Source: Bacteroidota bacterium (GTDB taxonomy: Bacteria; Bacteroidota; JABWAT01). From it: DNA of 64,000 nucleotides. Of this stretch, positions 1 to 64,000 are shown piece by piece. The notes under the pieces are model-generated. The model did no database searches. It worked only from the letters and a program-made list of their open reading frames with translations, and was not told where the DNA came from. Location: contig JAKLJL010000002.1 in NCBI GenBank assembly GCA_023151185.1, positions 383,058 to 447,057 of the forward strand, written 5' to 3'. Numbering within the stretch: position 1 is the stretch's first letter; every line of letters starts with the position of its first letter. Both the position numbers and the translations under genes were made by a program.

Positions 1-519
1 TATGCTTTCAGAACGTCTGTTTACAAAGCTTTGGGAAAGAAAGAAGTTGAAGACCAGATTGCTGCTGCGAACTGGATGACTTCCCGTTCCTGGGTAGATG
101 CAAGCCGGATTGGAATCTGGGGATGGAGTTATGGCGGTTTTATGTCTGCTCTGGCTCTCTTTACCGGAAATGATGTTTACAAGGCGGCTATTTCAGTTGC
201 CCCGGTGACGGACTGGAAATTTTATGACTCAATTTATACGGAACGGTTTATGCTGCAACCATCAGAAAATCCGGAGGGTTATGGGTATTCACCACTGGGA
301 ATGGCAAAGAATTTAAAAGGCAACCTGCTGCTGGTTCACGGCACAGCCGATGATAACGTCCACTTTCAAAATTCCATTGAACTGGTTCGGGAATTGCAGG
401 CTCAGGGCAAACAATTTGAAACCATGTACTACCCCGACCGCTATCATGGCATTCATGGCGGAAAAAGCCGGTATCATCTGTTCAGTTATATGACCCGGTG
501 GCTGGAAAAAAACCTGTAA
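1..519 (+). CDS. S9-family prolyl oligopeptidase / dipeptidyl peptidase IV-like, C-terminal part
   Basis: The reading frame is open from base 1, so the gene enters from the left edge and only the last 172 residues are present. They hold the alpha/beta-hydrolase catalytic domain of family S9: the nucleophile elbow GWSYGG with its serine, the acid in HGTADDNVHF and the histidine in YPDRYHGI. The stretch before the elbow (LG..EV.DQI, then SRIGIWGWSYGG) is typical of DPP-IV-type enzymes, which cleave dipeptides after proline or alanine and are usually exported in this phylum. The N-terminal propeller and any signal peptide lie outside the window. The family call is firm; the exact substrate is not known. 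Confidence 0.92.
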   Translation, partial: YAFRTSVYKALGKKEVEDQIAAANWMTSRSWVDASRIGIWGWSYGGFMSALALFTGNDVYKAAISVAPVTDWKFYDSIYTERFMLQPSENPEGYGYSPLGMAKNLKGNLLLVHGTADDNVHFQNSIELVRELQAQGKQFETMYYPDRYHGIHGGKSRYHLFSYMTRWLEKNL

Positions 520-629
520 GCCGGTTCAGTTTGGCAATTAAAATTTTTTGGTCCGGAACCTGATTCCGGTCAGGACTGTTACTGGCCTGGCAGAACCGTA
601 TCGTTCACTCTCATGAAATTGCGTTCTCC

Positions 630-660
630 TTGGGATTTTTAGGTTTAAAATTTAACTTTG
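630..660 (+). promoter_or_regulatory. Promoter TTGGGA-N17-TAACTTTG for the metal-uptake-like operon
   Basis: TTGGGA at 630-635 and TAACTTTG at 653-660 are separated by exactly 17 bp. The second element fits the TAnnTTTG pattern seen upstream of several genes in this window. The first ATG of the following gene is at 664, which would put transcription start on or next to the start codon and make the mRNA essentially leaderless. No Shine-Dalgarno-like sequence precedes that ATG. Confidence 0.55.
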
Positions 661-663
661 CAG

Positions 664-993
664 ATGGTCAACCGGAAAAATAAATATTCCGCACTGATTC
701 TGGCGGTGATTTTTGGGGTTTTGAGCAGCACTCAAACCTTCTGGCACTTCCATGCGGTTGGCATTCCTTCTGACCACCTGACCGTTTCCGGAAAAGTTTC
801 GGGTCACACGGTTTCCTTCAACGAAGAATTCTGTCTGATCCACCACACGTTCAGTACGGGTCTGACGGTGAGTTTTGATCTGATTTCGCCTGACATTCAG
901 ATCCAGCCGGTTCTACCTGCAAAAAACCAGACTGAAATCCGGTACTTCTCTGATTCCGTTCCCCAAAGAGGCCCTCCCGTTTCCCTGATTTAA
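664..993 (+). CDS. Small exported protein of unknown function, first gene of ZnuD-like operon
   Basis: This 109-residue protein starts at ATG 664; an in-frame TTG at 658 is inside the -10 element and is a less likely start. It has a hydrophobic N-terminal segment (about residues 9-22) that could be a signal peptide or anchor, then His/Phe-rich stretches (FWHFHAVG, FCLIHHTF) and a C-terminal RGPPVS. Small exported proteins ending in an R-G-P-P motif often sit beside metal-related TonB receptors in Bacteroidota, from memory of such loci rather than a search. The next genes are a His-rich lipoprotein and a ZnuD-like receptor, so a periplasmic metal-handling role is inferred, not shown. No catalytic motif is visible. 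Confidence 0.6.
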   Translation: MVNRKNKYSALILAVIFGVLSSTQTFWHFHAVGIPSDHLTVSGKVSGHTVSFNEEFCLIHHTFSTGLTVSFDLISPDIQIQPVLPAKNQTEIRYFSDSVPQRGPPVSLI

Positions 994-1063
994 TCCGAAC
1001 GTATCGTTTCCTGATCGGGCGTTAAACCCAGATCACCTTTCATATTAAATCAAAGGAATTTTT

Positions 1064-1612
1064 ATGTTCTCTGTTTTTTCCAATAGTCTCAGACTTTCTG
1101 TTATCGTATTATCTGTTTTCACGCTTGCAATCCTGGCCGGGTGTAAGGAAGATTCAGTTTCATCGCATGAAGATCATTTTGATGCACAGGGGATTTACAT
1201 TTCTTCTGGCGGAATTAAAGTGATTGATTATTACGGTCCGGATATTACAACCGGTACCAATACCGTTCTGGGCCCAGTCCCGATCCTGGTAGGCGAAAAC
1301 GGCCACTGGGATGTGCAGTTTTACAACTCCAAAAAAGAAATCGTTGACGGACCTGCCGATGAAGCAGATCACTTTATGGTGGTTGAACTGAAAGATTCGA
1401 CCGTTGCAACTGTTGACGATGAACATAAGGAACTGCGGGATAAACCGACTTTGGTGGATGGCTGGTATCAGTACCGGTTCAATTCAGGCGTATATGATTT
1501 CCACCTTGAAGGAATCCAATCGGGGGCTGAAACCAACCTGCGCCTGAAAGTATTTCATGTGGATCATGCCGATTTCACCTCACTTCAGGTTAAAGTGAAA
1601 GTTGGTGAGTAA
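1064..1612 (+). CDS. His/Asp-rich lipoprotein, putative metal-binding partner of TonB receptor
   Basis: The 182-residue product has a lipoprotein signal peptide with lipobox LAGC (lipidated Cys27). The mature N-terminus contains SHEDHFDAQG, a His/Glu/Asp cluster of the kind seen in zinc- or nickel-handling lipoproteins next to TonB receptors; a second acidic/His cluster (DEADHF, about residues 105-110) and FHVDHADF near the end add more ligands. AAGGAATTTTT just upstream of ATG 1064 is the ribosome site. The stop codon directly abuts the next gene's start. I infer extracytoplasmic metal binding that feeds the downstream receptor; the family has no experimentally known function that I recognise. 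Confidence 0.7.
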   Translation: MFSVFSNSLRLSVIVLSVFTLAILAGCKEDSVSSHEDHFDAQGIYISSGGIKVIDYYGPDITTGTNTVLGPVPILVGENGHWDVQFYNSKKEIVDGPADEADHFMVVELKDSTVATVDDEHKELRDKPTLVDGWYQYRFNSGVYDFHLEGIQSGAETNLRLKVFHVDHADFTSLQVKVKVGE

Positions 1613-3853
1613 TTGACCCGGAAAAATTTGTTTTCCCCACTTTCCAGCCGCCAGGTTTTCCTGACGGTTGGTTTAGTGCTCCTTTTACCCCTGACAGTTC
1701 TCCCCTTATCGCCAGATGGTGATTTTACCGGTAAGGTTGTTGATGCCGAAACCAATAAACCGATCCCGGATGTGGTTGTCCGGATCGAAAATCTCGATTT
1801 GACTGAAAAAACCTCTGCAACCGGTGAGTTTGTCCTCACCCGGTTGAAAGGCGGAACTTATACCCTCCGGTTCCTTCACGTCGGTTATCAGGAAGTTTAC
1901 AAGACAATCCGGATCTCAGATTCCACCAATCTGAATTACATCGTTTTGCTAACTCCCCGCATTTTCAACCTCAACGAAGTTGTAGTCACATCAGAACACT
2001 CGCACGATCGGTTCGAGGATCTGGCCGATGAAACTCAGGTTCTGAAAGGAATGGAACTTCAGAAGGATCTTGGGCTGACTCTGGCCTCGACCCTGAAAAA
2101 TGAAACCGGAATCGCCATCCGGTCAATGGGTCCGGCACCGGCACGGCCGGTTATCCGGGGGCTGGGATCAGACCGGGTCACCCTCAGTGAAGACGGAAAC
2201 AAGTCGACCGACCTTTCTGGAACTTCTCCAGATCATGCAGTTACCGTTGAGCCCTTTTCTATCGAACGGGTCGAAGTTATCCGGGGTCCACGGTCTTTGA
2301 TGTACAATTCAACCACCATTGGTGGTGTGATCAACATGGTCCGTCATGAAATCCCCCAGGAAAAGCTTCTGGATTTTTCAGGAATTGCCGGAGGGTATTT
2401 TGAATCGGCAAGTTTGGGGGTATTAGGATCTCTGGTTACCAGTTTCCCGCTTTCCGGTTTGAATTTCAGGACAGAGTATACAGCAAAAAAAGCCGGAAAT
2501 GAGATGACTCCTGCCGGCCGGCTGAAAAATTCTGAATCGGATAATCAAAGCTGGAGTCTTGGAACGTCCTGGGTAACTGAAACCGGTTTTATCGGGGCTT
2601 CTTACCGGGACTACCAATTAACCTACGGAATCCCGGGAGGATTCATCGGAGCTCACCCCAATGGTGTTTCAATCGAAATGTCAAAACAAACAGCCAATCT
2701 TAAATCGAGATTTTCGACACCGCTTAAAGGCTTGGAAACCATTCAGTTCCATGTTACTGCGAATGATTACCGGCACAAAGAATTTGAATCCGACGGTTCC
2801 CTCGGCGCCGATTTTCTGATCCGGAACGTCAACGGATCCCTGCAGGCCAGCCATGACCACAGTTTCCTTTTTGACCGAGGAAATTTTGGAGTTTCCTTTG
2901 ACATCCGGGATTTTAAGATCGGGGGAAATGTTTACACTCCATCCTCACAATCCGGAAATCTGTCGGCTTTTGTCTATGAAGCCAGATCTGCCGGGAACTG
3001 GAGTTTTGAGGGAGCATTCAGGTCCAATCTTGACCGGATTCAACCGGACAAAGAAAAATCCGATTCCAGAATCGGAAACATCCGGGTAAGAGAGTTTATC
3101 ACCTGGGCATTTTCGTTATCAGCATTGTATCAGGTTAATTCCGACCTTTCGGCTGGTGCCAATCTGAGTAAGTCCTCACGGGTTCCAACTATTGAGGAGT
3201 TGTTTTCAGAAGGCCCGCATCTGGCAGCATATTCCTATGAAATCGGAAACCCGGAATTAAAAGATGAATCCGGTCTCGGCTCAGAACTTTTTCTGTACTT
3301 CAAAACTGAATCCTTATCCTTCCTTCTGACCGGATTCTACAACCGGCTTACTCATTTCATCCTTCCTAAAAATACAGGGGAGATTGATTGGCGGCTGATT
3401 CTTCCGAAATATCAAATGCTGGGGGTTAATGCTGAATTTTACGGATTTGAATCCGAATTAAAACTGGACCTGACAGACAATCTGAAATTCCAGAGTTCAA
3501 TCAGCCAAACAATCGGGAAAGAGACCGGTTCGGGAAAAAATCTGCCTTCAATTCCGCCGGTAAAAGGGCAAACTTCAGCAATCTGGACTGAGGATGAACT
3601 CGAAGCCGGCCTCACGGCAGACTATGCATTCAGGCAGGATCGGGTCGATGAATTTGAAGAGCCCACCAACGGCTACCTTGTCTGGAACAGTCACCTGCAG
3701 AAAACCCTGACAGTCGGGAATTCGGTTACGGTTTTCTCGCTTTCAGCCGATAATCTGCTGAACACGGAATACCGGAATCACCTCAGCAGAATTAAATCAA
3801 TTCTGCCCGAGACCGGCCGGAATTTCAGACTTTCAGTAAAATATTATTTTTGA
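1613..3853 (+). CDS. TonB-dependent outer-membrane receptor, ZnuD-like (metal uptake)
   Basis: This 746-residue receptor imports a substrate across the outer membrane using TonB energy. It has a signal peptide (about residues 12-32), a carboxypeptidase-regulatory-like beta-sandwich (about 36-115), a TonB-box-like NEVVVTSE (about 123-130), a plug domain and a long barrel ending in aromatic KYYF. The plug carries RPVIRGLGSDRVTL followed by SPDHAVTVEPF, a signature I associate with ZnuD-type zinc receptors, and a HSHDRFED His/Asp stretch after the TonB box. The start is taken as TTG 1613, immediately after and in frame with the TAA of the upstream lipoprotein; no ATG exists before the plug. Zinc is the best guess for the substrate; nickel, copper or cobalt are possible. 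Confidence 0.88.
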   Translation: MTRKNLFSPLSSRQVFLTVGLVLLLPLTVLPLSPDGDFTGKVVDAETNKPIPDVVVRIENLDLTEKTSATGEFVLTRLKGGTYTLRFLHVGYQEVYKTIRISDSTNLNYIVLLTPRIFNLNEVVVTSEHSHDRFEDLADETQVLKGMELQKDLGLTLASTLKNETGIAIRSMGPAPARPVIRGLGSDRVTLSEDGNKSTDLSGTSPDHAVTVEPFSIERVEVIRGPRSLMYNSTTIGGVINMVRHEIPQEKLLDFSGIAGGYFESASLGVLGSLVTSFPLSGLNFRTEYTAKKAGNEMTPAGRLKNSESDNQSWSLGTSWVTETGFIGASYRDYQLTYGIPGGFIGAHPNGVSIEMSKQTANLKSRFSTPLKGLETIQFHVTANDYRHKEFESDGSLGADFLIRNVNGSLQASHDHSFLFDRGNFGVSFDIRDFKIGGNVYTPSSQSGNLSAFVYEARSAGNWSFEGAFRSNLDRIQPDKEKSDSRIGNIRVREFITWAFSLSALYQVNSDLSAGANLSKSSRVPTIEELFSEGPHLAAYSYEIGNPELKDESGLGSELFLYFKTESLSFLLTGFYNRLTHFILPKNTGEIDWRLILPKYQMLGVNAEFYGFESELKLDLTDNLKFQSSISQTIGKETGSGKNLPSIPPVKGQTSAIWTEDELEAGLTADYAFRQDRVDEFEEPTNGYLVWNSHLQKTLTVGNSVTVFSLSADNLLNTEYRNHLSRIKSILPETGRNFRLSVKYYF

Positions 3854-3856
3854 AGT

Positions 3857-3890
3857 AAACCAGAGTTCCGGATTTCAGGTACTCTGGTTT
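3857..3890. terminator. Hairpin between convergent genes
   Basis: A perfect 10-bp inverted repeat (AAACCAGAGT at 3857-3866, ACTCTGGTTT at 3881-3890, 14-nt loop) lies between the convergent TonB-receptor and por genes. The flanking T tracts are short in both directions, so termination strength is uncertain. Confidence 0.55.
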
Positions 3891-3903
3891 AACAGTTCAC
3901 AGG

Positions 3904-5490
3904 TCACCTTAATCCGGCAAGTTCCTGAAGAATCCGCCAGTTATCCAGCCGTTCCTGCTTGGTTTCGAGTAGGGCTTCAGACGGAACTCCATCCTTGTCA
4001 AAAGCTTTGGAAAACCGGCCTTCAGTCCGTGCAAAATCAATAAAGGTGATTTCTTCACTGGTTTTCGGGTTCACATACCAGTCATCTTTCGGGTTCGGAT
4101 TTCCCTGCAGACTTAGTCTTTCCTTAAAGCTGTTTCCTTTTGAGGGATCATAGATAAAAATCGGGAAAGTACGGGTATCCACCGCAAGACGGGCCTGGGT
4201 CGAAGACAGATTATCTCCAACACCGTGTTCCGGCTGGCAGGTTGTGTAAACCGAAATCACCGACGGACCGTTGTACTCATTTGCGGCCATGATGGCTCGG
4301 TAAAAATGGTTGATATGGGCCGCAGTTGTCTGGGCAACAAAGACATTCGGGTGCATCATCGCAATATGTCCCATTTCCTTCCGGCGTTCCCGTTTACCCT
4401 TTTGCTCCTTTCCGTATGCCGACATTTTGGCTTCCTGAGCATGGAAAGTCCCGGTTGAAGTCTGTCCGCCGGTATTCGAATACACCTGAGTATCCAGCAT
4501 AATGACGTTAATATTCAGCCCCGAAAGCAGCATCCGGCTAAGTGCCTGAAACCCGATATCGAGCAGAGCACCATCACCGCCGATCAGCCAGAGTTTCTTC
4601 CTGGCAGTCTCAGGGTTCTGATCCCATCTGGCCCGGACTCCCATGGCAAATGTCGGTCCGTTTTCGAAAAGACTGTTGGCCCAGGGTGTCAGAAACGGGT
4701 TGTATGGATAGGTTGATGAGTAAACGGTGTTGCAACCCGTCGAGGCTACCACTCCGACATTTTCAGGGCCGTAAACAAATCCGGTGGCAGCCAGCATCAT
4801 CCGTAAGGCTGTTGCTTCACCGCAGCCCATGCACGACCCGGCACCCCCAACGTAAAGAAGCGACCGTTCAGCCAGCATCATATCAGCCAGAACTTTTTCA
4901 TTGATGTATTTCGACGGCGTTTCCGGAAGTTTTTTGTATTGGGTAAAAGTTTCCCTGTACGTTTTTATTCCCTGGTCCGTTTTCCCAACCATTTTCAGTG
5001 CATTGTCATCGCACACCGTCACGCATTCTGCGCAACCTTTGCATTTTGTCGGATCAATGAAAATCCCGAATAGTCCGCCGGTGCCGGTTTTCTTTTCGTA
5101 AACGGTATGGTATTTCTGGGTTTTGGTCCACTGTGCTTTGAAATGGTCACGCAGTGCCGGGTCCTGAATACCAGCCAGTTCCTTTTCAAGGTCAGATTCC
5201 TCGATGACTTTACCAAGAATTGCGGTATCCGGGCATTCGGTTACACACTCCATACACCCGACACAATTTTCAGGCACATACTCCGGAATTTCAGGCGCAA
5301 TATAGCTGAAATCCCGTAAAACACCGGTCCCGGCAGGAATAAGAGACTGGGCAGTGGTGATATCTGCAGGAAGACCTTTTTCGGCAATACCTTTATTATA
5401 TGCACCCACAATTCTGTTTTTAAAATCATCCACATCAATCACAAAGGAAGTGGATGGTGCTGGTACGGTTCCGTTTTGATTCTGGCTCAT
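3904..5490 (-). CDS. Pyruvate:ferredoxin oxidoreductase, ferredoxin + TPP (delta/beta) subunit
   Basis: This 528-residue subunit corresponds to the C-terminal half of single-chain NifJ. Two 4Fe-4S sites are complete: C76-C79-C82-C86 and C150-C153-C156-C160. The thiamine-pyrophosphate domain follows, with GDGALLDIGF and a downstream YSNTGGQTS, and it also has the four cysteines expected for the proximal cluster (CMGC, STGCNT and TTCQPEHG). With the upstream alpha/gamma subunit it decarboxylates pyruvate to acetyl-CoA and CO2, reducing ferredoxin, or runs in reverse. The genes are 15 nt apart and certainly co-transcribed. The enzyme family is certain; pyruvate as substrate is inferred from similarity to the NifJ domain order. 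Confidence 0.93.
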   Translation of the reverse strand: MSQNQNGTVPAPSTSFVIDVDDFKNRIVGAYNKGIAEKGLPADITTAQSLIPAGTGVLRDFSYIAPEIPEYVPENCVGCMECVTECPDTAILGKVIEESDLEKELAGIQDPALRDHFKAQWTKTQKYHTVYEKKTGTGGLFGIFIDPTKCKGCAECVTVCDDNALKMVGKTDQGIKTYRETFTQYKKLPETPSKYINEKVLADMMLAERSLLYVGGAGSCMGCGEATALRMMLAATGFVYGPENVGVVASTGCNTVYSSTYPYNPFLTPWANSLFENGPTFAMGVRARWDQNPETARKKLWLIGGDGALLDIGFQALSRMLLSGLNINVIMLDTQVYSNTGGQTSTGTFHAQEAKMSAYGKEQKGKRERRKEMGHIAMMHPNVFVAQTTAAHINHFYRAIMAANEYNGPSVISVYTTCQPEHGVGDNLSSTQARLAVDTRTFPIFIYDPSKGNSFKERLSLQGNPNPKDDWYVNPKTSEEITFIDFARTEGRFSKAFDKDGVPSEALLETKQERLDNWRILQELAGLR

Positions 5491-5505
5491 AATTTTGTCT
5501 CCTGC

Positions 5506-7467
5506 TTAAGCTTTGGCGGTTTCTGTGCGGGGTTCAGAGGCAATAACTGAATCAGGAATCATCCCGGCCTCCTGATATCCACGGGTAACGCAGGTCATGT
5601 TGTCCTGAATGACCCGGTCGCCACGTTTACCGAAATACTTGCGCAGGGCCTTTTCAACCCCTTTAAAAACCATCTCGTCACTAATTCCCAATTTGTCTTT
5701 AAATGGCGTCTGTTTCAGGAAGATTCCCAGAAGAACAATTCCCTGCATCCGCTGGATAAGATCTGGTGATGATGACACTTCCCTGGCAATTTTCACCGTA
5801 TCCAGAAATACAACCCTGAACTTTCCGGCCCTTATTTTTTCACGGGATGCCTTCGGAATGGAAGCCCAGACAGCCTCCGGGGTTTCCTGCTGCGATTGTA
5901 AAAACAGAATTCCGCCTTCAACTAAACCACCGGTCGGATTCGAATGCAGAAAGGCCGTCACATCATTGACCGCAACAAACTCGACGTGATCCAGTTCGGC
6001 ATGTGTCCGGATGTGGTCTTTTGCAAGTGTGAGGTAATACGTTGTCGGCAGTCCTTTCTTTTCTGAACCATATTTCGGATAAGCCTGAACGTGCATCCCG
6101 AAAACATCTCCGCCAATGGTGGCAATGATTTTATTTGTCGTGACTGACCCGAACCCGCCAACCGAGTGTCCCCGCATTGAGAATGCATTTTCAGGACGAA
6201 CGTCCGGATCGACCCGGGGATCAATTGAAAGTGGATGCTGAATGCCGAGGGTAAAAAACTGGCGTCCCCTGTTTTTCATGTTTTCATAAACTGCAATCAG
6301 ATCTCCCGGTCTGATGTCCCGGCTGCCCATACCCGCCGCACAGGAATAAATTTCAGGCATGACTGAAAGTTTGGGATAGCCGTTAAATCCGGTCATTGCA
6401 TCCGCAAATGCGGCTTTGATTTCAGCCGTCAGCGGGTTGGATTGCGCAAGCGGTACATCCAACCGCTCAATAACGGTAAACCCTTTAACTTTTTTCAGAG
6501 CTTCAACAATTTCTTTTCCCGGAAAGGGCCTGAAGGACCGGATGTTCACAACACCAACTTTAAGTCCTGTATTTTCACGAAGCCAGTCTGCAGCCGTCTC
6601 GGCAGTTTCGACCAGTCCGCCAAGACCGATAATGGCAAATTCAGCATCCTCCATCCGGTATAATTCAACCTGCCGGTACTTCCTGCCGGTCAGTTTATAA
6701 AAATCCCCAAATGCAGCATCAATTGCAGCCGGAATAATATCATAAAAATACCGTTGGGCAATTTTCCCTTTCATGTAGGAATCCTGATTCTGAACCACGC
6801 CGGTCATGACAGGATGAGAGGTATCAAACAGATTTAAAACCCGTTCGTTCGGGTTCCCGGCAAATTCCTTCATCATTTCGGGTTCGGGAAGTTTGACCCG
6901 TTCAATTGTATGGGTCGTCAGAAACCCATCCTGAACCGACATAAACGGTGTGCGGGTATCCTCTGCAACCCGCCTTGATATCAGGGCCATATCACCGGCT
7001 TCCTGAGCATTTCTCCCGAAAAGCATGCCCCAGCCGACATCTGCAACCGACATCACATCATCATGACCGCAGTGGACGTTCAAAGAATGGGATGTTAACG
7101 CCCGGGCACCGATGTGAAACACAACCGGAAGACGTTTTCCTGAAATCGTGTAGAGGACCTCTTTCATCAAAACCAGGCCCTGCCCAGAAGTGAAGTTGGT
7201 TACCCGTCCTCCGGCAAGTGCATACCCTTCACAGGCAGAGGCGGCACTGTGTTCTGATTCCGGTTCAATGAATGCGAGAGATTCACCCCAGAGATTCCGT
7301 TTGCCATTTGCCACTTCAAGCTGAAACCCGCCACCCATATTGGTTGATGGAGTTATTGGATAGGCACAGGCCCCCTGGCAGATGTGGGTTTCGACCCAGA
7401 CAACAGCCCCGGTTCCATCAGTAGTCGTTTCAATTCCCGGGTAGGGAAAATTGGTTGGTTCAGACAT
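5506..7467 (-). CDS. Pyruvate:ferredoxin oxidoreductase, alpha + gamma subunit
   Basis: This 653-residue subunit matches the N-terminal half of NifJ. The first domains contain CAYPITPST (pyrimidine-binding/TPP activation) and a transketolase-like segment through about residue 400; the gamma domain follows (SVGGFGSVTTNKI about 435). The C-terminus ends at the point where the ferredoxin domain begins in the fused enzyme, so the split falls between gamma and delta. A GGAGAG ribosome site lies 5 nt before ATG 7467. It forms one operon with the ferredoxin/TPP subunit downstream. Most bacteria with this fold have one polypeptide or four small ones, so the two-gene layout is a lineage marker. Confidence 0.93.
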   Translation of the reverse strand: MSEPTNFPYPGIETTTDGTGAVVWVETHICQGACAYPITPSTNMGGGFQLEVANGKRNLWGESLAFIEPESEHSAASACEGYALAGGRVTNFTSGQGLVLMKEVLYTISGKRLPVVFHIGARALTSHSLNVHCGHDDVMSVADVGWGMLFGRNAQEAGDMALISRRVAEDTRTPFMSVQDGFLTTHTIERVKLPEPEMMKEFAGNPNERVLNLFDTSHPVMTGVVQNQDSYMKGKIAQRYFYDIIPAAIDAAFGDFYKLTGRKYRQVELYRMEDAEFAIIGLGGLVETAETAADWLRENTGLKVGVVNIRSFRPFPGKEIVEALKKVKGFTVIERLDVPLAQSNPLTAEIKAAFADAMTGFNGYPKLSVMPEIYSCAAGMGSRDIRPGDLIAVYENMKNRGRQFFTLGIQHPLSIDPRVDPDVRPENAFSMRGHSVGGFGSVTTNKIIATIGGDVFGMHVQAYPKYGSEKKGLPTTYYLTLAKDHIRTHAELDHVEFVAVNDVTAFLHSNPTGGLVEGGILFLQSQQETPEAVWASIPKASREKIRAGKFRVVFLDTVKIAREVSSSPDLIQRMQGIVLLGIFLKQTPFKDKLGISDEMVFKGVEKALRKYFGKRGDRVIQDNMTCVTRGYQEAGMIPDSVIASEPRTETAKA

Positions 7468-7691
7468 AGTCTCTCCGGATTCGGTTAGAAATGAATTAAA
7501 AATTTACTCTAAAGTTAAGGCGAAAAGGAGGGAAATGGAAATACCGGTCCGCACAGGATGGATCCTTGGGATTACCAGATGGCCGGGTTTTCTTAAAGCG
7601 CTGCCTGAACGCGGTATACCCGGCCTTCAATTTGTTTCTGCTACTGATTAAGACCGGATTCAGACGGGACCCGGGCCGGAGTCATGAAAAA

Positions 7692-8225
7692 TCAGGCACC
7701 GTCAGGATTCTGATGCCGGCGGTTAGGTGAAATGGGTAAATTGAACACTTCCTGATCACAAAACCCGCAAATAAAAGCAATACAGTCTCTGATGGATAAA
7801 ACCGACCGGGGTTTACCTGAATCGTTCAGAATGGGGATATGACGGTAGCCTCCAACAACCATTTTGTTCATAGCATAAACAACCGGATCGGTATCCATAA
7901 GGGACTCTGGATTCCGGGTCATATACGACGAAACAGGGGTGCTTTCAAGCTCAATTGAAACACCCACCAATCGGTTCAGGATATCCCGTTCAGTAAAAAT
8001 TCCGGATAGGTTTCCCTCACTGACAACCAAAAGTGCACCATATTGCTTGTTTTGCATGATCCCAATGGTCTCAGAAAGGGGTGTATCTTCTGAAACCAGG
8101 GTTGCGGGGATCAGGTTCAGATCCCGGATCGGCCGGGATAAAATATCCGAAAAGGAAATTCCGGATAAACCTTTGGCAACAGGTTCAAGATATTCTTTCA
8201 ATTCATCGTCAAGATACTCAACCAT
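7692..8225 (-). CDS. CBS-domain pair protein
   Basis: This 177-residue cytoplasmic protein consists mostly of two CBS modules (about residues 37-95 and 97-155). The first has GALLVV..GNLSGIFTERDIL and the second has YMTRNPESLMDTDPV followed by YRHIPILND, both typical. CBS pairs bind adenosine nucleotides or SAM and act as energy sensors. A short N-terminal helix and a Cys-containing tail (ICGFCDQE) flank them. GGAGGGTTTT precedes ATG 8225. It sits next to the por operon on the same strand but has its own promoter, and a link to pyruvate metabolism is only suggested by position. The regulated partner is unknown. Confidence 0.85.
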   Translation of the reverse strand: MVEYLDDELKEYLEPVAKGLSGISFSDILSRPIRDLNLIPATLVSEDTPLSETIGIMQNKQYGALLVVSEGNLSGIFTERDILNRLVGVSIELESTPVSSYMTRNPESLMDTDPVVYAMNKMVVGGYRHIPILNDSGKPRSVLSIRDCIAFICGFCDQEVFNLPISPNRRHQNPDGA

Positions 8226-8264
8226 AAAACCCTCCGCTTGTTACCTGATGAAGTTTGAAAAATC

Positions 8265-8293
8265 AAAATAGAAACTGTTTCCGCCTTTGGCAA
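8265..8293 (-). promoter_or_regulatory. Promoter TTGCCA-N17-TATTTTG for CBS gene
   Basis: Read on the minus strand, TTGCCA (8293-8288) and TATTTT (8270-8265, followed by G) are 17 bp apart, about 40 bp before the CBS-protein start. This is one of the clearest members of the promoter family described in the findings. Confidence 0.55.
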
Positions 8294-8363
8294 GATAACT
8301 GGTGAAGCTGATTTAAAAATTAACTTTTTAATGGTAATGGAAGCCCTTGAATAAGGAAAACGC

Positions 8364-8392
8364 TTGCAATTTCTGAAAGAATGTAGTTTATT
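8364..8392 (+). promoter_or_regulatory. Promoter TTGCAA-N17-TTTATT for lipoprotein/T9SS cargo pair
   Basis: TTGCAA at 8364-8369 and TTTATT at 8387-8392 have a 17-bp spacer and lie 20 bp before the lipoprotein start at 8413, with AGGAAAG at 8402-8408 as ribosome site. Confidence 0.45.
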
Positions 8393-8412
8393 CAGGATTT
8401 TTCAGGAAAGAT

Positions 8413-8826
8413 ATGAGACCAATTTTTACAATTTCCTCACTTTTGATTGGGTTGAGTTTGTCTTCCTGCCAGTCCTGCAAGCCCCCTGCCGGCCAGATTG
8501 CTTCCGCCCCGATGACAGCAGACTCACTGAATTCACTTTGCCTGAAAACATTCGGTACCAAAGAGTTTATTCAGGAAACCAGTGAAAATGACTCACTTGT
8601 TTTGTGTTATTCCCAAACCAGGAGAACCCCGTCACTTCCCAGATTGTTTACCCGGTATTTGGTAGTAGATAGTGTAACAAACCGGATTTTAAGGCAGGGT
8701 GAAATTCAGGATGGCACAATATCCTGGATAGGCCCACGAACCCTTCAGATTTCAAAGCGGCAGGAGGTTGCCGCCTCAGACCCTGAAATTAATCAAAACA
8801 TGACAACAGAAACCATCAACCTGTGA
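8413..8826 (+). CDS. Hypothetical lipoprotein
   Basis: The 137-residue product has a lipoprotein signal with lipobox LSSC (lipidated Cys19), then CKPP and a short beta-rich domain with FTRYLVVDSVTNRIL and SWIGPRTLQI. Its ribosome site AGGAAAG is 4 nt before the ATG. It overlaps the next gene's possible GTG start and so is co-transcribed with the large T9SS cargo protein. I do not recognise the family. The strand-loop pattern resembles small envelope lipoproteins that report a residual value of a property (V.D..T..I), but no function can be assigned. Confidence 0.75.
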   Translation: MRPIFTISSLLIGLSLSSCQSCKPPAGQIASAPMTADSLNSLCLKTFGTKEFIQETSENDSLVLCYSQTRRTPSLPRLFTRYLVVDSVTNRILRQGEIQDGTISWIGPRTLQISKRQEVAASDPEINQNMTTETINL

Positions 8827-8831
8827 GACTT

Positions 8832-11800
8832 ATGAAAACAAAACTCTTCCTCACGCTCTTCATTGGAACCGGGCTTGCTCTGGCCGGCTATTTTTACTTT
8901 TCCCCTTCAGGTGGCCATGACCGGCTGACGGAACTCCAGAAGAAGAAAATCCTGACCACAGCCGAAATGAAAGAACTCAGAACCCTGAGCAGGATTGAAA
9001 AACGGAAAAATGGATGGGCTAAACCCGATAAACCAGATGAATTCATTACAGCACTTACTGCCCTGAAAACAGCACCTGACCAATCTGAACCCGGGTATGC
9101 TCCAAATTACCGGATGACCGAACTGACCTCGGCCCGCAACCGTATGCAAAAAGCAAAATACTCAAAATCAGCCGCTTCTTCTGCAACCTGGATTGAACGA
9201 GGACCCTGGAACAATGGTGGCCGGACACGTGGTTTACTTATCGATCCGGATGATGCATCACATAATACCTGGTTCGCCGGAAGTGTTGGTGGCGGGATCT
9301 GGAAAACTACCGATGCAGGAGTAACCTGGAATGACCTCTCTTCAGCGTTCCCCAATCTTGCTGTTACAGCCCTGGCAATGCCTGCCTCATCACCGTCCGT
9401 GATTTATGCCGGAACCGGCGAAGGTTTTGGAAATGTGGACGGAATTAAAGGGGACGGTATCTTTAAATCAGTGGACAAAGGTCAAAACTGGACACAGATT
9501 TCATCAACTGCCGGAAACACAAACTTTCAGTTCGTAAACCGGATTATTGCAGACCCTAATGATGCTAACGTTGTACTTGCAGCAACAAACAAAGGAATTT
9601 TCAGGTCAACTGATGGCGGCGGTGCCTTTTCTCAGGTTTACACAAACTCCAACCGGACCCAGCAGATTGTTCATCAGGCATCGAATTTTAAGATTCAATA
9701 TGCAGCAGTGAACCGTGTAGGCGTTATCCGGTCAACCGATGGCGGTCAAACCTGGTCTTCACCGGGTTCAGGAATTGCTGCTTCCGGCCGGATCGAAATT
9801 GCAGTTACTCCTTTGGATACAGCCCTCGTTTATGCAGTTGTTGAAGCAGATACTGCCAGTGTTTTATACCGATCAACCAATGCCGGCCAGACCTTTACCA
9901 AAATCCCCGTTTCGTTTGGATATCAAAGCTGGCTGGGTGCACAGGGTTGGTACGACAATACCCTTACGGTACATCCCTATGACTCCAATATCCTCTATGT
10001 TGGAGGAATTGACCTTCACCGGCTTGTCGTATCAGGAAATTCAGCCAAACAAACAAAACTGACTCACTGGTATGATGGGGCAGGCTACCCTTATGTTCAC
10101 GCAGATAAACATGGTCTTTACACGGTAAAACTGAATGAGTCCGCCAAAACCTTTCGCCTGATTTCGACAAATGACGGAGGCGTTGAATATTCAGATGATG
10201 CCGGAGTCACCTGGAAAAAAACACTCAATGGGTATCTGACAACTCAATTTTATGGAGTTGATAAAGCACCCGGATCAGATGAATATTTTGCCGGATCTCA
10301 GGATAACGGAACCTGGCTGGTTACCAACTGGACCTCGATTCAAAGCACCTGGGCAGATCCTCTCGGCGGAGATGGGTTTGCTTCTGTCTGGCACCATGGA
10401 GACGGAAATAAGGTCATGGGGTCTCTGTATAATAACATCTTATACCGGTCTGCTGACCGTGGTGAAAACTGGGAAGAAATGAATGGGATTCCGCAGGACG
10501 GGCCATTTATCACCTGGATCGGAGAGTCCAATATTGACCCGGATCTGTTGTTTGTACTGACAGGTTCAGGCGTGTACAGAACCGACAATTTTGGTGATTC
10601 CTGGAACAAAGTGACCATTTCAGGAGGATGGGGGTTCACCGGTACAGCAGGAAAAGTGGAGATTTCACGCCACAACCCGCAAATTGTCTGGGCTGGTCAT
10701 GGTATGAATACCGGAACAACTCCCCGGCAGATCATGGTCTCTGTTGATGGAGGAAATTCATTCAGTGTAACCAAAAATTTTGCCAGCATCGGGCTTTTAT
10801 CCGGACTTGCCAGCCATCCGCTGCAGGATTCTACCGCCTTTGCCCTGTTTTCTGTTGCCGGACAGGCAAAAGTGCTCAGAACAAAGGACCTTGGCCAAAC
10901 CTGGACGGATCTGTCAAAATTTTCGGGCGGGAAAAGCCAGAATGGGTTTCCTGACGTTGCCACTTACAGTCTGGTTGTGATGCCTCACAATCCGTCTGAA
11001 ATCTGGGCTGGAACTGAAATAGGCATTTTCGTTTCAACTGATGAGGGCGCCACCTGGAATCTTCTTCAGAACGGGCTGCCATCAGTATCTGTTTGGGATA
11101 TGAAAGTGGTTGATGATCAGGTCGTCATTGCAACACACGGCCGCGGTGTCTGGACAGCTACAATTCCTGAACTGGCTTCCGTTCCGCTCCCAACTCTGGT
11201 AAAAGCTCCAAGGCTGAATTCAGCCTCCCCCGATTTTTCAGGTAACCTGAACCTGCAGATCTCCTTCCGGGAGAAGTATGATTCAGTTGTTGTCTTTGCC
11301 AATGAAATCCGGGTAAAGAAGATCGCCTCAAATTCAGTCACAGATACCACGATTATCATTTCAGGACTTGCTGCCGGAAACCAGAACGTGGTGGTCGGCG
11401 GATATAAGAATAAGTGGAATTATAAATCCAGCACCATAAAAACTGCTGTGATCAGCCTGCTGGCGACCAAAGAATCCTTTTACACCAACATGAATCTGAC
11501 TGAGGACCTGAGCCAGTTTTTTGTTTCCTCAGTAAACGGAGTAACTGATTTTATTTCTCAAAAACCAACCGGTTTCCCTGACCGCGGACTGACAACACGC
11601 CATCCCTATTCTGAAGATTCTGATAAGTTTGCCATGCTGCGTGTTCCTATAATTGTCAAAAACACGGATGCAACACTGACGTTTAAAAACATTGCCATTG
11701 TGGAGCCCGGTGAACCCGGTAGTGTTTGGGGAAGTTCAGACTTTTACGATTACGTGATTGTTGAAGGCTCAAAAGACGGTGTTTCCTGGATTCCGCTTGG

Positions 11801-12314
11801 ACCTGGTTATGATTCCAGGAAATATTCGGATTGGCTGACCTTTTTTAATGCTACTCCCACTGGAACTCCATCACCTTCCCTGCTGAAAACCGAGACTTAC
11901 AATCTAAGAAGCAAGTTTGACGCAGGTGATACCGTTGTCATCCGGTTCCGGTTATTTTCTGATCCATTCGTAACGGGTTGGGGATGGTACATCGACGATA
12001 TTTCAATACAGTACACGGGAGTTTCTGTTCCAGAAGAGGAAAACGTACCGGATGTGTTTGTTCTGAATCAGAACTATCCGAATCCGTTCAATCCGTCAAC
12101 AACGGTTTCATTTTCAGTACCCATGCCCGGACTGGTTGCAGTGACCGTTCACGATGCACTTGGCAGGCAGATCAGGACCCTGGCTAATTCTTACCACCGG
12201 GCCGGGAAATATTCCCTTCCGTTTGATGGAACCGGACTTTCATCCGGGGTCTACTTTGTGAGATTAAAAGCGGGCGGAGTGATCCAAACTAAAAAAATGA
12301 CACTCCTTAAATAG
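8832..12314 (+). CDS. Large secreted BNR/sortilin-like beta-propeller protein with T9SS sorting domain
   Basis: Translation most likely begins at ATG 8832 (an in-frame GTG at 8823 overlaps the previous stop). A signal anchor (residues 4-22) is followed by a propeller region built of BNR/Asp-box motifs such as STDGGQTWS, SADRGENWE and STDEGATWN, as in VPS10/sortilin and GH74-type proteins. After it come a beta-sandwich region and, in the last 80 residues, a type IX secretion sorting domain (NYPNPFNPST ... GVYFVRLKAG). The protein is therefore exported and delivered by T9SS to the cell surface. Its ligand or substrate is unknown; no glycosidase catalytic acids are obvious. It ends at a strong bidirectional terminator. 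Confidence 0.88.
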   Translation: MKTKLFLTLFIGTGLALAGYFYFSPSGGHDRLTELQKKKILTTAEMKELRTLSRIEKRKNGWAKPDKPDEFITALTALKTAPDQSEPGYAPNYRMTELTSARNRMQKAKYSKSAASSATWIERGPWNNGGRTRGLLIDPDDASHNTWFAGSVGGGIWKTTDAGVTWNDLSSAFPNLAVTALAMPASSPSVIYAGTGEGFGNVDGIKGDGIFKSVDKGQNWTQISSTAGNTNFQFVNRIIADPNDANVVLAATNKGIFRSTDGGGAFSQVYTNSNRTQQIVHQASNFKIQYAAVNRVGVIRSTDGGQTWSSPGSGIAASGRIEIAVTPLDTALVYAVVEADTASVLYRSTNAGQTFTKIPVSFGYQSWLGAQGWYDNTLTVHPYDSNILYVGGIDLHRLVVSGNSAKQTKLTHWYDGAGYPYVHADKHGLYTVKLNESAKTFRLISTNDGGVEYSDDAGVTWKKTLNGYLTTQFYGVDKAPGSDEYFAGSQDNGTWLVTNWTSIQSTWADPLGGDGFASVWHHGDGNKVMGSLYNNILYRSADRGENWEEMNGIPQDGPFITWIGESNIDPDLLFVLTGSGVYRTDNFGDSWNKVTISGGWGFTGTAGKVEISRHNPQIVWAGHGMNTGTTPRQIMVSVDGGNSFSVTKNFASIGLLSGLASHPLQDSTAFALFSVAGQAKVLRTKDLGQTWTDLSKFSGGKSQNGFPDVATYSLVVMPHNPSEIWAGTEIGIFVSTDEGATWNLLQNGLPSVSVWDMKVVDDQVVIATHGRGVWTATIPELASVPLPTLVKAPRLNSASPDFSGNLNLQISFREKYDSVVVFANEIRVKKIASNSVTDTTIIISGLAAGNQNVVVGGYKNKWNYKSSTIKTAVISLLATKESFYTNMNLTEDLSQFFVSSVNGVTDFISQKPTGFPDRGLTTRHPYSEDSDKFAMLRVPIIVKNTDATLTFKNIAIVEPGEPGSVWGSSDFYDYVIVEGSKDGVSWIPLGPGYDSRKYSDWLTFFNATPTGTPSPSLLKTETYNLRSKFDAGDTVVIRFRLFSDPFVTGWGWYIDDISIQYTGVSVPEEENVPDVFVLNQNYPNPFNPSTTVSFSVPMPGLVAVTVHDALGRQIRTLANSYHRAGKYSLPFDGTGLSSGVYFVRLKAGGVIQTKKMTLLK

Positions 12315-12324
12315 GTAAGGGGGC

Positions 12325-12358
12325 AAAAAAAAAACCGGCGGGAAGCCGGTTTTTTTTT
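12325..12358. terminator. Strong bidirectional rho-independent terminator
   Basis: A(10)-CCGGC, loop GGGAA, GCCGG-T(9) forms a 14-bp stem with T tracts in both orientations, between the convergent T9SS cargo and DHH-phosphohydrolase genes. Confidence 0.93.
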
Positions 12359-12373
12359 GCTGGTCAGAATAGT

Positions 12374-13285
12374 TTAGCCATCCTTTTTGCAGGAATCAAT
12401 GATTTCACGGATCTGCCGTTCGGCCTGGGCTGCTTCCAACTGGCAGGTTCCGGCACCGCGGTGCCCACCACCTCCGTATTTTGCCATCAGCGATCCGATG
12501 TTCGTATTGCTTGTCCGGTTAAAAATGGAATGGCCAAGCGCACAGACAATAATTCCTTTATCCCGCCCGAACCCGATCCGAACCTGAATATTGGCCTGCG
12601 GATACATGGCATAGATTTTAAACCGGTTACCGGTAGGAACATCGGCAATATCCCGAAGATCTGTAACAATAACATTTCCTTCAATAACCGAATGTTTTTT
12701 CATTACCGCTTCAAATTCTTTCTCATGTTCAAAATACCGGTCCGCCCGGGCCTTGATATCCGGAATCTGGAGAATTTCATCCACCGATTTTGTCCGGATC
12801 CAGTCAACCAGGTTATGCATCAACTGCAGATTGGAAATTTCATAATCCCGGTATTTTCCCAAACCGGTCCTGGGATCCATGATATAGGACAGCAGAATCC
12901 AGCCAGTCGGATTCAAAACGTCCTCTTTTGAAAGCTGGGCTGCGTCAGATTTATCGACTTCGACCATCAGTGAATCATACCGTTTGAATTTGGGTGAGTT
13001 GTAATATTTATAGACAACCCGGGCAGCACTCGGTGCAACTTCGAACAACCCTTTAAAATTTGCATCCAGATCCAGCCGTTCCCCTTCGCTCGAGTGATGG
13101 TCAAACCACATGGCACAGGAAGGGTTGTAGGGCAGGTTTGTAATAATATCATTACCGGTAATTTCAATTTTTCCGTCCTGCATATCCTTCGGATGCGCAA
13201 ACACGATCTCATCAATCTGTTCTACATCCTTTAGTAAAACAGCACAAACCAGACCGTCAAAATCTGAACGGGTAACTAAACGCAT
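12374..13285 (-). CDS. DHH-superfamily phosphohydrolase (exopolyphosphatase-like)
   Basis: The 303-residue protein begins TRSDFDGLVCAVLL, the DHH motif I variant, and has WFDHHSS as the name-giving DHH motif. The C-terminal DHHA1 domain ends with KYGGGGHRGAGTCQ, the glycine-rich phosphate-binding motif. Such enzymes hydrolyse small phosphodiesters or phosphoanhydrides in the cytoplasm using two metal ions. Annotation as exopolyphosphatase is common but weak; oligoribonuclease or cyclic-dinucleotide hydrolysis is possible. GGAGGAGAT precedes ATG 13285. It lies 27 nt after fabH and is probably co-transcribed with it. A second, different DHH protein (NrnA type) is at 34.0 kb. Confidence 0.85.
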   Translation of the reverse strand: MRLVTRSDFDGLVCAVLLKDVEQIDEIVFAHPKDMQDGKIEITGNDIITNLPYNPSCAMWFDHHSSEGERLDLDANFKGLFEVAPSAARVVYKYYNSPKFKRYDSLMVEVDKSDAAQLSKEDVLNPTGWILLSYIMDPRTGLGKYRDYEISNLQLMHNLVDWIRTKSVDEILQIPDIKARADRYFEHEKEFEAVMKKHSVIEGNVIVTDLRDIADVPTGNRFKIYAMYPQANIQVRIGFGRDKGIIVCALGHSIFNRTSNTNIGSLMAKYGGGGHRGAGTCQLEAAQAERQIREIIDSCKKDG

Positions 13286-13312
13286 ATCTCCTCCAATTGA
13301 TGATTAAGCAAA

Positions 13313-14314
13313 CTAAAAGCGGATAACGGCACTTCCCCAGGTGAACCCGGCACCAAAAGCTGCCAGCCCGATAAGATCTCCTCGTTTGATCCGGCCGTCG
13401 GAAATGGCTTCACTCCAGGCGATCGGAATCGACGCTGCAGTTGTATTCCCATATTTATGAATGTTGGAAATCACCTTTTCAGGAGAAAGTCCCAGGCCCT
13501 GCCCCACGGCCTCGGTTATTCTCAGATTTGCCTGATGGGGAATAAACCAGTCGAGATCTGCCGGAGTTTTCCCGATTTTATCCAGAGTTTCCTTCAATAC
13601 TTCAGGAAACCGGGTAACCGCATGTTTGAAAACATACCGTCCGTTCATGTAGGGATAATACCGGTTTACATCATCCAGAACCGGCTTCACTCTCGGATTG
13701 TCAAGTGGTGACGGTCCTTCACACCAGAGTTCTTTGGCATATTTTCCTTCTGCATGAACAGCATGAGCCAGAATTCCGTTGTCAGGATCATCTGTCGGAA
13801 TAATCACGGCTGCACCGGCACCATCCCCGAAAATAACTGCCGTGTCACGCCCGGCGGTTGATTTATTCAGCGAAGTCGACTGAACTTCAGCCCCGATCAG
13901 CAGGATTCTGGAATACATCCCCGATTTAATAAATGCATCAGCCATCTGCAGCCCGTAAACAAACCCGCTGCATTGCATCCGGATGTCATAGGCCGGAATG
14001 TTTCCCGAAAAATTCATGTGGGGCTGAAGGGTACAGGCAGCACCCGGGAAAAAATAATCGCTTGAAAGTGTGGCAAAAATAACGCAGTCAACCTCGCCTT
14101 CCGGAATTCCTGCCTGAATCAGGGCAGCTTTTGCCGCCTGTGCACCCATGTAACTTGTCGATTCTTCGGGCACGTTTGCCCAATGCCGTTCCTTGATCCC
14201 GGTCCGTTCTGTTATCCAGGCATCCGTTGTTTCCATCATGGTTTCAAGTTCCTGGTTGGTAACAACTCTGGAGGGAACATAATGTCCAAGACCGGCGATT
14301 CGGGAATTTTTCAT
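13313..14314 (-). CDS. fabH: 3-oxoacyl-ACP synthase III (KAS III)
   Basis: The 333-residue enzyme condenses acetyl-CoA (or a branched primer) with malonyl-ACP to start fatty-acid synthesis. The catalytic Cys-His-Asn triad is visible: Cys115 in MQCSGFVYG, the histidine in IPHQANLRI and the asparagine in HKYGNTTAASIP. The start is ATG 14314, preceded by AGGATTTCCC; a longer in-frame extension to 14434 adds residues outside the family's usual N-terminus and overlaps the promoter. It is divergent from hldD and followed by the DHH gene. Confidence 0.94.
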   Translation of the reverse strand: MKNSRIAGLGHYVPSRVVTNQELETMMETTDAWITERTGIKERHWANVPEESTSYMGAQAAKAALIQAGIPEGEVDCVIFATLSSDYFFPGAACTLQPHMNFSGNIPAYDIRMQCSGFVYGLQMADAFIKSGMYSRILLIGAEVQSTSLNKSTAGRDTAVIFGDGAGAAVIIPTDDPDNGILAHAVHAEGKYAKELWCEGPSPLDNPRVKPVLDDVNRYYPYMNGRYVFKHAVTRFPEVLKETLDKIGKTPADLDWFIPHQANLRITEAVGQGLGLSPEKVISNIHKYGNTTAASIPIAWSEAISDGRIKRGDLIGLAAFGAGFTWGSAVIRF

Positions 14315-14340
14315 GGGAAATCCTGTAAATTGCGATTCAG

Positions 14341-14370
14341 CAAATTTAACCAATTCCCTGCCAAAGGCAA
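14341..14370 (-). promoter_or_regulatory. Promoter TTGCCT-N16-TAAATTTG for fabH
   Basis: On the minus strand TTGCCT (14370-14365) is followed 16 bp later by TAAATTTG (14348-14341), an exact TAnnTTTG match, 26 bp before the fabH start. Confidence 0.45.
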
Positions 14371-14446
14371 GCGGATAAAAACATCCGGAATCCAGGATTA
14401 ACCAAAATTGTGATAAATCACGCAGGATTTTCAAAATTCCGCAGGG

Positions 14447-14475
14447 TTGAAGATGGAAAGCGGGATTCCTATCTT
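14447..14475 (+). promoter_or_regulatory. Promoter TTGAAG-N17-TATCTT for hldD
   Basis: TTGAAG at 14447-14452 and TATCTT at 14470-14475 (continuing GA) are separated by 17 bp, 24 bp before the GTG start of hldD. Confidence 0.5.
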
Positions 14476-14499
14476 GAGGATTTTTATTGGGAGTGATCA

Positions 14500-15471
14500 G
14501 TGTTTATCGTCACCGGCGGCGCAGGGTTTATCGGAAATGTCATGGTTTGGAAACTGAACCAGTTGGGTATTACAGATATCCTGATTGTAGACCACCTGGG
14601 TGACGGCAATAAGTGGAAAAACCTGGTCAGGCGGAAATACTCCGATTACATGCACCGCGACCAGTTCCTGGATCTGATCAGTTCCGGCCGCCTTGATGCA
14701 CGGGTTGAGGGAATTTTTCACATGGGGGCCTGCTCGGCAACTACTGAAAAAAATGCTGATTTCCTGATGGCCAATAATTACCGGTACACCAAAGTCCTGG
14801 GTGAATGGGCTCTTGAACATGATGCAAGATTTATTTACGCCAGCAGTGCAGCAACCTACGGAAACGGAACTCTGGGATTCAGAGATGATCTTGACACCAT
14901 GCAGAAACTGGTTCCGCTGAATATGTACGGCTATTCCAAACAGGTTTATGACCTTCATGCCCACAGGAATGGGTTGCTGGATAAAATTGCCGGAATTAAG
15001 TTTTTCAATGTCTTCGGCCCGAATGAATACCACAAAGGAGATATGTCGAGTGTGGTCTTTAAGTCATTCAATCAGATCACAGAAACCGGAATGGTTAAAT
15101 TATTCCGTTCTGCAAATCCGGCATATAAAGACGGGGAACAGTTGCGGGATTTTGTCTATGTAAAGGATTGTGTGGATGTCTTGTGGTGGCTGTATGAAAA
15201 CAAGCAGGTTAACGGGATTTTCAATCTTGGAACCGGTGTTGCCCGGTCATGGAAAGATCTGGTCAATGCTGTTTTTTCATCGATGAAATTACCTGTCAAA
15301 ATTGAATATGTCGATATGCCCCCCGGCCTGAAAAAAGCCTACCAGTATTTTACTCTTGCAGATATGTCACGTCTGAGGGAATCGGGGTGCCCGGTTGAAT
15401 TCAGGTCTCTCGAAGCAGCAGTCCAGGATTATGTCTGCGGATACCTGAGCCAGCCGGATCCATTTTTATAA
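14500..15471 (+). CDS. hldD: ADP-L-glycero-D-manno-heptose 6-epimerase
   Basis: This 323-residue NAD(P)-dependent epimerase makes ADP-L-glycero-D-manno-heptose for the LPS inner core. It has the Rossmann motif TGGAGFIG, the signature GACSATTE, YASSAATYG and the catalytic tyrosine-lysine pair in YGYSKQVYD, then FNVFGPNEYHKG characteristic of HldD. The start is GTG 14500 with GGGAG 6 nt upstream. No other LPS-core gene is nearby. Its presence implies a heptose-containing lipopolysaccharide and hence a true outer membrane. Confidence 0.93.
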   Translation: MFIVTGGAGFIGNVMVWKLNQLGITDILIVDHLGDGNKWKNLVRRKYSDYMHRDQFLDLISSGRLDARVEGIFHMGACSATTEKNADFLMANNYRYTKVLGEWALEHDARFIYASSAATYGNGTLGFRDDLDTMQKLVPLNMYGYSKQVYDLHAHRNGLLDKIAGIKFFNVFGPNEYHKGDMSSVVFKSFNQITETGMVKLFRSANPAYKDGEQLRDFVYVKDCVDVLWWLYENKQVNGIFNLGTGVARSWKDLVNAVFSSMKLPVKIEYVDMPPGLKKAYQYFTLADMSRLRESGCPVEFRSLEAAVQDYVCGYLSQPDPFL

Positions 15472-15623
15472 CAGGTTTTGTCCGGCAGATCCGCCTTTTT
15501 GGATTTGCAGTGAAATCAAATACTCCCAGTGTTCACTGGCCGGTATCCAGATTCCGGGAAACCCATAACACTTAATTTCAGTTTAGAAAAAACACGAACT
15601 CATTTTTGAAAGGGTAGTTCCTG

Positions 15624-16037
15624 ATGATGTCTTCCTTAATTTCCTTCCTGTCTGCACGAAAAGAGGGCGGTCTGCTGGTGATGCGGTTGGGTTTGGGCTT
15701 GATGATGATGACCCACGGGTGGCCTAAATTAATCGGCGGTCCCGATAAATGGGAAAGACTTGGCGGAAATATGGAACACCTGGGAATTTCCCTTTTTCCG
15801 GTTTTCTGGGGCCTGATGGCTGCCCTTTCCGAATTTGCCGGTGGGGCTTTGGTTGCCATTGGCTTCTGGAGCCGGACCGCCTCCTGCTTCCTTATTTTCA
15901 CGATGATTGTAGCTGCGTTGACACATTTTTCTTCCGGTGAAGGACTTTCCGGTGCTTCTCATGCCATTGAAGTCGGATTTGCATTTTTCGGGATTCTGGT
16001 TCTGGGACCCGGGAAATACTCCATCAACCAGAAATGA
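15624..16037 (+). CDS. DoxX-family membrane protein
   Basis: The 137-residue integral membrane protein has about four hydrophobic segments and the DoxX-family pattern LVMRLGLGLMMMTHGWPKL ... GLMAALSEFAGG ... GFWSRTAS. A tandem ATG-ATG start follows AGGG at 15610-15614. DoxX proteins are linked to quinol oxidation, thiosulfate oxidation or redox-stress complexes, but most family members have no known biochemical role. The gene overlaps the following metalloenzyme gene by 4 bp (ATGA), so the two are translationally coupled. Confidence 0.88.
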   Translation: MMSSLISFLSARKEGGLLVMRLGLGLMMMTHGWPKLIGGPDKWERLGGNMEHLGISLFPVFWGLMAALSEFAGGALVAIGFWSRTASCFLIFTMIVAALTHFSSGEGLSGASHAIEVGFAFFGILVLGPGKYSINQK

Positions 16038-16915
16038 AAACCTGGCTTCTGTTCATCGACGGACTTGGTTTAGGGGACTTTTCCTCACCTGAAAACCCTT
16101 TTTCAGCCAACCCGGATAGCTTTCTTCGAAAACTCCTTGAAAACCGGGTTACCGGATGGACCTGCTTCCCGGTGGATGCCTGCCTCTCAGTTGACGGACT
16201 TCCCCAGTCGGGAACCGGACAGGTTAGTCTCCTGACTGGCCGGAATGCTGCCAAAGAACTTGGGTTTCACCATGGCCCCTTCCCACATACTTCGCAGCGA
16301 AACTGGTTGGTATCCGGCTCTGTGGTAACAGATTGCAGAGACAATAACCTAAACTGGGACCTGCTGAATGTTTACCCGGTTCAATACTTTCAGGGACTGG
16401 AATCACGCAAAATCCGCCTTAGCACTTTTGGTTTCCTTCAAACTCTGAACGGCCGGAAACTTCACACTTTACCCGATCTTGAAGCGGGAGAAGGATTTCC
16501 ACCTTCCCTTGATTACCGGCATTTATCCCGGTTCGGATTTACTTTTGATCCGGGTTTTCCGGAAGGGGCGGCAAGAGAACTGATTGCCCGTTTTCAAACG
16601 ATTGATCTGGGTATTACCGAGTACTTTTTTGCCGATCATCTGGGGCATGAACAGAATTTTCAGGGACTTGTGCAGGCAATTGAAACCCTTTCTGCCTTCC
16701 TTTTCTGGATCCAGTCCAATGGAAACCCGGTTCATGTAATCATTTGCAGCGACCACGGAAACTGCGAAGACCTCTCGACGTCTTCCCATACCCGAAACCC
16801 GGTCCCCCTTATTTTTAATTTCCCGGTAAGTTTTGTACCTTCAGGTATTCAGGATCTCAGAGTACTTGTAAAACAATCCCTTACCGGAAATGACCCCAAA
16901 AGCCAATCCGTTTAA
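16034..16915 (+). CDS. Alkaline-phosphatase-superfamily metalloenzyme (PGM-like fold), function unknown
   Basis: The 293-residue protein starts with FIDGLGLGD, whose aspartate is the first metal ligand of the phosphoglycerate-mutase/alkaline-phosphatase superfamily. GLPQSGTGQ supplies the likely Ser/Thr nucleophile, and YFFADHLGHEQ and CSDHGNCED give the remaining metal ligands. It is shorter than GpmI (about 510 residues) and lacks its inserted domain, so it is not a standard phosphoglycerate mutase. It is sandwiched between a DoxX protein (4-bp overlap) and comEC (26-bp overlap). A phosphatase, sulfatase or phosphotransferase acting on a small substrate is possible. Confidence 0.78.
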   Translation: MKTWLLFIDGLGLGDFSSPENPFSANPDSFLRKLLENRVTGWTCFPVDACLSVDGLPQSGTGQVSLLTGRNAAKELGFHHGPFPHTSQRNWLVSGSVVTDCRDNNLNWDLLNVYPVQYFQGLESRKIRLSTFGFLQTLNGRKLHTLPDLEAGEGFPPSLDYRHLSRFGFTFDPGFPEGAARELIARFQTIDLGITEYFFADHLGHEQNFQGLVQAIETLSAFLFWIQSNGNPVHVIICSDHGNCEDLSTSSHTRNPVPLIFNFPVSFVPSGIQDLRVLVKQSLTGNDPKSQSV

Positions 16916-19262
16916 TCAGCCGGTTGCCTGGCTTGCCTTTTTTACTATTTCAGGCCTGATCGCCGGGGTTTTCGGCCTGGTTCCTCCCGTAACCTCCCTG
17001 TGGGTTTCTGGTCTCTGTGGTTTTTCTGCCCTTATTTTTCTGTTTTACACCAAACACCTGCATCCCCTTTTACTGCTTTTCAGGTTCTTTCTGATGCTTA
17101 CCGCCTGGGCATTTCTGATGACATTCTGGTATCAGTTCAGGCTGGAACAGTCGTCACTTACCTTGCCCGAATCTTCTGTCAGAATGAAGGGATATTTTAC
17201 CTCAGTAGACAGAAAGCCCGGCTTGTCTGCCAGTTCTGTTTTCCTGGCCGAAAAAATATGGGTAGATTCCGCCTGGGCTGATGCCGGATTCAGAGTACTG
17301 CTTTTCTCAGACTCAGCCATTACACCCTGGCTCCGGGAAGGAATCGGATTTCAGATTGAGGCAACAATCCGGAAGGCGCCGGCACCGGATAATGCCGGTG
17401 AATTTAATTTCCAGGACTATCTGCAGGACAACCACATTGCCGGACTGATTTACACTGAAAACCTCAACTGGATCCTTCCCGATCCTGAAGCATCCGACTG
17501 GCTGGCAGAACAGGCAGGAAAAGTGAGATTCTCTATCGAGAAGAAAATAATCAGCTCTGTCCCCACACTGGATGCCCAGGCCTTTGTTCGTGGGTTGTTA
17601 ACCGGTTACCGGTCCTGGATGCCCGAAGAATCAGTTCAGGCGTATTCTGTAACCGGTACCCTGCATATTTTAAGCGTTAGCGGACTTCATGTTGGGTTCG
17701 TTACTCTGATCTTATTTGCTCCCTGGGTCAGGTTGCGGTACTGGTTTCCCCGGTATGGTGAGGTGTTCCGGGTTGTTTTCACACTTTTAGGTCTGTGTTT
17801 CTACGGGTGGCTGACAGGATGGTCTTCCAGTATGATCCGGGCAGTCATGATGTCAGCGATCGGACTGGTCAGTTTGGTTTATCAGGGAAAACCCGGAAAT
17901 TGGTCTTCCTTGTTTTTAGCCATGATTCTCATGTGCCTTTTTGACCCGGTTCAAATCAGACAACCCGGGTTTTTATTGTCGTTCGGTGCCGTGGGCGGCC
18001 TTCTGATGGCTGACAGGATTCTGCCGGGGACCCGGATCCCCAGAAATTTAAAACCGGTTTTGAATCCGCTTCGGCTGACTTTATTCGCAGTTTTATCCAC
18101 AGCACCGGTAACAGTTTACTACTTTCAGAATCTACCCCTGACCGGGGCACTGGCCAACCTGATCGTTATTCCGGCAACTTCATTTGTGATGATTACCGGG
18201 TTTTTTTCTGTGGCATTGTCGTCACTATTTCCTTTTGCAGCAGAACTTTTTGGAACCTCGGCGGCATTCTCGGTGATGCTGATGCAGACCCTTACTCAGT
18301 GGTTTGCCGGCCTGCCGTTCAGCGGGGTCACGGTTTCCTTTCAGAATGATGCTGTCACTGCAATCGGTTGGGTGACGGGTGTTTCCCTGATTTTATATGG
18401 TGTTTTTCAGCGAAAAGTCTTTCTGCTTTCCGGATTGTTGATTTTGCCTCCGGTTTTGGTTTTTACTGCCGGGAAAAGTTCTGAAGCCAGGGTTTCGTTT
18501 CTCTCCTGCGGCCAGGGTGACCTGATGATGATCCTGACTTCAGAAAACCAATTGATTATGGTGGATGCAGGCCCGGTATCAAAAGAAAAAAGGCGGGTTT
18601 CAGATCTGATCCGGAACCGGATGAAATACTGGGGCAAAGACCAGATTGATCTGGTCTTGATTACCCATCCCCATCTGGATCATTACGGGGGGTTGATGAC
18701 TGGAAATGCTGTTTTACCGGTTAAGAAGATCTTGTTTGGCGACACAACCCATGCTTCAGGAATGTTCCACTCTGTTATCAGGAAGTATCGGAATTCTGGA
18801 ACTGAGTTGGGTATGGCCAATCCGAAACAGGTTTTGTCTTTGGGTCATGAGGAAAAGTTGTACCTGTTTGATCCGGTCAATTCAACCACAAGCATGAACG
18901 AAAAAAGTTTCCTGATCCGGTATCAGTTTGGCGATTTTTCGGTTCTGTCAGCCGGTGATCTTGAAGCCCCGGTTGAAAAAGTTCTGGTCGGTCAGATTCC
19001 AAAAGAATGGTTTTCCTGTTCAGTTGCCAAAGTTTCCCACCATGGCAGTAAAACGTCATCTTCAGAACCCTGGATGGAAGCGGTAACAGCAGAATGGGCA
19101 GTTATTTCGTCTGGCCGGAAAAATAAATACCATCTGCCTGTGAAGGAAATCAGAGACAGGTGGGTGAAAGACGGAAGCAAGGTTTTGGACACACAGGAAA
19201 CAGGAGAAATCGAGATTCTGACAAACGGAAGCAGCTTCAGGGTGAGAAAAAGAAACGGGTGA
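16890..19262 (+). CDS. comEC: ComEC/Rec2 DNA-uptake channel with metallo-beta-lactamase domain
   Basis: This 790-residue polytopic membrane protein moves single-stranded DNA across the inner membrane during natural transformation. It has the N-terminal ComEC domain after two or three membrane helices, the competence domain with about seven more segments (TLHILSVSGLHVGFV near residues 250-265, typical) and a C-terminal periplasmic MBL domain with CGQGDLMMI, the metal motif THPHLDHYG and VSHHGSKTS. All three are intact, so the nuclease/MBL part looks active. It overlaps the preceding gene by 26 bp. No other competence gene is in the window. Confidence 0.93.
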   Translation: MTPKANPFNQPVAWLAFFTISGLIAGVFGLVPPVTSLWVSGLCGFSALIFLFYTKHLHPLLLLFRFFLMLTAWAFLMTFWYQFRLEQSSLTLPESSVRMKGYFTSVDRKPGLSASSVFLAEKIWVDSAWADAGFRVLLFSDSAITPWLREGIGFQIEATIRKAPAPDNAGEFNFQDYLQDNHIAGLIYTENLNWILPDPEASDWLAEQAGKVRFSIEKKIISSVPTLDAQAFVRGLLTGYRSWMPEESVQAYSVTGTLHILSVSGLHVGFVTLILFAPWVRLRYWFPRYGEVFRVVFTLLGLCFYGWLTGWSSSMIRAVMMSAIGLVSLVYQGKPGNWSSLFLAMILMCLFDPVQIRQPGFLLSFGAVGGLLMADRILPGTRIPRNLKPVLNPLRLTLFAVLSTAPVTVYYFQNLPLTGALANLIVIPATSFVMITGFFSVALSSLFPFAAELFGTSAAFSVMLMQTLTQWFAGLPFSGVTVSFQNDAVTAIGWVTGVSLILYGVFQRKVFLLSGLLILPPVLVFTAGKSSEARVSFLSCGQGDLMMILTSENQLIMVDAGPVSKEKRRVSDLIRNRMKYWGKDQIDLVLITHPHLDHYGGLMTGNAVLPVKKILFGDTTHASGMFHSVIRKYRNSGTELGMANPKQVLSLGHEEKLYLFDPVNSTTSMNEKSFLIRYQFGDFSVLSAGDLEAPVEKVLVGQIPKEWFSCSVAKVSHHGSKTSSSEPWMEAVTAEWAVISSGRKNKYHLPVKEIRDRWVKDGSKVLDTQETGEIEILTNGSSFRVRKRNG

Positions 19263-19274
19263 AAAGAAAAAAAG

Positions 19275-19348
19275 TCGGGGCGACAAGATTTGAACTTGCG
19301 ACCTCACCCACCCCAAGGGTACGCGCTACCAGGCTGCGCTACGCCCCG
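19275..19348 (-). tRNA. tRNA-Pro (GGG)
   Basis: The minus strand folds into a 74-nt cloverleaf. The 7-bp acceptor stem CGGGGCG/CGCCCCG is perfect. The D-arm contains GCGCAGCCTGGTAGCGC, the anticodon stem TACCC/GGGTG encloses loop TTGGGGT (anticodon GGG), and the T-arm GCAAG-TTCAAAT-CTTGT completes it. The discriminator is A and CCA is not encoded. The downstream bases are T-rich (read on the minus strand), serving as terminator. Confidence 0.95.
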
Positions 19349-19363
19349 AACTTTTTGGAACTG

Positions 19364-19394
19364 CAAAGGTAAGAAATGAATGAGGCCGAATCAA
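19364..19394 (-). promoter_or_regulatory. Promoter TTGATT-N17-TACCTTTG for tRNA-Pro
   Basis: On the minus strand TTGATT (19394-19389) and TACCTTTG (19371-19364, exact TAnnTTTG) are 17 bp apart, placing the start about 10 nt before the tRNA 5' end. The promoter falls in the gap just after the MBL-protein stop codon. Confidence 0.6.
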
Positions 19395-19400
19395 GACCTG

Positions 19401-20780
19401 TCAGAGGTGGTCGCCAAATTTTGCCTGCCTGACAATGTTCGACTCAATTGGGGCACCTGCATGATAACCGTAAATCAGGGTTGATTCTGGCAAGTGTGTT
19501 GCCAGTTCTTCAACATCAGAAAGGGTTGTATGGACCGGATCTCCGCTTACTGTGGTGTCGTGTAATACTACCTGACAGTCACTGAACCAGGTTGGGTGAA
19601 GTTTTTCGTAGTCTGATTTACTGACATCGCCGGTTTTCAGGCGGGAATCTAAGATAGATTTTTTATAAAGAATATCCCCGCTGATACCAACTTTCTTCCC
19701 GTTGAAACTGACTTTGAATCCCAAGGTATGGACGGGGTGGTAGTTGATCCGGGTTTCAAATGCGGCACCGTGATAATTTTTAAATTCAGGTGAGGTAATG
19801 GATTTAAAATCAACATACTCACTGATTGATCCGAAATTCGGATTGAAAATGGTCTTCAGTTGGTCGAAAACTTCAGGAACAGAAATCAGGTTTAACTTTT
19901 TATTCTGATTGATTTTCCGTTTCAGAATACTGCTGAACCCTTCAATATGATCCTCATGGACGTGAGAGATAATAAAGTCCTGAACCTGGTCCAGATGAAT
20001 CCCAAGCTGAATTCCCTTCTCAAAAGCTCTTGCCGGCGGATCAATCCAGACCAGACGGTTATTCCAGCTCAATAAAAAATTGGATGTAACACCCGGGCGG
20101 GTCCCGATACTGGCTCCAGCAACTATCAGTTCAAGCTCATCCTGCCGGCCTGTAAATAACCGGGCAGACTTTAATTTTTCATCCACAAAAGACGAGGCCT
20201 TGCCGTTCAGAATGATGTTTGGGAAAAGTTCTGAGTCAAATACAAGCTTTTTTCTGTCGTAAACGACCAGATGGTTATCATTCACATACTGGAATTTGAC
20301 AGTTCCAACCGTCATTTCCTGCTGAATCGGAACCCATTCGAAAACGTCATCCACCCAACGTTTTGCAACAAACCTTGACCGTTCGGTACCCAATTCATCA
20401 TTGACATAATTCCCGTTCATGGGAATCTCAAGGCGGGCATAAATCTTTTTGAGGTTTTCCTCACTGCTGATAAACTTAATCCGGTTCGGATTCATGAAAT
20501 CCATAAACCGCGAAACCCAAAGTTCAAATTCAAAACCGGTGTAAGAATCACCCAGTTCATTCGTCCTGGGAGAGGAGGCAAAGATTGCAACAGGTAGCTT
20601 TTTGAAAACCGGAAAATAGGTTTTGAAAAGTTCAGGGACAGTATTAATCTGAACCAGTCCAATAGAAGTTTCGATCAGATAGGCCGAAAGGTAACCCTGT
20701 TCATCGCCAATCCGGTGAACACCGTTACCGGTCGAATAAACACCTTCCGCTACTTTTTTAAAAGAATCAATTACTTCCAC
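19401..20780 (-). CDS. Two-module metallo-beta-lactamase-fold protein, unknown function
   Basis: The 459-residue protein has a C-terminal MBL-fold hydrolase with HVHEDH at 273-278, further ligands His348/His351, Asp369 (SGDILY), His407 (VLHDTT) and His440 (YGYHAG). The first ~210 residues resemble an MBL-type beta-sandwich (LVQINTVPEL, then a decorated middle) but lack the HxHxDH motif, suggesting a degenerate duplicated domain. The C-terminal arrangement is like phosphodiesterase/RNase Z-type MBL enzymes. No signal peptide, so it acts in the cytoplasm. It lies upstream of tRNA-Pro on the same strand. Substrate unknown; cyclic-nucleotide or RNA phosphodiester is a guess. Confidence 0.78.
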   Translation of the reverse strand: MEVIDSFKKVAEGVYSTGNGVHRIGDEQGYLSAYLIETSIGLVQINTVPELFKTYFPVFKKLPVAIFASSPRTNELGDSYTGFEFELWVSRFMDFMNPNRIKFISSEENLKKIYARLEIPMNGNYVNDELGTERSRFVAKRWVDDVFEWVPIQQEMTVGTVKFQYVNDNHLVVYDRKKLVFDSELFPNIILNGKASSFVDEKLKSARLFTGRQDELELIVAGASIGTRPGVTSNFLLSWNNRLVWIDPPARAFEKGIQLGIHLDQVQDFIISHVHEDHIEGFSSILKRKINQNKKLNLISVPEVFDQLKTIFNPNFGSISEYVDFKSITSPEFKNYHGAAFETRINYHPVHTLGFKVSFNGKKVGISGDILYKKSILDSRLKTGDVSKSDYEKLHPTWFSDCQVVLHDTTVSGDPVHTTLSDVEELATHLPESTLIYGYHAGAPIESNIVRQAKFGDHL

Positions 20781-21025
20781 AAAATGTCCCCTGGCCCAAT
20801 GCCTGTCAGGTTATTGGTAATTAAGTACTTAGAAAGATACTATGAAATCTTGTGCTTTTTTGTTAATTAAATCACAAATTTTCAGAAAAATATGGTTATG
20901 GAAGGTATTTTAATTCAAAATCCTTCTCATCTGTTCCCATAAACTTAATTAGAAATTTATTAGTAAGCAAGAACCGTAGACCTTAAAACTTGGTTTTTTT
21001 CGTATACTTTTCACACAAAATTTCT

Positions 21026-22747
21026 TCATGCTTTCATTCTCTCCCCTTTTTCTTCGTGTATAAAGATCCAGGCTGCTACTTTTCCCAGATGAATTTTGGT
21101 CTGGTCCTGATCATGGAACCAGTAGTCCCGGTTCCGGGTAATCCGGCTGCTGGTATCCTCCCGATTTAATCCCGAGATCTCGTCCAGTATCAGGTTAACT
21201 CTGGTTTTCCAGCGGGCCATATTCGACACCCTCAGATCAACCCACCCGTCCCTGGCCCAAAGTTCTGCTGATTCTGCTGAAAAGGTGAAAGGGTGAGTTC
21301 CGGATGGGATTTTGACCACCGATCCCCTGAGCAATTCTTTTCCGTTTGGCATGAGAACTGGTATCCCAATTGATAAAATCCGGGATCTGACTTCCCCGTT
21401 CCCGGTGAGCCAACGAGTCACTTTTTCGGAAAGCTCTGCCGGCGACGTTTTTGCAATTGCCTGAAAACTGCCGAAATTTTTTTCCAGCAGATAAAATTCA
21501 TACAGCAATTTTGAAAGTTTCGGTGGGCCCAGAATTTCAAAGGCAACCGAATCAACCCCGTGTTCCTTTTCAAGCTTCCTCAGAGTATCAAGTGCCCGTT
21601 TCCGGAGATAGCCCGCACGGTAAGTAGGACCCATGGTGGCGTTGTCGAGTGCATTTACAATGTCGCTGCCGGTGTTTCTACCTTTGATTTCCCAGATGAT
21701 GGTTTGGGCAATTTCCTCGGGAGTGATGAACTCCATCTGTCCTTCATCAGTTAATGCTTCGAACTCGCCAAGCGAAAACATTCCGTTCTCTCCGGTATCA
21801 ATATACGGGGCTTCAAGGAGCACCGGTTTTCCGTTTCTTGTTTTAGTCAGAATCCGGCTGTCGTTTGTAATTTTTGGCTGATGGACACCTTCTACAGGAA
21901 ACCCGTGGCCGGGCAGGCAATCTTCAAGTACCACCTGCCTGCCTCTTACCTTCACCGGGCCGAAGCCGATCTTTTTCCAGGCAATTGCAGCCGTTGGCTT
22001 AACTTCCTTAATAATGGCTGAACCTGGTGTTCTTGCCATCAAAAACAGCAGCAGACTGTGTGCACCTGCCATGGCCGACTTTGCAAGAAGCATTCTGGAA
22101 GGCTTATCCTCTGAATGGGTATACGGGATATTCAGTCCCATTCCGCCCGTACCGGATGTGCCAACCTTTATATACAGTGAGCTGCCGGAGTCCTTCAAAC
22201 CGGACTGGAGAATCTGAACGTGGCGGATCAGTTGGGGAATATACAGGGATCCAAGTAATTGCTCCACTGAGTCCCCGGCGGCTTCTCCGTCCGGGGAATG
22301 CAAGATTTCCTGAAAAACTCCCGAAGCAACCGAAAAAATATCCTGATAGGCAACCGCTGTTGCTGTGTTAATGCAATCAATCAAAACATCCGGCCGAAAG
22401 GCAGTCAGCATCCTATAAAGGGAACTTGCTGTCAGAATTTCCTGTGAAAGCGGATCCAGAATATCTTTAATAAAAAGCCGTCTCCGTTCTGTGTGATTAA
22501 AGAGTTCCGGTCTTGAAAACTCTTTAAATTCTGACCGAACAAACAGGTTACCGCTGAATCCCTGAAATTGAACTTTGGTTTCGGGATATTCGGTTTTAAG
22601 CTGATCAATAAATTCCTGGATTTCTGAATCTGCCAGCGATGTGATCATTAATTCAGAAATTCCCTCTTCGATCAGAAGCCGGCAGGCAGCTCTTCCAACC
22701 AGTCCTGCGCCGCCAAGAACGGCTGCCCGTTTACCTTTAATTTCCAT
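21026..22747 (-). CDS. Rossmann-fold NAD(P)-binding dehydrogenase-like protein
   Basis: The 573-residue protein begins with a dinucleotide-binding motif, VLGGAGLVGRAAC (residues about 10-22), and continues with a region (VLIDCINTATAVAYQ) resembling short-chain or saccharopine-dehydrogenase-like proteins. The second half (from about residue 240) is unfamiliar and contains a helical segment around DTLRKLEKEHGVDS. GGAGGTTTT precedes ATG 22747. No neighbour suggests a pathway. Family assignment to the SDR/saccharopine-reductase-like superfamily is moderate; substrate unknown. Confidence 0.7.
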   Translation of the reverse strand: MEIKGKRAAVLGGAGLVGRAACRLLIEEGISELMITSLADSEIQEFIDQLKTEYPETKVQFQGFSGNLFVRSEFKEFSRPELFNHTERRRLFIKDILDPLSQEILTASSLYRMLTAFRPDVLIDCINTATAVAYQDIFSVASGVFQEILHSPDGEAAGDSVEQLLGSLYIPQLIRHVQILQSGLKDSGSSLYIKVGTSGTGGMGLNIPYTHSEDKPSRMLLAKSAMAGAHSLLLFLMARTPGSAIIKEVKPTAAIAWKKIGFGPVKVRGRQVVLEDCLPGHGFPVEGVHQPKITNDSRILTKTRNGKPVLLEAPYIDTGENGMFSLGEFEALTDEGQMEFITPEEIAQTIIWEIKGRNTGSDIVNALDNATMGPTYRAGYLRKRALDTLRKLEKEHGVDSVAFEILGPPKLSKLLYEFYLLEKNFGSFQAIAKTSPAELSEKVTRWLTGNGEVRSRILSIGIPVLMPNGKELLRGSVVKIPSGTHPFTFSAESAELWARDGWVDLRVSNMARWKTRVNLILDEISGLNREDTSSRITRNRDYWFHDQDQTKIHLGKVAAWIFIHEEKGERMKA

Positions 22748-22855
22748 AAAACCTCCGGGTGAGTTTAGTCCCTGCCATCAGCAGACATCCGGCAAATTAC
22801 AGATAATGCAATCCTTTTTTAATTATAAAGGGGTTAGAAACAGGCAGACGGAGGG

Positions 22856-22990
22856 TCAGAAAGCTGAGGTGTTCACAGAAGGTGCCACGGTAGTGCTTAC
22901 ACCGGCTGAACTGATGAACAGCGCCAGTAAAAGCAGCCCAACGATAATCAGGAAAGAAAATAAAGTAGGCGAGAGAATTTTCTTAAGCAT
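22856..22990 (-). CDS. Small single-span membrane protein (44 residues)
   Basis: A short frame on the minus strand begins at ATG 22990 with AGGTG 5 nt upstream and ends at TGA 22856. It encodes MLKKILSPTLF, then a ~20-residue hydrophobic stretch (FLIIVGLLLLALFI) and a small, Ser/Thr/Val-rich tail. A longer start at 23011 lacks a ribosome site. The positively charged N-terminus before the helix fits an inner-membrane protein. It fills an otherwise empty 416-bp gap. No homologue is recognised. Confidence 0.5.
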   Translation of the reverse strand: MLKKILSPTLFSFLIIVGLLLLALFISSAGVSTTVAPSVNTSAF

Positions 22991-23163
22991 TTTAGCACCT
23001 GAGGTTTTCATTGCAAAATTACGGATGGTATGGGATAAAACAGTTGCTGACCATCACAAGATCAGAAGTGCGAGGATTAAAAGGAGTTAAACCCCTTTTG
23101 TTTGAATTCGGCTTTTACCTTTCTGCAGGTTGATTTACCGGCTGTTTTTTCTGAATTTCCGCT
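22991..23163. other. Intergenic stretch before 23164 gene
   Basis: The 416-bp gap between the Rossmann-protein gene and the next plus-strand gene (22748-23163) holds the small membrane-protein frame and, to its right, about 170 bp without a gene. A near-perfect hairpin-like AAAAGGAG ... CCCCTTTT near 23080-23100 could end or attenuate a transcript. No ribosome site is obvious before 23164. Confidence 0.4.
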
Positions 23164-23901
23164 ATGAACAAACACTATTCTTTGGCTTTTGGGTTGTTTT
23201 TCTTAGTGGCTCAAAGCCTGTTTGCCCAGGATCAGGATACAAAATCGTCCAGAACCCGGTTCTTGACCGAACCTGTACCCGATTACATGGACAGTGCACT
23301 TGTCAGGGAAGAAAAGCGGAACAGTGTGACCCGGCGGGAAATGGTTCTTTCAGGATTCAGGAGTTTGGCTGGTGGCGTCCGGGTGGGGCAGTCCTTTTTT
23401 TCTAACCAGCCAACCCAGATCATCGGGCAGCGGTATGAGGGTGAAATCACGGACTCCGCAGGAACTGTCCGGTTGATTTTTGACTCTTATGATCTGGATA
23501 GTGAACAGAATACACTTTCAACCATCAGCCTCATTGCTGCGGGATATGGACTTCATCTCAGAAGCCCTTCCCGGCGGTCGGTTTACGGACTCAGACTGAA
23601 TGGTGGGCTGATATCCGGAAATCAGAATGTTTCTTATTCAGGAAACCTGGCATTTGGAACCGACTTCTACTTCCGGACCTACCCCAGAACCCGTTACTTC
23701 AGCGCATTGTTTGCAGAGTTTGGTTTGTTAACGTCCCGCAACCAGCTTTTTCTGGATGGAATGGCCGGTTATTCGATCTATCTGGGGAATTATGTTCTGT
23801 GCAGCTTTGTTTTCAGGCAGGTTAGAACCGCCGAAAAAGTGACCTCAGGCAGCCTGGGAGTCATGGTCGGACTTTTTATTCCTGAATTTGAAATCCGGTA
23901 A
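23164..23901 (+). CDS. Putative outer-membrane beta-barrel protein
   Basis: The 245-residue product has a signal peptide with cleavage near AQSLFAQ-DQD (about residue 21) and then alternating hydrophobic strands (VRLIFDSYDL, SLIAAGYGLHLRS, YGLRLNGGLI, VLCSFVFRQV) ending VGLFIPEFEIR. The pattern is that of a small porin-like or OmpA-like barrel. There is little Shine-Dalgarno before ATG 23164. It is followed 8 nt later by the next gene and probably shares its mRNA. I do not recognise the family. Confidence 0.65.
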   Translation: MNKHYSLAFGLFFLVAQSLFAQDQDTKSSRTRFLTEPVPDYMDSALVREEKRNSVTRREMVLSGFRSLAGGVRVGQSFFSNQPTQIIGQRYEGEITDSAGTVRLIFDSYDLDSEQNTLSTISLIAAGYGLHLRSPSRRSVYGLRLNGGLISGNQNVSYSGNLAFGTDFYFRTYPRTRYFSALFAEFGLLTSRNQLFLDGMAGYSIYLGNYVLCSFVFRQVRTAEKVTSGSLGVMVGLFIPEFEIR

Positions 23902-23909
23902 GCCTACCT

Positions 23910-24572
23910 ATGACCTTTCTGTTTCTAAGTGACCTATACCTGACCGACCACCGGCTTCTTGAAGCATTCGGGAAAAATTTAAAATCGTCCGGAATTGAAG
24001 CTGTTATTCTTCCGGATGGAAGAAAATTCGCACAGGAACAATCCGGAATTGCCCTGACAGGAACCGGAGGTCTTATCCCTGAGGCTGCTCACCTTCACTT
24101 TATTCAGGAACTCACCTCGGGTATTTATAAATCCCTTGTTTCTTTTCTGAGTGAAGGGATGGTTCCATCCGTTTTTTTTCAGGGTCACCAGCGAAAGTTT
24201 ATCTCCTTTTCAAATAATAAAATCACCTTTTCAGCCGAAAAACTCCGGGGCTTCATGGCACCCGGGCTTCAGGTCATTCTTCTCTCTTCTGCCTGGACGG
24301 AATCTGGACCAGTTTACCTGAGTCCTTACAGAGTGGTTTCTGAGGTTCGCACCCCTGCAGATTCAGTAATTTTTTTAACTGAAATCCTGCCGCCGTATGG
24401 CATTTTTTCCTTCGAGGAACTCAGGATGTGGTCCGAAACAGATTCTGCCGGATCACGGGAGTATTCCTGGCTCGGGGAATGGAATAAGGAGATCCCTGTA
24501 TCGGTCCTGAATCTCGCCGGTCTGGCCGGATTCAGTTCAGGTAAACACCAGATTATCACGGCGAAAGGTTAG
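23910..24572 (+). CDS. Unknown protein, possible amino-acid-kinase-like fold
   Basis: The 220-residue protein begins FLFLSDLYLTD and contains GTGGLIPEAAHLHFIQELTS followed by IYKSLVSFLSEGMVPSVFFQGHQ, a pattern loosely like the N-acetylglutamate-kinase/amino-acid-kinase fold (sG.inkslv..l...g..av.l.G). Its middle (FMAPGLQVILLSSAW) and tail are not convincing, so this is a weak structural hint only. It lacks a signal peptide despite following an outer-membrane protein. Short GC spacing to the upstream gene suggests co-transcription; a terminator hairpin follows. Function unknown. Confidence 0.6.
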   Translation: MTFLFLSDLYLTDHRLLEAFGKNLKSSGIEAVILPDGRKFAQEQSGIALTGTGGLIPEAAHLHFIQELTSGIYKSLVSFLSEGMVPSVFFQGHQRKFISFSNNKITFSAEKLRGFMAPGLQVILLSSAWTESGPVYLSPYRVVSEVRTPADSVIFLTEILPPYGIFSFEELRMWSETDSAGSREYSWLGEWNKEIPVSVLNLAGLAGFSSGKHQIITAKG

Positions 24573-24607
24573 AAACGGCCATAATTGATTAAAACTGGCG
24601 TTTTTTT
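24573..24607 (+). terminator. Terminator with bulged stem and 7-T run
   Basis: AAACGGCCA and TGGCGTTT (with one bulged G) form a stem followed by seven T residues, just after the unknown gene ending at 24572. Confidence 0.55.
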
Positions 24608-24629
24608 CATTTCCGGAATCGGGATTAAC

Positions 24630-24658
24630 TTGACATGAAAATTGAATCTTCGTAATAT
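24630..24658 (+). promoter_or_regulatory. Strong promoter TTGACA-N17-TAATAT for histone H1-like gene
   Basis: TTGACA at 24630-24635 is a perfect -35; TAATAT at 24653-24658 is 17 bp away. The ATG of the histone-like gene follows 63 bp later, with AGGAGA at 24709-24714 as ribosome site. A consensus -35 fits a highly expressed DNA-binding protein. Confidence 0.7.
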
Positions 24659-24721
24659 GCGCCTTCGTTAGCAATCAAATGCAATCTGATTCACTTGAAA
24701 CAACACTAGGAGACCAATCAA

Positions 24722-24943
24722 ATGGCAAAAAATCGTTACGCTGATGTTCAGGCTTTACTCGAAGGCGCACAAAAAGACTTTACAGCCTTTTATGATAAAG
24801 GAAATAAAGCAGCCGGTACCCGCGTCCGGAAAGCAATGGCTGACCTGAAAGCCCTGTCACAAGACATCCGTAAAGAAGTTCAGGATATGAAAAACGCCGA
24901 AGCAGAAAAAGCTGCAAAAGCTGCTGCCAAGGGTAAAAAATAA
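24722..24943 (+). CDS. Histone H1-like DNA-binding protein (Hc1 family)
   Basis: The 73-residue protein matches the bacterial histone-H1-like (Hc1) family: FTAFYDKGNKAAGTRVRKAM, then DLKALSQDIRKEVQDM, ending in a Lys/Ala tail (AEKAAKAAAKGKK). It likely binds and compacts DNA without sequence specificity. AGGAGACC lies just before ATG 24722. It has its own near-consensus promoter and terminator, so it forms a single-gene unit. The family is found in Bacteroidota and chlamydiae; eukaryotic-like chromatin is not implied. The mature role, nucleoid structure or DNA protection, is inferred. Confidence 0.85.
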   Translation: MAKNRYADVQALLEGAQKDFTAFYDKGNKAAGTRVRKAMADLKALSQDIRKEVQDMKNAEAEKAAKAAAKGKK

Positions 24944-24958
24944 TCCGATTCGCATGAC

Positions 24959-25002
24959 ATCCGCCCGGAAAGAAGTCAGTTTCAGCCGGGCGGATTGCTT
25001 TT
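24959..25002 (+). terminator. Terminator of the histone H1-like gene
   Basis: A perfect 10-bp stem ATCCGCCCGG (24959-24968) / CCGGGCGGAT (24986-24995) with a 17-nt loop, followed by TGCTTTT, lies 16 nt past the stop. Confidence 0.8.
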
Positions 25003-25043
25003 CTTCCCCATCCAAAAAAATCTTTCTCTTCCCCATTCCAACC

Positions 25044-25074
25044 TTGACAATTCTCCTTAATCGTTGTAATTTTG
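25044..25074 (+). promoter_or_regulatory. Strong promoter TTGACA-N17-TAATTTTG for tRNA-Gln/prs
   Basis: Perfect -35 TTGACA (25044-25049), 17-bp spacer, TAATTTTG (25067-25074, exact TAnnTTTG). Transcription would begin about 10 nt before the tRNA 5' end at 25091. Confidence 0.75.
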
Positions 25075-25090
25075 TCGCTCTCAAAAATAC

Positions 25091-25162
25091 TGGGGCGTCG
25101 CCAAGCGGTAAGGCATCGGCCTTTGGAGCCGACATTCGTAGGTTCGAATCCTGCCGCCCCAG
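25091..25162 (+). tRNA. tRNA-Gln (TTG)
   Basis: The 72-nt sequence folds into a cloverleaf closely like Escherichia coli tRNA-Gln: acceptor TGGGGCG/CGCCCCA, D-arm GCCAAGCGGTAAGGC, anticodon stem TCGGC/GCCGA around loop CTTTGGA (anticodon TTG), T-loop TTCGAAT. The discriminator is G and no CCA is encoded. It is followed 38 nt later by prs and probably shares its transcript. Confidence 0.97.
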
Positions 25163-25200
25163 CTTAACTCCCTTGTCTGCGGAAATCACATATAACCGGT

Positions 25201-26133
25201 ATGTATCAAAAAAAGATTAAGATTTTCAGCGGACGTTCCAACCGGGCTTTTGCCGAGAGTGTGGCGGCTCACCTGGGGTTGCCGATGGGCAATGCTGCCA
25301 TTCAGAACTTTTCTGACGGCGAAATTTCAGGTCAGTATCTTGAATCCATCAGAGGCTGCGATGTCTATGTGATTCAGTCCACCTTCCCGCCCGGTGATAA
25401 TATCATGGAGCTCCTGATCATGCTGGATGCAGCGAAAAGAGCTTCAGCAAACCGGGTGACCGCGGTAATTCCCTATTTTGGATATGCCCGTCAGGACCGG
25501 AAGGATCAGCCCAGAATTTCGATTGCAGCTAAACTGGTTGCCAATCTTCTGACAACTGCTGGGGCAGACAGAATTGTGACAATGGATTTACATGCACCTC
25601 AGATTCAGGGCTTTTTTGACATTCCTTTTGATCATTTGTACAGTTCGGCAGTTTTCATCCCCTATTTCAGGCAAAAGAAAATTCCGAATCTGATTGTTGC
25701 CAGCCCCGATGTTGGCGGGATCAAACTGGCCAGATCCTTTGCCAAAAAACTTGAAGCTGATCTGGTCGTGGTTGATAAACGCCGGCCAAGGGCGAATGTC
25801 GCCGAAGTAATGAATATCATCGGAGACGTTGAAGGTAAAAATGTTCTTCTTGTGGATGATCTGGTAGATACTGCCGGTTCACTCTGCAATGCTGCCGCGG
25901 CTCTGATGGAAAAAGGAGCTTTGTCAGTTCAGGCTGCAGTTGCCCACCCTATTCTTTCTGGTGCGGCAATCGAGAAAATTGACAACTCTGTCCTGACAAA
26001 ACTATATGTCACCGACAGCATTCCGATGAGGCAGGCATGTTCCCGGATTCAGGTGATGTCTGTTGCTGAAGTTTTTGCCGAAGCAATTCACCGGATATAT
26101 ACAGATGAATCAATTTCATCTTTGTTTGAATAA
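25201..26133 (+). CDS. prs: Ribose-phosphate pyrophosphokinase (PRPP synthetase)
   Basis: The 310-residue enzyme makes PRPP from ribose 5-phosphate and ATP for nucleotide, histidine and tryptophan synthesis. It carries IFSGRSNRAFAESVA, FSDGEIS, YFGYARQDRKD, the signature VVDKRRPRANVAEV and the PRPP-binding loop NVLLVDDLVDTAGSL. The length is right for class I. It heads the prs-rplY-pth-hppA series of closely spaced genes and follows tRNA-Gln. There is only a weak ribosome site, AACCGGT, before ATG 25201. Confidence 0.97.
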   Translation: MYQKKIKIFSGRSNRAFAESVAAHLGLPMGNAAIQNFSDGEISGQYLESIRGCDVYVIQSTFPPGDNIMELLIMLDAAKRASANRVTAVIPYFGYARQDRKDQPRISIAAKLVANLLTTAGADRIVTMDLHAPQIQGFFDIPFDHLYSSAVFIPYFRQKKIPNLIVASPDVGGIKLARSFAKKLEADLVVVDKRRPRANVAEVMNIIGDVEGKNVLLVDDLVDTAGSLCNAAAALMEKGALSVQAAVAHPILSGAAIEKIDNSVLTKLYVTDSIPMRQACSRIQVMSVAEVFAEAIHRIYTDESISSLFE

Positions 26134-26170
26134 ACGCAATTTTAATGATAAGTGATGGAGTAACAGTATT

Positions 26171-26803
26171 ATGCAGGTCATTCAGTTAAACGGTCTTGTC
26201 AGAACCGAGATCAAAAAGTCTGCCACTAAGGCAATCCGCAACAGTGGCCGCGTACCGGGAGTAATTTATCACCATGGTGAAGAAAATGTCCATTTTTCAG
26301 TTGCTGAAAATGAACTTCTTCCGTTGATTTACACTTCCGAATCACACCTGGTAGAAGTCAAACTGGATAAAGGCGGTGTAAAACAAGGCCTTGTCAAAGA
26401 ATTTCAGTTTGATCCGGTCAGTGACAAATGTATTCATTTCGACCTTCAGGCAGTTGCCGGTGATGAAAAAGTAACCGTTGAAGTTCCGGTTGCAACCACC
26501 GGATCTTCTGTTGGTGTAACCAAAAACGGTGGTCTTCTTCAGATCAACCTCCACCACCTCAGAATCCGCTGCGATCAGAAACACCTTCCTGATCACATCA
26601 CCCTCGACATCTCAGGACTTGATGTTGGCGACAGCATCCATGTCGGCGATATCAAGCTTGATGGAATCCAGATTCTGGAAGATTCAGCCTCACCGGTTGT
26701 TTCTGTCACCCGGAAACGTGGCGAAGAACATGATGCCGCTGCAGCAGCAGGCCCAGCCGAGCCTGAAGTTGTTGCAAAGGGCAAAAAGGAAGCCAAAGCC
26801 TGA
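26171..26803 (+). CDS. rplY: 50S ribosomal protein L25 / Ctc (long form)
   Basis: The 210-residue protein has the N-terminal 5S-rRNA-binding L25 domain (residues 1-95: GRVPGVIYHHGEENVHFSV) and the C-terminal TL5/Ctc beta domain, then an Ala/Glu-rich tail. It binds 5S rRNA in the large subunit and helps under stress. It is separated by 37 nt from prs and by 3 nt from pth, the usual order in many genomes. The tail may be a lineage-specific extension. Confidence 0.95.
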   Translation: MQVIQLNGLVRTEIKKSATKAIRNSGRVPGVIYHHGEENVHFSVAENELLPLIYTSESHLVEVKLDKGGVKQGLVKEFQFDPVSDKCIHFDLQAVAGDEKVTVEVPVATTGSSVGVTKNGGLLQINLHHLRIRCDQKHLPDHITLDISGLDVGDSIHVGDIKLDGIQILEDSASPVVSVTRKRGEEHDAAAAAGPAEPEVVAKGKKEAKA

Positions 26804-26806
26804 TTC

Positions 26807-27394
26807 ATGTACATCATTGCTGGCTTGGGCAACCCCGGTTCTCAGTATACCTTAACCCGGCACAATGCCGGGTTTTTGGTTATAGACCGGATCGCTGCAC
26901 TTTTAAATCTCGGCAATGAGCAAAAACAATTTAATGCCATGATCCTGAAAGGTCAGGCCGGATCAGAAAAAATCCTTCTGATGAAACCGCTGACTTACAT
27001 GAATCTAAGCGGAAATGCCGTTCAGCCGGCTTTGCACTTTTATAAGGAATCTACCGACCATCTTATCGTCATCAGCGATGACATTAATCTTCCCCCGGGA
27101 CAAGTCCGGATTCGAAAAGGCGGAAGTGCAGGCGGGCATAACGGATTATCGGATATCATCCGCAGGTTATCAACGGATGATTTTATCAGGGTCCGGTGTG
27201 GAGTTGGAAACAACTTCGATAAGGGGAAACAAGCTGATTACGTCCTCTCACCGTTCCCCTCTTCTGAATTTGAACTGACTGAAACCATGATCATCCAGGC
27301 AGCCGAAAGTGTGCTCACGATTGTGACCGACGGACTGCCAAAAGCGATGAACAAATACAACCAAACCAAACAGAACAACCAAAGGGAGAATTAA
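26807..27394 (+). CDS. pth: Peptidyl-tRNA hydrolase
   Basis: The 195-residue enzyme releases peptides from peptidyl-tRNA that has dropped off ribosomes. It has [18 protein letters not shown], with the catalytic His20-type residue in [19 protein letters not shown] and [14 protein letters not shown], all family signatures. ATG 26807 lies 3 nt after rplY, so translation is probably coupled. Confidence 0.97.
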
Positions 27395-27401
27395 AAGGGA
27401 T

Positions 27402-29576
27402 ATGACGACAACCATCCTAGACCCGGTATATGTCTATATCATACTGGGGTCAGGGCTGCTGGCTCTGGCATTTGCTTACTATAAAACTGCCTGGATTTCG
27501 AAACAGGAAGAAGGAACACCCAGAATGGCCCAGATTGCCAAAGCCATTTCTGATGGTGCCATGGCTTTTCTTGCCCGGGAATATAAAGTTCTCGCCATTT
27601 TCGTACTCGCCGTCGCCGGCTTGCTTGCTTTTGCCAATATGGGAAGCACCAGTTCAAGTCCGCTGGTCGGTGTTTCATTTGCAGTCGGCGCTATCTGCTC
27701 AGCCCTGGCTGGTTACTTCGGGATGAAGGTTGCAACCAAAGCCAACGTCAGAACAACCAATGCAGCAAGAAAAGGTCTGGGTCCTGCACTTCAGATTGCC
27801 TTTTCCGGTGGCGCGGTCATGGGAATGTCGGTTGTCGGTCTCGGGATTCTGGGACTGGGTGGCTTGTTCATTCTCTATACCAATATTTTTGGCGTTAATG
27901 TTGACGCTGCAACACTGACCGGTGCTACAGCCGAAACCTGGCATCATGATGTTGTGAAACTTTTAAATGTTATTTCCGGATTTTCACTTGGCGCTTCTTC
28001 TATTGCTCTTTTTGCCCGGGTTGGCGGTGGTATTTACACCAAGGCGGCCGATGTTGGTGCAGATCTGGTTGGTAAAGTCGAAGCGGGTATACCCGAAGAT
28101 GATCCCCGTAACCCTGCCGTAATTGCAGACAACGTGGGCGACAATGTTGGCGATGTTGCCGGTATGGGTGCAGACTTGTTTGAATCTTATGTGGGGGCTA
28201 TCGTTGGAACCATGGTAATTGGGGCTGCGATTGTCGCAAACTCACCTGAATACAACGGACTGGCACCGGTTCTTCTGCCACTGATTCTGGCCGGCGTCGG
28301 AATTGTTGCTTCCGTTATCGGAACCTTTTTCGTCCGGACAAAAGAAGGCGGAAACCCGCAAATGGCCTTAAATATCGGTACTTTCGGGGCCGGTGGTGCC
28401 ATGATTGTTGCAACCTATTTCATTACTACCTGGATGTGGCCCGGTGCCAATCTGATTGATACCATGAGCGGGGCATCCATCACCGGAATCAATGTATTTT
28501 TTGCGGCAGTCTTCGGCCTTTTGATCGGAATTGCTGTCGGTCTTGTTACCGAATATTATTGTGCAACCGGCAAAGGACCTGTTAACAGCATCGTTGAACA
28601 GTCTGCAACAGGACCTGCAACCAATATTATATCCGGCCTTGCAGTCGGCATGGAATCGACCGCGATTCCCGTAATTCTGATTGCCGTCGGGATTATGGGT
28701 TCTTACCAGCTTGCAGGCCTTTACGGTGTAGCCATTGCCGCATTGGGTATGTTGTCGACTACCGGGATTCAGCTTGCAGTTGATGCGTACGGACCCATTT
28801 CTGACAATGCCGGCGGAATTGCTGAAATGGCAGGACTTGAAAAGGAAGTCCGCCGCAGAACCGATACACTTGATGCTGTCGGAAATACTACGGCAGCAAT
28901 TGGTAAAGGATTTGCCATTGCATCTGCAGCCCTGACTGCCCTTGCCCTGTTTACTGCCTACATGACCTCTGCCGGAATTGATTTTAAAACCGGTATCAAC
29001 ATTGCCAACCCAACCATCATGGCCGGACTTTTCATCGGTGGAATTCTTCCCTTCCTTTTCTCATCCATGGCCATGAATGCCGTTGGAAAAGCGGCTATGG
29101 ATATGATCAAAGAAGTCCGCCGCCAGTTCCGTGAAATTCCCGGACTGCTTGAAGGCAAGGAAGGCGCAGAAGCCGATTACAAGAAATGTGTGGATATATC
29201 AACCTCTGCAGCGATCAAGCAAATGGTACTTCCGGGGCTGATGGCCATTGTCATTCCGGTTTTCTTTGGCTTTATGCCGGGCCTGGGAAAAGAAGCACTT
29301 GCAGGCCTTCTTGCCGGTGTAACGGTTTCAGGGGTAGCCCTTGCTATTTTCATGTCTAATGCAGGCGGTGCCTGGGACAATGCAAAAAAATCATTCGAAG
29401 GCGGGTATACACTCAAATCCGGCGAAATCATTAAAAAGGGATCCGATGCGCACAAAGCTGCCGTAATCGGGGATACCGTTGGTGATCCGTTCAAAGATAC
29501 CGCCGGACCTTCGCTGAATATCCTGATTAAATTAATGTCTGTCGTTGCACTGGTAATTGCGCCATTAATTAAGTAA
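27402..29576 (+). CDS. hppA: Membrane-bound ion-pumping pyrophosphatase, K+-dependent type
   Basis: The 724-residue protein has about 16 membrane segments and the signatures [19 protein letters not shown] and [19 protein letters not shown] (PPi/Mg binding) and, near the end, [14 protein letters not shown]. The [12 protein letters not shown] segment has Ala where K+-independent enzymes have Lys, so this is the K+-dependent class. It couples PPi hydrolysis to export of H+ and/or Na+; I cannot separate the two from sequence by eye. It lies 7 nt after pth and ends at a strong hairpin. Such pumps recover energy from PPi, useful in energy-limited anaerobes. Confidence 0.96.
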
Positions 29577-29587
29577 ATTTGTTGCTC

Positions 29588-29632
29588 ATCCGGATTCAGA
29601 CCATGGCAGTTGTCTGGATCCGGATATTTTTA
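29588..29632 (+). terminator. Terminator after hppA
   Basis: A 14-bp stem (ATCCGGATTCAGAC at 29588-29601, GTCTGGATCCGGAT at 29612-29625, one G-T pair, 10-nt loop) is followed by ATTTTTAA. Confidence 0.85.
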
Positions 29633-29649
29633 ATAACTGCCGGTAACCT

Positions 29650-29671
29650 GCTTCCGGAACCATCCGGAGGC
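29650..29671 (+). promoter_or_regulatory. Hairpin in rpsF leader, candidate ribosomal-protein autoregulatory site
   Basis: GCTTCCGG (29650-29657), loop AACCAT, CCGGAGGC (29664-29671) forms an 8-bp stem with one G-T pair and lies 20 nt before the rpsF start. Many bacteria have an S6:S18-binding leader in exactly this place with a CCG feature; I cannot confirm the full Rfam structure by eye, so this is a candidate only. Confidence 0.35.
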
Positions 29672-29691
29672 CAAAGACCAAGGGAAACCTC

Positions 29692-30075
29692 ATGACAAAC
29701 CCAAACCGTTACGAGACGACCTTTATCATCAATGCCGCGATCGAAGAAAACATGATTGAAGAAACGATCACGAAAATTGCTGATGTCGTTAAAGAACACA
29801 ATTCAGAAATCCTGAAGCTGGATAAAGTCGGCCGGAAACGTCTGGCATACCCGATCCAGAAAAAACACTCCGGCTACTATGTAACCATGGAGTACACCTC
29901 TGATCCTTCCTCAGTTGCGATTATTGAACGTGCCCTTCAGCTTGATGACTACGTTCTGCGTTATCTCACCGTCCTGATTGACAAGAAAATCCTCGGACAG
30001 CGTGAAAAAGATCTCAAAAAAGCTGCCTATGAAAAAGAAGCAGCCGAAGCAGCACCTTCAACACCTCAAAACTAA
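29692..30075 (+). CDS. rpsF: 30S ribosomal protein S6
   Basis: The 127-residue protein has the S6 ferredoxin-like fold (NRYETTFIINAAIEE ... KKHSGYYVTMEYTSDP ... VLRYLTVLID) and a charged C-terminal tail rich in Lys, Glu and Ala. It pairs with S18 on the small subunit platform. Ribosome site AAGGGAAACC precedes ATG 29692. It starts the rpsF-rpsR-rplI operon; unlike in many bacteria, no ssb gene lies between. Confidence 0.97.
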   Translation: MTNPNRYETTFIINAAIEENMIEETITKIADVVKEHNSEILKLDKVGRKRLAYPIQKKHSGYYVTMEYTSDPSSVAIIERALQLDDYVLRYLTVLIDKKILGQREKDLKKAAYEKEAAEAAPSTPQN

Positions 30076-30090
30076 AAGGCAGATACGACT

Positions 30091-30348
30091 ATGATTATGA
30101 GAAGAAAAAGCCAGACGAACAGAAACCAGACCAATGTTAAAAGGACCTGCCGTTTCTGTGAATCAGGTGTCCTTTATATCGATTACAAAGACGAAAAACG
30201 GTTGGGCCGGTTTATTACCGAACAAGGGAAAATTATTCCCCGCCGGATTACCGGTACCTGTGCTTTCCACCAGCGGGTTCTGGTAACAGCCATTAAACGT
30301 GCCCGTCACCTGGCAATCCTGCCGTATGTTTCAACCTCTATCCGTTAA
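30091..30348 (+). CDS. rpsR: 30S ribosomal protein S18
   Basis: The 85-residue protein has [38 protein letters not shown] and [12 protein letters not shown], the S18 pattern; cysteines at CRFC suggest a possible zinc-binding (C+) form although the full ligand set is not evident. Only 15 nt separate it from rpsF and from rplI, so the three are one operon. It binds S6. Confidence 0.96.
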
Positions 30349-30363
30349 CAGGAGTCTGACAGT

Positions 30364-30828
30364 ATGAAAGTTATTCTAAAACAGGAAGTTGACGGCCTCG
30401 GTACCATTGGGGATATCGTTAAAGTAAAAGATGGATTTGCACGGAATTATCTGGTTCCTCAGGGGTTTGCCATTGTAGCAACCGAGAAAAACCTGAAAGC
30501 CGTTGAAGGGGAGAAAAAACGCCTGGCCAAAATCAGAGCCAATAACGTTTCCCTTGCAGAATCACTCAAGGGACAACTGGCAAAAGTTACTCTCAATTTT
30601 GAAATGCAGGCCGGCGAAGACGGAAAATTATTTGGTTCTGTCACCACAGCCGCCATTGCAGATCAGCTTACCGCCAAAGGATTCAACATTGACCGCCGTA
30701 AAATCGTACTCGACCACATCAATAAAGTTGGCGAATACACCGTGGAAATAAAGCTCTTCCAGGAAATTACCGGTGAAATCAAAGTGGTTGTCGAAAGCAA
30801 CCAGCCAAAAGCTGAAGCCGAAGCCTGA
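30364..30828 (+). CDS. rplI: 50S ribosomal protein L9
   Basis: The 154-residue protein has the N-terminal L9 domain VILKQEVDGLGTIGDIVKVKDG with FARNYLVPQGFA, a long connecting helix (EKNLKAVEGEKKRLAK) and the C-terminal RNA-binding lobe (GKLFGSVTTAAIAD). It binds 23S rRNA at the base of the L1 stalk. AGGAG precedes ATG 30364. The strong hairpin at 30832 ends the operon. Confidence 0.97.
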   Translation: MKVILKQEVDGLGTIGDIVKVKDGFARNYLVPQGFAIVATEKNLKAVEGEKKRLAKIRANNVSLAESLKGQLAKVTLNFEMQAGEDGKLFGSVTTAAIADQLTAKGFNIDRRKIVLDHINKVGEYTVEIKLFQEITGEIKVVVESNQPKAEAEA

Positions 30829-30831
30829 TTT

Positions 30832-30861
30832 AAAAAGGGGACCTGAAAAGTCCCCTTTTTT
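30832..30861 (+). terminator. Terminator of ribosomal-protein operon
   Basis: AAAAAGGGGAC (30832-30842), loop CTGAAAA, GTCCCCTTTTTT is an 11-bp stem with T-tract, 3 nt after the rplI stop. The remaining 265 nt up to 31127 are AT-rich and hold only a candidate promoter. Confidence 0.93.
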
Positions 30862-31018
30862 ATTTTATTTAGTCCCCGCCCCAATTTCTTTTAATTATTT
30901 CCGCCTGTTTCCAACCTGATTTAGTTCCTTTTCTTTTTCCCGGTTTTTCCTCTCTGAACCCTTATTTTGAACGTGATCCAAAACATTGAAAACGTTGATT
31001 TTAAACCCAATAAATGTT

Positions 31019-31048
31019 TTGAATTTCTTTTTTTCGGTAGGATATTTG
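31019..31048 (+). promoter_or_regulatory. Possible promoter TTGAAT-N18-TATTTG for korAB
   Basis: TTGAAT at 31019-31024 and TATTTG at 31043-31048 with an 18-bp spacer lie about 80 nt before korA. The region is very AT-rich, so chance matches are likely. Confidence 0.35.
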
Positions 31049-31126
31049 TGATTCGGAATCTGAAAAAGGAAAATTCAGTTATAGTACCGAATAGTTCATT
31101 GTCAAACTACTGAGGCAAAAGAGAAA

Positions 31127-32956
31127 ATGGAGAAAGATGTTCAAGTCCTGGAGGACGTAACCATCCGGTTCGCCGGCGATTCCGGTGACGGAATGCAGTT
31201 AACCGGTACCCAGTTTACCAATGTATCCGCCATGATGGGAAATGACCTTGCGACCCTTCCCGACTTCCCTGCTGAAATCAGGGCACCGGCCGGTACTTTG
31301 TATGGAGTTTCCGGGTTCCAGGTTCACATCGGTTCGACCAAAATTTATACCCCGGGAGACCGGTTTGATGTTCTCGTTGCCATGAATCCGGCAGCCCTGA
31401 AAGTCAACCTGAAGGAACTGGGGCCAAACGGAATTATCATCGTTAACGAAGATCAGTTTAACGAGAAGAATCTTAAATATGCCGGGTACGAGGTTTCGCC
31501 CCTCGAAGATGACACCCTTGTCAAATACCGGGTTTTTAAAGTCAAAATTACCTACCTGACTGGTCTTGCCCTGGAAGACATGAAACTACCTGCCAAAACT
31601 GTTGACCGGAGCAAAAACTTCTTTGCTCTCGGGCTTGTTTTCTGGTTGTTCAGCAGAGATATGGAACCAACTATTGACTGGATTAAAGACAAGTTCAAAA
31701 AAAATGCGGAACTTGTCGAAGCCAATATCCGGTCGCTTAAAGCCGGATTCAATTACGGGGTTATCACCGAAGCCTTTCAGGCTAAATACGAAATTTCAAG
31801 CGCAAAACTCCCGAAAGGAAAATACCGGAACATTACAGGAAATACGGCCATGGCTATCGGTTTGGTTACTGCAGCCCAGAAGGCCGGACTGGAATTGTTT
31901 CTGGGTTCTTACCCGATCACACCTGCATCCGACATTCTTCATGACCTGTCAAAACTGAAGAATTTTGGTGTAAAATCCTTCCAGGCAGAAGATGAAATTG
32001 CAGCGGTTGCAAGTGCAATCGGGGCTTCATTTGCAGGAAGCCTCGGAATCACTACCACCTCAGGTCCCGGTGTTTCACTTAAAGGTGAGGCAATTGGGTA
32101 TGCAGTCATGACAGAACTTCCGCTGGTGATCGTGAATATTCAGCGGGGCGGTCCTTCGACCGGCCTTCCGACCAAAACCGAACAGTCTGACCTGAATCAG
32201 GCAATCTACGGACGGCATGGCGAAGCACCGCTACCGGTAATTGCCGCCTGTACACCATCTGATTGTTTTGATGCCGCCTTTGAAGCCTGCCGGATCGCAG
32301 TGAAATATATGACTCCTGTCATTCTGCTTTCTGACGGATATCTGGCAAATGGCTCTGAGCCCTGGAAAATTCCGTCACCCGAAGCCATTCCGGATCTTCA
32401 TGTTGAATTTCTTGCAGAAAAGAACGGAAAGCAGCCGTACAGCAGAAATGAAGTTGACGCCCGCCCCTGGATTAAGCCGGGAACACCAAATCTTGAACAC
32501 CGGATCGGTGGTATTGAAAAGGCCAACAATTCTGGAAATATCAGTTATGACCCCGAAAACCATCACAATATGGTTTTTCTCAGAAAATCCAAAGTTGAGA
32601 ATATTTCCAAAGATATTCAGCCAGCCGAAGTCTATGGTGATTTAACCGGTGATCTTCTGGTCGTGGGCTGGGGTTCGACCTATGGGGCGATCAGGAAATC
32701 GGTTGAAGCAGCACGGTCCGAGGGCAAAAAAGTGTCTCACCTGCACATTCGTCACTTATACCCGATGCCAGAAAACGTAGCCACAGTTCTCAGAAGCTTT
32801 AAAAAAGTTCTTGTACCCGAAATGAATACCGGGCAGCTTGCCGGAATTCTACGGTCTAACTATCTGGTTGATACCATCCAGCAAAATAAAGTCCATGGTC
32901 AGCCGTTCAAAGCTGCCGAAATCAGTTCAAAAATTGAAGAAGTGCTCAGAGGATAA
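31127..32956 (+). CDS. korA: 2-oxoacid:ferredoxin oxidoreductase, gamma + alpha subunit (Kor type)
   Basis: The 609-residue subunit has an N-terminal gamma domain ([19 protein letters not shown], about residues 1-190) fused to the alpha domain ([17 protein letters not shown] then [11 protein letters not shown], about 230-609). With KorB it oxidises 2-oxoglutarate (or another 2-oxoacid) to the acyl-CoA, reducing ferredoxin, or carboxylates in reverse. The domain order gamma-alpha and absence of ferredoxin domains match 2-oxoglutarate-type KorAB; the exact 2-oxoacid is inferred. It lies 2 nt before korB. A second, differently organised enzyme (Por) is at 4-7 kb. Confidence 0.93.
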
Positions 32957-32958
32957 GT

Positions 32959-33996
32959 ATGTCAGAAGTTGCAACAAAAAATGAACCGGTAAAGCTTACT
33001 GCCAAGGATTTTGCTTCCGATCAGGACGTTAGATGGTGTCCGGGGTGCGGGGATTATGCAATACTTGCTGCAGTTCAGAGAACATTACCTGAACTTGGCA
33101 TTCCACGAGAAAAATTCGTCTTTATTTCGGGTATCGGATGCTCTTCCCGGTTTCCGTATTACATGAATACCTACGGAATGCACACCATTCACGGACGGGC
33201 AACCGCATTTGCCTCAGGTGTAAAGGCGGCCAATCCGGATCTGAGTGTCTGGATTGTAACTGGTGATGGTGACGGACTTTCTATTGGCGGAAATCATTTT
33301 ATTCATATCATCCGGCGGAATTTTGATGTCAATATCATCATGTTCAACAATGAGATTTACGGGCTCACCAAAGGGCAGTATTCTCCCACGTCAGAAGTTG
33401 GAAAAGTAACCAAATCTTCTCCTTTTGGGTCGATTGATACGCCGTTCAAACCAACCTCAGTTGCCCTGGGTGCAGAAGGCGGCTTTGTCGCTGTTTCCAT
33501 TGACCGGGATACCAAACACCTTCAGGAAATGATCCGGCGGTCCCATGCCCACAAGGGAACTTCTTTTCTGGAAGTTTATCAGAACTGTGTCATTTTCAAT
33601 GACGGTGCTTTTTCTGCTTTAACAGAAAAGGAAAGCAAACCTGATAACGTCCTTTATCTTGAACACGGGAAGCCATTGGTTTTCGGATCAGAAAATCAAA
33701 AGGGTATTGTCCTCGACGGATTTACACCAAAAGTCGTCAGTCTGAACAGTGGGAATTATTCTGTCAATGATCTGATGGTTCATGATGAAAAACTTAAAGA
33801 CCCAACCTGGGCGACTATTTTGAGCCGGATGAACCGGAATCCGGAATTTCCGCATCCGATCGGTGTTTACCGGGATGTTCCCCGGCCAACCTATGAATCA
33901 GGGCTGGTTAACCAGCTTGAAGCTGCCAAAGCCAAAAAAGGCGAAGGAAATCTCGAAAAGCTCTTCAATGAAGGCGATGTCTGGGAAAATAACTAA
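32959..33996 (+). CDS. korB: 2-oxoacid:ferredoxin oxidoreductase, beta subunit (TPP)
   Basis: The 345-residue subunit has WCPGCGDYAIL and GIGCSS (cysteines for one 4Fe-4S cluster, with YQNCVIFND as the last ligand), TGDGDGLSIGGNHF (TPP-magnesium motif) and NNEIYGLTKGQ. These are the hallmarks of KorB/VorB. It forms a heterodimer with the upstream alpha/gamma chain. The hairpin at 34001-34022 follows the stop. Confidence 0.95.
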   Translation: MSEVATKNEPVKLTAKDFASDQDVRWCPGCGDYAILAAVQRTLPELGIPREKFVFISGIGCSSRFPYYMNTYGMHTIHGRATAFASGVKAANPDLSVWIVTGDGDGLSIGGNHFIHIIRRNFDVNIIMFNNEIYGLTKGQYSPTSEVGKVTKSSPFGSIDTPFKPTSVALGAEGGFVAVSIDRDTKHLQEMIRRSHAHKGTSFLEVYQNCVIFNDGAFSALTEKESKPDNVLYLEHGKPLVFGSENQKGIVLDGFTPKVVSLNSGNYSVNDLMVHDEKLKDPTWATILSRMNRNPEFPHPIGVYRDVPRPTYESGLVNQLEAAKAKKGEGNLEKLFNEGDVWENN

Positions 33997-34000
33997 GGAT

Positions 34001-34022
34001 AAAGAGCCCGGAAGGGCTCTTT
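34001..34022 (+). terminator. Hairpin after korB
   Basis: AAAGAGCCC (34001-34009), loop GGAA, GGGCTCTTT (34014-34022) is a 9-bp stem 4 nt after the korB stop; the T-tract is three residues, so termination may be partial and the nrnA operon may be read through. Confidence 0.7.
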
Positions 34023-34031
34023 AAGTTTAAT

Positions 34032-35036
34032 ATGGAAAACTACTGGCTAAACCTTAAAACGATCGTTGATCAATCCCAAAAAATTGTATTGACTACGCAC
34101 GTCCGCCCGGATGGCGATGGTCTTGGAGCTGAAGCAGCCCTCTACAGCTACTTTGACGGACTCGGCAAAATGGTGCGGATCATTAATGTTTCTCCCCTTC
34201 CGGATTCTTTTGAGTACATGAATCCGGATGCCCGGTTCGAAACCTTCAATGTGACCATTCATGGGCATGTTCTTGAACATGCAGACTGCATTCTCATTCT
34301 GGATTGCAACCAGATAGACCGCCTCCAGGAAATGGCTCCGTTTGTTCAGAAAACCCAGGGGAAAATCGTTGTAATTGATCATCATCTGAACCCCGGTGAT
34401 TTTGCCGATCTGCTGTGCATCGATACCAATTCCTGTGCAACCGGCGAAATGGTTTATGACTTTCTGACCATTCATTCAGGAAAAATGACAGTTTCCAGAG
34501 AAAGTGCTACTGGAATTTACACCGCCATCATGACCGATACCGGCAGTTTCCGGTTCCCCAGAACAACCCCGGGAGTTCACAGAAAGACCGCATACCTGCT
34601 GGAATCGGGAGCAGATCCATCTGAAATTTATGGATGGGTGAATGAACAGAAAACACTTGAATCCCTCCAGCTTCAGGGCTTGTTCCTGTCGCAGATCCGT
34701 ACAGCCTATGACGGACGTCTGGCCTACAGTGTTCTCAGAAAATCGGACTTTGACCGGTTTGGGGCAACACTCGAAGACACAGAAGGATTCGTCAAATACC
34801 TGCTTTCGGTTCGGGGAGTGGTAATGGGAATTCTTTTGACTGAGCAACCTTACGGATTTAAACTCTCATTCCGGTCAAAGGGAGAGGTTGACGTGAACCG
34901 GCTTGCGAGCCAATACTCAGGCGGCGGACATAAAAATGCCTCCGGCGGAAAAATGACCGAAACAACGGATGTTGCAGTTGCCCGGCTTATTGCCGATGCA
35001 GAACCAATTTTAAATGCAATGGAGCTTTCAGAATGA
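34032..35036 (+). CDS. nrnA: Bifunctional oligoribonuclease / PAP phosphatase NrnA
   Basis: The 334-residue DHH/DHHA1 protein has motif I THVRPDGDGLGAEAAL, motif II ILDCNQIDRL, the DHH motif VIDHHLNPGDFAD and the C-terminal YSGGGHKNASGGKM. Such enzymes degrade nanoRNA and dephosphorylate pAp in bacteria without Orn. Fully cytoplasmic. It overlaps pepA by 4 bp (ATGA) and opens a run of six overlapping genes. It differs in sequence from the other DHH protein at 12.4 kb. Confidence 0.92.
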   Translation: MENYWLNLKTIVDQSQKIVLTTHVRPDGDGLGAEAALYSYFDGLGKMVRIINVSPLPDSFEYMNPDARFETFNVTIHGHVLEHADCILILDCNQIDRLQEMAPFVQKTQGKIVVIDHHLNPGDFADLLCIDTNSCATGEMVYDFLTIHSGKMTVSRESATGIYTAIMTDTGSFRFPRTTPGVHRKTAYLLESGADPSEIYGWVNEQKTLESLQLQGLFLSQIRTAYDGRLAYSVLRKSDFDRFGATLEDTEGFVKYLLSVRGVVMGILLTEQPYGFKLSFRSKGEVDVNRLASQYSGGGHKNASGGKMTETTDVAVARLIADAEPILNAMELSE

Positions 35037-36511
35037 CGATTAAATATACCGGAAAAATTAAACCGGCAGATACCTGTTTTGTTTTTTTCCAAAAAACAGG
35101 CGAAACCTATTCCCTTTCCAGCAAAAACACTGAGCTTAACCAGCTTTTCCAGCATCTGGTAAAAACAGAAGATCAACTTGATGGATTCAGATTTTACCCG
35201 GACGGAAAAGGACGTTTGGCCGAACGTGTCGTTTTTCTTGAACTGAAACCGGTAAAGGGAAACTGGGCAGAGGCCTTCCGCCGGGCCGGCAATTCGGTTG
35301 CCAAAAACTCCAGAAACCTGTCCCAACAGTCCGCCTGTGCCGACTTTTCAGGACTTGCCATCCCCGAAACACCAACCGACCCGGTTTGGTTTTCTGCCTT
35401 CACTGAAGGTTTTCTTTTGGGATCTTATGAGTATAAGACCTATAAGAATGATGACTCAAAGCGAAAAAAACTCAAGGATCTGAGTCTGATTAATGAAGAC
35501 TGCTCGGGTAAAACAGTTAATCAGTTAATCTCTTCTGCACTGGAAGTCTGCGAAAGTCAGATTTTTGCACGTGAACTGGTCAATGCCCCGGGTAATGAAC
35601 TTACTCCGGCTGAATTGGCCTCAAGAGCCAGAAAAAGTGCTGAAAAACATGGATATTCCTGCACAATTCTGAATAAGAAAAAGATCAAAGAACTTAAAAT
35701 GGGTGGGCTACTGGCCGTCAACAAAGGGTCAGTCAATGAACCGGTCTTTCTGGTTCTGGAACACAAACCCAAGGGTACAAAGGGTAAACCGGTTGTCCTC
35801 GTAGGAAAAGGGATCACTTTTGATACAGGTGGTATCTCCCTGAAACCGGCTGCCGGAATGGGAGATATGAAAGGTGATATGGGTGGAGCTGCAGCGGTCA
35901 TCGGCACTTTAGAAGCAGCAGCACGGCTGAATCTGCCTGTACACGTGGTCGGTCTTGTTCCTTCGACCGATAATATGCCATCGGGATCAGCACAATGCCC
36001 TGGCGATATCATTACCACAATGGCGGGAATTACTGTCGAAGTTGACAATACTGATGCAGAAGGACGGTTAATTCTCTGTGATGCGCTTGAATATGCAAAA
36101 AAATTTAAACCTGCAGTCATTATTGATCTTGCCACCCTGACCGGTGCCTGCGTTGTTGCTTTAGGGGATAAAGCTGCCGGCCTGATGACCAACCATGACG
36201 GGCTTTCTGCTGAACTTATCTCCTCCGGATCTGCAACTTTTGAACGGGTTTGGCCACTTCCCCTGTTTGACGACTATGCAGGGCAGATTAAATCGGACGT
36301 TGCAGAGGTCAAAAATGTAGGCGGAAGAAATGCCGGCGCAATCACGGCAGGAAAGTTTTTGCAGAAATTTGTTTCGGATAACCAGCCATGGGCGCATATT
36401 GATATTGCTGGACCGGCGTTTCTGGACAGCCCAGATGGATATAAAGCAAAAGGAGGAACCGGGTTTGGAGTCCGGTTATTAACCGATTTCCTGATTAACC
36501 GGAGTAAATAA
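35033..36511 (+). CDS. pepA: Leucyl aminopeptidase (M17)
   Basis: The 492-residue cytosolic exopeptidase has the M17 N-terminal domain followed by the catalytic domain from about residue 185. The metal/catalytic segments KGITFDTGGISLKP, GDMKGDMGGAA and NTDAEGRLIL with the following LATLTGACV are intact. It removes N-terminal amino acids from peptides. ATG 35033 overlaps the nrnA stop; its TAA shares a base with the next ATG, so the operon is strictly packed. Confidence 0.96.
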   Translation: MTIKYTGKIKPADTCFVFFQKTGETYSLSSKNTELNQLFQHLVKTEDQLDGFRFYPDGKGRLAERVVFLELKPVKGNWAEAFRRAGNSVAKNSRNLSQQSACADFSGLAIPETPTDPVWFSAFTEGFLLGSYEYKTYKNDDSKRKKLKDLSLINEDCSGKTVNQLISSALEVCESQIFARELVNAPGNELTPAELASRARKSAEKHGYSCTILNKKKIKELKMGGLLAVNKGSVNEPVFLVLEHKPKGTKGKPVVLVGKGITFDTGGISLKPAAGMGDMKGDMGGAAAVIGTLEAAARLNLPVHVVGLVPSTDNMPSGSAQCPGDIITTMAGITVEVDNTDAEGRLILCDALEYAKKFKPAVIIDLATLTGACVVALGDKAAGLMTNHDGLSAELISSGSATFERVWPLPLFDDYAGQIKSDVAEVKNVGGRNAGAITAGKFLQKFVSDNQPWAHIDIAGPAFLDSPDGYKAKGGTGFGVRLLTDFLINRSK

Positions 36512-37782
36512 TGCCCAAAAAGCCCGGATTTCTGGTATTGCTGCTGGTCCTTTTCAGTCTGTCCGGTTTTTCGCAGGCCCGGTTCGAAGAGGTTATTTCC
36601 AGACAAAACAGGCCAATGTATTTTGATGAATTGAACTGGTCTGGCAATGGGCCGGATTTATCCTGTCTGTTCGAGTTTAAAATTTCACTGGATTATCTCA
36701 GTTTTATTAATCAGAGTCCGGTTGGGGAACCCCCGGTTTACCACGGTGAAATTGGACTGACGCTTGAAGTCACGTTTCAGGACAGTACAATTCAACGGTT
36801 TTACAAAGTTTTCTCCAAAAATTCGGATGATCTCGCATCAACCAAAAAAAGGTTTGAATTTCTGACCGGCGGCATCCAGTTTAAATCTGCCTCGAACCCG
36901 GTAAGATACATTGTGGATATTACAGATCTGGGTAATAAAAAAACCCTGTTCAAAACTCCAAGAACTGTACGGATTAAGTCCAAATCAGTCCCGGAGTTTT
37001 TAACATCCTGGTTTGGTCAAACTGAACATGGACTTATGAAAACTTCAAACCTGGGGAAAAATATACCGTATGGAACCAACCACCAGCTTTTTCTGGGTTT
37101 CTCCGACACAGCTGGTTCATCGGGTATAAAAACCAAACTGCTTCAGCGACCTTTTGATGAAGACCAATTTGAAGCAGCACCCGATTCGCTTCAGCCGGAA
37201 CTGCAGGCCCCCGAAGTTCTGACTGTCTCTGGCCCTGATTCATCATTTACCGTTTCAGGACGAAGTGTCCGGTTCCCGCTTAACAACCTGGACGCCGGGC
37301 AGTATGCTCTGACTGTTCAGTCAGGAAATTCATCTGACACGGTTTATTTCATGATTTACTGGCTCAACATGCCCTACTCCCTGTACGATCTGGATGTTGC
37401 CACCCGGACCATGAAATACATTGCTTCTGAGGAGGACTATGACGGGTTAACCTCGGGTTCCTCCTCAAAAAGAATCCAGGCTTTCCGAACTTTCTGGAAA
37501 AAGCGGGATCCTTCTGCCGGTACAGCCTATAACGAACTCATGGCTGAATATTTCAGACGGGTTGATTTTACTTTTGTGAACTTCCCGACTTCCCGTGATC
37601 CGGGTTGGCGAACTGACCGGGGACGAATTTATTTGTTGTATGGGGAACCTGGTACCAAAAACCGGATTACACCCCCGAATCAGCCACCACAGGAAACCTG
37701 GACTTACCCAAGATTAAAAAAGACGTTTGTTTTTTCTGATCTGGATGGGAAAGGGGATTTTAAACTGATCAGCGGTAAATGA
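36511..37782 (+). CDS. GWxTD-domain exported protein
   Basis: The 423-residue protein has a signal peptide (FLVLLLVLFSLSGFSQA, cleavage near residue 23), a beta-rich middle and, near the C-terminus, PGWRTDRGRIYLLYGEPG, the GWxTD signature of a domain widespread in Bacteroidota and Acidobacteria whose molecular role is unknown. It is secreted or periplasmic. Start ATG 36511 shares a base with the pepA stop, and pdxA overlaps its end by 4 bp. Confidence 0.82.
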   Translation: MPKKPGFLVLLLVLFSLSGFSQARFEEVISRQNRPMYFDELNWSGNGPDLSCLFEFKISLDYLSFINQSPVGEPPVYHGEIGLTLEVTFQDSTIQRFYKVFSKNSDDLASTKKRFEFLTGGIQFKSASNPVRYIVDITDLGNKKTLFKTPRTVRIKSKSVPEFLTSWFGQTEHGLMKTSNLGKNIPYGTNHQLFLGFSDTAGSSGIKTKLLQRPFDEDQFEAAPDSLQPELQAPEVLTVSGPDSSFTVSGRSVRFPLNNLDAGQYALTVQSGNSSDTVYFMIYWLNMPYSLYDLDVATRTMKYIASEEDYDGLTSGSSSKRIQAFRTFWKKRDPSAGTAYNELMAEYFRRVDFTFVNFPTSRDPGWRTDRGRIYLLYGEPGTKNRITPPNQPPQETWTYPRLKKTFVFSDLDGKGDFKLISGK

Positions 37783-38756
37783 AATCAAAACCTGATAGTA
37801 CTCCAATTGCCGTTTCATGCGGGGATCTGAACGGGATCGGGCCTGAAGTATTTATCCAGGCTGCTAATCAAACGACCTGCCCGGTCCATTTTCATTTTTT
37901 TGGACCGGACGGGTTTCAGGATGACTCTTCATCCGGATTTAAATCTTTGATGAAAAATGGCCTTCTGACTTTTCACCCGGCGGGTTCTGGATATCCGTTT
38001 ACACCCGAGCCAGGCGTTTTCTCATCCGTTGCAGGGAAAATTGCACTTGATGCCTTTACTTCTGCCGTCCGGTATTGCCAGAAACACCCAGGAACCGGCC
38101 TGTTAACCCTTCCGATAAACAAAAAATCTTTTGTTTCTGCCGGATCGCCGTTTTCTGGCCATACCGAACTTCTCGGCACCCTGACCGGTGAATCCGAACC
38201 GCTGATGATTCTGATGAATGACTGGATGAAGGTGGCACTTCTCACGGTTCATATTCCCCTTCACCGGGTTTCTGGGGCTATTACAATTGACAGAATTACT
38301 GACAGATGTATAAGAATGGCAGATTCACTGAAAAAGGATTTTCTGATTTCAAACCCTGCCCTTGCAGTTTTATCCCTGAATCCCCACGCAGGTGATGGCG
38401 GAACCATTGGTCAGGAAGAGGAATCTGTTTTCGGTCCTGCCATACGGAAGTTGAATGAAGAAGGGTATTCTGTTTCAGGTCCCTTTGCTTCTGATGGTTT
38501 TTTTGGATCCGGGATGCACCGTAAATTTGACGGAATACTGGCAAGTTATCATGATCAGGGGCTGATTCCGGTAAAACTTTCCGGGATGGATTCCGGAGTT
38601 AATTTCTCAGCAGGAAACAGGATTGTCAGAACTTCACCCGATCATGGAACAGCCTATGATATTGCCGGAAAAGGTCTTGCAAACCCCTCATCTACCCGCC
38701 AGGCTATTGACTGGTTGGTCAGAATCCTCAGAAACAGAAGCCAGGAAAATCAATGA
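37779..38756 (+). CDS. pdxA: 4-hydroxythreonine-4-phosphate dehydrogenase
   Basis: The 325-residue enzyme oxidises 4-phosphohydroxy-threonine in pyridoxal-phosphate synthesis. Family marks are CGDLNGIGPEVF, LPINKKSFVSAG then FSGHTELLG, LNPHAGDGGTIGQEE and YHDQGLIPVKL, with TSPDHGTAYDIAGKG. The metal-binding histidines are intact. It overlaps both neighbours by 4 bp (ATGA). No other vitamin B6 gene is in the window. Confidence 0.95.
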   Translation: MKSKPDSTPIAVSCGDLNGIGPEVFIQAANQTTCPVHFHFFGPDGFQDDSSSGFKSLMKNGLLTFHPAGSGYPFTPEPGVFSSVAGKIALDAFTSAVRYCQKHPGTGLLTLPINKKSFVSAGSPFSGHTELLGTLTGESEPLMILMNDWMKVALLTVHIPLHRVSGAITIDRITDRCIRMADSLKKDFLISNPALAVLSLNPHAGDGGTIGQEEESVFGPAIRKLNEEGYSVSGPFASDGFFGSGMHRKFDGILASYHDQGLIPVKLSGMDSGVNFSAGNRIVRTSPDHGTAYDIAGKGLANPSSTRQAIDWLVRILRNRSQENQ

Positions 38757-39514
38757 CCGGATACTTTGATCCATACGGGAAAACATCCGGGATTTATGAC
38801 CTGACCAGCCGTTATGTACCCTACGATCAATGGGCAGCCCATTTAACCCGTTTGGTCCGATTTTATCAACGGAGAAAAGCTGAAGATGTCCTTGAACTTT
38901 CGGGGGGTACAGGGTCATTCAGAACTTTTTTCAATTTGCCGGAAATCAGATCCTACCTGATCACCGACATCTCTCACGGGATGCTTAGAGGAGCCAAATT
39001 AAAGTCGGAAGATACCGGTATCCCCATGAGGCCAGTTTGTCTCGATAACCGAAAACTGCCATTCCGCAGAGAATCTTTTGACCTGGCAATTATGCTCTTC
39101 GACAGCATAAACTATAACACAGAACCGGACTCTGTGCGTCAGGTACTGTCAAACGTTATGTCTACTCTCCGGCAGAACGGATTGTTTATTTTTGATTTTA
39201 CAACACCGGTTAACTCGATCACCAACTCACCGGAAGATTTTTCGGAACAATTCGAAGAAGTTGAAGCTTCGTTTGTAAGAATCTCGAAATACGACCCGGA
39301 AACCCAAATCCATGTAACTGAATTCAAAATCACTGAAGAGGGCCGTATTTTTACTGAAAAGCACATTGAACGGACTTACACGATCACTGAAATGAAAGCA
39401 TTGATTGAAAGAGTCCCCGACACGGAACTGATGGCCATGCTCCATGAATTTGAGTCCGGCAAAAAAGCTGGCCCTAAATCTGAACGTATCCATGTAATCC
39501 TGAGGAAACGGTAA
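38753..39514 (+). CDS. SAM-dependent methyltransferase
   Basis: The 253-residue protein has a class I Rossmann methyltransferase core with AEDVLELSGGTGSFR as motif I and SYLITDISHGMLRGAK as motif II, then LDNRKLPFRRESFDLAIMLFDS. The DVLELSGGTG loop departs slightly from the usual DxGxGxG (serine-glycine-glycine). Substrate unknown; small-molecule O/N-methylation is possible. It overlaps pdxA by 4 bp and ftsE by one base. Confidence 0.85.
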   Translation: MTGYFDPYGKTSGIYDLTSRYVPYDQWAAHLTRLVRFYQRRKAEDVLELSGGTGSFRTFFNLPEIRSYLITDISHGMLRGAKLKSEDTGIPMRPVCLDNRKLPFRRESFDLAIMLFDSINYNTEPDSVRQVLSNVMSTLRQNGLFIFDFTTPVNSITNSPEDFSEQFEEVEASFVRISKYDPETQIHVTEFKITEEGRIFTEKHIERTYTITEMKALIERVPDTELMAMLHEFESGKKAGPKSERIHVILRKR

Positions 39515-40179
39515 TGCTCGAGTTTTTTGATGTTCAGTCGAGTTATGATGGCCGGATTGTCTTTGAAAATGTTAGTTTCACTGTCGATAAAGGTGAGTTT
39601 ATCTATTTGGTTGGTCAGTCTGGAACCGGAAAGTCAACTTTGCTGAAACTGATTTATATGGACCATTTCCCGGATACAGGGCGAGTCCGGTTTCATGAAT
39701 ATTCCTCAGATTCCATCCAAAAAAAGGAAATACCCTATCTCCGCCGGCGGTTAGGTGTGGTTTTTCAGGATTTTAAACTGCTGCCCGACCGGGATGTTTT
39801 TGACAATATTGCCTTTGCGCTTCATGTAACCGGTGCAAAGCGGCGGGATATTCAAACGAAGGTACTCAAAGTGCTTTCTGAAGTGGGACTAACCCATAAA
39901 AAAGCCTCCTTCCCTCATGAGCTTAGCGGGGGAGAGCAGCAACGTGTTGTTGTTGCAAGAGCTCTCGTCAATGATCCTTACCTGTTGCTGGCAGATGAGC
40001 CAACCGGCAATCTTGACCCGGAAGTAGCAGATGATATGATGAAATTGCTGCTGCGGATTAACGCATCGGGTACGGCTGTTCTGATGGCTACCCATGACTA
40101 TAATATCGTCCGGAAATATCCCCGAAAAATATTTCAGTTAAAGGATAAATCCATTCAGGAAGTTGTCCTGAAAGGCTGA
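39514..40179 (+). CDS. ftsE: Cell-division ABC transporter ATPase FtsE
   Basis: The 221-residue ATPase has Walker A GQSGTGKSTLLKL, Q-loop GVVFQDFKLLPDRDV (typical of FtsE), signature ELSGGEQQRVVVARALV and Walker B LLLADEPTGNLD. In other bacteria it activates cell-wall hydrolases at the septum together with FtsX. Here no ftsX gene follows; the next gene is convergent after 8 bp. It ends the operon. Other MacB/LolD-like ATPases share these motifs, so the identification rests mainly on length and loop sequences. Confidence 0.85.
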   Translation: MLEFFDVQSSYDGRIVFENVSFTVDKGEFIYLVGQSGTGKSTLLKLIYMDHFPDTGRVRFHEYSSDSIQKKEIPYLRRRLGVVFQDFKLLPDRDVFDNIAFALHVTGAKRRDIQTKVLKVLSEVGLTHKKASFPHELSGGEQQRVVVARALVNDPYLLLADEPTGNLDPEVADDMMKLLLRINASGTAVLMATHDYNIVRKYPRKIFQLKDKSIQEVVLKG

Positions 40180-40187
40180 TCTTCCTG

Positions 40188-40421
40188 TCAGGCGACTGAT
40201 TCTACCCGCCGTACTTCGGGGGCAAACCGCCGGATTGTTGCCTGAATTCCTGCCCGCAGGGTCATAATTGCCAACGGGCAAATCTTGCAATTCCCCAGCA
40301 GTCTCACTTCAACGATATTTTCCGGGGTGACATTGACCAGTTCTACGTCGCCGCCATCCGACTGCAGCACCGGCCGGATCTCAGCCAGTGCAGCAGCAAT
40401 TTTTTCGGTTAATGTTTTCAT
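40188..40421 (-). CDS. NifU-like C-terminal-domain Fe-S scaffold protein
   Basis: The 77-residue protein is a stand-alone NifU C-terminal domain: RPVLQSDGGDVELVNV then GNCKICPLAIMTLRAGIQ with the conserved CxxC (Cys-Lys-Ile-Cys). Such proteins carry or transfer 4Fe-4S clusters in the cytoplasm. It overlaps the preceding Mrp gene by 4 bp, so cluster scaffold and carrier are co-expressed. Paralogues are often called Nfu. Confidence 0.88.
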   Translation of the reverse strand: MKTLTEKIAAALAEIRPVLQSDGGDVELVNVTPENIVEVRLLGNCKICPLAIMTLRAGIQATIRRFAPEVRRVESVA

Positions 40422-41497
40422 TTAAACAGAATCTCTACCGGCTGTGTCTCGGCAGTTCCGGCGTTTCTGATTGCTACCTGCTGAGCAAGCTTACCTGCAA
40501 GATTCAGGAAAACCTGAGCAGTCTCTGATTCCGGATCTGAGAGGCAAACCGGAACACCGGCATCACCGGATTTTCTGATTTTAGTTTCAATCGGGACTTC
40601 ACCCAGAAACGGGACGTCAAGAACACCTGCAGTTCTGCTTCCGCCACCGTTCGAAAAAATCTCTTCACGCTCTCCGCAATGCGAGCAAATGAAATAGGCC
40701 ATATTTTCAATGACACCAAGACACGGGACATTCACATTTTTAAACATGGCAATGCCCTTGATGGCATCAGAAAGTGCTACATCCTGAGGCGTTGTAACAA
40801 TAACTGATCCGGTTACCGGAATTGTCTGGACCAGGGTCAACTGAATGTCACCGGTGCCGGGAGGCATATCCACAATCAGGTAATCCAGTTCACCCCAGGC
40901 AGTATCCCCGATAAATTGTTTTAGTGCTGATGAGGCCATCGGTCCCCGCCAGATTACCGCCTGTCCGGGTTCAATCATAAACCCGATTGACATAAGCTTG
41001 ATCCCGTATTTTTCTACCGGAACAAGTTGTTTCCCGTCAATCACACCCGGCTTTTCATCTTTTACATCGAACATGATGGGGATTGAAGGTCCGTAAATAT
41101 CTGCATCAATGAGTCCCACTTTTGCACCGGTTTGTGACAGGGCAACAGCAAGATTAACAGCCACGGTAGATTTCCCGACCCCGCCTTTTCCGGAGGCAAC
41201 GGCAATGATATTTTTTACGCCGGGAATGGACTGGTTTCCCAAACCTTTTGAGGTTACGGTAGCCGTCATGGTAACGGTTACTTCATCCGCACCGGCTTTT
41301 TTAACTGCGAGTTCTGCTTCCCTCTGGATTTTATCCTTCATCGGGCAGGCAGGTGTAGTGAGATCAATCGAAAATGAAACTGAATTTCCGGTTATTTTCA
41401 GGTCTTTGACCATATTTAAAGTCACGATATCCTGATGTAAATCTGGATCCTGAACTGATTTCAATGCAGCCAGAATCTGATCCTGTGTTAATGCCAT
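40418..41497 (-). CDS. mrp: Mrp/NBP35-family Fe-S cluster carrier ATPase
   Basis: The 359-residue protein has an N-terminal MIP18/DUF59-like domain (about 1-90) and a deviant P-loop GKGGVGKSTVAVNLA in a MinD-like ATPase domain with VDMPPGTGD. FICSHCGE (CxxC) near the C-terminus is the usual cluster-binding pair. It assembles or carries 4Fe-4S clusters to target proteins. It overlaps the NifU-like gene and lies 10 nt after the nucleotidyltransferase. Confidence 0.94.
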   Translation of the reverse strand: MALTQDQILAALKSVQDPDLHQDIVTLNMVKDLKITGNSVSFSIDLTTPACPMKDKIQREAELAVKKAGADEVTVTMTATVTSKGLGNQSIPGVKNIIAVASGKGGVGKSTVAVNLAVALSQTGAKVGLIDADIYGPSIPIMFDVKDEKPGVIDGKQLVPVEKYGIKLMSIGFMIEPGQAVIWRGPMASSALKQFIGDTAWGELDYLIVDMPPGTGDIQLTLVQTIPVTGSVIVTTPQDVALSDAIKGIAMFKNVNVPCLGVIENMAYFICSHCGEREEIFSNGGGSRTAGVLDVPFLGEVPIETKIRKSGDAGVPVCLSDPESETAQVFLNLAGKLAQQVAIRNAGTAETQPVEILFK

Positions 41498-41507
41498 AAA
41501 AGATCCG

Positions 41508-42512
41508 TTAAATTAAAGTAGTGGTTACTGTGTGATCGCCAAGGTTCAGTTTCCTGAAATTTCCATGAACCTGAACAAAACTGCCGATCAGGGACTCTTT
41601 TGCCTGAACCAGTTTTAGGTCGGATGAAGCGTTGACAATGCTGTTTTCAATGACACATTTATCCAGAACCGAGTTCCCGCCTACAGAAACAAAGGGGCCA
41701 ATAACCGAATTCCGGATAATGGATCCGGGTGCCAGATAAACCGGCGGCAGGATTACCGAATTCTCAATAAGTGCACCGGATGTTTCATGGCGGCCCAGGT
41801 TCAGTAAAAACTGGTTGGTATCAATCAGGCTTTGCATATTTCCGCAGTCGAGCCAGTAATCGACAGTGCGGGCTTTAAACCGGAAGCCTTTTGCAACCAA
41901 AGCCTCAAGTGCATCGGTAAGCTGATACTCTCCTTTTACAGTTTTCTTATCCCGGATCAGAATATCCAGTTCTTCTTTCAGGCGTTCAGCCTGTTTAAAG
42001 TAATAAACTCCGATAATCGCTTTATTTGAAACGGGCTCCTGAGGTTTTTCAACAAACCGGGTGATGAACCCGTTTTCCTCGACAACAACCCCATATTGTT
42101 TGGGGTTTTCAACTTCTTTAACCCAGATAACCCCATCTGCATCCAGATCGGACAAACCCGAAAGATCTGCATTAAAAATAGTATCGGCATAGGCAACAAG
42201 GACTTCACCAGCCAGATTGTCTTTTGCCTGATGAATGGCATGGCCGGTACCCAGAGGTGGATCCTGCACAAAAAATGCCGTACTCATCTTATATTTTCCG
42301 AGAAGCTGATTCAGACTGGTCTGAACCTCCTTGTTAAAATCACCCAGGATAAAGGAAACATTTTCAATCTGGTGGTCAGCAGTTGCAACCAAGGTATCCA
42401 GAATTTCTTCAAGCATAATTTTACCGCCAACCATCAGAAGCGGTTTGGGAGTTGTATGAGTGTGAGGACGCAGGCGTGTTCCCTTTCCTGCCATCGGGAT
42501 TATCATTTTCAT
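41508..42512 (-). CDS. Sugar nucleotidyltransferase with left-handed beta-helix
   Basis: The 334-residue protein has the nucleotidyltransferase motif IPMAGKGTRLRPHTHTTPKPLL, the GTGHAIHQA and YADTIF segments and, in the last 90 residues, hexapeptide-repeat beta-helix turns. It resembles glucose-1-phosphate thymidylyltransferase or mannose-1-phosphate guanylyltransferase enzymes, activating a sugar phosphate for cell-surface glycan synthesis. The specific nucleotide is not decided. It is 1 nt from the regulator gene upstream. Confidence 0.87.
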   Translation of the reverse strand: MKMIIPMAGKGTRLRPHTHTTPKPLLMVGGKIMLEEILDTLVATADHQIENVSFILGDFNKEVQTSLNQLLGKYKMSTAFFVQDPPLGTGHAIHQAKDNLAGEVLVAYADTIFNADLSGLSDLDADGVIWVKEVENPKQYGVVVEENGFITRFVEKPQEPVSNKAIIGVYYFKQAERLKEELDILIRDKKTVKGEYQLTDALEALVAKGFRFKARTVDYWLDCGNMQSLIDTNQFLLNLGRHETSGALIENSVILPPVYLAPGSIIRNSVIGPFVSVGGNSVLDKCVIENSIVNASSDLKLVQAKESLIGSFVQVHGNFRKLNLGDHTVTTTLI

Positions 42513-42513
42513 T

Positions 42514-43269
42514 TTACATCATTCCTGATTTTTTCATTCTCATTATCAAGGTGGTCCGGTTGATTCCCAGGAGTTTCGCTGCCTTTGTTTTATTTCCCCC
42601 GACTGCATCAAGAGTATGCTGAATGTAGGCTTTTTCCATTTCATTCAATTCTGGAATCACCTGTTCTTCCGGTTTTACTACAGATAAATCAATGTTGCCG
42701 GAAACCTTTACCGGAAAAGTCAGCTTTTCCGCCTTTTGCCTGGATTTGGACTGCAGCGGATCAAGGACGCCAAATTCGGATAAAAGAACTCTGAAGGCAC
42801 TTTCGAGCCGTTTTAATTCTTCCGTCCGGGTTTGATCAAGAAAAATAAGTTTAGCATTTCCGATTGCCTGCCCTGCCGGGTACCAGGCAGAATATTCACA
42901 ATATGCAATGGCTGCCTTAATCCAGAAATCAACAGCTTCATCTTTTGCACCCAATTGCATCGCCATCACAGCCAGTATATCAAATGGTTCCCGTTTCTGG
43001 TCAAGGACAGCCTGAATGCGGTCACGAAGAAACCGTTTCCTTTGCTCCTGTGTGGTCGCATCAAGGAACTGATTGTATTTGACTTTTGACTTGAAAAAAT
43101 AGTGCTGATTGCTGAAAGGTACCAGAAAAAACTCATCTACACCTTCTTTCAGGGCATCTTCGACCATTACCGGGGAAATTCTCCCGACCCAGGCCTGAAG
43201 ATTTTGTCTGGAAAAAAAAGGGCCGCCAAGGGCAGCCATTTCAAGTATTTTCCTGGAAATATCTTTCAT
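42514..43269 (-). CDS. Fis-type HTH protein with helical N-terminal region, lone regulator
   Basis: The last ~45 residues are a Fis/NtrC-type DNA-binding helix-turn-helix: YIQHTLDAVGGNKTKAAKLL and GINRTTLIMRMKKSG. The first ~200 residues have no receiver or AAA+ domain; they look like a winged-helix plus helical (TPR-like) array (LGGPFFSRQNLQAWVG, then AKDEAVDFWIKAAIAYC). Such an array follows the ATPase in large STAND/AAA+ regulators, so this may be a shortened relative. It overlaps rsmB by 4 bp. It may be a regulator in its own right. Confidence 0.72.
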   Translation of the reverse strand: MKDISRKILEMAALGGPFFSRQNLQAWVGRISPVMVEDALKEGVDEFFLVPFSNQHYFFKSKVKYNQFLDATTQEQRKRFLRDRIQAVLDQKREPFDILAVMAMQLGAKDEAVDFWIKAAIAYCEYSAWYPAGQAIGNAKLIFLDQTRTEELKRLESAFRVLLSEFGVLDPLQSKSRQKAEKLTFPVKVSGNIDLSVVKPEEQVIPELNEMEKAYIQHTLDAVGGNKTKAAKLLGINRTTLIMRMKKSGMM

Positions 43270-44534
43270 TTTTCTCTTTTCAGGATAAAGGCGCAGGCAC
43301 CATCCAGACCGGAACGGCCGGGATAGGTACGTAGCCCAAATTCAGTAAGAAATCCCTTAAAAACTGCCGAATCCGGAATAAAGACCGTGAAACCAGGTGA
43401 TCTGTCAAGGAATTTTTTAACCTGGTCTTCATTTTCGGACTGCAGGATTGAACAGGTTGAGTAAACCAGATGCCCGCCAGGGACAACAAGAGTTGCAGCA
43501 TGATCAAGGAGTTCTGCCTGAAGTTTAAGCTGCTGTTTCAGACCGTCAGTAGATTGGAGATCGCGGATATCAGGCTTCCGGTTGATTACACCGGAACCGG
43601 TACACGGAGCATCCACCCAAACCAGATCGGCAGGATCCAGGAGTGCATTTCTGGAATCAGCCGTAACGCACCTGATTTTCTCCTTTAACCCAACCCGGGT
43701 TAAGTTTTCACGGATCCGGGAAACTTTCTGCTCATTTCTGTCAATAGCAACCGCAGACTGAATTCCCCTCCCAAACCAGTTTGCGTAAATCAGTTTACCA
43801 CCGGGTGCGGCGCAAAGATCAACCAGATTTTTACCACCTGCAGAAAGTCCATACCGGGCAACCAGTTGGCTGGCGGCGTCCATGATCAGAACCTTGCCCG
43901 ATTTGAAATCGTCTGACTGCAGCAGATCACTCATTGCGGTAATTTTAAAGCAATCCGGAATCTGAGAATCCGCCTCCAAAAAACCAGCCGAATCAGTTAA
44001 CGTCCCGTTCACAGCAGCATACCACTCCGGACGGGTGGAAAGATAAAAACTCAATTCGGATCTTTGTGCAGCTGACAACTTTTTTAAAAACGGATCGGCA
44101 ACCATCCACTCAGGAAAATTGGCCCTTTTTCCCGAATTAAGGAGATCTGATGCCGCCTCCTTTTCCCTTGAAATTCCCTGCAGAACTGCATTCACCATGC
44201 CCTTTGCAAATGGAACCCTGGCTTTTGCCGTTTCAACCCAGGAGTGAATGGTGGCGTAAGCAGGCTTACCGGTCATTTCCAATAGTTCATACAGAGCAAG
44301 GCGAAGAATATTCCGCACCAGTTTATTGGTTGATGGTTTTATCCGCGGAGCCAGAATTTTATCGATCGGTTCCATCAGCCTGACGGTTCCGAATACCATT
44401 TCAGAAACATCACCCCGCCAGGAAAATCCGTGGCGGTGGCTTTCAAGCCGGTGATTGATCAGGTCGGATAGTTTACCGGGTTCCGTCTGCCATTCAGTTA
44501 AAATTGACAGGGAAAGGTCTCTGAAAGTGGTCAT
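43266..44534 (-). CDS. rsmB: 16S rRNA (cytosine-967-C5) methyltransferase RsmB
   Basis: The 422-residue protein has an N-terminal NusB-like helical domain (about 1-140) and a Rossmann m5C methyltransferase domain with NLVDLCAAPGGKLIYA, the catalytic VDAPCTGSGVI cysteine and the helper YSTCSILQSENED. It methylates C967 of 16S rRNA. It overlaps both neighbours by 4 bp (ATGA), placing rRNA modification in an operon with sugar-nucleotide and Fe-S genes. Confidence 0.94.
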   Translation of the reverse strand: MTTFRDLSLSILTEWQTEPGKLSDLINHRLESHRHGFSWRGDVSEMVFGTVRLMEPIDKILAPRIKPSTNKLVRNILRLALYELLEMTGKPAYATIHSWVETAKARVPFAKGMVNAVLQGISREKEAASDLLNSGKRANFPEWMVADPFLKKLSAAQRSELSFYLSTRPEWYAAVNGTLTDSAGFLEADSQIPDCFKITAMSDLLQSDDFKSGKVLIMDAASQLVARYGLSAGGKNLVDLCAAPGGKLIYANWFGRGIQSAVAIDRNEQKVSRIRENLTRVGLKEKIRCVTADSRNALLDPADLVWVDAPCTGSGVINRKPDIRDLQSTDGLKQQLKLQAELLDHAATLVVPGGHLVYSTCSILQSENEDQVKKFLDRSPGFTVFIPDSAVFKGFLTEFGLRTYPGRSGLDGACAFILKREK

Positions 44535-45754
44535 GAATTCTTTCTGACCGCAGACATCTCGATGCCGGCAATCTGCTTAATTTGTTTGAACAGGACCTCA
44601 TCAGCTTCCGAAAAGACCTGATTTCTCCTGGACAGCACAATTTTGGCTGTCTCTATGGCCTTATTCATCCGGTACTCAATCAGACGGCTGTCAGCACTCC
44701 AATGGAAAGAGGGGATAAGGCGGTCAGGAAAACCGGAGCCAAATACATTAGAAGAAAAACCGACAACAGTGCCGGTATTCAGCATGGTATTGATTCCCGT
44801 TTTGGAATGATCTCCCATTATCAATCCCATGAACTGGCTTCCTGTATCAGTAAATTTCCCGTTTTCCCAAACATCCACTGTGGCATAGGTGTTTTTAAGA
44901 TCTGAATTGTTGGTATCGGCCCCCAGATTGCACCATTCACCAAGAAAGGCATGTCCCAGAAAACCGTCATGCTGCTTGTTGGAAAATCCCTGAATGATCA
45001 CATCTTCAACTTCGCCACCGACCTTACAGACCGGCCCGATTGCAGTATTCTGATAAATTTTGGCGCCGATTTTAATTTTGGATTTCTTCCCGATATAAAC
45101 CGGAGCAACCAAACTGGCTTGGGCCATAATTTCAGCACCGTCATCAAGAACAACATCCCCACCCCTAAGATCAAAGGTAACCCCGGGGTGAATAAGCACA
45201 TCCGTTCCAGCCAAAATCCGGCCAGAACCCAGTACCATCCCTTTATACGCCTGGGTCAAATCTGTGAGGGAAGGTTCAAGCATCGGAAGCTGTTTCCGCT
45301 GGGTATCACCGTTTTCTAAAATAATTTCCCAGGTATGGTCAAAAACCGGGGTGGTAAAGAAAACCGGGTTGGATACCACACAAAACGGATCCTGATACAG
45401 GTTGGCCGGATTAAACCCTGGCTCCAGCAGAACAGCAAAAACTGTTTTCCCGTCAGAAAGGGCATCTCCGGGAGTTTTTAATTCAGAAAGTGAAGCCTTA
45501 ACCGCCGAAAAATCCTTAATCCGGCTATTGACCACGAGCACAAGTCCCTTTGGCAGACCGGAAAGCGGATGGCGGATTGATTCCAGGTAAGAGTTGATGT
45601 GTGCCATTCCGGTTACAAAAACCAAATCGCCGAAAATCAGGGCTGCAGCATCAGACTGAGTAAAAATTCCGGTTCGGAGGAAACTGAAAGGTCTTGAATA
45701 GGTAAGCGGGAAAAAGCGGGAAACGTGGGGGTCGTCGAAAAGTCCGTAGAGCAT
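44531..45754 (-). CDS. GlmU-like sugar nucleotidyltransferase / beta-helix protein
   Basis: The 407-residue protein begins YGLFDDPHVSRFFPLTYSRP, the N-terminal pattern of the Bacteroidota putative sugar-nucleotidyltransferase family (NTP_transf_4 type), and has a C-terminal left-handed beta-helix (VLDDGAEIMAQASL ... VGGEVEDVIIQGFSNKQHDGF). It probably activates or acetylates a sugar phosphate like GlmU. The start lies 9 nt from the rpmE terminator hairpin, so it probably has its own promoter or relies on read-through. First gene of a six-gene operon ending at 40188. Confidence 0.8.
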   Translation of the reverse strand: MLYGLFDDPHVSRFFPLTYSRPFSFLRTGIFTQSDAAALIFGDLVFVTGMAHINSYLESIRHPLSGLPKGLVLVVNSRIKDFSAVKASLSELKTPGDALSDGKTVFAVLLEPGFNPANLYQDPFCVVSNPVFFTTPVFDHTWEIILENGDTQRKQLPMLEPSLTDLTQAYKGMVLGSGRILAGTDVLIHPGVTFDLRGGDVVLDDGAEIMAQASLVAPVYIGKKSKIKIGAKIYQNTAIGPVCKVGGEVEDVIIQGFSNKQHDGFLGHAFLGEWCNLGADTNNSDLKNTYATVDVWENGKFTDTGSQFMGLIMGDHSKTGINTMLNTGTVVGFSSNVFGSGFPDRLIPSFHWSADSRLIEYRMNKAIETAKIVLSRRNQVFSEADEVLFKQIKQIAGIEMSAVRKNS

Positions 45755-45762
45755 AAAATAAA

Positions 45763-45797
45763 AAAGGGATTCCTGTTAAAGAAACAGAAATCCCTTT
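45763..45797 (-). terminator. Terminator of rpmE
   Basis: On the minus strand, AAAGGGAT plus CTGTT forms a near-perfect stem (45763-45777 with 45783-45797), ending in TTTTTTATTTT. It separates the L31 gene from the downstream operon. Confidence 0.88.
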
Positions 45798-45803
45798 AAA
45801 AAC

Positions 45804-46019
45804 TTACTTCTTGGGTTGGGCTGCAGCGTAACGTTTGTTGAATTTCTCAACACGTCCTGCCGTGTCAATCAGACGATCCTTTCCACCGGAAAAGAAGGGA
45901 TGACAGTTGGAACAGATTTCAACCTTCAGTTCAGCAGAAGTTGATTTGGTAGTAAAAGTATTACCGCAAAGACAGGTAACCTTTACGTCCTTATAATTGG
46001 GGTGAATCCCAGGCTTCAT
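45804..46019 (-). CDS. rpmE: 50S ribosomal protein L31 (zinc-binding type)
   Basis: The 71-residue protein has [19 protein letters not shown] and [12 protein letters not shown]. Cysteines 16, 18, 37 and 40 form the Zn-finger of the C+ type L31. It makes an intersubunit bridge. The hairpin at 45763 follows. Single-gene unit. Confidence 0.97.
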
Positions 46020-46092
46020 GATAGTTCTCCAATCAAAATATCTTGCAATTTAGGCAGGAAAATGAGTAAATTCAACTTTAGTGGAATAAAAA

Positions 46093-47397
46093 ATGATCAG
46101 ATCCTTACTCCTTCCGGTATTGAGCATCCTGCTGCTGTCCTCTTGCAGAACGATTTCTCCCTTCCTGCAACAGGATGCCACTATAAGCCACATTTCATTT
46201 CCTGAAAACGAACATAGCGGATACCTGATTTTTTCGGGAGACGGGTCTCTGGTGGACAGCCTGAATCAGGACCGGTTGTTCACTCCGGCCAGTTTGCAGA
46301 AATTGCTTTTCCTGCCCGATATTTTGAAGTTAAAGGAAGATTCTGTTTTCCTTTCCGTCAGGTTCGGATTTGACCCTGCAGACTCTTCACTGCTTATTTT
46401 CTCAGGCGGCGATCCTTTGCTCGGGTCAGAAGAATTTGCTTTCAGCCTGATCAAAGCAATGGAAACTTTCCCGCAGGCAGAAAAAGTTCGGGTTTATTCT
46501 CTGCCTTATGACACGTTAGCCTATTGGGGAAAAGGGTGGATGTATGACGATGAACCTTTCGATTTCCAACCCTGGCTAAGTCCGTTCCCGCTGGATGCGA
46601 ATACAGTAACGGTTACCTGTACTGGGGATTCCGTTCGGATGGTTCCCTTCGATCTTCCATTTTCCATCACCGGCGGACTGCAGCGAATTTCAAGGAACCG
46701 GGGATCAGACACTCTTTTAATTTCAAGACCGGATCGGGTTCAGCCGGTTTCTTTCTCCAGAAAACTATCGGTTCCCTTCCCAATGTCCAAACTGGCTCAC
46801 TTCATCCGGAAGTACACAGGGTTAAAAACGGTTTCCTTTACTCAGGATTCCTTCCCGTTTCAATTGTCTGCCCCCCCGCTGACACTATCCCATTCATTCA
46901 GAGAATTGCTGGAGGATATTTATACGAAAAGCAGGAATCTTTCGGCCGAACAGTCTCTAAGGTATTCAGCCATCCGGGCAGGATTCAACGGAAGTTTTGA
47001 GTCCTTTCTGTCTCTGGCATCCAACCCCACCCGGACAGGACGTTTTGCCGATGGCTCAGGTCTGTCCAGATATAACCTGACTTCAGCACGGGAGTTGCTT
47101 CCGTCTTTAAAGGTTCTTGCCGAAAATAAAGAGATCCGGGAAGCTTTTGCTGTTTATGGCCTAACCGGAACTCTGGATGACAAAAATCCGGTCAGTGATT
47201 CAAGTTTAACCCTTTTTGCAAAAAGCGGCAGCATGACCGGAATCCAGAATCTTGCAGGGATTTTCGTTCAGGATCAGACTGTAATAGGCGGTTTTGTTTT
47301 ATTCAGAAACAATCTGATTGCCGGTAAACAGGACCGGGATCTGACCGAAAGCCGGTTCCTCAGGTTTGTTGTCAACAGGTTAAAAAAGGACCGGTAA
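46093..47397 (+). CDS. dacB: PBP4-type D-alanyl-D-alanine carboxypeptidase/endopeptidase, lipoprotein
   Basis: The 434-residue protein has lipobox LSSC (Cys18) and the S13 penicillin-binding motifs: SxxK as PASLQKLL, SxN region in DGSGLSRYN and KSGS in LFAKSGSMTG. It trims peptidoglycan peptides in the periplasm as an anchored lipoprotein, smaller than Escherichia coli DacB. The promoter is probably TTGCAA-N18-TAAATT at about 46044-46073. A strong terminator follows at 47486. Confidence 0.9.
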   Translation: MIRSLLLPVLSILLLSSCRTISPFLQQDATISHISFPENEHSGYLIFSGDGSLVDSLNQDRLFTPASLQKLLFLPDILKLKEDSVFLSVRFGFDPADSSLLIFSGGDPLLGSEEFAFSLIKAMETFPQAEKVRVYSLPYDTLAYWGKGWMYDDEPFDFQPWLSPFPLDANTVTVTCTGDSVRMVPFDLPFSITGGLQRISRNRGSDTLLISRPDRVQPVSFSRKLSVPFPMSKLAHFIRKYTGLKTVSFTQDSFPFQLSAPPLTLSHSFRELLEDIYTKSRNLSAEQSLRYSAIRAGFNGSFESFLSLASNPTRTGRFADGSGLSRYNLTSARELLPSLKVLAENKEIREAFAVYGLTGTLDDKNPVSDSSLTLFAKSGSMTGIQNLAGIFVQDQTVIGGFVLFRNNLIAGKQDRDLTESRFLRFVVNRLKKDR

Positions 47398-47485
47398 ATC
47401 CTGATTGGTTTAGGGATTCTCCAAAACTCATTTTCCTGATTTTCTACCAAATTCAACCTGAATCTGGTTTCAGTTTAATAAAACA

Positions 47486-47511
47486 AAAAAGGCGGCCTCA
47501 GCCGCCTTTTT
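47486..47511. terminator. Strong bidirectional terminator
   Basis: AAAAAGGCGGC (47486-47496), loop CTCA, GCCGCCTTTTT (47501-47511) lies between convergent dacB and the DUF4097 pair. Confidence 0.93.
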
Positions 47512-47525
47512 GCAAAATAACCGGT

Positions 47526-48446
47526 TTACCGGACATCCATCCGGATGGAACCACCAGAGGTTCCCGCCGAAATCTGAACACCGCCACCATTCATCTTTCC
47601 GGTTACTTTATCCTTTTTGATTTTTCCGGAAAAGTTTTCTTCAATGGCTTCTGCCAGCCTTACGCCTCCGCCCGAGGTTTTCAGTTCAAGATCGGCTGCA
47701 GTCAGCCGGGGAACCGTTATCCGGATGTCCCCGCCTGATGTTGAGAGATCAAGACCATCACACTTCGATGACAGGTTGACTTCTATACTCCCGCCGGAAG
47801 TGGAAGCCTCAAACTGTCCGTAATCACCACTTAAATCAACATCACCTCCCGAAGTACTCACTTCAACCTTGCCCGCCAGTTTATTTCCTGAAATATCGCC
47901 GCCCGAGGTACTGGCTTCAAGAGAGCCGGATATTTCATCAAGCTCAATATCCCCGCCTGAAGTTGAAATCGATATAATTCCGGAAATATCCTGAAGGTGA
48001 ATATCCCCTCCTGAGGTACTTGCAGTAACAACCCCTTTGATCCCTTCAACCCGGACATCACCCCCCGAAGTTTTAGCCTGAACGGCGAATGCCTGGGGAA
48101 TATAAACTTTAAACCGGTGCCCAAGTCCTGAGAAATTCAGCCAGAAATTCCATTTCGACTTTGATTTCTGCTTAACTTCAACATAAACTACTCCGTTTTC
48201 CATCCGGTAGGTCCGTTCATATTTCTCATTAAATTCCTTCAGCCGCTTGTCACTTTTATCAGTCAGAAACAGTGAAACTTCTACCTCATTTTTTTCCCAG
48301 GACTCAAACTGAATATCCCCTCCTGAGGTTGTCAGAACAATTTTTTTCAGATCAGTTCCGGTAAAGTTTTTCTTTTCTACCAGATTCTGGCCGAAAGCAA
48401 CTACAGGGAGCATCAGTGCCACCAGAAACATGCCAGCCTTATTCAT
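47526..48446 (-). CDS. DUF4097-type repeat protein with about eleven SGGD/SGG turns
   Basis: The 306-residue protein has a signal peptide (MFLVALMLPVVAFGQ) and then a parallel beta-solenoid of ~20-residue repeats with the turn (A/S)TSGGD(I/V), for example AKTSGGDVRVEG, ISTSGGDIELDE and LSTSGGDIRITV; about eleven copies occur. This is the DUF4097/adhesin-like fold common in Bacteroidota and Acidobacteria, whose biochemical role is unknown. It is exported. A paralogous gene with FGGD turns lies upstream on the same strand, 49 nt away. Confidence 0.85.
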   Translation of the reverse strand: MNKAGMFLVALMLPVVAFGQNLVEKKNFTGTDLKKIVLTTSGGDIQFESWEKNEVEVSLFLTDKSDKRLKEFNEKYERTYRMENGVVYVEVKQKSKSKWNFWLNFSGLGHRFKVYIPQAFAVQAKTSGGDVRVEGIKGVVTASTSGGDIHLQDISGIISISTSGGDIELDEISGSLEASTSGGDISGNKLAGKVEVSTSGGDVDLSGDYGQFEASTSGGSIEVNLSSKCDGLDLSTSGGDIRITVPRLTAADLELKTSGGGVRLAEAIEENFSGKIKKDKVTGKMNGGGVQISAGTSGGSIRMDVR

Positions 48447-48495
48447 AGTTTTGCCTCATCTTGTTATTTGATATATTTTTTCCATACCGGGGGAG

Positions 48496-49185
48496 TTACT
48501 CTCTGGATTCTGAAATCTGCATCTCCCCGCCAAAAGTTGATCCTTTAACCAATGCCTTGTTTTGAGTTAAGGTTACATCACCTCCGAAGGTGCTGAGTTC
48601 AAATTGACCTGATGTATAAGATCCGCAAATATCTCCGCCGAAGGTCTCTGCTTCCAGGATCCCGGATACTTTCTGCAAGCCAAGGTCCCCGCCAAAGGTT
48701 TCCAGATTTAAAACTCCGCTGCAGTCCGAAAGAAACAAATCGCCACCCAGAGTTTCAGCGGAAATGTCGCCGGTAATTCCTGAAATCGTAATATCACCGC
48801 CGACAGATTCTGCACTGAGGCGGATTGATGGCGGTACTTTTATTTCAATGGCATATCCGGGCGAGTTGTCCCATCCAAAGAAATCCCAAAATGGACGTTT
48901 CCTTTTTTCGATCCGGAGGCTGGCTTTCCCATGCTCTGATTTGCTGATTATCTCATAGATTTCATTGAACTCACCGGCGGTCAGGTAAGGTTTCCTGTCT
49001 GCCAGAATTTTGATTTCAATGGACTTCTGCGCCCCGGGAAGTACCGTTACCTTGCCACCCAGTGAACTTACTGAAACAGATTTAAACTGATCTGATTGAA
49101 GAGTCCGGGTCTCAATTACCGGTTGGGAAAAGGAGGGATGTGCATTTAGGGAGAGTAAAAAAACGGCGATAACCCAATTTTTCAT
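48496..49185 (-). CDS. DUF4097-type repeat protein with FGGD turns
   Basis: The 229-residue protein is exported (signal peptide ending near HPSFS-QPV) and has about seven repeats with the turn (E/S)T(L/F)GGD, such as AETLGGDLFLSD, LETFGGDLGLQK and LSTFGGDVTLTQ. It is a shorter paralogue of the downstream protein, so the two probably arose by duplication and then diverged in the turn residue. GGAGCCAAA precedes ATG 49185. Function unknown. Confidence 0.82.
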   Translation of the reverse strand: MKNWVIAVFLLSLNAHPSFSQPVIETRTLQSDQFKSVSVSSLGGKVTVLPGAQKSIEIKILADRKPYLTAGEFNEIYEIISKSEHGKASLRIEKRKRPFWDFFGWDNSPGYAIEIKVPPSIRLSAESVGGDITISGITGDISAETLGGDLFLSDCSGVLNLETFGGDLGLQKVSGILEAETFGGDICGSYTSGQFELSTFGGDVTLTQNKALVKGSTFGGEMQISESRE

Positions 49186-49263
49186 TTTGGCTCCTGCTGG
49201 TGATGTCTGGTCTTACGGAACAGGACCGGTTCAGTTTCAGACCGAATTTTCATGGACAGCGGT

Positions 49264-49292
49264 TTGGTTTGCATTTCTCAGGTTTTTAGATT
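49264..49292 (+). promoter_or_regulatory. Promoter TTGGTT-N17-TAGATT for prmA
   Basis: TTGGTT at 49264-49269 and TAGATT at 49287-49292 are 17 bp apart; AAGGAG at 49298-49303 lies before ATG 49308. Confidence 0.45.
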
Positions 49293-49307
49293 CGCCAAGG
49301 AGAGTTT

Positions 49308-50168
49308 ATGCCCGCAACTTATTTTGTCATCACCCTAAAGGCCCAGGAAGAGTCCTTTGAACACATTTTTTCATCTGTCAGCGATCTGGAAGGATTTTTA
49401 GGATCCGAAGAAGGATTTGATGAACTGAAACTGTCGTTCTCCTCATCCGAACAAACTGAACCATCCTTAACCAGGTGGTTAACTGCCCTTTCACAGGAAT
49501 TGACAGACCTGAATCCAGCCTGGGAAGTAACCTGGCAAATTGTCAGCGAAACGGAGCAGAACTGGAATGCCCAATGGGAGGCCACCATTGAACCGGTTAT
49601 CGTTGAAGATACGTTTTGCATTTTCCCATCCTGGCATCCGGCAGAAAAAACTTATCCTGTCATGATTCACATCGACCCGAAAATGTCGTTTGGCACTGGC
49701 TATCACGAAACCACACGACTGATGCTGGTGATGATGAAAAATGCAGACCTGAAGGGAAAATCGGTCATAGACTGCGGAACCGGAACGGCTGTTCTGGCGA
49801 TTGCATCAAAAAAACTCGGAGCAGGACCCTGTATTGCCTTTGATATCGATCATTGGTCGTATGAGAATTCACTTGAAAACCTGAAATTAAATCTTCCGGA
49901 TGGATCTGTTGACCTGCGGTTCGGCGGTTATGAAACCATTTCGGAAACAGAAAAAGCAGACATTATTCTTGCCAACGTCAACCGGAATGTTCATTTGCAA
50001 TACACCGCCTGGTATGCTGGAAGGCTGAACCCGGGCGGAACCCTTTTTCTTTCAGGATTGCTAAAATATGATGAACCAGAAATCCGGAAGGCTTTTATTT
50101 CGGCAGGCTTTACCGGTTTCAAAGTTTTTTCTGAGAATGAGTGGATCGGGATTGAGGTCAGGAAATGA
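49308..50168 (+). CDS. prmA: Ribosomal protein L11 methyltransferase
   Basis: The 286-residue protein has the PrmA N-terminal domain and, from about residue 120, the methyltransferase domain with MSFGTGYHETTRLML (PrmA signature), SVIDCGTGTAVLAI as motif I and DIILANVNRNV as motif IV. It methylates L11. It overlaps the next gene by 4 bp (ATGA), pairing it with an exopolyphosphatase-family protein. Confidence 0.93.
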   Translation: MPATYFVITLKAQEESFEHIFSSVSDLEGFLGSEEGFDELKLSFSSSEQTEPSLTRWLTALSQELTDLNPAWEVTWQIVSETEQNWNAQWEATIEPVIVEDTFCIFPSWHPAEKTYPVMIHIDPKMSFGTGYHETTRLMLVMMKNADLKGKSVIDCGTGTAVLAIASKKLGAGPCIAFDIDHWSYENSLENLKLNLPDGSVDLRFGGYETISETEKADIILANVNRNVHLQYTAWYAGRLNPGGTLFLSGLLKYDEPEIRKAFISAGFTGFKVFSENEWIGIEVRK

Positions 50169-51073
50169 TTGCCGCCGCAATTGATATCGGGACCAACACC
50201 ATCCTGATGACGGTTAAAAACCTTAAAACAGGACAAATCCTAGGCGATTTTCACCACATGGCAAGGCTGGGAGAAAACCTTCACCATACCGGTTTGATCG
50301 GGGCACCGGCTATTGACCGGCTCCTGCCGATTTTAAAGGAATACAAGTCAACCGGAAGTAAGCTGGGGGTTGAAAAATTCAACCTGATTGCAACCAGTGC
50401 CATGCGGGATGCCAAAAACCGACAACAGGTCATTGAAATTGTCCGGGCAGAAACCGGGTTTGTTATTGAAGTTGTCTCGGGTGACCGGGAAGCAGAACTG
50501 ACCTTTTTTGGTGGTCTGGATGGAATTACACCTGCGACTGCACAAACCGCTTTAATTGATATCGGAGGCGGGAGCACAGAATTTATTCTCGGATCACGAA
50601 CCGCAATCGGATTAAAAAAATCACTGAATATTGGCACCGTAAGGCTATCTGAACGGTTTAATCTTCTGCAGGATGATCCGGCAAAATTCAGAATTCCGGA
50701 CTTTATCAGTCATGTGCAGGGAGAATTGGCTACCCTTCCCTTTCAGGAAACACCCGACACATCCTGGGTAGCTGTGGCCGGAACCCCAACAAGCCTCAGT
50801 GCACTTCTGAATGGACTGAAAACCTACTCACCGGAAACGGTTCACGGATCTGTTCTTCCATTGAGCTATGTAACTGAAAAACGAATTGAATTTCAGTCAA
50901 TTCGGCCAGAATTAATCAGGGAACGGTACCCGATTCTGGGAAAGAGGTATGATCTGATGCTCGCCGGGTGCCTGATCCTTGAAACTGCAATGAAACATTT
51001 CCAGACCAGATCACTTCTTGTTTCTGACCGGGGTCTCAGGTATGGCGCTTTGCTGTCAGATCAGGTTTTTTGA
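50165..51073 (+). CDS. Ppx/GppA-family phosphatase
   Basis: The 302-residue protein starts AAIDIGTNTILMTV and has DIGGGSTEFILG, the two phosphate loops of the ASKHA Ppx/GppA family. It hydrolyses polyphosphate or pppGpp to ppGpp in the cytoplasm; the length (one domain pair, no extension) matches the short GppA-like form. Its 3' end overlaps the convergent cysteine-desulfurase gene by 18 bp. Confidence 0.9.
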   Translation: MIAAAIDIGTNTILMTVKNLKTGQILGDFHHMARLGENLHHTGLIGAPAIDRLLPILKEYKSTGSKLGVEKFNLIATSAMRDAKNRQQVIEIVRAETGFVIEVVSGDREAELTFFGGLDGITPATAQTALIDIGGGSTEFILGSRTAIGLKKSLNIGTVRLSERFNLLQDDPAKFRIPDFISHVQGELATLPFQETPDTSWVAVAGTPTSLSALLNGLKTYSPETVHGSVLPLSYVTEKRIEFQSIRPELIRERYPILGKRYDLMLAGCLILETAMKHFQTRSLLVSDRGLRYGALLSDQVF

Positions 51074-52201
51074 AGCTTTCATCCGGATTAAAAGAGAAAC
51101 CAACGTGTCGGTAAAACGGTCCAGATCCTCTCGGGAAAGGCCGGGGCCAAACGAAACCCTGAGCGTTGTCTGAGCTTCATAAGGCGTTTTCCCGATTGCG
51201 GTCAGAACATGTGAAGGCTCCCAGCTTCCCGATGAACAGGCAGACCCTGAACTGACCGAAATCCCCTTCGCATCAAGTCCCATTATCAAGGCTTCGCTGT
51301 CAATTTCCTCTTCCGGATCGGTTGACAGGGTAAAGTTCAGGATAAAAGGTGAGCCTGTTTCAGGTGAGTTAAAAGTAACGGCCGGCCATTGGGCGGTTAG
51401 GGTTTGCCGGAGATACCGGTTTAGCCCGTAAACTTCAGAATAGGCACTTTCCTGATTATTTAAGGCCAGTTCCAGAGCCCGGGTTAGCCCTGCAATGAGA
51501 GCCGTTGCTTCTGTACCGCTTCGCCGGTTTCTTTCCTGTGCGCCACCATGCAGAAGCGGATCCAGTTCTGACCCGTTTTTGGCAACTAATAATCCGGTTC
51601 CACGCGGGCCATAAAATTTGTGTCCTGAAAAGGACAGGAAATCAGCAGAAAGAAAAGGATCCAGCCTGATTTTTCCCAATGCCTGAACGGCATCAATATG
51701 CACCAGAGCACCAGCCTTTTGTGCCGTTGATACTGTTTCGGAGGGTAACAGACTACCCAGTTCATTATTGACGGCCATCAACGAAACCAGTGTATCAGAA
51801 TCAACCGGGAAAACAGAAACAATTCCGTCAGAATCTGGCTGAATAACCTGAACTGAGGCCCCTTTTTCCTTCAGGTATTTAAGGGTATGAAGAGTTGCAT
51901 GATGCTCTGCCGGTGAAGTTAAAAACCGGGACGTGCCCGGTAAGTTCCGCATAAACCAGCTTTTCAAAACCGTATTGATGGATTCAGTTGCCGAAGAGGT
52001 GAAAATAATTTCGGAAGGCTCTTTATGGAGAAGAGAGGCAATTTTTTCCCTGGATTCTTCAATCAGGAACCGGGCCCGCCTCCCATCCTCATGAATACTG
52101 GAGGGATTTCCCGGATAGTTCCGGAATGTATCCAGCATAACTGCTTCAACTTCGGGGTGAAGCGGGGTTGTGGAAGCAAAATCGAGAAAGAGTCGTTTCA
52201 T
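51056..52201 (-). CDS. Cysteine desulfurase (NifS/IscS-like)
   Basis: The 381-residue PLP enzyme has LFLDFASTTPLHPEVE, the lysine in FSGHKFYGPRGTG and the active-site loop with cysteine in GSACSSGS, marking the IscS/NifS group. It takes sulfur from cysteine for Fe-S clusters or thio-modification. ATG 52201 gives the usual N-terminus MKRLFLDF; a longer start at 52252 adds 17 residues with no family match, and neither has a clear ribosome site. It overlaps the convergent ppx gene by 18 bp and lies downstream of the ECF operon on the same strand. Confidence 0.92.
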   Translation of the reverse strand: MKRLFLDFASTTPLHPEVEAVMLDTFRNYPGNPSSIHEDGRRARFLIEESREKIASLLHKEPSEIIFTSSATESINTVLKSWFMRNLPGTSRFLTSPAEHHATLHTLKYLKEKGASVQVIQPDSDGIVSVFPVDSDTLVSLMAVNNELGSLLPSETVSTAQKAGALVHIDAVQALGKIRLDPFLSADFLSFSGHKFYGPRGTGLLVAKNGSELDPLLHGGAQERNRRSGTEATALIAGLTRALELALNNQESAYSEVYGLNRYLRQTLTAQWPAVTFNSPETGSPFILNFTLSTDPEEEIDSEALIMGLDAKGISVSSGSACSSGSWEPSHVLTAIGKTPYEAQTTLRVSFGPGLSREDLDRFTDTLVSLLIRMKASKNLI

Positions 52202-52264
52202 CCGGTAAAAATCGGAATTCCCGGTAAATTTTACAACCCAGAATCCTGGCATGAGTGAAACGGA

Positions 52265-52735
52265 CTAATTCCCTTTTCTGTTTTCCCGTCGTTTTTCGAT
52301 CATTTTCGCCAGATCCTTCAGAAACTCTGTTTCGAAAATGACCAGTTCAGCCCGTTGCTGAACAGTTAGTACAGGTTCAGTGGATTTCAGAAATTCCTTC
52401 CTTCGGGTCACCATTTTTTGTTCAATTTCCTCAATCTGGGCAAGTTTATCCGTGATTTTGGATTCACTCCAGGAATTGAGGTTATCTTTCAGCTCATTCA
52501 GGATTTTTTTCCGTTCCGTTCTGAGTGCTTCCATATCGTCAGAATGTCGGTTGTAAATGGCAAAAAACCTGGCGCTTTGCTCTTCGGTCAGATTCAGTTT
52601 ATCTGTCAGTTTCCAGATCCTGATCTGTTTTACCTTTTCACGTTGTTTCTCCGGAATAATATCATCCTGAGCAACTGCCGGCCCACCGGTAAGAAAAAGG
52701 AGTATTACGGCTATGACTACCTGTCGTGCTGACAT
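52265..52735 (-). CDS. Spy/CpxP-like periplasmic protein
   Basis: The 156-residue protein has a signal peptide ending ...TGGPAVA-QDD and is then mostly helical and charged (LTEEQSARFFAIYNRHSDDM; LRTERKKILNELKDNL; repeated RRKEFLKSTEPVL). This resembles Spy/CpxP-type periplasmic chaperones or heavy-metal-resistance-like proteins. It is 2 nt after the anti-sigma gene, so it is probably a target or accessory of the ECF system. No histidine/metal cluster is obvious. Confidence 0.75.
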   Translation of the reverse strand: MSARQVVIAVILLFLTGGPAVAQDDIIPEKQREKVKQIRIWKLTDKLNLTEEQSARFFAIYNRHSDDMEALRTERKKILNELKDNLNSWSESKITDKLAQIEEIEQKMVTRRKEFLKSTEPVLTVQQRAELVIFETEFLKDLAKMIEKRRENRKGN

Positions 52736-52737
52736 GG

Positions 52738-53277
52738 TTAACTTCCCGTCCTTTCTTTTTGAATATCCTGAAAATACGTTTCAATTTCCTGTTCAGACAA
52801 TTCGGGAATCCCGTCAGAAGTGAGTTCATCTGCCCCGGTCAACCTGGTTATTTCATCCAGTTCATCATCTGTAACAGAGTAAACAGCCATGACATCGTCT
52901 TCTTCAATCAGGTCATGGCTGGCGGGTAAAATCTGTGAAACTGCGATATCCGGAATATCCGGCCCGGCTGAACTCATGAACCGGAACAGGATTGTAGAAC
53001 CGGCAAGGACAAGAACCGAGGCGGCTACGGCATACCTGATTTTTCCTCCGGATACCCCCCTGTTAACTCTCTTCCCCGAGACCCGGATCAGAATTCTGTC
53101 TTCAAGCTGTTCAAAATACCTTTTTTCCTCTGCTGACTCCATTTCCTGCCGGATCATGCGGGGCAGGTCTGAGTTTTTTTCGAATTCGGCCAGGCAATCT
53201 GGGCACCCCGGAAGGTGTTCCCTAAAAAAACCGGGATTCCCGGCAGATTTATCACCAGAATAATTACAGGTCTTCAT
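52738..53277 (-). CDS. Anti-sigma factor with zinc-finger (ZAS-type) motif
   Basis: The 179-residue single-span membrane protein has an N-terminal HLPGCPDC (H-x3-C-x2-C) typical of anti-sigma ZAS domains, a transmembrane segment (YAVAASVLVLAGSTILFRF, about residues 82-100) and an acidic periplasmic tail. It likely holds the ECF sigma factor inactive until an envelope signal is sensed. It overlaps the sigma gene by 14 bp and precedes the Spy-like gene. Confidence 0.83.
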   Translation of the reverse strand: MKTCNYSGDKSAGNPGFFREHLPGCPDCLAEFEKNSDLPRMIRQEMESAEEKRYFEQLEDRILIRVSGKRVNRGVSGGKIRYAVAASVLVLAGSTILFRFMSSAGPDIPDIAVSQILPASHDLIEEDDVMAVYSVTDDELDEITRLTGADELTSDGIPELSEQEIETYFQDIQKERTGS

Positions 53278-53875
53278 TTTTCATCAGCTCCTTAACCTTT
53301 GCAACGGCGTGGAAGTAATTAGCCTTCAGTCCGCCAACCGATGTTCCAAGCACATCTGCAATTTCCTCATACGATAATTCATCATGATACCGCATGTTAA
53401 AAACAAGTCTTTGCTTCCCCGGAAGGGTTTCAATTGCCTTCTGAAGTTTTTGCTCCCATTCAGACCTGATCAGAATTTCTCCGGCATCCGGTAGATCCGT
53501 TGCCCGGAACTGAAGAACGTTTTCCAGGCCCACCCAGCTTCTGACTTTTTGCGCCCTGAGAAATTGCAGAACCTGGTTGGAGACAATCCGGTAAAGCCAG
53601 GTGTAGAATCTGGAATCTTCTCTGAATAAATGCAATTTTTCATGCAGGGTGATAAAAACCTGCTGGGTTATTTCATCCGCGTCATAATGGTCAAAAACCG
53701 TTCTCCTGACAAGCCAGTAAACCCGTTTCTGATACTTCCGCATCAGGCGGCCAAATGAAGTTTCCGACCTTTCCCGTACTATTTCCCGTATCAGAAGTAA
53801 ATCTTCTGCATCAGAAGAGAGTTCCGGCTGACCCGGGTTTGTAGACAGAGTTGCTCCTTGTCTTGCTGATATCAT
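53264..53875 (-). CDS. ECF RNA-polymerase sigma factor
   Basis: The 203-residue protein has region 2 (FGRLMRKYQKRVYWLVRRTV; DADEITQQVFITLHEKL) and region 4 (LPGKQRLVFNMRYHDELSYEEIADVL with GTSVGGLKANYFHA). It recognises envelope-stress-type promoters. The anti-sigma gene overlaps its end. A possible self-recognised promoter (TAAACC then CGTATC) lies just upstream. Confidence 0.92.
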   Translation of the reverse strand: MISARQGATLSTNPGQPELSSDAEDLLLIREIVRERSETSFGRLMRKYQKRVYWLVRRTVFDHYDADEITQQVFITLHEKLHLFREDSRFYTWLYRIVSNQVLQFLRAQKVRSWVGLENVLQFRATDLPDAGEILIRSEWEQKLQKAIETLPGKQRLVFNMRYHDELSYEEIADVLGTSVGGLKANYFHAVAKVKELMKNEDL

Positions 53876-53882
53876 GGCCTTT

Positions 53883-53908
53883 TGATACGCCGGGACTCAA
53901 AAAGGTTT
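53883..53908 (-). promoter_or_regulatory. Candidate ECF-type autoregulatory promoter
   Basis: On the minus strand TAAACC (53908-53903) and CGTATC (53888-53883), 14 bp apart, resemble an AAC/CGT-type ECF promoter and sit about 8-30 bp before the sigma start. Spacing is shorter than the usual 15-17, so this is weak. Confidence 0.3.
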
Positions 53909-53921
53909 AGTGCCCGATAAA

Positions 53922-53951
53922 AAAAAAGCCGTCAGAAGGCTGTCGGCTTTT
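53922..53951 (-). terminator. Terminator of gltX
   Basis: AAAAAGCCG plus CAG (53922-53934) pair with CTG plus CGGCTTTTT (53939-53951), with opposing T residues as an internal mismatch; on the minus strand it ends in a T-run, 19 nt after the gltX stop. Confidence 0.85.
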
Positions 53952-53970
53952 TGAAGGATATAGGAAAAGC

Positions 53971-55407
53971 TTAAAGCTGGATGGTGGTGACAGCTTTTTC
54001 AAGCCGTCTGATGACTGTTTCTTTGCCCAGAATTTCAAGCATATGGTACAATGCCGGCCCGGCAGATACTCCCGAAACGGCAATCCGGAGTGGCTGAACA
54101 AGTCCTCCGGGTTTGATCCCGAGTGATTCAGCGGTTTCTTTGAGGGCTGCTTCTATCTGATCATGAGAAAATACGGAAATTCCAGCCAGTCGGCCGGCGA
54201 GGTTCTGAAGCCAGATCAGCGTATCCGGCATCCATTTGGCGCGGATGGTTTCCTGATCATATCCAGCAGGATCCTGATAAAAATACAACGCAAAGGTGAC
54301 AAATTCCGGAAGGAAATTTACCCGGTCTCTCATTAGTTCAATAACCCTGAGCACAAAACTGTCCGGCGCCTGGATGGCATGTTCCGCAAGAACCGGTCTG
54401 ATCTGATCCAGAATTTCTTCCGCCGGCTTGGCCTTGAGGTGCTGCTGATTGTACCAATTCAGTTTATCAACATTGAAAATAGCGCCCGATTTTCCTACCC
54501 GGTCAAGGTCAAATTCCTTTTCGAGTTCTTCAAGGGAAAATAGTTCTTTTTCCGTTCCGGGATTCCACCCCAGAAAAGCAACAAAATTGATCAACGCTTC
54601 CCGTTCATATCCCTTTGCCCGGTAATCTTCAACAGCTACATCACCCTGCCGTTTTGACAATTTGGACCGGTCAGAATTTAAGAGAAGCGGAAGGTGGGCA
54701 AATTTTGGATGCTGCCAGCCAAAATAGTCATACAAAAGAATATGCTTTGGTGTACTAGGCAGCCATTCTTCACCCCGGATCACATGGGTGATCTCCATGT
54801 CATGATCATCAATCACGTTGGCTAGGTGGTAGGTCGGGAAGCCATCCGATTTCAGCAAAACCTGATCGTCAATATTTGATGGATCAATTTCGATCAGACC
54901 CCGGATTTCATCCTGAAACCGGACTGTTCTTTCAGGTACTTTCATCCGGACGACAAACGGCAGTCCCGCCACTTCTTTTTCTTTGATTTCTGTGGCAGTT
55001 AAATGCTCACAGAATTTGTCATACCGGGGTGGCTGACCCATTCTCTGCTGCAACATTCTCATTTCATCGAGGCGTTCAGCCGTACAGAAACATTTATAGG
55101 CATGACCTTTTTCAAGAAGTTCCTTCCCGAGCCTTTGATAGAGGCCGGTCCGTTCAGACTGAATATAGGGCCCATGGGGACCACCGGCATCAGGACCTTC
55201 ATCAAAATCGAGGCCCGACCAGCGGAGGGTTGTAATCAGATTTTCCATCGCACCGGCTACGAACCGGGTTCTGTCTGTATCTTCGATCCGGAGAATGAAC
55301 TTGCCGCCGTGTTTTCTGGCAAAGAGGTAATTATAAAGAGCAGTTCTAAGACCGCCGACGTGAAGGTAACCGGTTGGACTTGGTGCAAACCGTACTCTGA
55401 CTGACAT
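53971..55407 (-). CDS. gltX: Glutamyl-tRNA synthetase
   Basis: The 478-residue class I synthetase has APSPTGYLHVGGLRTALYNYL (HIGH region) and DRSKLSKRQGDVAVEDY (KMSKS-like), with the C-terminal anticodon-binding domain. It charges tRNA-Glu (and maybe tRNA-Gln if the organism uses the transamidation route; no GlnRS is seen here). A near-consensus promoter at 55432-55462 drives it. Confidence 0.97.
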   Translation of the reverse strand: MSVRVRFAPSPTGYLHVGGLRTALYNYLFARKHGGKFILRIEDTDRTRFVAGAMENLITTLRWSGLDFDEGPDAGGPHGPYIQSERTGLYQRLGKELLEKGHAYKCFCTAERLDEMRMLQQRMGQPPRYDKFCEHLTATEIKEKEVAGLPFVVRMKVPERTVRFQDEIRGLIEIDPSNIDDQVLLKSDGFPTYHLANVIDDHDMEITHVIRGEEWLPSTPKHILLYDYFGWQHPKFAHLPLLLNSDRSKLSKRQGDVAVEDYRAKGYEREALINFVAFLGWNPGTEKELFSLEELEKEFDLDRVGKSGAIFNVDKLNWYNQQHLKAKPAEEILDQIRPVLAEHAIQAPDSFVLRVIELMRDRVNFLPEFVTFALYFYQDPAGYDQETIRAKWMPDTLIWLQNLAGRLAGISVFSHDQIEAALKETAESLGIKPGGLVQPLRIAVSGVSAGPALYHMLEILGKETVIRRLEKAVTTIQL

Positions 55408-55431
55408 AGATTTCCTTTTTTTTCAGGGTGG

Positions 55432-55462
55432 CAAAAATAGAAAACTGCAGTCAGAGTATCAA
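55432..55462 (-). promoter_or_regulatory. Promoter TTGATA-N17-TATTTTTG for gltX
   Basis: On the minus strand TTGATA (55462-55457), 17-bp spacer and TATTTTTG (55439-55432, exact TAnnTTTG) precede the gltX start by 24 bp. Confidence 0.7.
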
Positions 55463-55465
55463 AAA

Positions 55466-56032
55466 TCACGGACGCTTTATTTTACTGAACAAGGCATATC
55501 GGGTGGCATCTGCATCACCCAGAGCTGAACGAAAAGTCAGATAATGCTGCACTTCAACCGGATAAATATCTGCAAGTGCTTTTCTGGCTTCAGTTGTTGA
55601 AAGAATTGATTCAAACATGTGTTTGAAATAGGCATCACCTGCTTCAAACTCAAGAGTTGCAGCCAGGTTCAGAACAGAAAGTTCATCGGTAACCGACCCA
55701 ACCCGGGGGTCTGCAGATTCAGTTGCATATTCAACCGCTGATCCCCCGATTGATTTCAAAACGTCATTGATGGTGTTGGCATGGGTAACGTGAGAATCCC
55801 GGAATGCCAAAGCGATGGTTACATAGGCTGGTGTGGAAATCAAGGCAGCAGCGGCATTGTAGCTGGCGACAGCAATTCCTTCCATTTTCACAACTTTCTG
55901 CAAAACAGCAATATCATTCCCCTTTATCGCCCCGGTTGCAGAGTCTGTATCGGTAATATCGCAGCCAGTTAAAACCAGGGGAAACCCGGCAGTAATAAGA
56001 CCAGCATTTTTTAAAAATTCCCGTCTGTCCAT
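55466..56032 (-). CDS. Ferritin-like domain protein, Tat/lipoprotein signal
   Basis: The start is ATG 56032 with GGAGG 5 nt upstream. The 188-residue product has a twin-arginine RREFLK followed by a hydrophobic stretch and lipobox LTGC (Cys24), so it is probably exported folded and lipid-anchored. The rest is a four-helix ferritin-like bundle (VVKMEGIAVASYNAAAAL; SHVTHANTINDVL; AATLEFEAGDAYFKHM; PVEVQHYLTF), with Glu/His positions that fit a di-metal site. Last gene of the cupredoxin-cyclase-barrel operon. Exact activity unknown. Confidence 0.8.
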   Translation of the reverse strand: MDRREFLKNAGLITAGFPLVLTGCDITDTDSATGAIKGNDIAVLQKVVKMEGIAVASYNAAAALISTPAYVTIALAFRDSHVTHANTINDVLKSIGGSAVEYATESADPRVGSVTDELSVLNLAATLEFEAGDAYFKHMFESILSTTEARKALADIYPVEVQHYLTFRSALGDADATRYALFSKIKRP

Positions 56033-56045
56033 CAAGTCCTCCAAA

Positions 56046-57218
56046 CTAAAAATTGACTGAAATCAAAAGTGCCAAACCATCTTCCTTCAAATCAAGTGAA
56101 CCTGAATTGGTTTGGGAAAATCCGGTTAGTTTAGCAAGAACACCTTTTTGCCAGGTGTAGCCCACTGAACCGGTGTACCGGTCCCTGTCAAGATCCCAGG
56201 CGGCAGAATCCACCGGATCGAACCAAACCCGGTCAAACCGGCCGGCAAAAAACAAACCGGGCAGGTACGGAATGTCAATTTTAACATCTGCATAAAATCC
56301 CTGGTTTGTAAGGTCAAAGGAAGCAAATTCGGCAGTTCCGGGTACTTTTACAAAGGCGCCTGAAGCAAACTTTGGTGTGGTCCATTTTGAGTACATATAT
56401 TCCCCGGAAAACTCAAAATAACCATAGGCGAGCACAATATCGGTTCCGAGTGCAGTTTGTTTGTATTTCTGAACATCTCCCAGAACCTGATTCTCACCTG
56501 TTTTTTCCATGAAGGATCCAAAACTGCCCGACACACCGACTGTGGCCCACATGGCAGGGTGGAATCCGATTCGTCCGATTCCGGAAATGGTTCCGTTGTT
56601 TTTTACTTCACTTCCCAGTGAAACCGGGGTGTTGGAAAGCATGATTTCCAGATCAATAATCTCATCCCAGGAATAATATCCTTTCAGGCCCATCTGGTAT
56701 CCGCCGGAAAATGCGGTAGAAAGTCCCACGTCATCAGTCCCATAGGATCCCAGATCTCCGGCTTTCGGCCAGAATCCTCTGAGAGTGCTGATGTTGATGA
56801 AATTTCCGTAAATCAGGGGCGGAAGGAAAGAGATGTTTTCGGTTGAATGCTGTCTTTTGGGGTAGAGTCCGAACGGAGACAGGACTTTCCCGGCTGAAAA
56901 ACCGAACGTCTCGCCTGCAGGATCATAATTGACACTGGCGAAGGCAATCTTTGGCTGACTGTCAAATCCATACTGGGCAGGAGAGTACAAAAACTTTCCC
57001 GAAAAGGAGAAATCATCCGAAATCTGCCCGCCAAAGAAAAGGTGAAGGTTCATTAAACTGAAATTGGGATACCGGTTGGCTATCCCGTTGGATGTAAATT
57101 TAGAGTCGGGTCCACCCATTGTAAACCCGGCATCAGCCAGCCCGCTCCACTCTACCTGACCAATTGCGGTTCCGGAAATAAAAAGACCAAAAACCAACCC
57201 TGCTGCCCGAATCGTCAT
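56046..57218 (-). CDS. Outer-membrane porin-like beta-barrel
   Basis: The 390-residue protein has a signal peptide ending ...GTAIG-QVEW and long alternating strands (FSFSGKFLYSPAQYGF; FGFSAGKVLSPFGLYP; GFYADVKIDIPYLPG) ending LISVNF with a C-terminal phenylalanine. The pattern matches phosphate-selective or DcaP-like porins. It overlaps the cyclase gene by 4 bp and is followed by the ferritin-like gene after 13 nt. It may admit the ligand sensed or stored by its neighbours, an inference. Confidence 0.78.
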   Translation of the reverse strand: MTIRAAGLVFGLFISGTAIGQVEWSGLADAGFTMGGPDSKFTSNGIANRYPNFSLMNLHLFFGGQISDDFSFSGKFLYSPAQYGFDSQPKIAFASVNYDPAGETFGFSAGKVLSPFGLYPKRQHSTENISFLPPLIYGNFINISTLRGFWPKAGDLGSYGTDDVGLSTAFSGGYQMGLKGYYSWDEIIDLEIMLSNTPVSLGSEVKNNGTISGIGRIGFHPAMWATVGVSGSFGSFMEKTGENQVLGDVQKYKQTALGTDIVLAYGYFEFSGEYMYSKWTTPKFASGAFVKVPGTAEFASFDLTNQGFYADVKIDIPYLPGLFFAGRFDRVWFDPVDSAAWDLDRDRYTGSVGYTWQKGVLAKLTGFSQTNSGSLDLKEDGLALLISVNF

Positions 57219-58924
57219 GTTAAAACCTCATAAACCTGAATTGCTTCACTGAATCCTTTAAACTGAACCGGTTCCAGGGAGTTGATCCGGAAAGTTTCCG
57301 GCAGATGTTTTTTTGTAGAGTCTGTAATCAGAATCTGGCCGGGTTTCGCTGCACTGCACAACCTCGCACCCAGATTCACATTGGCCCCGATTACTGTATA
57401 GTCAAGCCGGTTGGAACTTCCCATATTGCCCAGAACAACCTGTCCGGTGTTGATTCCAATCCCGATTCCGATAGGTTTTTCGTTGTTTTGATTGAGCTCC
57501 CTGGTTTTTCTGACTATTTCTGCAGCGCAGGAAACTGCCCGGTTTTCCTGACCGTCATTCAGGAAAATAGCCACCATTTCATCCCCGACAAATTTATCGA
57601 CCGAACCTTTGTACTTTTCAACAAGTTCAGCCTGAACACTGAGATATTGATTGAGCATTCCGATGACTTCTTCCGGAGTGATTTTCTCGGAATAGGCAGT
57701 AAACCCGCGGATGTCGCTGAACAGAACCGTGACCTCTACCCGTTGGCCAACAAAATCGGCCTCGGTCGTACTGGTTTGACCGATCATTTCTTTCGTGTGG
57801 CTGCCAACATATCTCAGAAGGTGAAACCGTTCCTTCAGTCCAACCGCCATTTCGTTAAAAGCAGTTGTCAGAACGCCCAACTCATCCCGGGTACTTACGG
57901 GAATGCTGATGTCATAATTTCCTGTTTTGATCCGGTCTACCCCGGCAGAAAGAGCTTTAATCGGACGGGTAATCGAGGTCCCCAGAAAAATTGTGACCAG
58001 AACGGCCAGCAAAAGGCTTATTCCGCCCGTCACCAGAATAAACCGCTCAATATTCCGGATGACTGCAAGCTGGGTTTGGTGCGGACTTGAAAGCACATAA
58101 AAGGCATGCGCCCCTTTTCCTATTGGGGCTGCGACATTAAAAAATTTATCCGACGTCAGGGAAAGATCAAAAACGGATATGGATTCCATGGTTGAGTCGA
58201 CTGATCTCATCCAGTCCCTGTTTTTTAAAATCTGGTCCATCATCAGGAATTGGTCCCCTTTCCTGAGAGTCGAGGCAATCAGGACGGTATCGTTCAAAAA
58301 GCTAACATCAAAACCGGTAATATATTTCAGGGTATCCGCTTCTCGCTGCCCGATGATCGTTCCAAGGGTCAGAGTTCCGACAACCGATTGGTAATTGTCA
58401 GTCAGGGCCGGAACCGAGACCACCTGGTATAGTTTTTCACTAAACCAAAGGTCAATAAAATCTGGATTCAGTTCCGGGTCTGATCCGGTCAGGGATTTTG
58501 CAATAAACGGCAAATGAGATAAGGTATCCCCATACCGTCCCGGATCCATTAAGCTTGACAGAAGAAGTCCATTTTTATCAGTGACCATGACCAGATCTGC
58601 CTTAACAGAGTTCGAAAGGTCACTTACCGTCACGGCAACCGTGTTGCTTACATCCGCCAGACGGTTTTTAGGATCATTGACAAGCGAAATGGTTTCCTTC
58701 AGAACCGGTTGATCCGATAAAATCAGGGAAGATTCCACCAAACGGTCATAATTTTGTTTTTGAATAACCTCAAAAGTCGCCTGGGACTTTTTAAAATCGG
58801 ATCGCACCTTACCGATAATTTCAGACTCAACCGTCCGGGTAATGATAAGCAGAACACCTGCAAGCAAAACACCAATCACCAGAAGGATCAGCAGGATCAG
58901 TTTGACCTGAATTTTTGAGAACAT
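57215..58924 (-). CDS. Membrane-bound class III adenylate cyclase with extracytoplasmic sensor and HAMP
   Basis: The 569-residue protein has a membrane helix (about 7-29), a Cache-like extracytoplasmic region (about 30-295), a second helix (about 296-318), a HAMP linker (TSITRPIKALSAGVDRIKTG) and a class III cyclase domain with metal aspartates in LFSDIRGFTAYSE and KFVGDEMVAIF. The substrate-selecting Lys (VDKFVGD) and Asp (LDYTVIG) point to ATP, hence cAMP. It lies 3 nt after the cupredoxin gene and overlaps the barrel gene. A CRP-type site precedes the operon. Confidence 0.93.
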   Translation of the reverse strand: MFSKIQVKLILLILLVIGVLLAGVLLIITRTVESEIIGKVRSDFKKSQATFEVIQKQNYDRLVESSLILSDQPVLKETISLVNDPKNRLADVSNTVAVTVSDLSNSVKADLVMVTDKNGLLLSSLMDPGRYGDTLSHLPFIAKSLTGSDPELNPDFIDLWFSEKLYQVVSVPALTDNYQSVVGTLTLGTIIGQREADTLKYITGFDVSFLNDTVLIASTLRKGDQFLMMDQILKNRDWMRSVDSTMESISVFDLSLTSDKFFNVAAPIGKGAHAFYVLSSPHQTQLAVIRNIERFILVTGGISLLLAVLVTIFLGTSITRPIKALSAGVDRIKTGNYDISIPVSTRDELGVLTTAFNEMAVGLKERFHLLRYVGSHTKEMIGQTSTTEADFVGQRVEVTVLFSDIRGFTAYSEKITPEEVIGMLNQYLSVQAELVEKYKGSVDKFVGDEMVAIFLNDGQENRAVSCAAEIVRKTRELNQNNEKPIGIGIGINTGQVVLGNMGSSNRLDYTVIGANVNLGARLCSAAKPGQILITDSTKKHLPETFRINSLEPVQFKGFSEAIQVYEVLT

Positions 58925-58927
58925 AGA

Positions 58928-59617
58928 TTACCTGAGGGTGAGTTTAATTTTGTTGATGCTGCCGCTTTTTACTGAGATTTTCAGGGGCTCGACCGAATGA
59001 TCCGGGTGAAAAACTTCGACCAGATATCTTCCGTCGGGAAGGTCCCTGAAGGAAAACTTTCCGTCGTCATCCGGTTTGGTTATGTAAGGGGTGTTCAAAA
59101 CCAGAATGTGGCTCGACATATTCGAGTGGATATTGCAGAAAACCTGAATCAGTCCGGGTTTGTTAAAAACCTGGTAGACATTCTCACCGGTTATCCGTTT
59201 TCCTATATTGAAACTCTGAACCTGGCTTTTGCTGAATACATTGTGGTAGATTCTGTCCTCATTCACAATCAGGACAGACGTGCCGGTTGTAATCGCAAGA
59301 ACTCTGGGATTAAAGGTGACATCTTTCTGGACCAGCCTCGGGAAAGGGGTTAATGGAGCCACCGGTGGCGTGAAATCCAGCGGAGTCAGGTAAACCACAA
59401 CATCCTGCATGGGGTCGGCCGAAATAACGGCACCCGGGGTTTTTTTGTTTTGGTACCGGCTGCGGTAAACACTGCCTCTCGACCTGACATTTACCTGAGC
59501 CTGCCCGGCGGATATTTCAATCTCACCTGAAACCTGCCCGGTCCCTGCCGGCTGAGAGATTGCCAAACCGGCGCCACAAAAAAGTATCAGAAAAAACAAA
59601 CCCGCAGATCTTTGCAT
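58928..59617 (-). CDS. Exported cupredoxin-like protein (plastocyanin/azurin type) with carboxypeptidase-regulatory-like tail
   Basis: The 229-residue protein has a signal peptide and a copper-site-like pattern: NEDRIYHNVFS supplies a histidine, then QVFCNIHSNMSSHILV gives Cys, His and Met in the spacing typical of type I copper proteins, after a beta-sandwich (DVTFNPRVLAITTGTSVLIV). The last ~60 residues (FRDLPDGRYLVEVFHPDH) are a carboxypeptidase-regulatory-like domain. It is probably a periplasmic electron carrier or copper sensor. First gene of the operon with the cyclase. Confidence 0.85.
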   Translation of the reverse strand: MQRSAGLFFLILFCGAGLAISQPAGTGQVSGEIEISAGQAQVNVRSRGSVYRSRYQNKKTPGAVISADPMQDVVVYLTPLDFTPPVAPLTPFPRLVQKDVTFNPRVLAITTGTSVLIVNEDRIYHNVFSKSQVQSFNIGKRITGENVYQVFNKPGLIQVFCNIHSNMSSHILVLNTPYITKPDDDGKFSFRDLPDGRYLVEVFHPDHSVEPLKISVKSGSINKIKLTLR

Positions 59618-59638
59618 ATTACCTCTGAAACTGAGGTG

Positions 59639-59684
59639 TAAAGATACTCTTATTTTTATCTGGTCTAATGTGGCTTAGGTCACA
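59639..59684 (-). promoter_or_regulatory. CRP-type operator and promoter before cupredoxin-cyclase operon
   Basis: TGTGG-CTTAGG-TCACA at 59669-59684 matches the CRP/FNR-family palindrome TGTGA-N6-TCACA with one mismatch. On the minus strand it abuts a weak -35 (ATTAGA, 59669-59664), and a TATCTTTA -7 element (59646-59639) is 17 bp further. The palindrome centre would then sit near -42, the class II activator position. The start codon is at 59617. Confidence 0.6.
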
Positions 59685-59687
59685 CCC

Positions 59688-60698
59688 TTAGTAAATAATG
59701 ACGTTTTCTCTGGCTTTATCGGTTAGCAGTGAGAATTGCTCTTTCAGACGGGCAAGTTCTACCTTTTTACGCCTGACACGCATTTCCAGGTCAGTAACGA
59801 CTCCATGAAAATAATCGTCGGGTGAGGGCACATACGATTGAACTTTTAAAAATAAAGCATAGGTATCAGAGGACCGCAATTCCTGGATCCGTTTGGAAAT
59901 GGATTCGAGCAGGCCGGAAAGTTTGGTTTCTTCGGTTTTCAGCCGGCTTAGTTTTTCATTCAGAGATTCACCGACAAGTTCATACTCAATAAGCATCTGG
60001 GCTTTTGCCTCGATTTTTTTCAGTGAGTCGAGATTGGCGTGATGATAGGCTTCGTTGATTTCTTTCATCACGTCTTCAAAATAAGCTTTTTCCTCTTCAG
60101 TTCTGGCTTTGTCGGGGTGGTAAATCTTTGCAAGGTCCCGGTAGAGATTCCGCAATTCCCGTTTTTGATCATCCGACAGGTCCCGGCTCCTGAAAACGAA
60201 ATCCTTCAGTGCCTTTTCATCTTCATGCAATTGGTTTTCGTCTGATTCCAACTGCTTCCTGAATCCTGAAAGTTCCTTTTCAAGGCTTTCGTCATCCCAG
60301 GGCTTCCCGGAATGAAACCGTTCAAATTTCAGCCTCATCAGATTCAATGCATACTCTGCCTGATCAAGCTGAATGAAATACCGGCCAACCCGGGCATTAT
60401 ATTCAGTCTGGAATTTTCCAAGCTCTGTTTCAAGATCATCGAGTTCAAGGTAAAGATCACCTGCCCGGTTCCTCAGATCCAGTACAATACCTCTCAACCG
60501 TTCAATTTCAATTTCATCCGGACTTTTAACACGGGTAATTTTTTTACCTGCATATTTTCTGAGCGCTTCTGCCCGGATCTCATTCAGGACTTCGAAGGCC
60601 TTTTCGAAAGCCTCGGAGGATTTTTTAAACTCATGCTGCTCGGCATAAACGATCGCCTGATTATACCAGGCTGTAAAAATTTCATACAGGTTATTCAT
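59688..60698 (-). CDS. J-domain protein with long coiled coils
   Basis: The 336-residue protein has long charged coiled-coil arms at both ends (AYNQAIVYAEQHEFKKSSEAF; EIERLRGIVLDLRNRAG; KLSRLKTEETKLSGLLES) and a central J-domain: LRNLYRDLAKIYHPDKARTEEE, with the HPD tripeptide that stimulates Hsp70 ATPase. It probably recruits DnaK to a client, perhaps the WD40 protein encoded just upstream, whose stop shares one base with this start. No DnaK gene is in the window. Confidence 0.82.
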   Translation of the reverse strand: MNNLYEIFTAWYNQAIVYAEQHEFKKSSEAFEKAFEVLNEIRAEALRKYAGKKITRVKSPDEIEIERLRGIVLDLRNRAGDLYLELDDLETELGKFQTEYNARVGRYFIQLDQAEYALNLMRLKFERFHSGKPWDDESLEKELSGFRKQLESDENQLHEDEKALKDFVFRSRDLSDDQKRELRNLYRDLAKIYHPDKARTEEEKAYFEDVMKEINEAYHHANLDSLKKIEAKAQMLIEYELVGESLNEKLSRLKTEETKLSGLLESISKRIQELRSSDTYALFLKVQSYVPSPDDYFHGVVTDLEMRVRRKKVELARLKEQFSLLTDKARENVIIY

Positions 60699-62953
60699 CA
60701 GAATGATATCCTTAATTCTTCATGAATGTTCCAGATTCTCAGTTCACCGCCAAATCCGTTCATCAGATAAAGGCCATCCGCCGAAATCCTGACATTTGCC
60801 CCGCCTTTAATGGTTGCAAGCAGGGTCTGATCCGAAAGTCCCCAGATTTTGGTCAGATTATCCAGACCGCCGGAGACAACCAGTTTGTTTTTCGGATGAA
60901 AGACAACCGACGTAATGGTTTGTTCATGTGAACCAATCAGCCCAAGCGAATTCCCGGTTACAGTTGCCCAGATGTACAGTTCATTCCGGATTGCAGTAGC
61001 AATGACCAGACCGTCCTCAGAAATAGAAAAGGCAGTGACTTTCTGATGCGGATTGTTGATCGACCACAACAACCGGCCACTTCCGAAATCCCAAACAGCA
61101 AACTGCCCGTTTTCTGCCCGGGCCAGGATAAAATGATTATCATCCGATATCCGGATTTCGGAGGCCATGGCCTCGAGACCTTTACAAACTTTATGAATGA
61201 CTCCGCCTGCGAGATTCCAGACCTTGAGGCTAAAATCAAGGCCGCAGGAAATCAAAAACTTACCGTCTGTACTCATTGAGGCAGACCGGATAATTTTGGT
61301 GTTTCCTTCGAAAGACTGAATAAACCGGTCAGAAGCTGTATCAAAAATCGAAAGCGTGTTTTCTCCTCTGATCAGAAGCAGACCTTCTTTTCCCTGATAG
61401 GTAACCTGTTTGATCCGGTCTTCACCCAGATGAATTTCCTGAAGAAAGGTAGCAGAATCTGCCTGCCAGAGCTGTATGGTCTTTTCGTCTGAGGGGAAGG
61501 CAATCTGGCTGCCATCGGGTTTGAAACTGATGGTTTTTGGCCAGATGTATCCGGTATCAAAACTGGACTCAACTTCTCCGGTAGTCAGATTCCAGATTTT
61601 GATCTTATTGTCGGTCCCGCCTACTGCCACCAGTTTTCTGAAGGGATGAAACTCGGACGCTTTCAGATAACCTTCCGGCATCAGGAAAATTGCATAGCAG
61701 GAACCGGTCCGGTAATCGTAAACTTTGATTGAATTATCCCACCCCCTGCAGGCAACATAGGGTTGAGCCGGGCTGAACGGGTCATTGAAAATCCAGTCGT
61801 CAGCCGAATAAAAATCGCAGATCAGTTGCCCTTTGGTCAGATCCCAAACCTTAACACGGTGATCTTTTGTGGAAGCCATTGCCAGTTGACCGGAGGCCGA
61901 AACTCCCATGTTGATGATATTATCAGCACTCCCCGGTTCTACGAGGGTCAATTGATGACCCACATCGATGATTCTGGCAACGTCTCCGTTCCGGATGGAG
62001 GCAATCAGTCGGTTTCCGGCCAGTGAATAGACAACTTTATCAATCCAGGAATTGTCATATTCATATTTCTTCTCAATTTCTCCAGTTTCCAGATTTCCGG
62101 TGAAAATGGTTTTAAGTTCACTGCCAATGGCAAATTCAGTTCCATCAGCCGAAAGGGCCAGTGTTTTGATATATGTTCTCGGTATTTCCTGTTTCCAGGC
62201 CAGAGTCCCGGTGTCAGCATGCCAACCGCATAGCCGGTTATCAGCACCATAACTGACCATCATGCTGCCGTTTCCGGAAACCTCCAGAAAATGGACCGCA
62301 CCTTCATGTGCCTGAATAACAGCCTGGCATTCACCTGTAACCGGGTGCCATAATTTCAGTGTGCCATGATGGCTGCCGGTTGCAAGAAACTTTCCGTTCC
62401 CCGCTGCCTTCAAAACTGAAATATCCTCTTCGTACCCGCCTACCAGAAGGGTGTCACCGCTTTCTATGCCGAGTATTTTAATCCGGCTCGAAGAAAGAAT
62501 AACCAGCGAGGCTGCGTCGGGTGTGAAAACAATATCACTCAAAAGGCTTTCACCGATTCTGAGCCCTTCCCTTACATAAATTTCCCGGGTGATGGTTTCA
62601 CTTAGAATAGCTCCTTTTTTCGCCTGCATGGTGATGATTTTACGACCGCCGGTCAGATACTTGTGATAAATTACCGGTTCGTTGAGAAAATCGGTCTGCC
62701 AGACCCCTGTATTATCAAAGTCATACCTGACCGAAACCGGAACGCCATCCTGATTGCTCAGAAAAAATGCTTTGGCATTAAAGGCAAATTCGGTATTGAT
62801 ATAGCCGGCTTCCGGAAACGGAAAGAAATCCAGATTTTTAAAATGAAGTAAAGTGTTGGAATGCTCCAGACCACGCTTCAGTGCCCGTCGTTCAGACTGG
62901 ATTTCAAACTTTCCGGTAAATTGCTGCGATGGTGTGGTTAACTGCTGACTCAT
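60698..62953 (-). CDS. WD40-repeat protein, large propeller pair
   Basis: The 751-residue protein has an N-terminal non-repeat part (about 150 residues) and then at least ten WD40-type blades, e.g. LATGSHHGTLKLWHPVTGE, MASTKDHRVKVWDLTKGQ, VGGTDNKIKIWNLTTGE and VSGGLDNLTKIWGLS. That would fill two seven-bladed propellers. No signal peptide: it is a cytoplasmic scaffold. GAGGAAAAT precedes ATG 62953. It is flanked by an Lrp regulator (11-nt gap) and the J-domain protein. WD40 proteins of this size are rarer in bacteria and their partners here are unknown. Confidence 0.85.
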   Translation of the reverse strand: MSQQLTTPSQQFTGKFEIQSERRALKRGLEHSNTLLHFKNLDFFPFPEAGYINTEFAFNAKAFFLSNQDGVPVSVRYDFDNTGVWQTDFLNEPVIYHKYLTGGRKIITMQAKKGAILSETITREIYVREGLRIGESLLSDIVFTPDAASLVILSSSRIKILGIESGDTLLVGGYEEDISVLKAAGNGKFLATGSHHGTLKLWHPVTGECQAVIQAHEGAVHFLEVSGNGSMMVSYGADNRLCGWHADTGTLAWKQEIPRTYIKTLALSADGTEFAIGSELKTIFTGNLETGEIEKKYEYDNSWIDKVVYSLAGNRLIASIRNGDVARIIDVGHQLTLVEPGSADNIINMGVSASGQLAMASTKDHRVKVWDLTKGQLICDFYSADDWIFNDPFSPAQPYVACRGWDNSIKVYDYRTGSCYAIFLMPEGYLKASEFHPFRKLVAVGGTDNKIKIWNLTTGEVESSFDTGYIWPKTISFKPDGSQIAFPSDEKTIQLWQADSATFLQEIHLGEDRIKQVTYQGKEGLLLIRGENTLSIFDTASDRFIQSFEGNTKIIRSASMSTDGKFLISCGLDFSLKVWNLAGGVIHKVCKGLEAMASEIRISDDNHFILARAENGQFAVWDFGSGRLLWSINNPHQKVTAFSISEDGLVIATAIRNELYIWATVTGNSLGLIGSHEQTITSVVFHPKNKLVVSGGLDNLTKIWGLSDQTLLATIKGGANVRISADGLYLMNGFGGELRIWNIHEELRISF

Positions 62954-62964
62954 ATTTTCCTCAC

Positions 62965-63438
62965 TCAGGCAGATTTAAGCTTTTTGGCAAGTCTGCTGAT
63001 GTCAAAACTTCTTTCAAACAACTTGGAAAGGACCAGAACAGTGGAGGCCCGGAGTGTTCCCGGAATCAATCTGATCTTTTTAAGAACTTCACGAAGACCT
63101 TCCGGGCTGGAAGTCTCGATCCTGATCAGAAAATTATCCTCACCGGCAATATCATAACAATCAATGATCTGCGGGATTTCTTTCAGGAATTCAGTATAGG
63201 CGTGAGTATCGATCGTGGCGATGGTAGAAACTCTGACGAAGGCGGCAAATTGATCCTGAATCATCTCCTGATTCAGAATGGCGCCGTACCCCTTGATAAT
63301 TTCCATCCGTTCCATCCGTTTGATTCTTTCAAATACGGTTGGCGCCGTCAGACTGACTTTTTTTCCGATGTCTGCATAGGTCGCCTTTGCATCAAGCTGA
63401 AGGGCAGACAGAATCTGAATGTCTATTTCATCAAGCAT
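62965..63438 (-). CDS. Lrp/AsnC-family transcriptional regulator
   Basis: The 157-residue regulator has a winged-helix N-terminus (LDEIDIQILSALQLDAKATY, then VSLTAPTVFERIKRM) and the C-terminal RAM/effector domain (GEDNFLIRIETSS; LPGTLRAS-type TLRASTVLVLSK). It binds DNA as an octamer or dimer, often modulated by an amino acid. The inverted repeat over its own promoter suggests autoregulation. It is first in the operon with the WD40 and J-domain genes. Confidence 0.92.
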   Translation of the reverse strand: MLDEIDIQILSALQLDAKATYADIGKKVSLTAPTVFERIKRMERMEIIKGYGAILNQEMIQDQFAAFVRVSTIATIDTHAYTEFLKEIPQIIDCYDIAGEDNFLIRIETSSPEGLREVLKKIRLIPGTLRASTVLVLSKLFERSFDISRLAKKLKSA

Positions 63439-63447
63439 TTTCGAATA

Positions 63448-63495
63448 CTATTTGTAAATATTGGCAATTTTACAAATAGGATTAGACAATGTCAA
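63448..63495 (-). promoter_or_regulatory. Lrp operon promoter with overlapping inverted-repeat operator
   Basis: On the minus strand TTGACA (63495-63490), 17-bp spacer, TAAAAT (63472-63467) is a near-consensus promoter. Overlapping its -10 and start is a perfect 10-bp inverted repeat, CTATTTGTAA (63448-63457) and TTACAAATAG (63470-63479), 12-bp spacer. Placement fits autorepression by the Lrp-family product, whose start codon is at 63438. Confidence 0.65.
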
Positions 63496-63530
63496 GACAT
63501 TACTATGTTTTTATTAGTTTATCTGGATAT

Positions 63531-63553
63531 TATATCTACTATTATTAGATATA
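63531..63553. repeat. 8-bp inverted repeat in the Lrp/GGDEF intergenic region
   Basis: TATATCTA (63531-63538) and TAGATATA (63546-63553) form a perfect palindrome with 7-bp spacer. It lies 50 bp upstream of the Lrp -35 element in an AT-rich 251-bp gap. It could be a second regulator site or a promoter-associated sequence. Confidence 0.45.
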
Positions 63554-63689
63554 TACAGGGATTTCCGAATGAAGTTAGGCAGGAGTGGTTAATTGATCAT
63601 AAAATATTTGGAGTCACTTGAAAATCTGGGAGAAAAAATGAGAAATTCCGAATAGGGTTAGGTCCGGGTTGAACGGCTGACGAATCCTG

Positions 63690-64000
63690 TTAGCTGGCCT
63701 GGTCCTGGGCGGTAGTTTCATCGACGCAGACCCGGTTCCTTCCGCTGTTTTTTGCAACATAAAGGGCTTTGTCGGCTGTGTCAATAAATTGAGAGGAACT
63801 CATGGCGGCACTGAACTGAGCAACCCCGGCTGAAAGGGTAAAGTGTACCGTCTGCCCGTTTACGTAAAAAATCTTGCTCTGAAAGTCGATCCGGACCCGT
63901 TCTGCAAAGGCATAAGATCCCTGCAGGTCTGCACCAAATAGAAGAAGGAGAAACTCCTCACCCCCGTATCTGACAATAATATCATCAGTCCGTGCTCTTC
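63690..64000 (-). CDS. GGDEF-domain diguanylate cyclase, C-terminal fragment
   Basis: The frame on the minus strand enters from the right edge and ends at TAA 63690-63692, giving about 103 residues. It has the active-site motif VRYGGEEFLLLLFG (GGEEF form), then VHFTLSAGVAQF and ADKALYVAKNSGRNRV, standard for the GGDEF fold. It synthesises cyclic di-GMP from two GTP. The N-terminal sensory part lies beyond the window, so its signal is unknown. Confidence 0.92.
   Translation of the reverse strand, partial: RARTDDIIVRYGGEEFLLLLFGADLQGSYAFAERVRIDFQSKIFYVNGQTVHFTLSAGVAQFSAAMSSSQFIDTADKALYVAKNSGRNRVCVDETTAQDQAS

Follow-up and report, generated by a model that had tools for sequence, protein, structure and literature searches.

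Bacterial copper sensing is known to rely mostly on dedicated kinases or on cytoplasmic repressors. Among sensors that are read together with a periplasmic partner, LuxP has a sugar-binding-protein fold and binds AI-2, and the output of LuxQ is a histidine kinase. The YfiBNR system of Pseudomonas and the HmsCDE system of Yersinia each comprise an outer-membrane part, a soluble periplasmic part and an inner-membrane, HAMP-linked nucleotide cyclase, and their periplasmic part is held to sense the redox state (PMC4655355, PMC5550408). We analyzed a four-gene operon in a 64-kb stretch of DNA (the window) from a genome of 3.74 Mb. Four open reading frames lie on the minus strand in the order CUP, CYC, BAR and FER (Table 1), and their junctions are +3, -4 and +13 nt, as the preliminary description had reported. 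Guanylate_cyc, HAMP and Ferritin_2 domains of this operon score above the Pfam cut-offs. Genes for a WD40-repeat protein and a TPR/DnaJ-like protein are located upstream (59688-62953, minus strand) and, among the loci examined, keep this place only in the window's family. Just past gltX (52265-53875, minus strand), genes for an ECF sigma factor, a candidate anti-sigma factor and an LTXXQ/Metal_resist (Spy/CpxP-like) protein follow each other in a row that is found at the same position in L031-L033; this row is possibly a separate switch for envelope or metal stress.

Table 1. Features of the operon and its upstream region in the window
Feature	Position	Strand	Description
CUP	58928..59617	-	Type-1 cupredoxin with export signal (H125, C161, H164, M167); seems to be inserted into a carboxypeptidase-regulatory/transthyretin-like domain
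CYC	57215..58924	-	Membrane class IIIb adenylate cyclase, as predicted from Pfam, alignment and models
CYC domains			Periplasmic double-Cache, about residues 30-310; HAMP, 313-364; cyclase domain, 397-565
BAR	56046..57218	-	Predicted beta-barrel of the outer membrane; almost always accompanies CUP and CYC
FER	55466..56032	-	Tat-type lipoprotein of the Ferritin_2 family; accessory gene
CRP-like palindrome	59669..59684	.	Candidate site reading TGTGA-N6-CCACA on the minus strand (9/10 positions); exact TGTGA-N6-TCACA in two sister genomes
TAnnTTTG-type promoter element	59639..59646	-	Candidate; TATCTTTA in the window, TATCTTTG in sister genomes; starts 30 nt from the palindrome centre

CUP carries an export signal and the His, Cys, His and Met ligand set of type-1 cupredoxins, with the loop spacing C-x2-H-x2-M as in amicyanin. 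The sequence scores under the Pfam cut-offs. According to the AlphaFold model (pLDDT 85), a check that the preliminary description had called for, CUP has a cupredoxin fold, and the top PDB matches are NirK cupredoxin domains, amicyanin and pseudoazurin. All four copper ligands are invariant in an alignment of 27 homologues from several phyla; loss of these ligands, which had been named beforehand as a refutation of the proposed coupling to cAMP, was never seen in the homologues aligned. While the exported cupredoxin itself was thus recognized correctly, what had been taken for a CarboxypepD-like tail probably forms the latter half of a domain that the cupredoxin interrupts. In relative L053 the parts flanking the cupredoxin match CarboxypepD_reg positions 1-22 and 33-81 when taken singly, and when joined they cover the family at full length, from position 1 to 81 of 82, with 46.1 bits. 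Joining the flanks of the window protein yielded 28.8 versus 23.7 bits, and since this gain is smaller than in L053, nesting in the window CUP is what we infer rather than observe. In public annotation, amicyanin and other type-1 cupredoxins go under the name 'methylamine utilization protein'. An identity as amicyanin (TIGR02657) with a role in methylamine utilisation was rejected: the score is 15.4 bits against a cut-off of 110.2, and methylamine dehydrogenase genes are absent among the annotated neighbours examined. CUP has the ligand loop and the predicted cupredoxin fold in common with amicyanin and other type-1 cupredoxins, whereas it differs from amicyanin in its apparent nesting in a second domain, its low score and its neighbourhood.

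CYC had been described as a class III cyclase with a periplasmic sensor and HAMP, and this assignment was borne out. Its catalytic domain (PF00211) scores 90.5 bits versus a cut-off of 21.9, and residues D404, K444, D448, T510, N517 and R521 are invariant in an alignment of 17 relatives, supplying the two metal Asp, the Lys/Thr base pair and the transition-state Asn and Arg. The nearest solved relatives are adenylate cyclases of the CyaC/CyaB type, which resemble CYC in the catalytic domain and in Lys/Thr at the base-specifying positions; the input of CYC, by contrast, is a periplasmic double-Cache domain with HAMP. From the Lys/Thr pair, together with a CRP homologue, we infer that CYC makes cAMP rather than cGMP. 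In the window genome, class III cyclases number seven and cNMP-binding proteins 11. A model of the periplasmic domain (pLDDT 86) matches double-Cache sensors, among them DctB, Tlp3, TlpQ and LuxQ. The Pfam family dCache_3 is unlisted for the window CYC, and four of 17 orthologues match it at E <= 0.05, with which the modelled fold agrees. In the alignment of relatives the periplasmic part of the cyclase has no conserved His, Cys or Met, and direct copper binding by the Cache sensor was rejected on this ground.

BAR is predicted to be an outer-membrane barrel because it combines a signal peptide with amphipathic strands and because the C-terminal residue is Phe in 16 of 17 relatives. This is in line with the porin-like barrel described before, though BAR has no Pfam match above cut-off, and a sequence search against solved structures returned no match. 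Haem in BAR was rejected, since it has no CxxCH, unlike the cytochrome-barrels of L049, L080 and L115. FER also conformed to its description as a Tat/lipoprotein ferritin-like protein: it scores 39.4 bits for Ferritin_2 (cut-off 24.7), its signal is Tat-like and is accompanied by a lipobox Cys, and the pattern E / HxxH / E / ExxH is conserved, with E51, H81, H84, E128, E160 and H163 as candidate di-metal ligands. Since the sensor offers no conserved His, Cys or Met and the mature barrel only one mostly conserved Met among such potential metal-binding residues, it is likely that metal is carried by CUP and FER.

A common set of 296 genomes from the window's phylum was searched with profiles of the sensor, the barrel and FER. 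CUP and BAR were found within 3 kb and on the same strand for 39 of the 41 sensors; the two others are located at a contig end (L125) or represent a weak kinase hit (L128). All 41 barrels adjoin a sensor, and all 35 genomes with BAR contain one. Five genomes carry two sensors each, and the second locus was a complete triad in all four cases read. A tree of 74 cupredoxins placed the cyclase-and-barrel-linked sequences of the phylum in one clade of 23 (SH-aLRT 96); the tree label 'AC' for L116 came from a weak profile hit, and Pfam shows a Ser/Thr kinase there. The gene set is conserved far above chance, and its core is the triad of CUP, Cache-HAMP-cyclase and BAR, with FER as an accessory. FER is present in 15 of the genomes, 14 of which also have the sensor (hypergeometric P about 1.6e-13, uncorrected for shared ancestry), and this patchy distribution led us to reject it as a core gene. 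Lack of co-occurrence in other genomes had been named beforehand as a refutation, but the families do co-occur, with 11 copies of FER beside a barrel. At one locus (L127:3730-6784) two barrel gene copies flank FER.

Conserved order could also reflect an inherited neighbourhood of co-transcribed genes with separate functions, as the WD40, DnaJ-like and gltX surroundings are likewise conserved in the window's family. Outside this family, however, the surrounding genes change while the triad is kept, its internal order shifts (with BAR in the lead in L041-L043) and the same association appears again in a second phylum. The comparative data thus disfavour this explanation, which we regard as very improbable.

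Comparison of positions revealed that CUP adjoins 13 of 17 sensor hits in Acidobacteriota, where the output next to it is usually a histidine kinase and once a Ser/Thr kinase. In one acidobacterium a cytochrome P460-cupredoxin fusion (L054:11526-12317) directly follows a CUP-kinase pair. On plasmids of Caballeronia, Comamonas and Novosphingobium the gene after CUP encodes a GGDEF-EAL protein with HAMP, and this protein carries dCache_3 in Caballeronia and Novosphingobium, the two that were scanned. DUF3034 and group 1 truncated haemoglobin genes adjoin the CUP locus in the same two genera; at two proteobacterial loci (L057:3542-4896, L060:3318-4777) these genes lie beside a 'methylamine utilization protein' (or equivalent) and an EAL protein. 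The outputs paired with CUP and sensor are thus class III cyclase, histidine kinase, GGDEF-EAL (restricted to relatives from proteobacteria and some other groups) and Ser/Thr kinase. Retention of CUP across changes of output is what joint action of CUP and the sensor domain would lead one to expect. Another clade of the CUP family is located between genes for cytochrome c proteins and cytochrome oxidase genes (L092, L095, L098), and other cupredoxins of this superfamily have as neighbours genes for barrel-like proteins whose N-terminal part bears a CxxCH haem motif (L049:6261-7583, L080:7061-8359, L115:6546-7898). The latter are Cyc2-like in appearance. These contexts suggest that the ancestral role of CUP may have been plain electron transfer.

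The near-constant company of the sensor also bears on a reading in which a small organic ligand or ion comes in via BAR and is sensed by the Cache domain, while CUP and FER form an electron-transfer or metal part without sensor contact; the operon would then encode a regulated pathway of uptake or oxidation. The best structural matches of the CYC sensor are indeed Cache domains that bind small molecules (DctB, Tlp3, TlpQ), two BAR relatives weakly match the siderophore porin LbtU, and in one family the triad comes after aldehyde-dehydrogenase-like genes (named by eye). However, CUP and BAR alone are constant partners, with no constant transporter, enzyme or binding protein beside them, and the same CUP is paired with several kinds of output. 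We consider such a pathway unlikely, but it is the alternative that we take most seriously.

The accessory genes allow a further interpretation, namely that a reactive gas or oxidant (NO, O2 or peroxide) is what the module detects, with accessory metalloproteins as the primary reactors and CUP carrying an electron to or from them. All lineage-specific accessories are candidates for such chemistry: Ferritin_2 in the window's operon, the truncated haemoglobin in Caballeronia and Novosphingobium, the P460-cupredoxin fusion in the acidobacterium and CxxCH barrel proteins elsewhere. They are patchy, though, with 11 FER copies adjoining a barrel versus 41 barrel genes, and gas or oxidant sensing of this kind appears quite unlikely to us.

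A candidate CRP-like palindrome is located between the DnaJ-like gene and CUP, upstream of the operon. In the sister genomes its half-sites and spacing are kept while the spacer sequence has diverged, and a TATCTTT(G/A) element is found 30 nt downstream of the palindrome centre. TAnnTTTG is a promoter element of Bacteroidota, and class II refers to a position of CRP relative to the promoter. Exact TGTGA-N6-TCACA sites number only four and six genome-wide in the two sister genomes. Within the window, one-mismatch matches to the palindrome are not enriched, and because the site was picked out post hoc, its weight lies in position and conservation. In other families of the phylum the site is absent save for one 9/10 match, and it was therefore rejected as a phylum-wide feature. 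The cNMP-binding protein L129 is a CRP homologue whose recognition helix, RETISR, fits such a site (cassette GEMAVIDGFARSA), and it would presumably use the candidate site. Given the apparent class-II spacing and this homologue, cAMP feedback on the operon is plausible.

The preliminary description held that the operon couples periplasmic copper or redox state to cAMP. Coupling of a periplasmic metalloprotein to cAMP is still the best reading, with copper or redox as its presumed signal; the claim has to be corrected in that the core is a triad, other outputs occur besides the cyclase, and conserved metal ligands are missing from the sensor. We tentatively favour, with a confidence just short of even, a tripartite envelope-signalling system in which the cupredoxin is the periplasmic messenger. 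BAR would reside in the outer membrane, and what reaches the periplasm would set the loaded or redox state of CUP. CYC in the inner membrane would read CUP via its double-Cache domain, and a change in this sensor would pass through HAMP to the class IIIb cyclase and to cAMP. In the window's genus cAMP would then act through the CRP homologue, which would also bind upstream of the operon. FER, where present, would be a di-metal lipoprotein of the envelope and would probably serve to exchange electrons with the CUP site or to protect it. Contact between CUP and the sensor, copper or redox as the signal and the direction of the effect are assumptions of this scheme; double-Cache domains usually bind small organic ligands, so that CUP may act elsewhere.

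Taken more broadly, the data may point to an architecture that is widespread, occurring in three phyla or more, whose Cache-HAMP sensors have a dedicated blue-copper protein as their periplasmic messenger and whose outputs (cAMP, phosphorelay, c-di-GMP, Ser/Thr phosphorylation) are interchangeable. We regard this as possible, although its chances fall somewhat below even. No description of a cupredoxin with a cyclase, c-di-GMP or HAMP, or of DUF3034, was found in a literature search that left most subscription papers and preprints uncovered. If true, this would introduce a new type of metal or redox sensing at the envelope, with a cupredoxin as input of a second-messenger enzyme, and many proteins now labelled 'methylamine utilization protein' would gain a function. 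The model is open to direct testing, having few parts and an output, cAMP, that is easily measured.

Among the known systems, LuxP-LuxQ resembles the proposed one in that a double-Cache sensor, itself among the top structural matches of the CYC sensor, is read with a periplasmic partner; here the partner is a cupredoxin and the output a class III cyclase. In the window operon we encountered neither a YfiR-like periplasmic protein nor a GGDEF diguanylate cyclase output. Compared with YfiBNR and HmsCDE, a cupredoxin takes the place of YfiR, a barrel that of the OmpA-like lipoprotein, and a double-Cache domain with a class III adenylate cyclase that of PAS and GGDEF. What the operon would have in common with them, as we propose, is a three-compartment relay to an inner-membrane cyclase.
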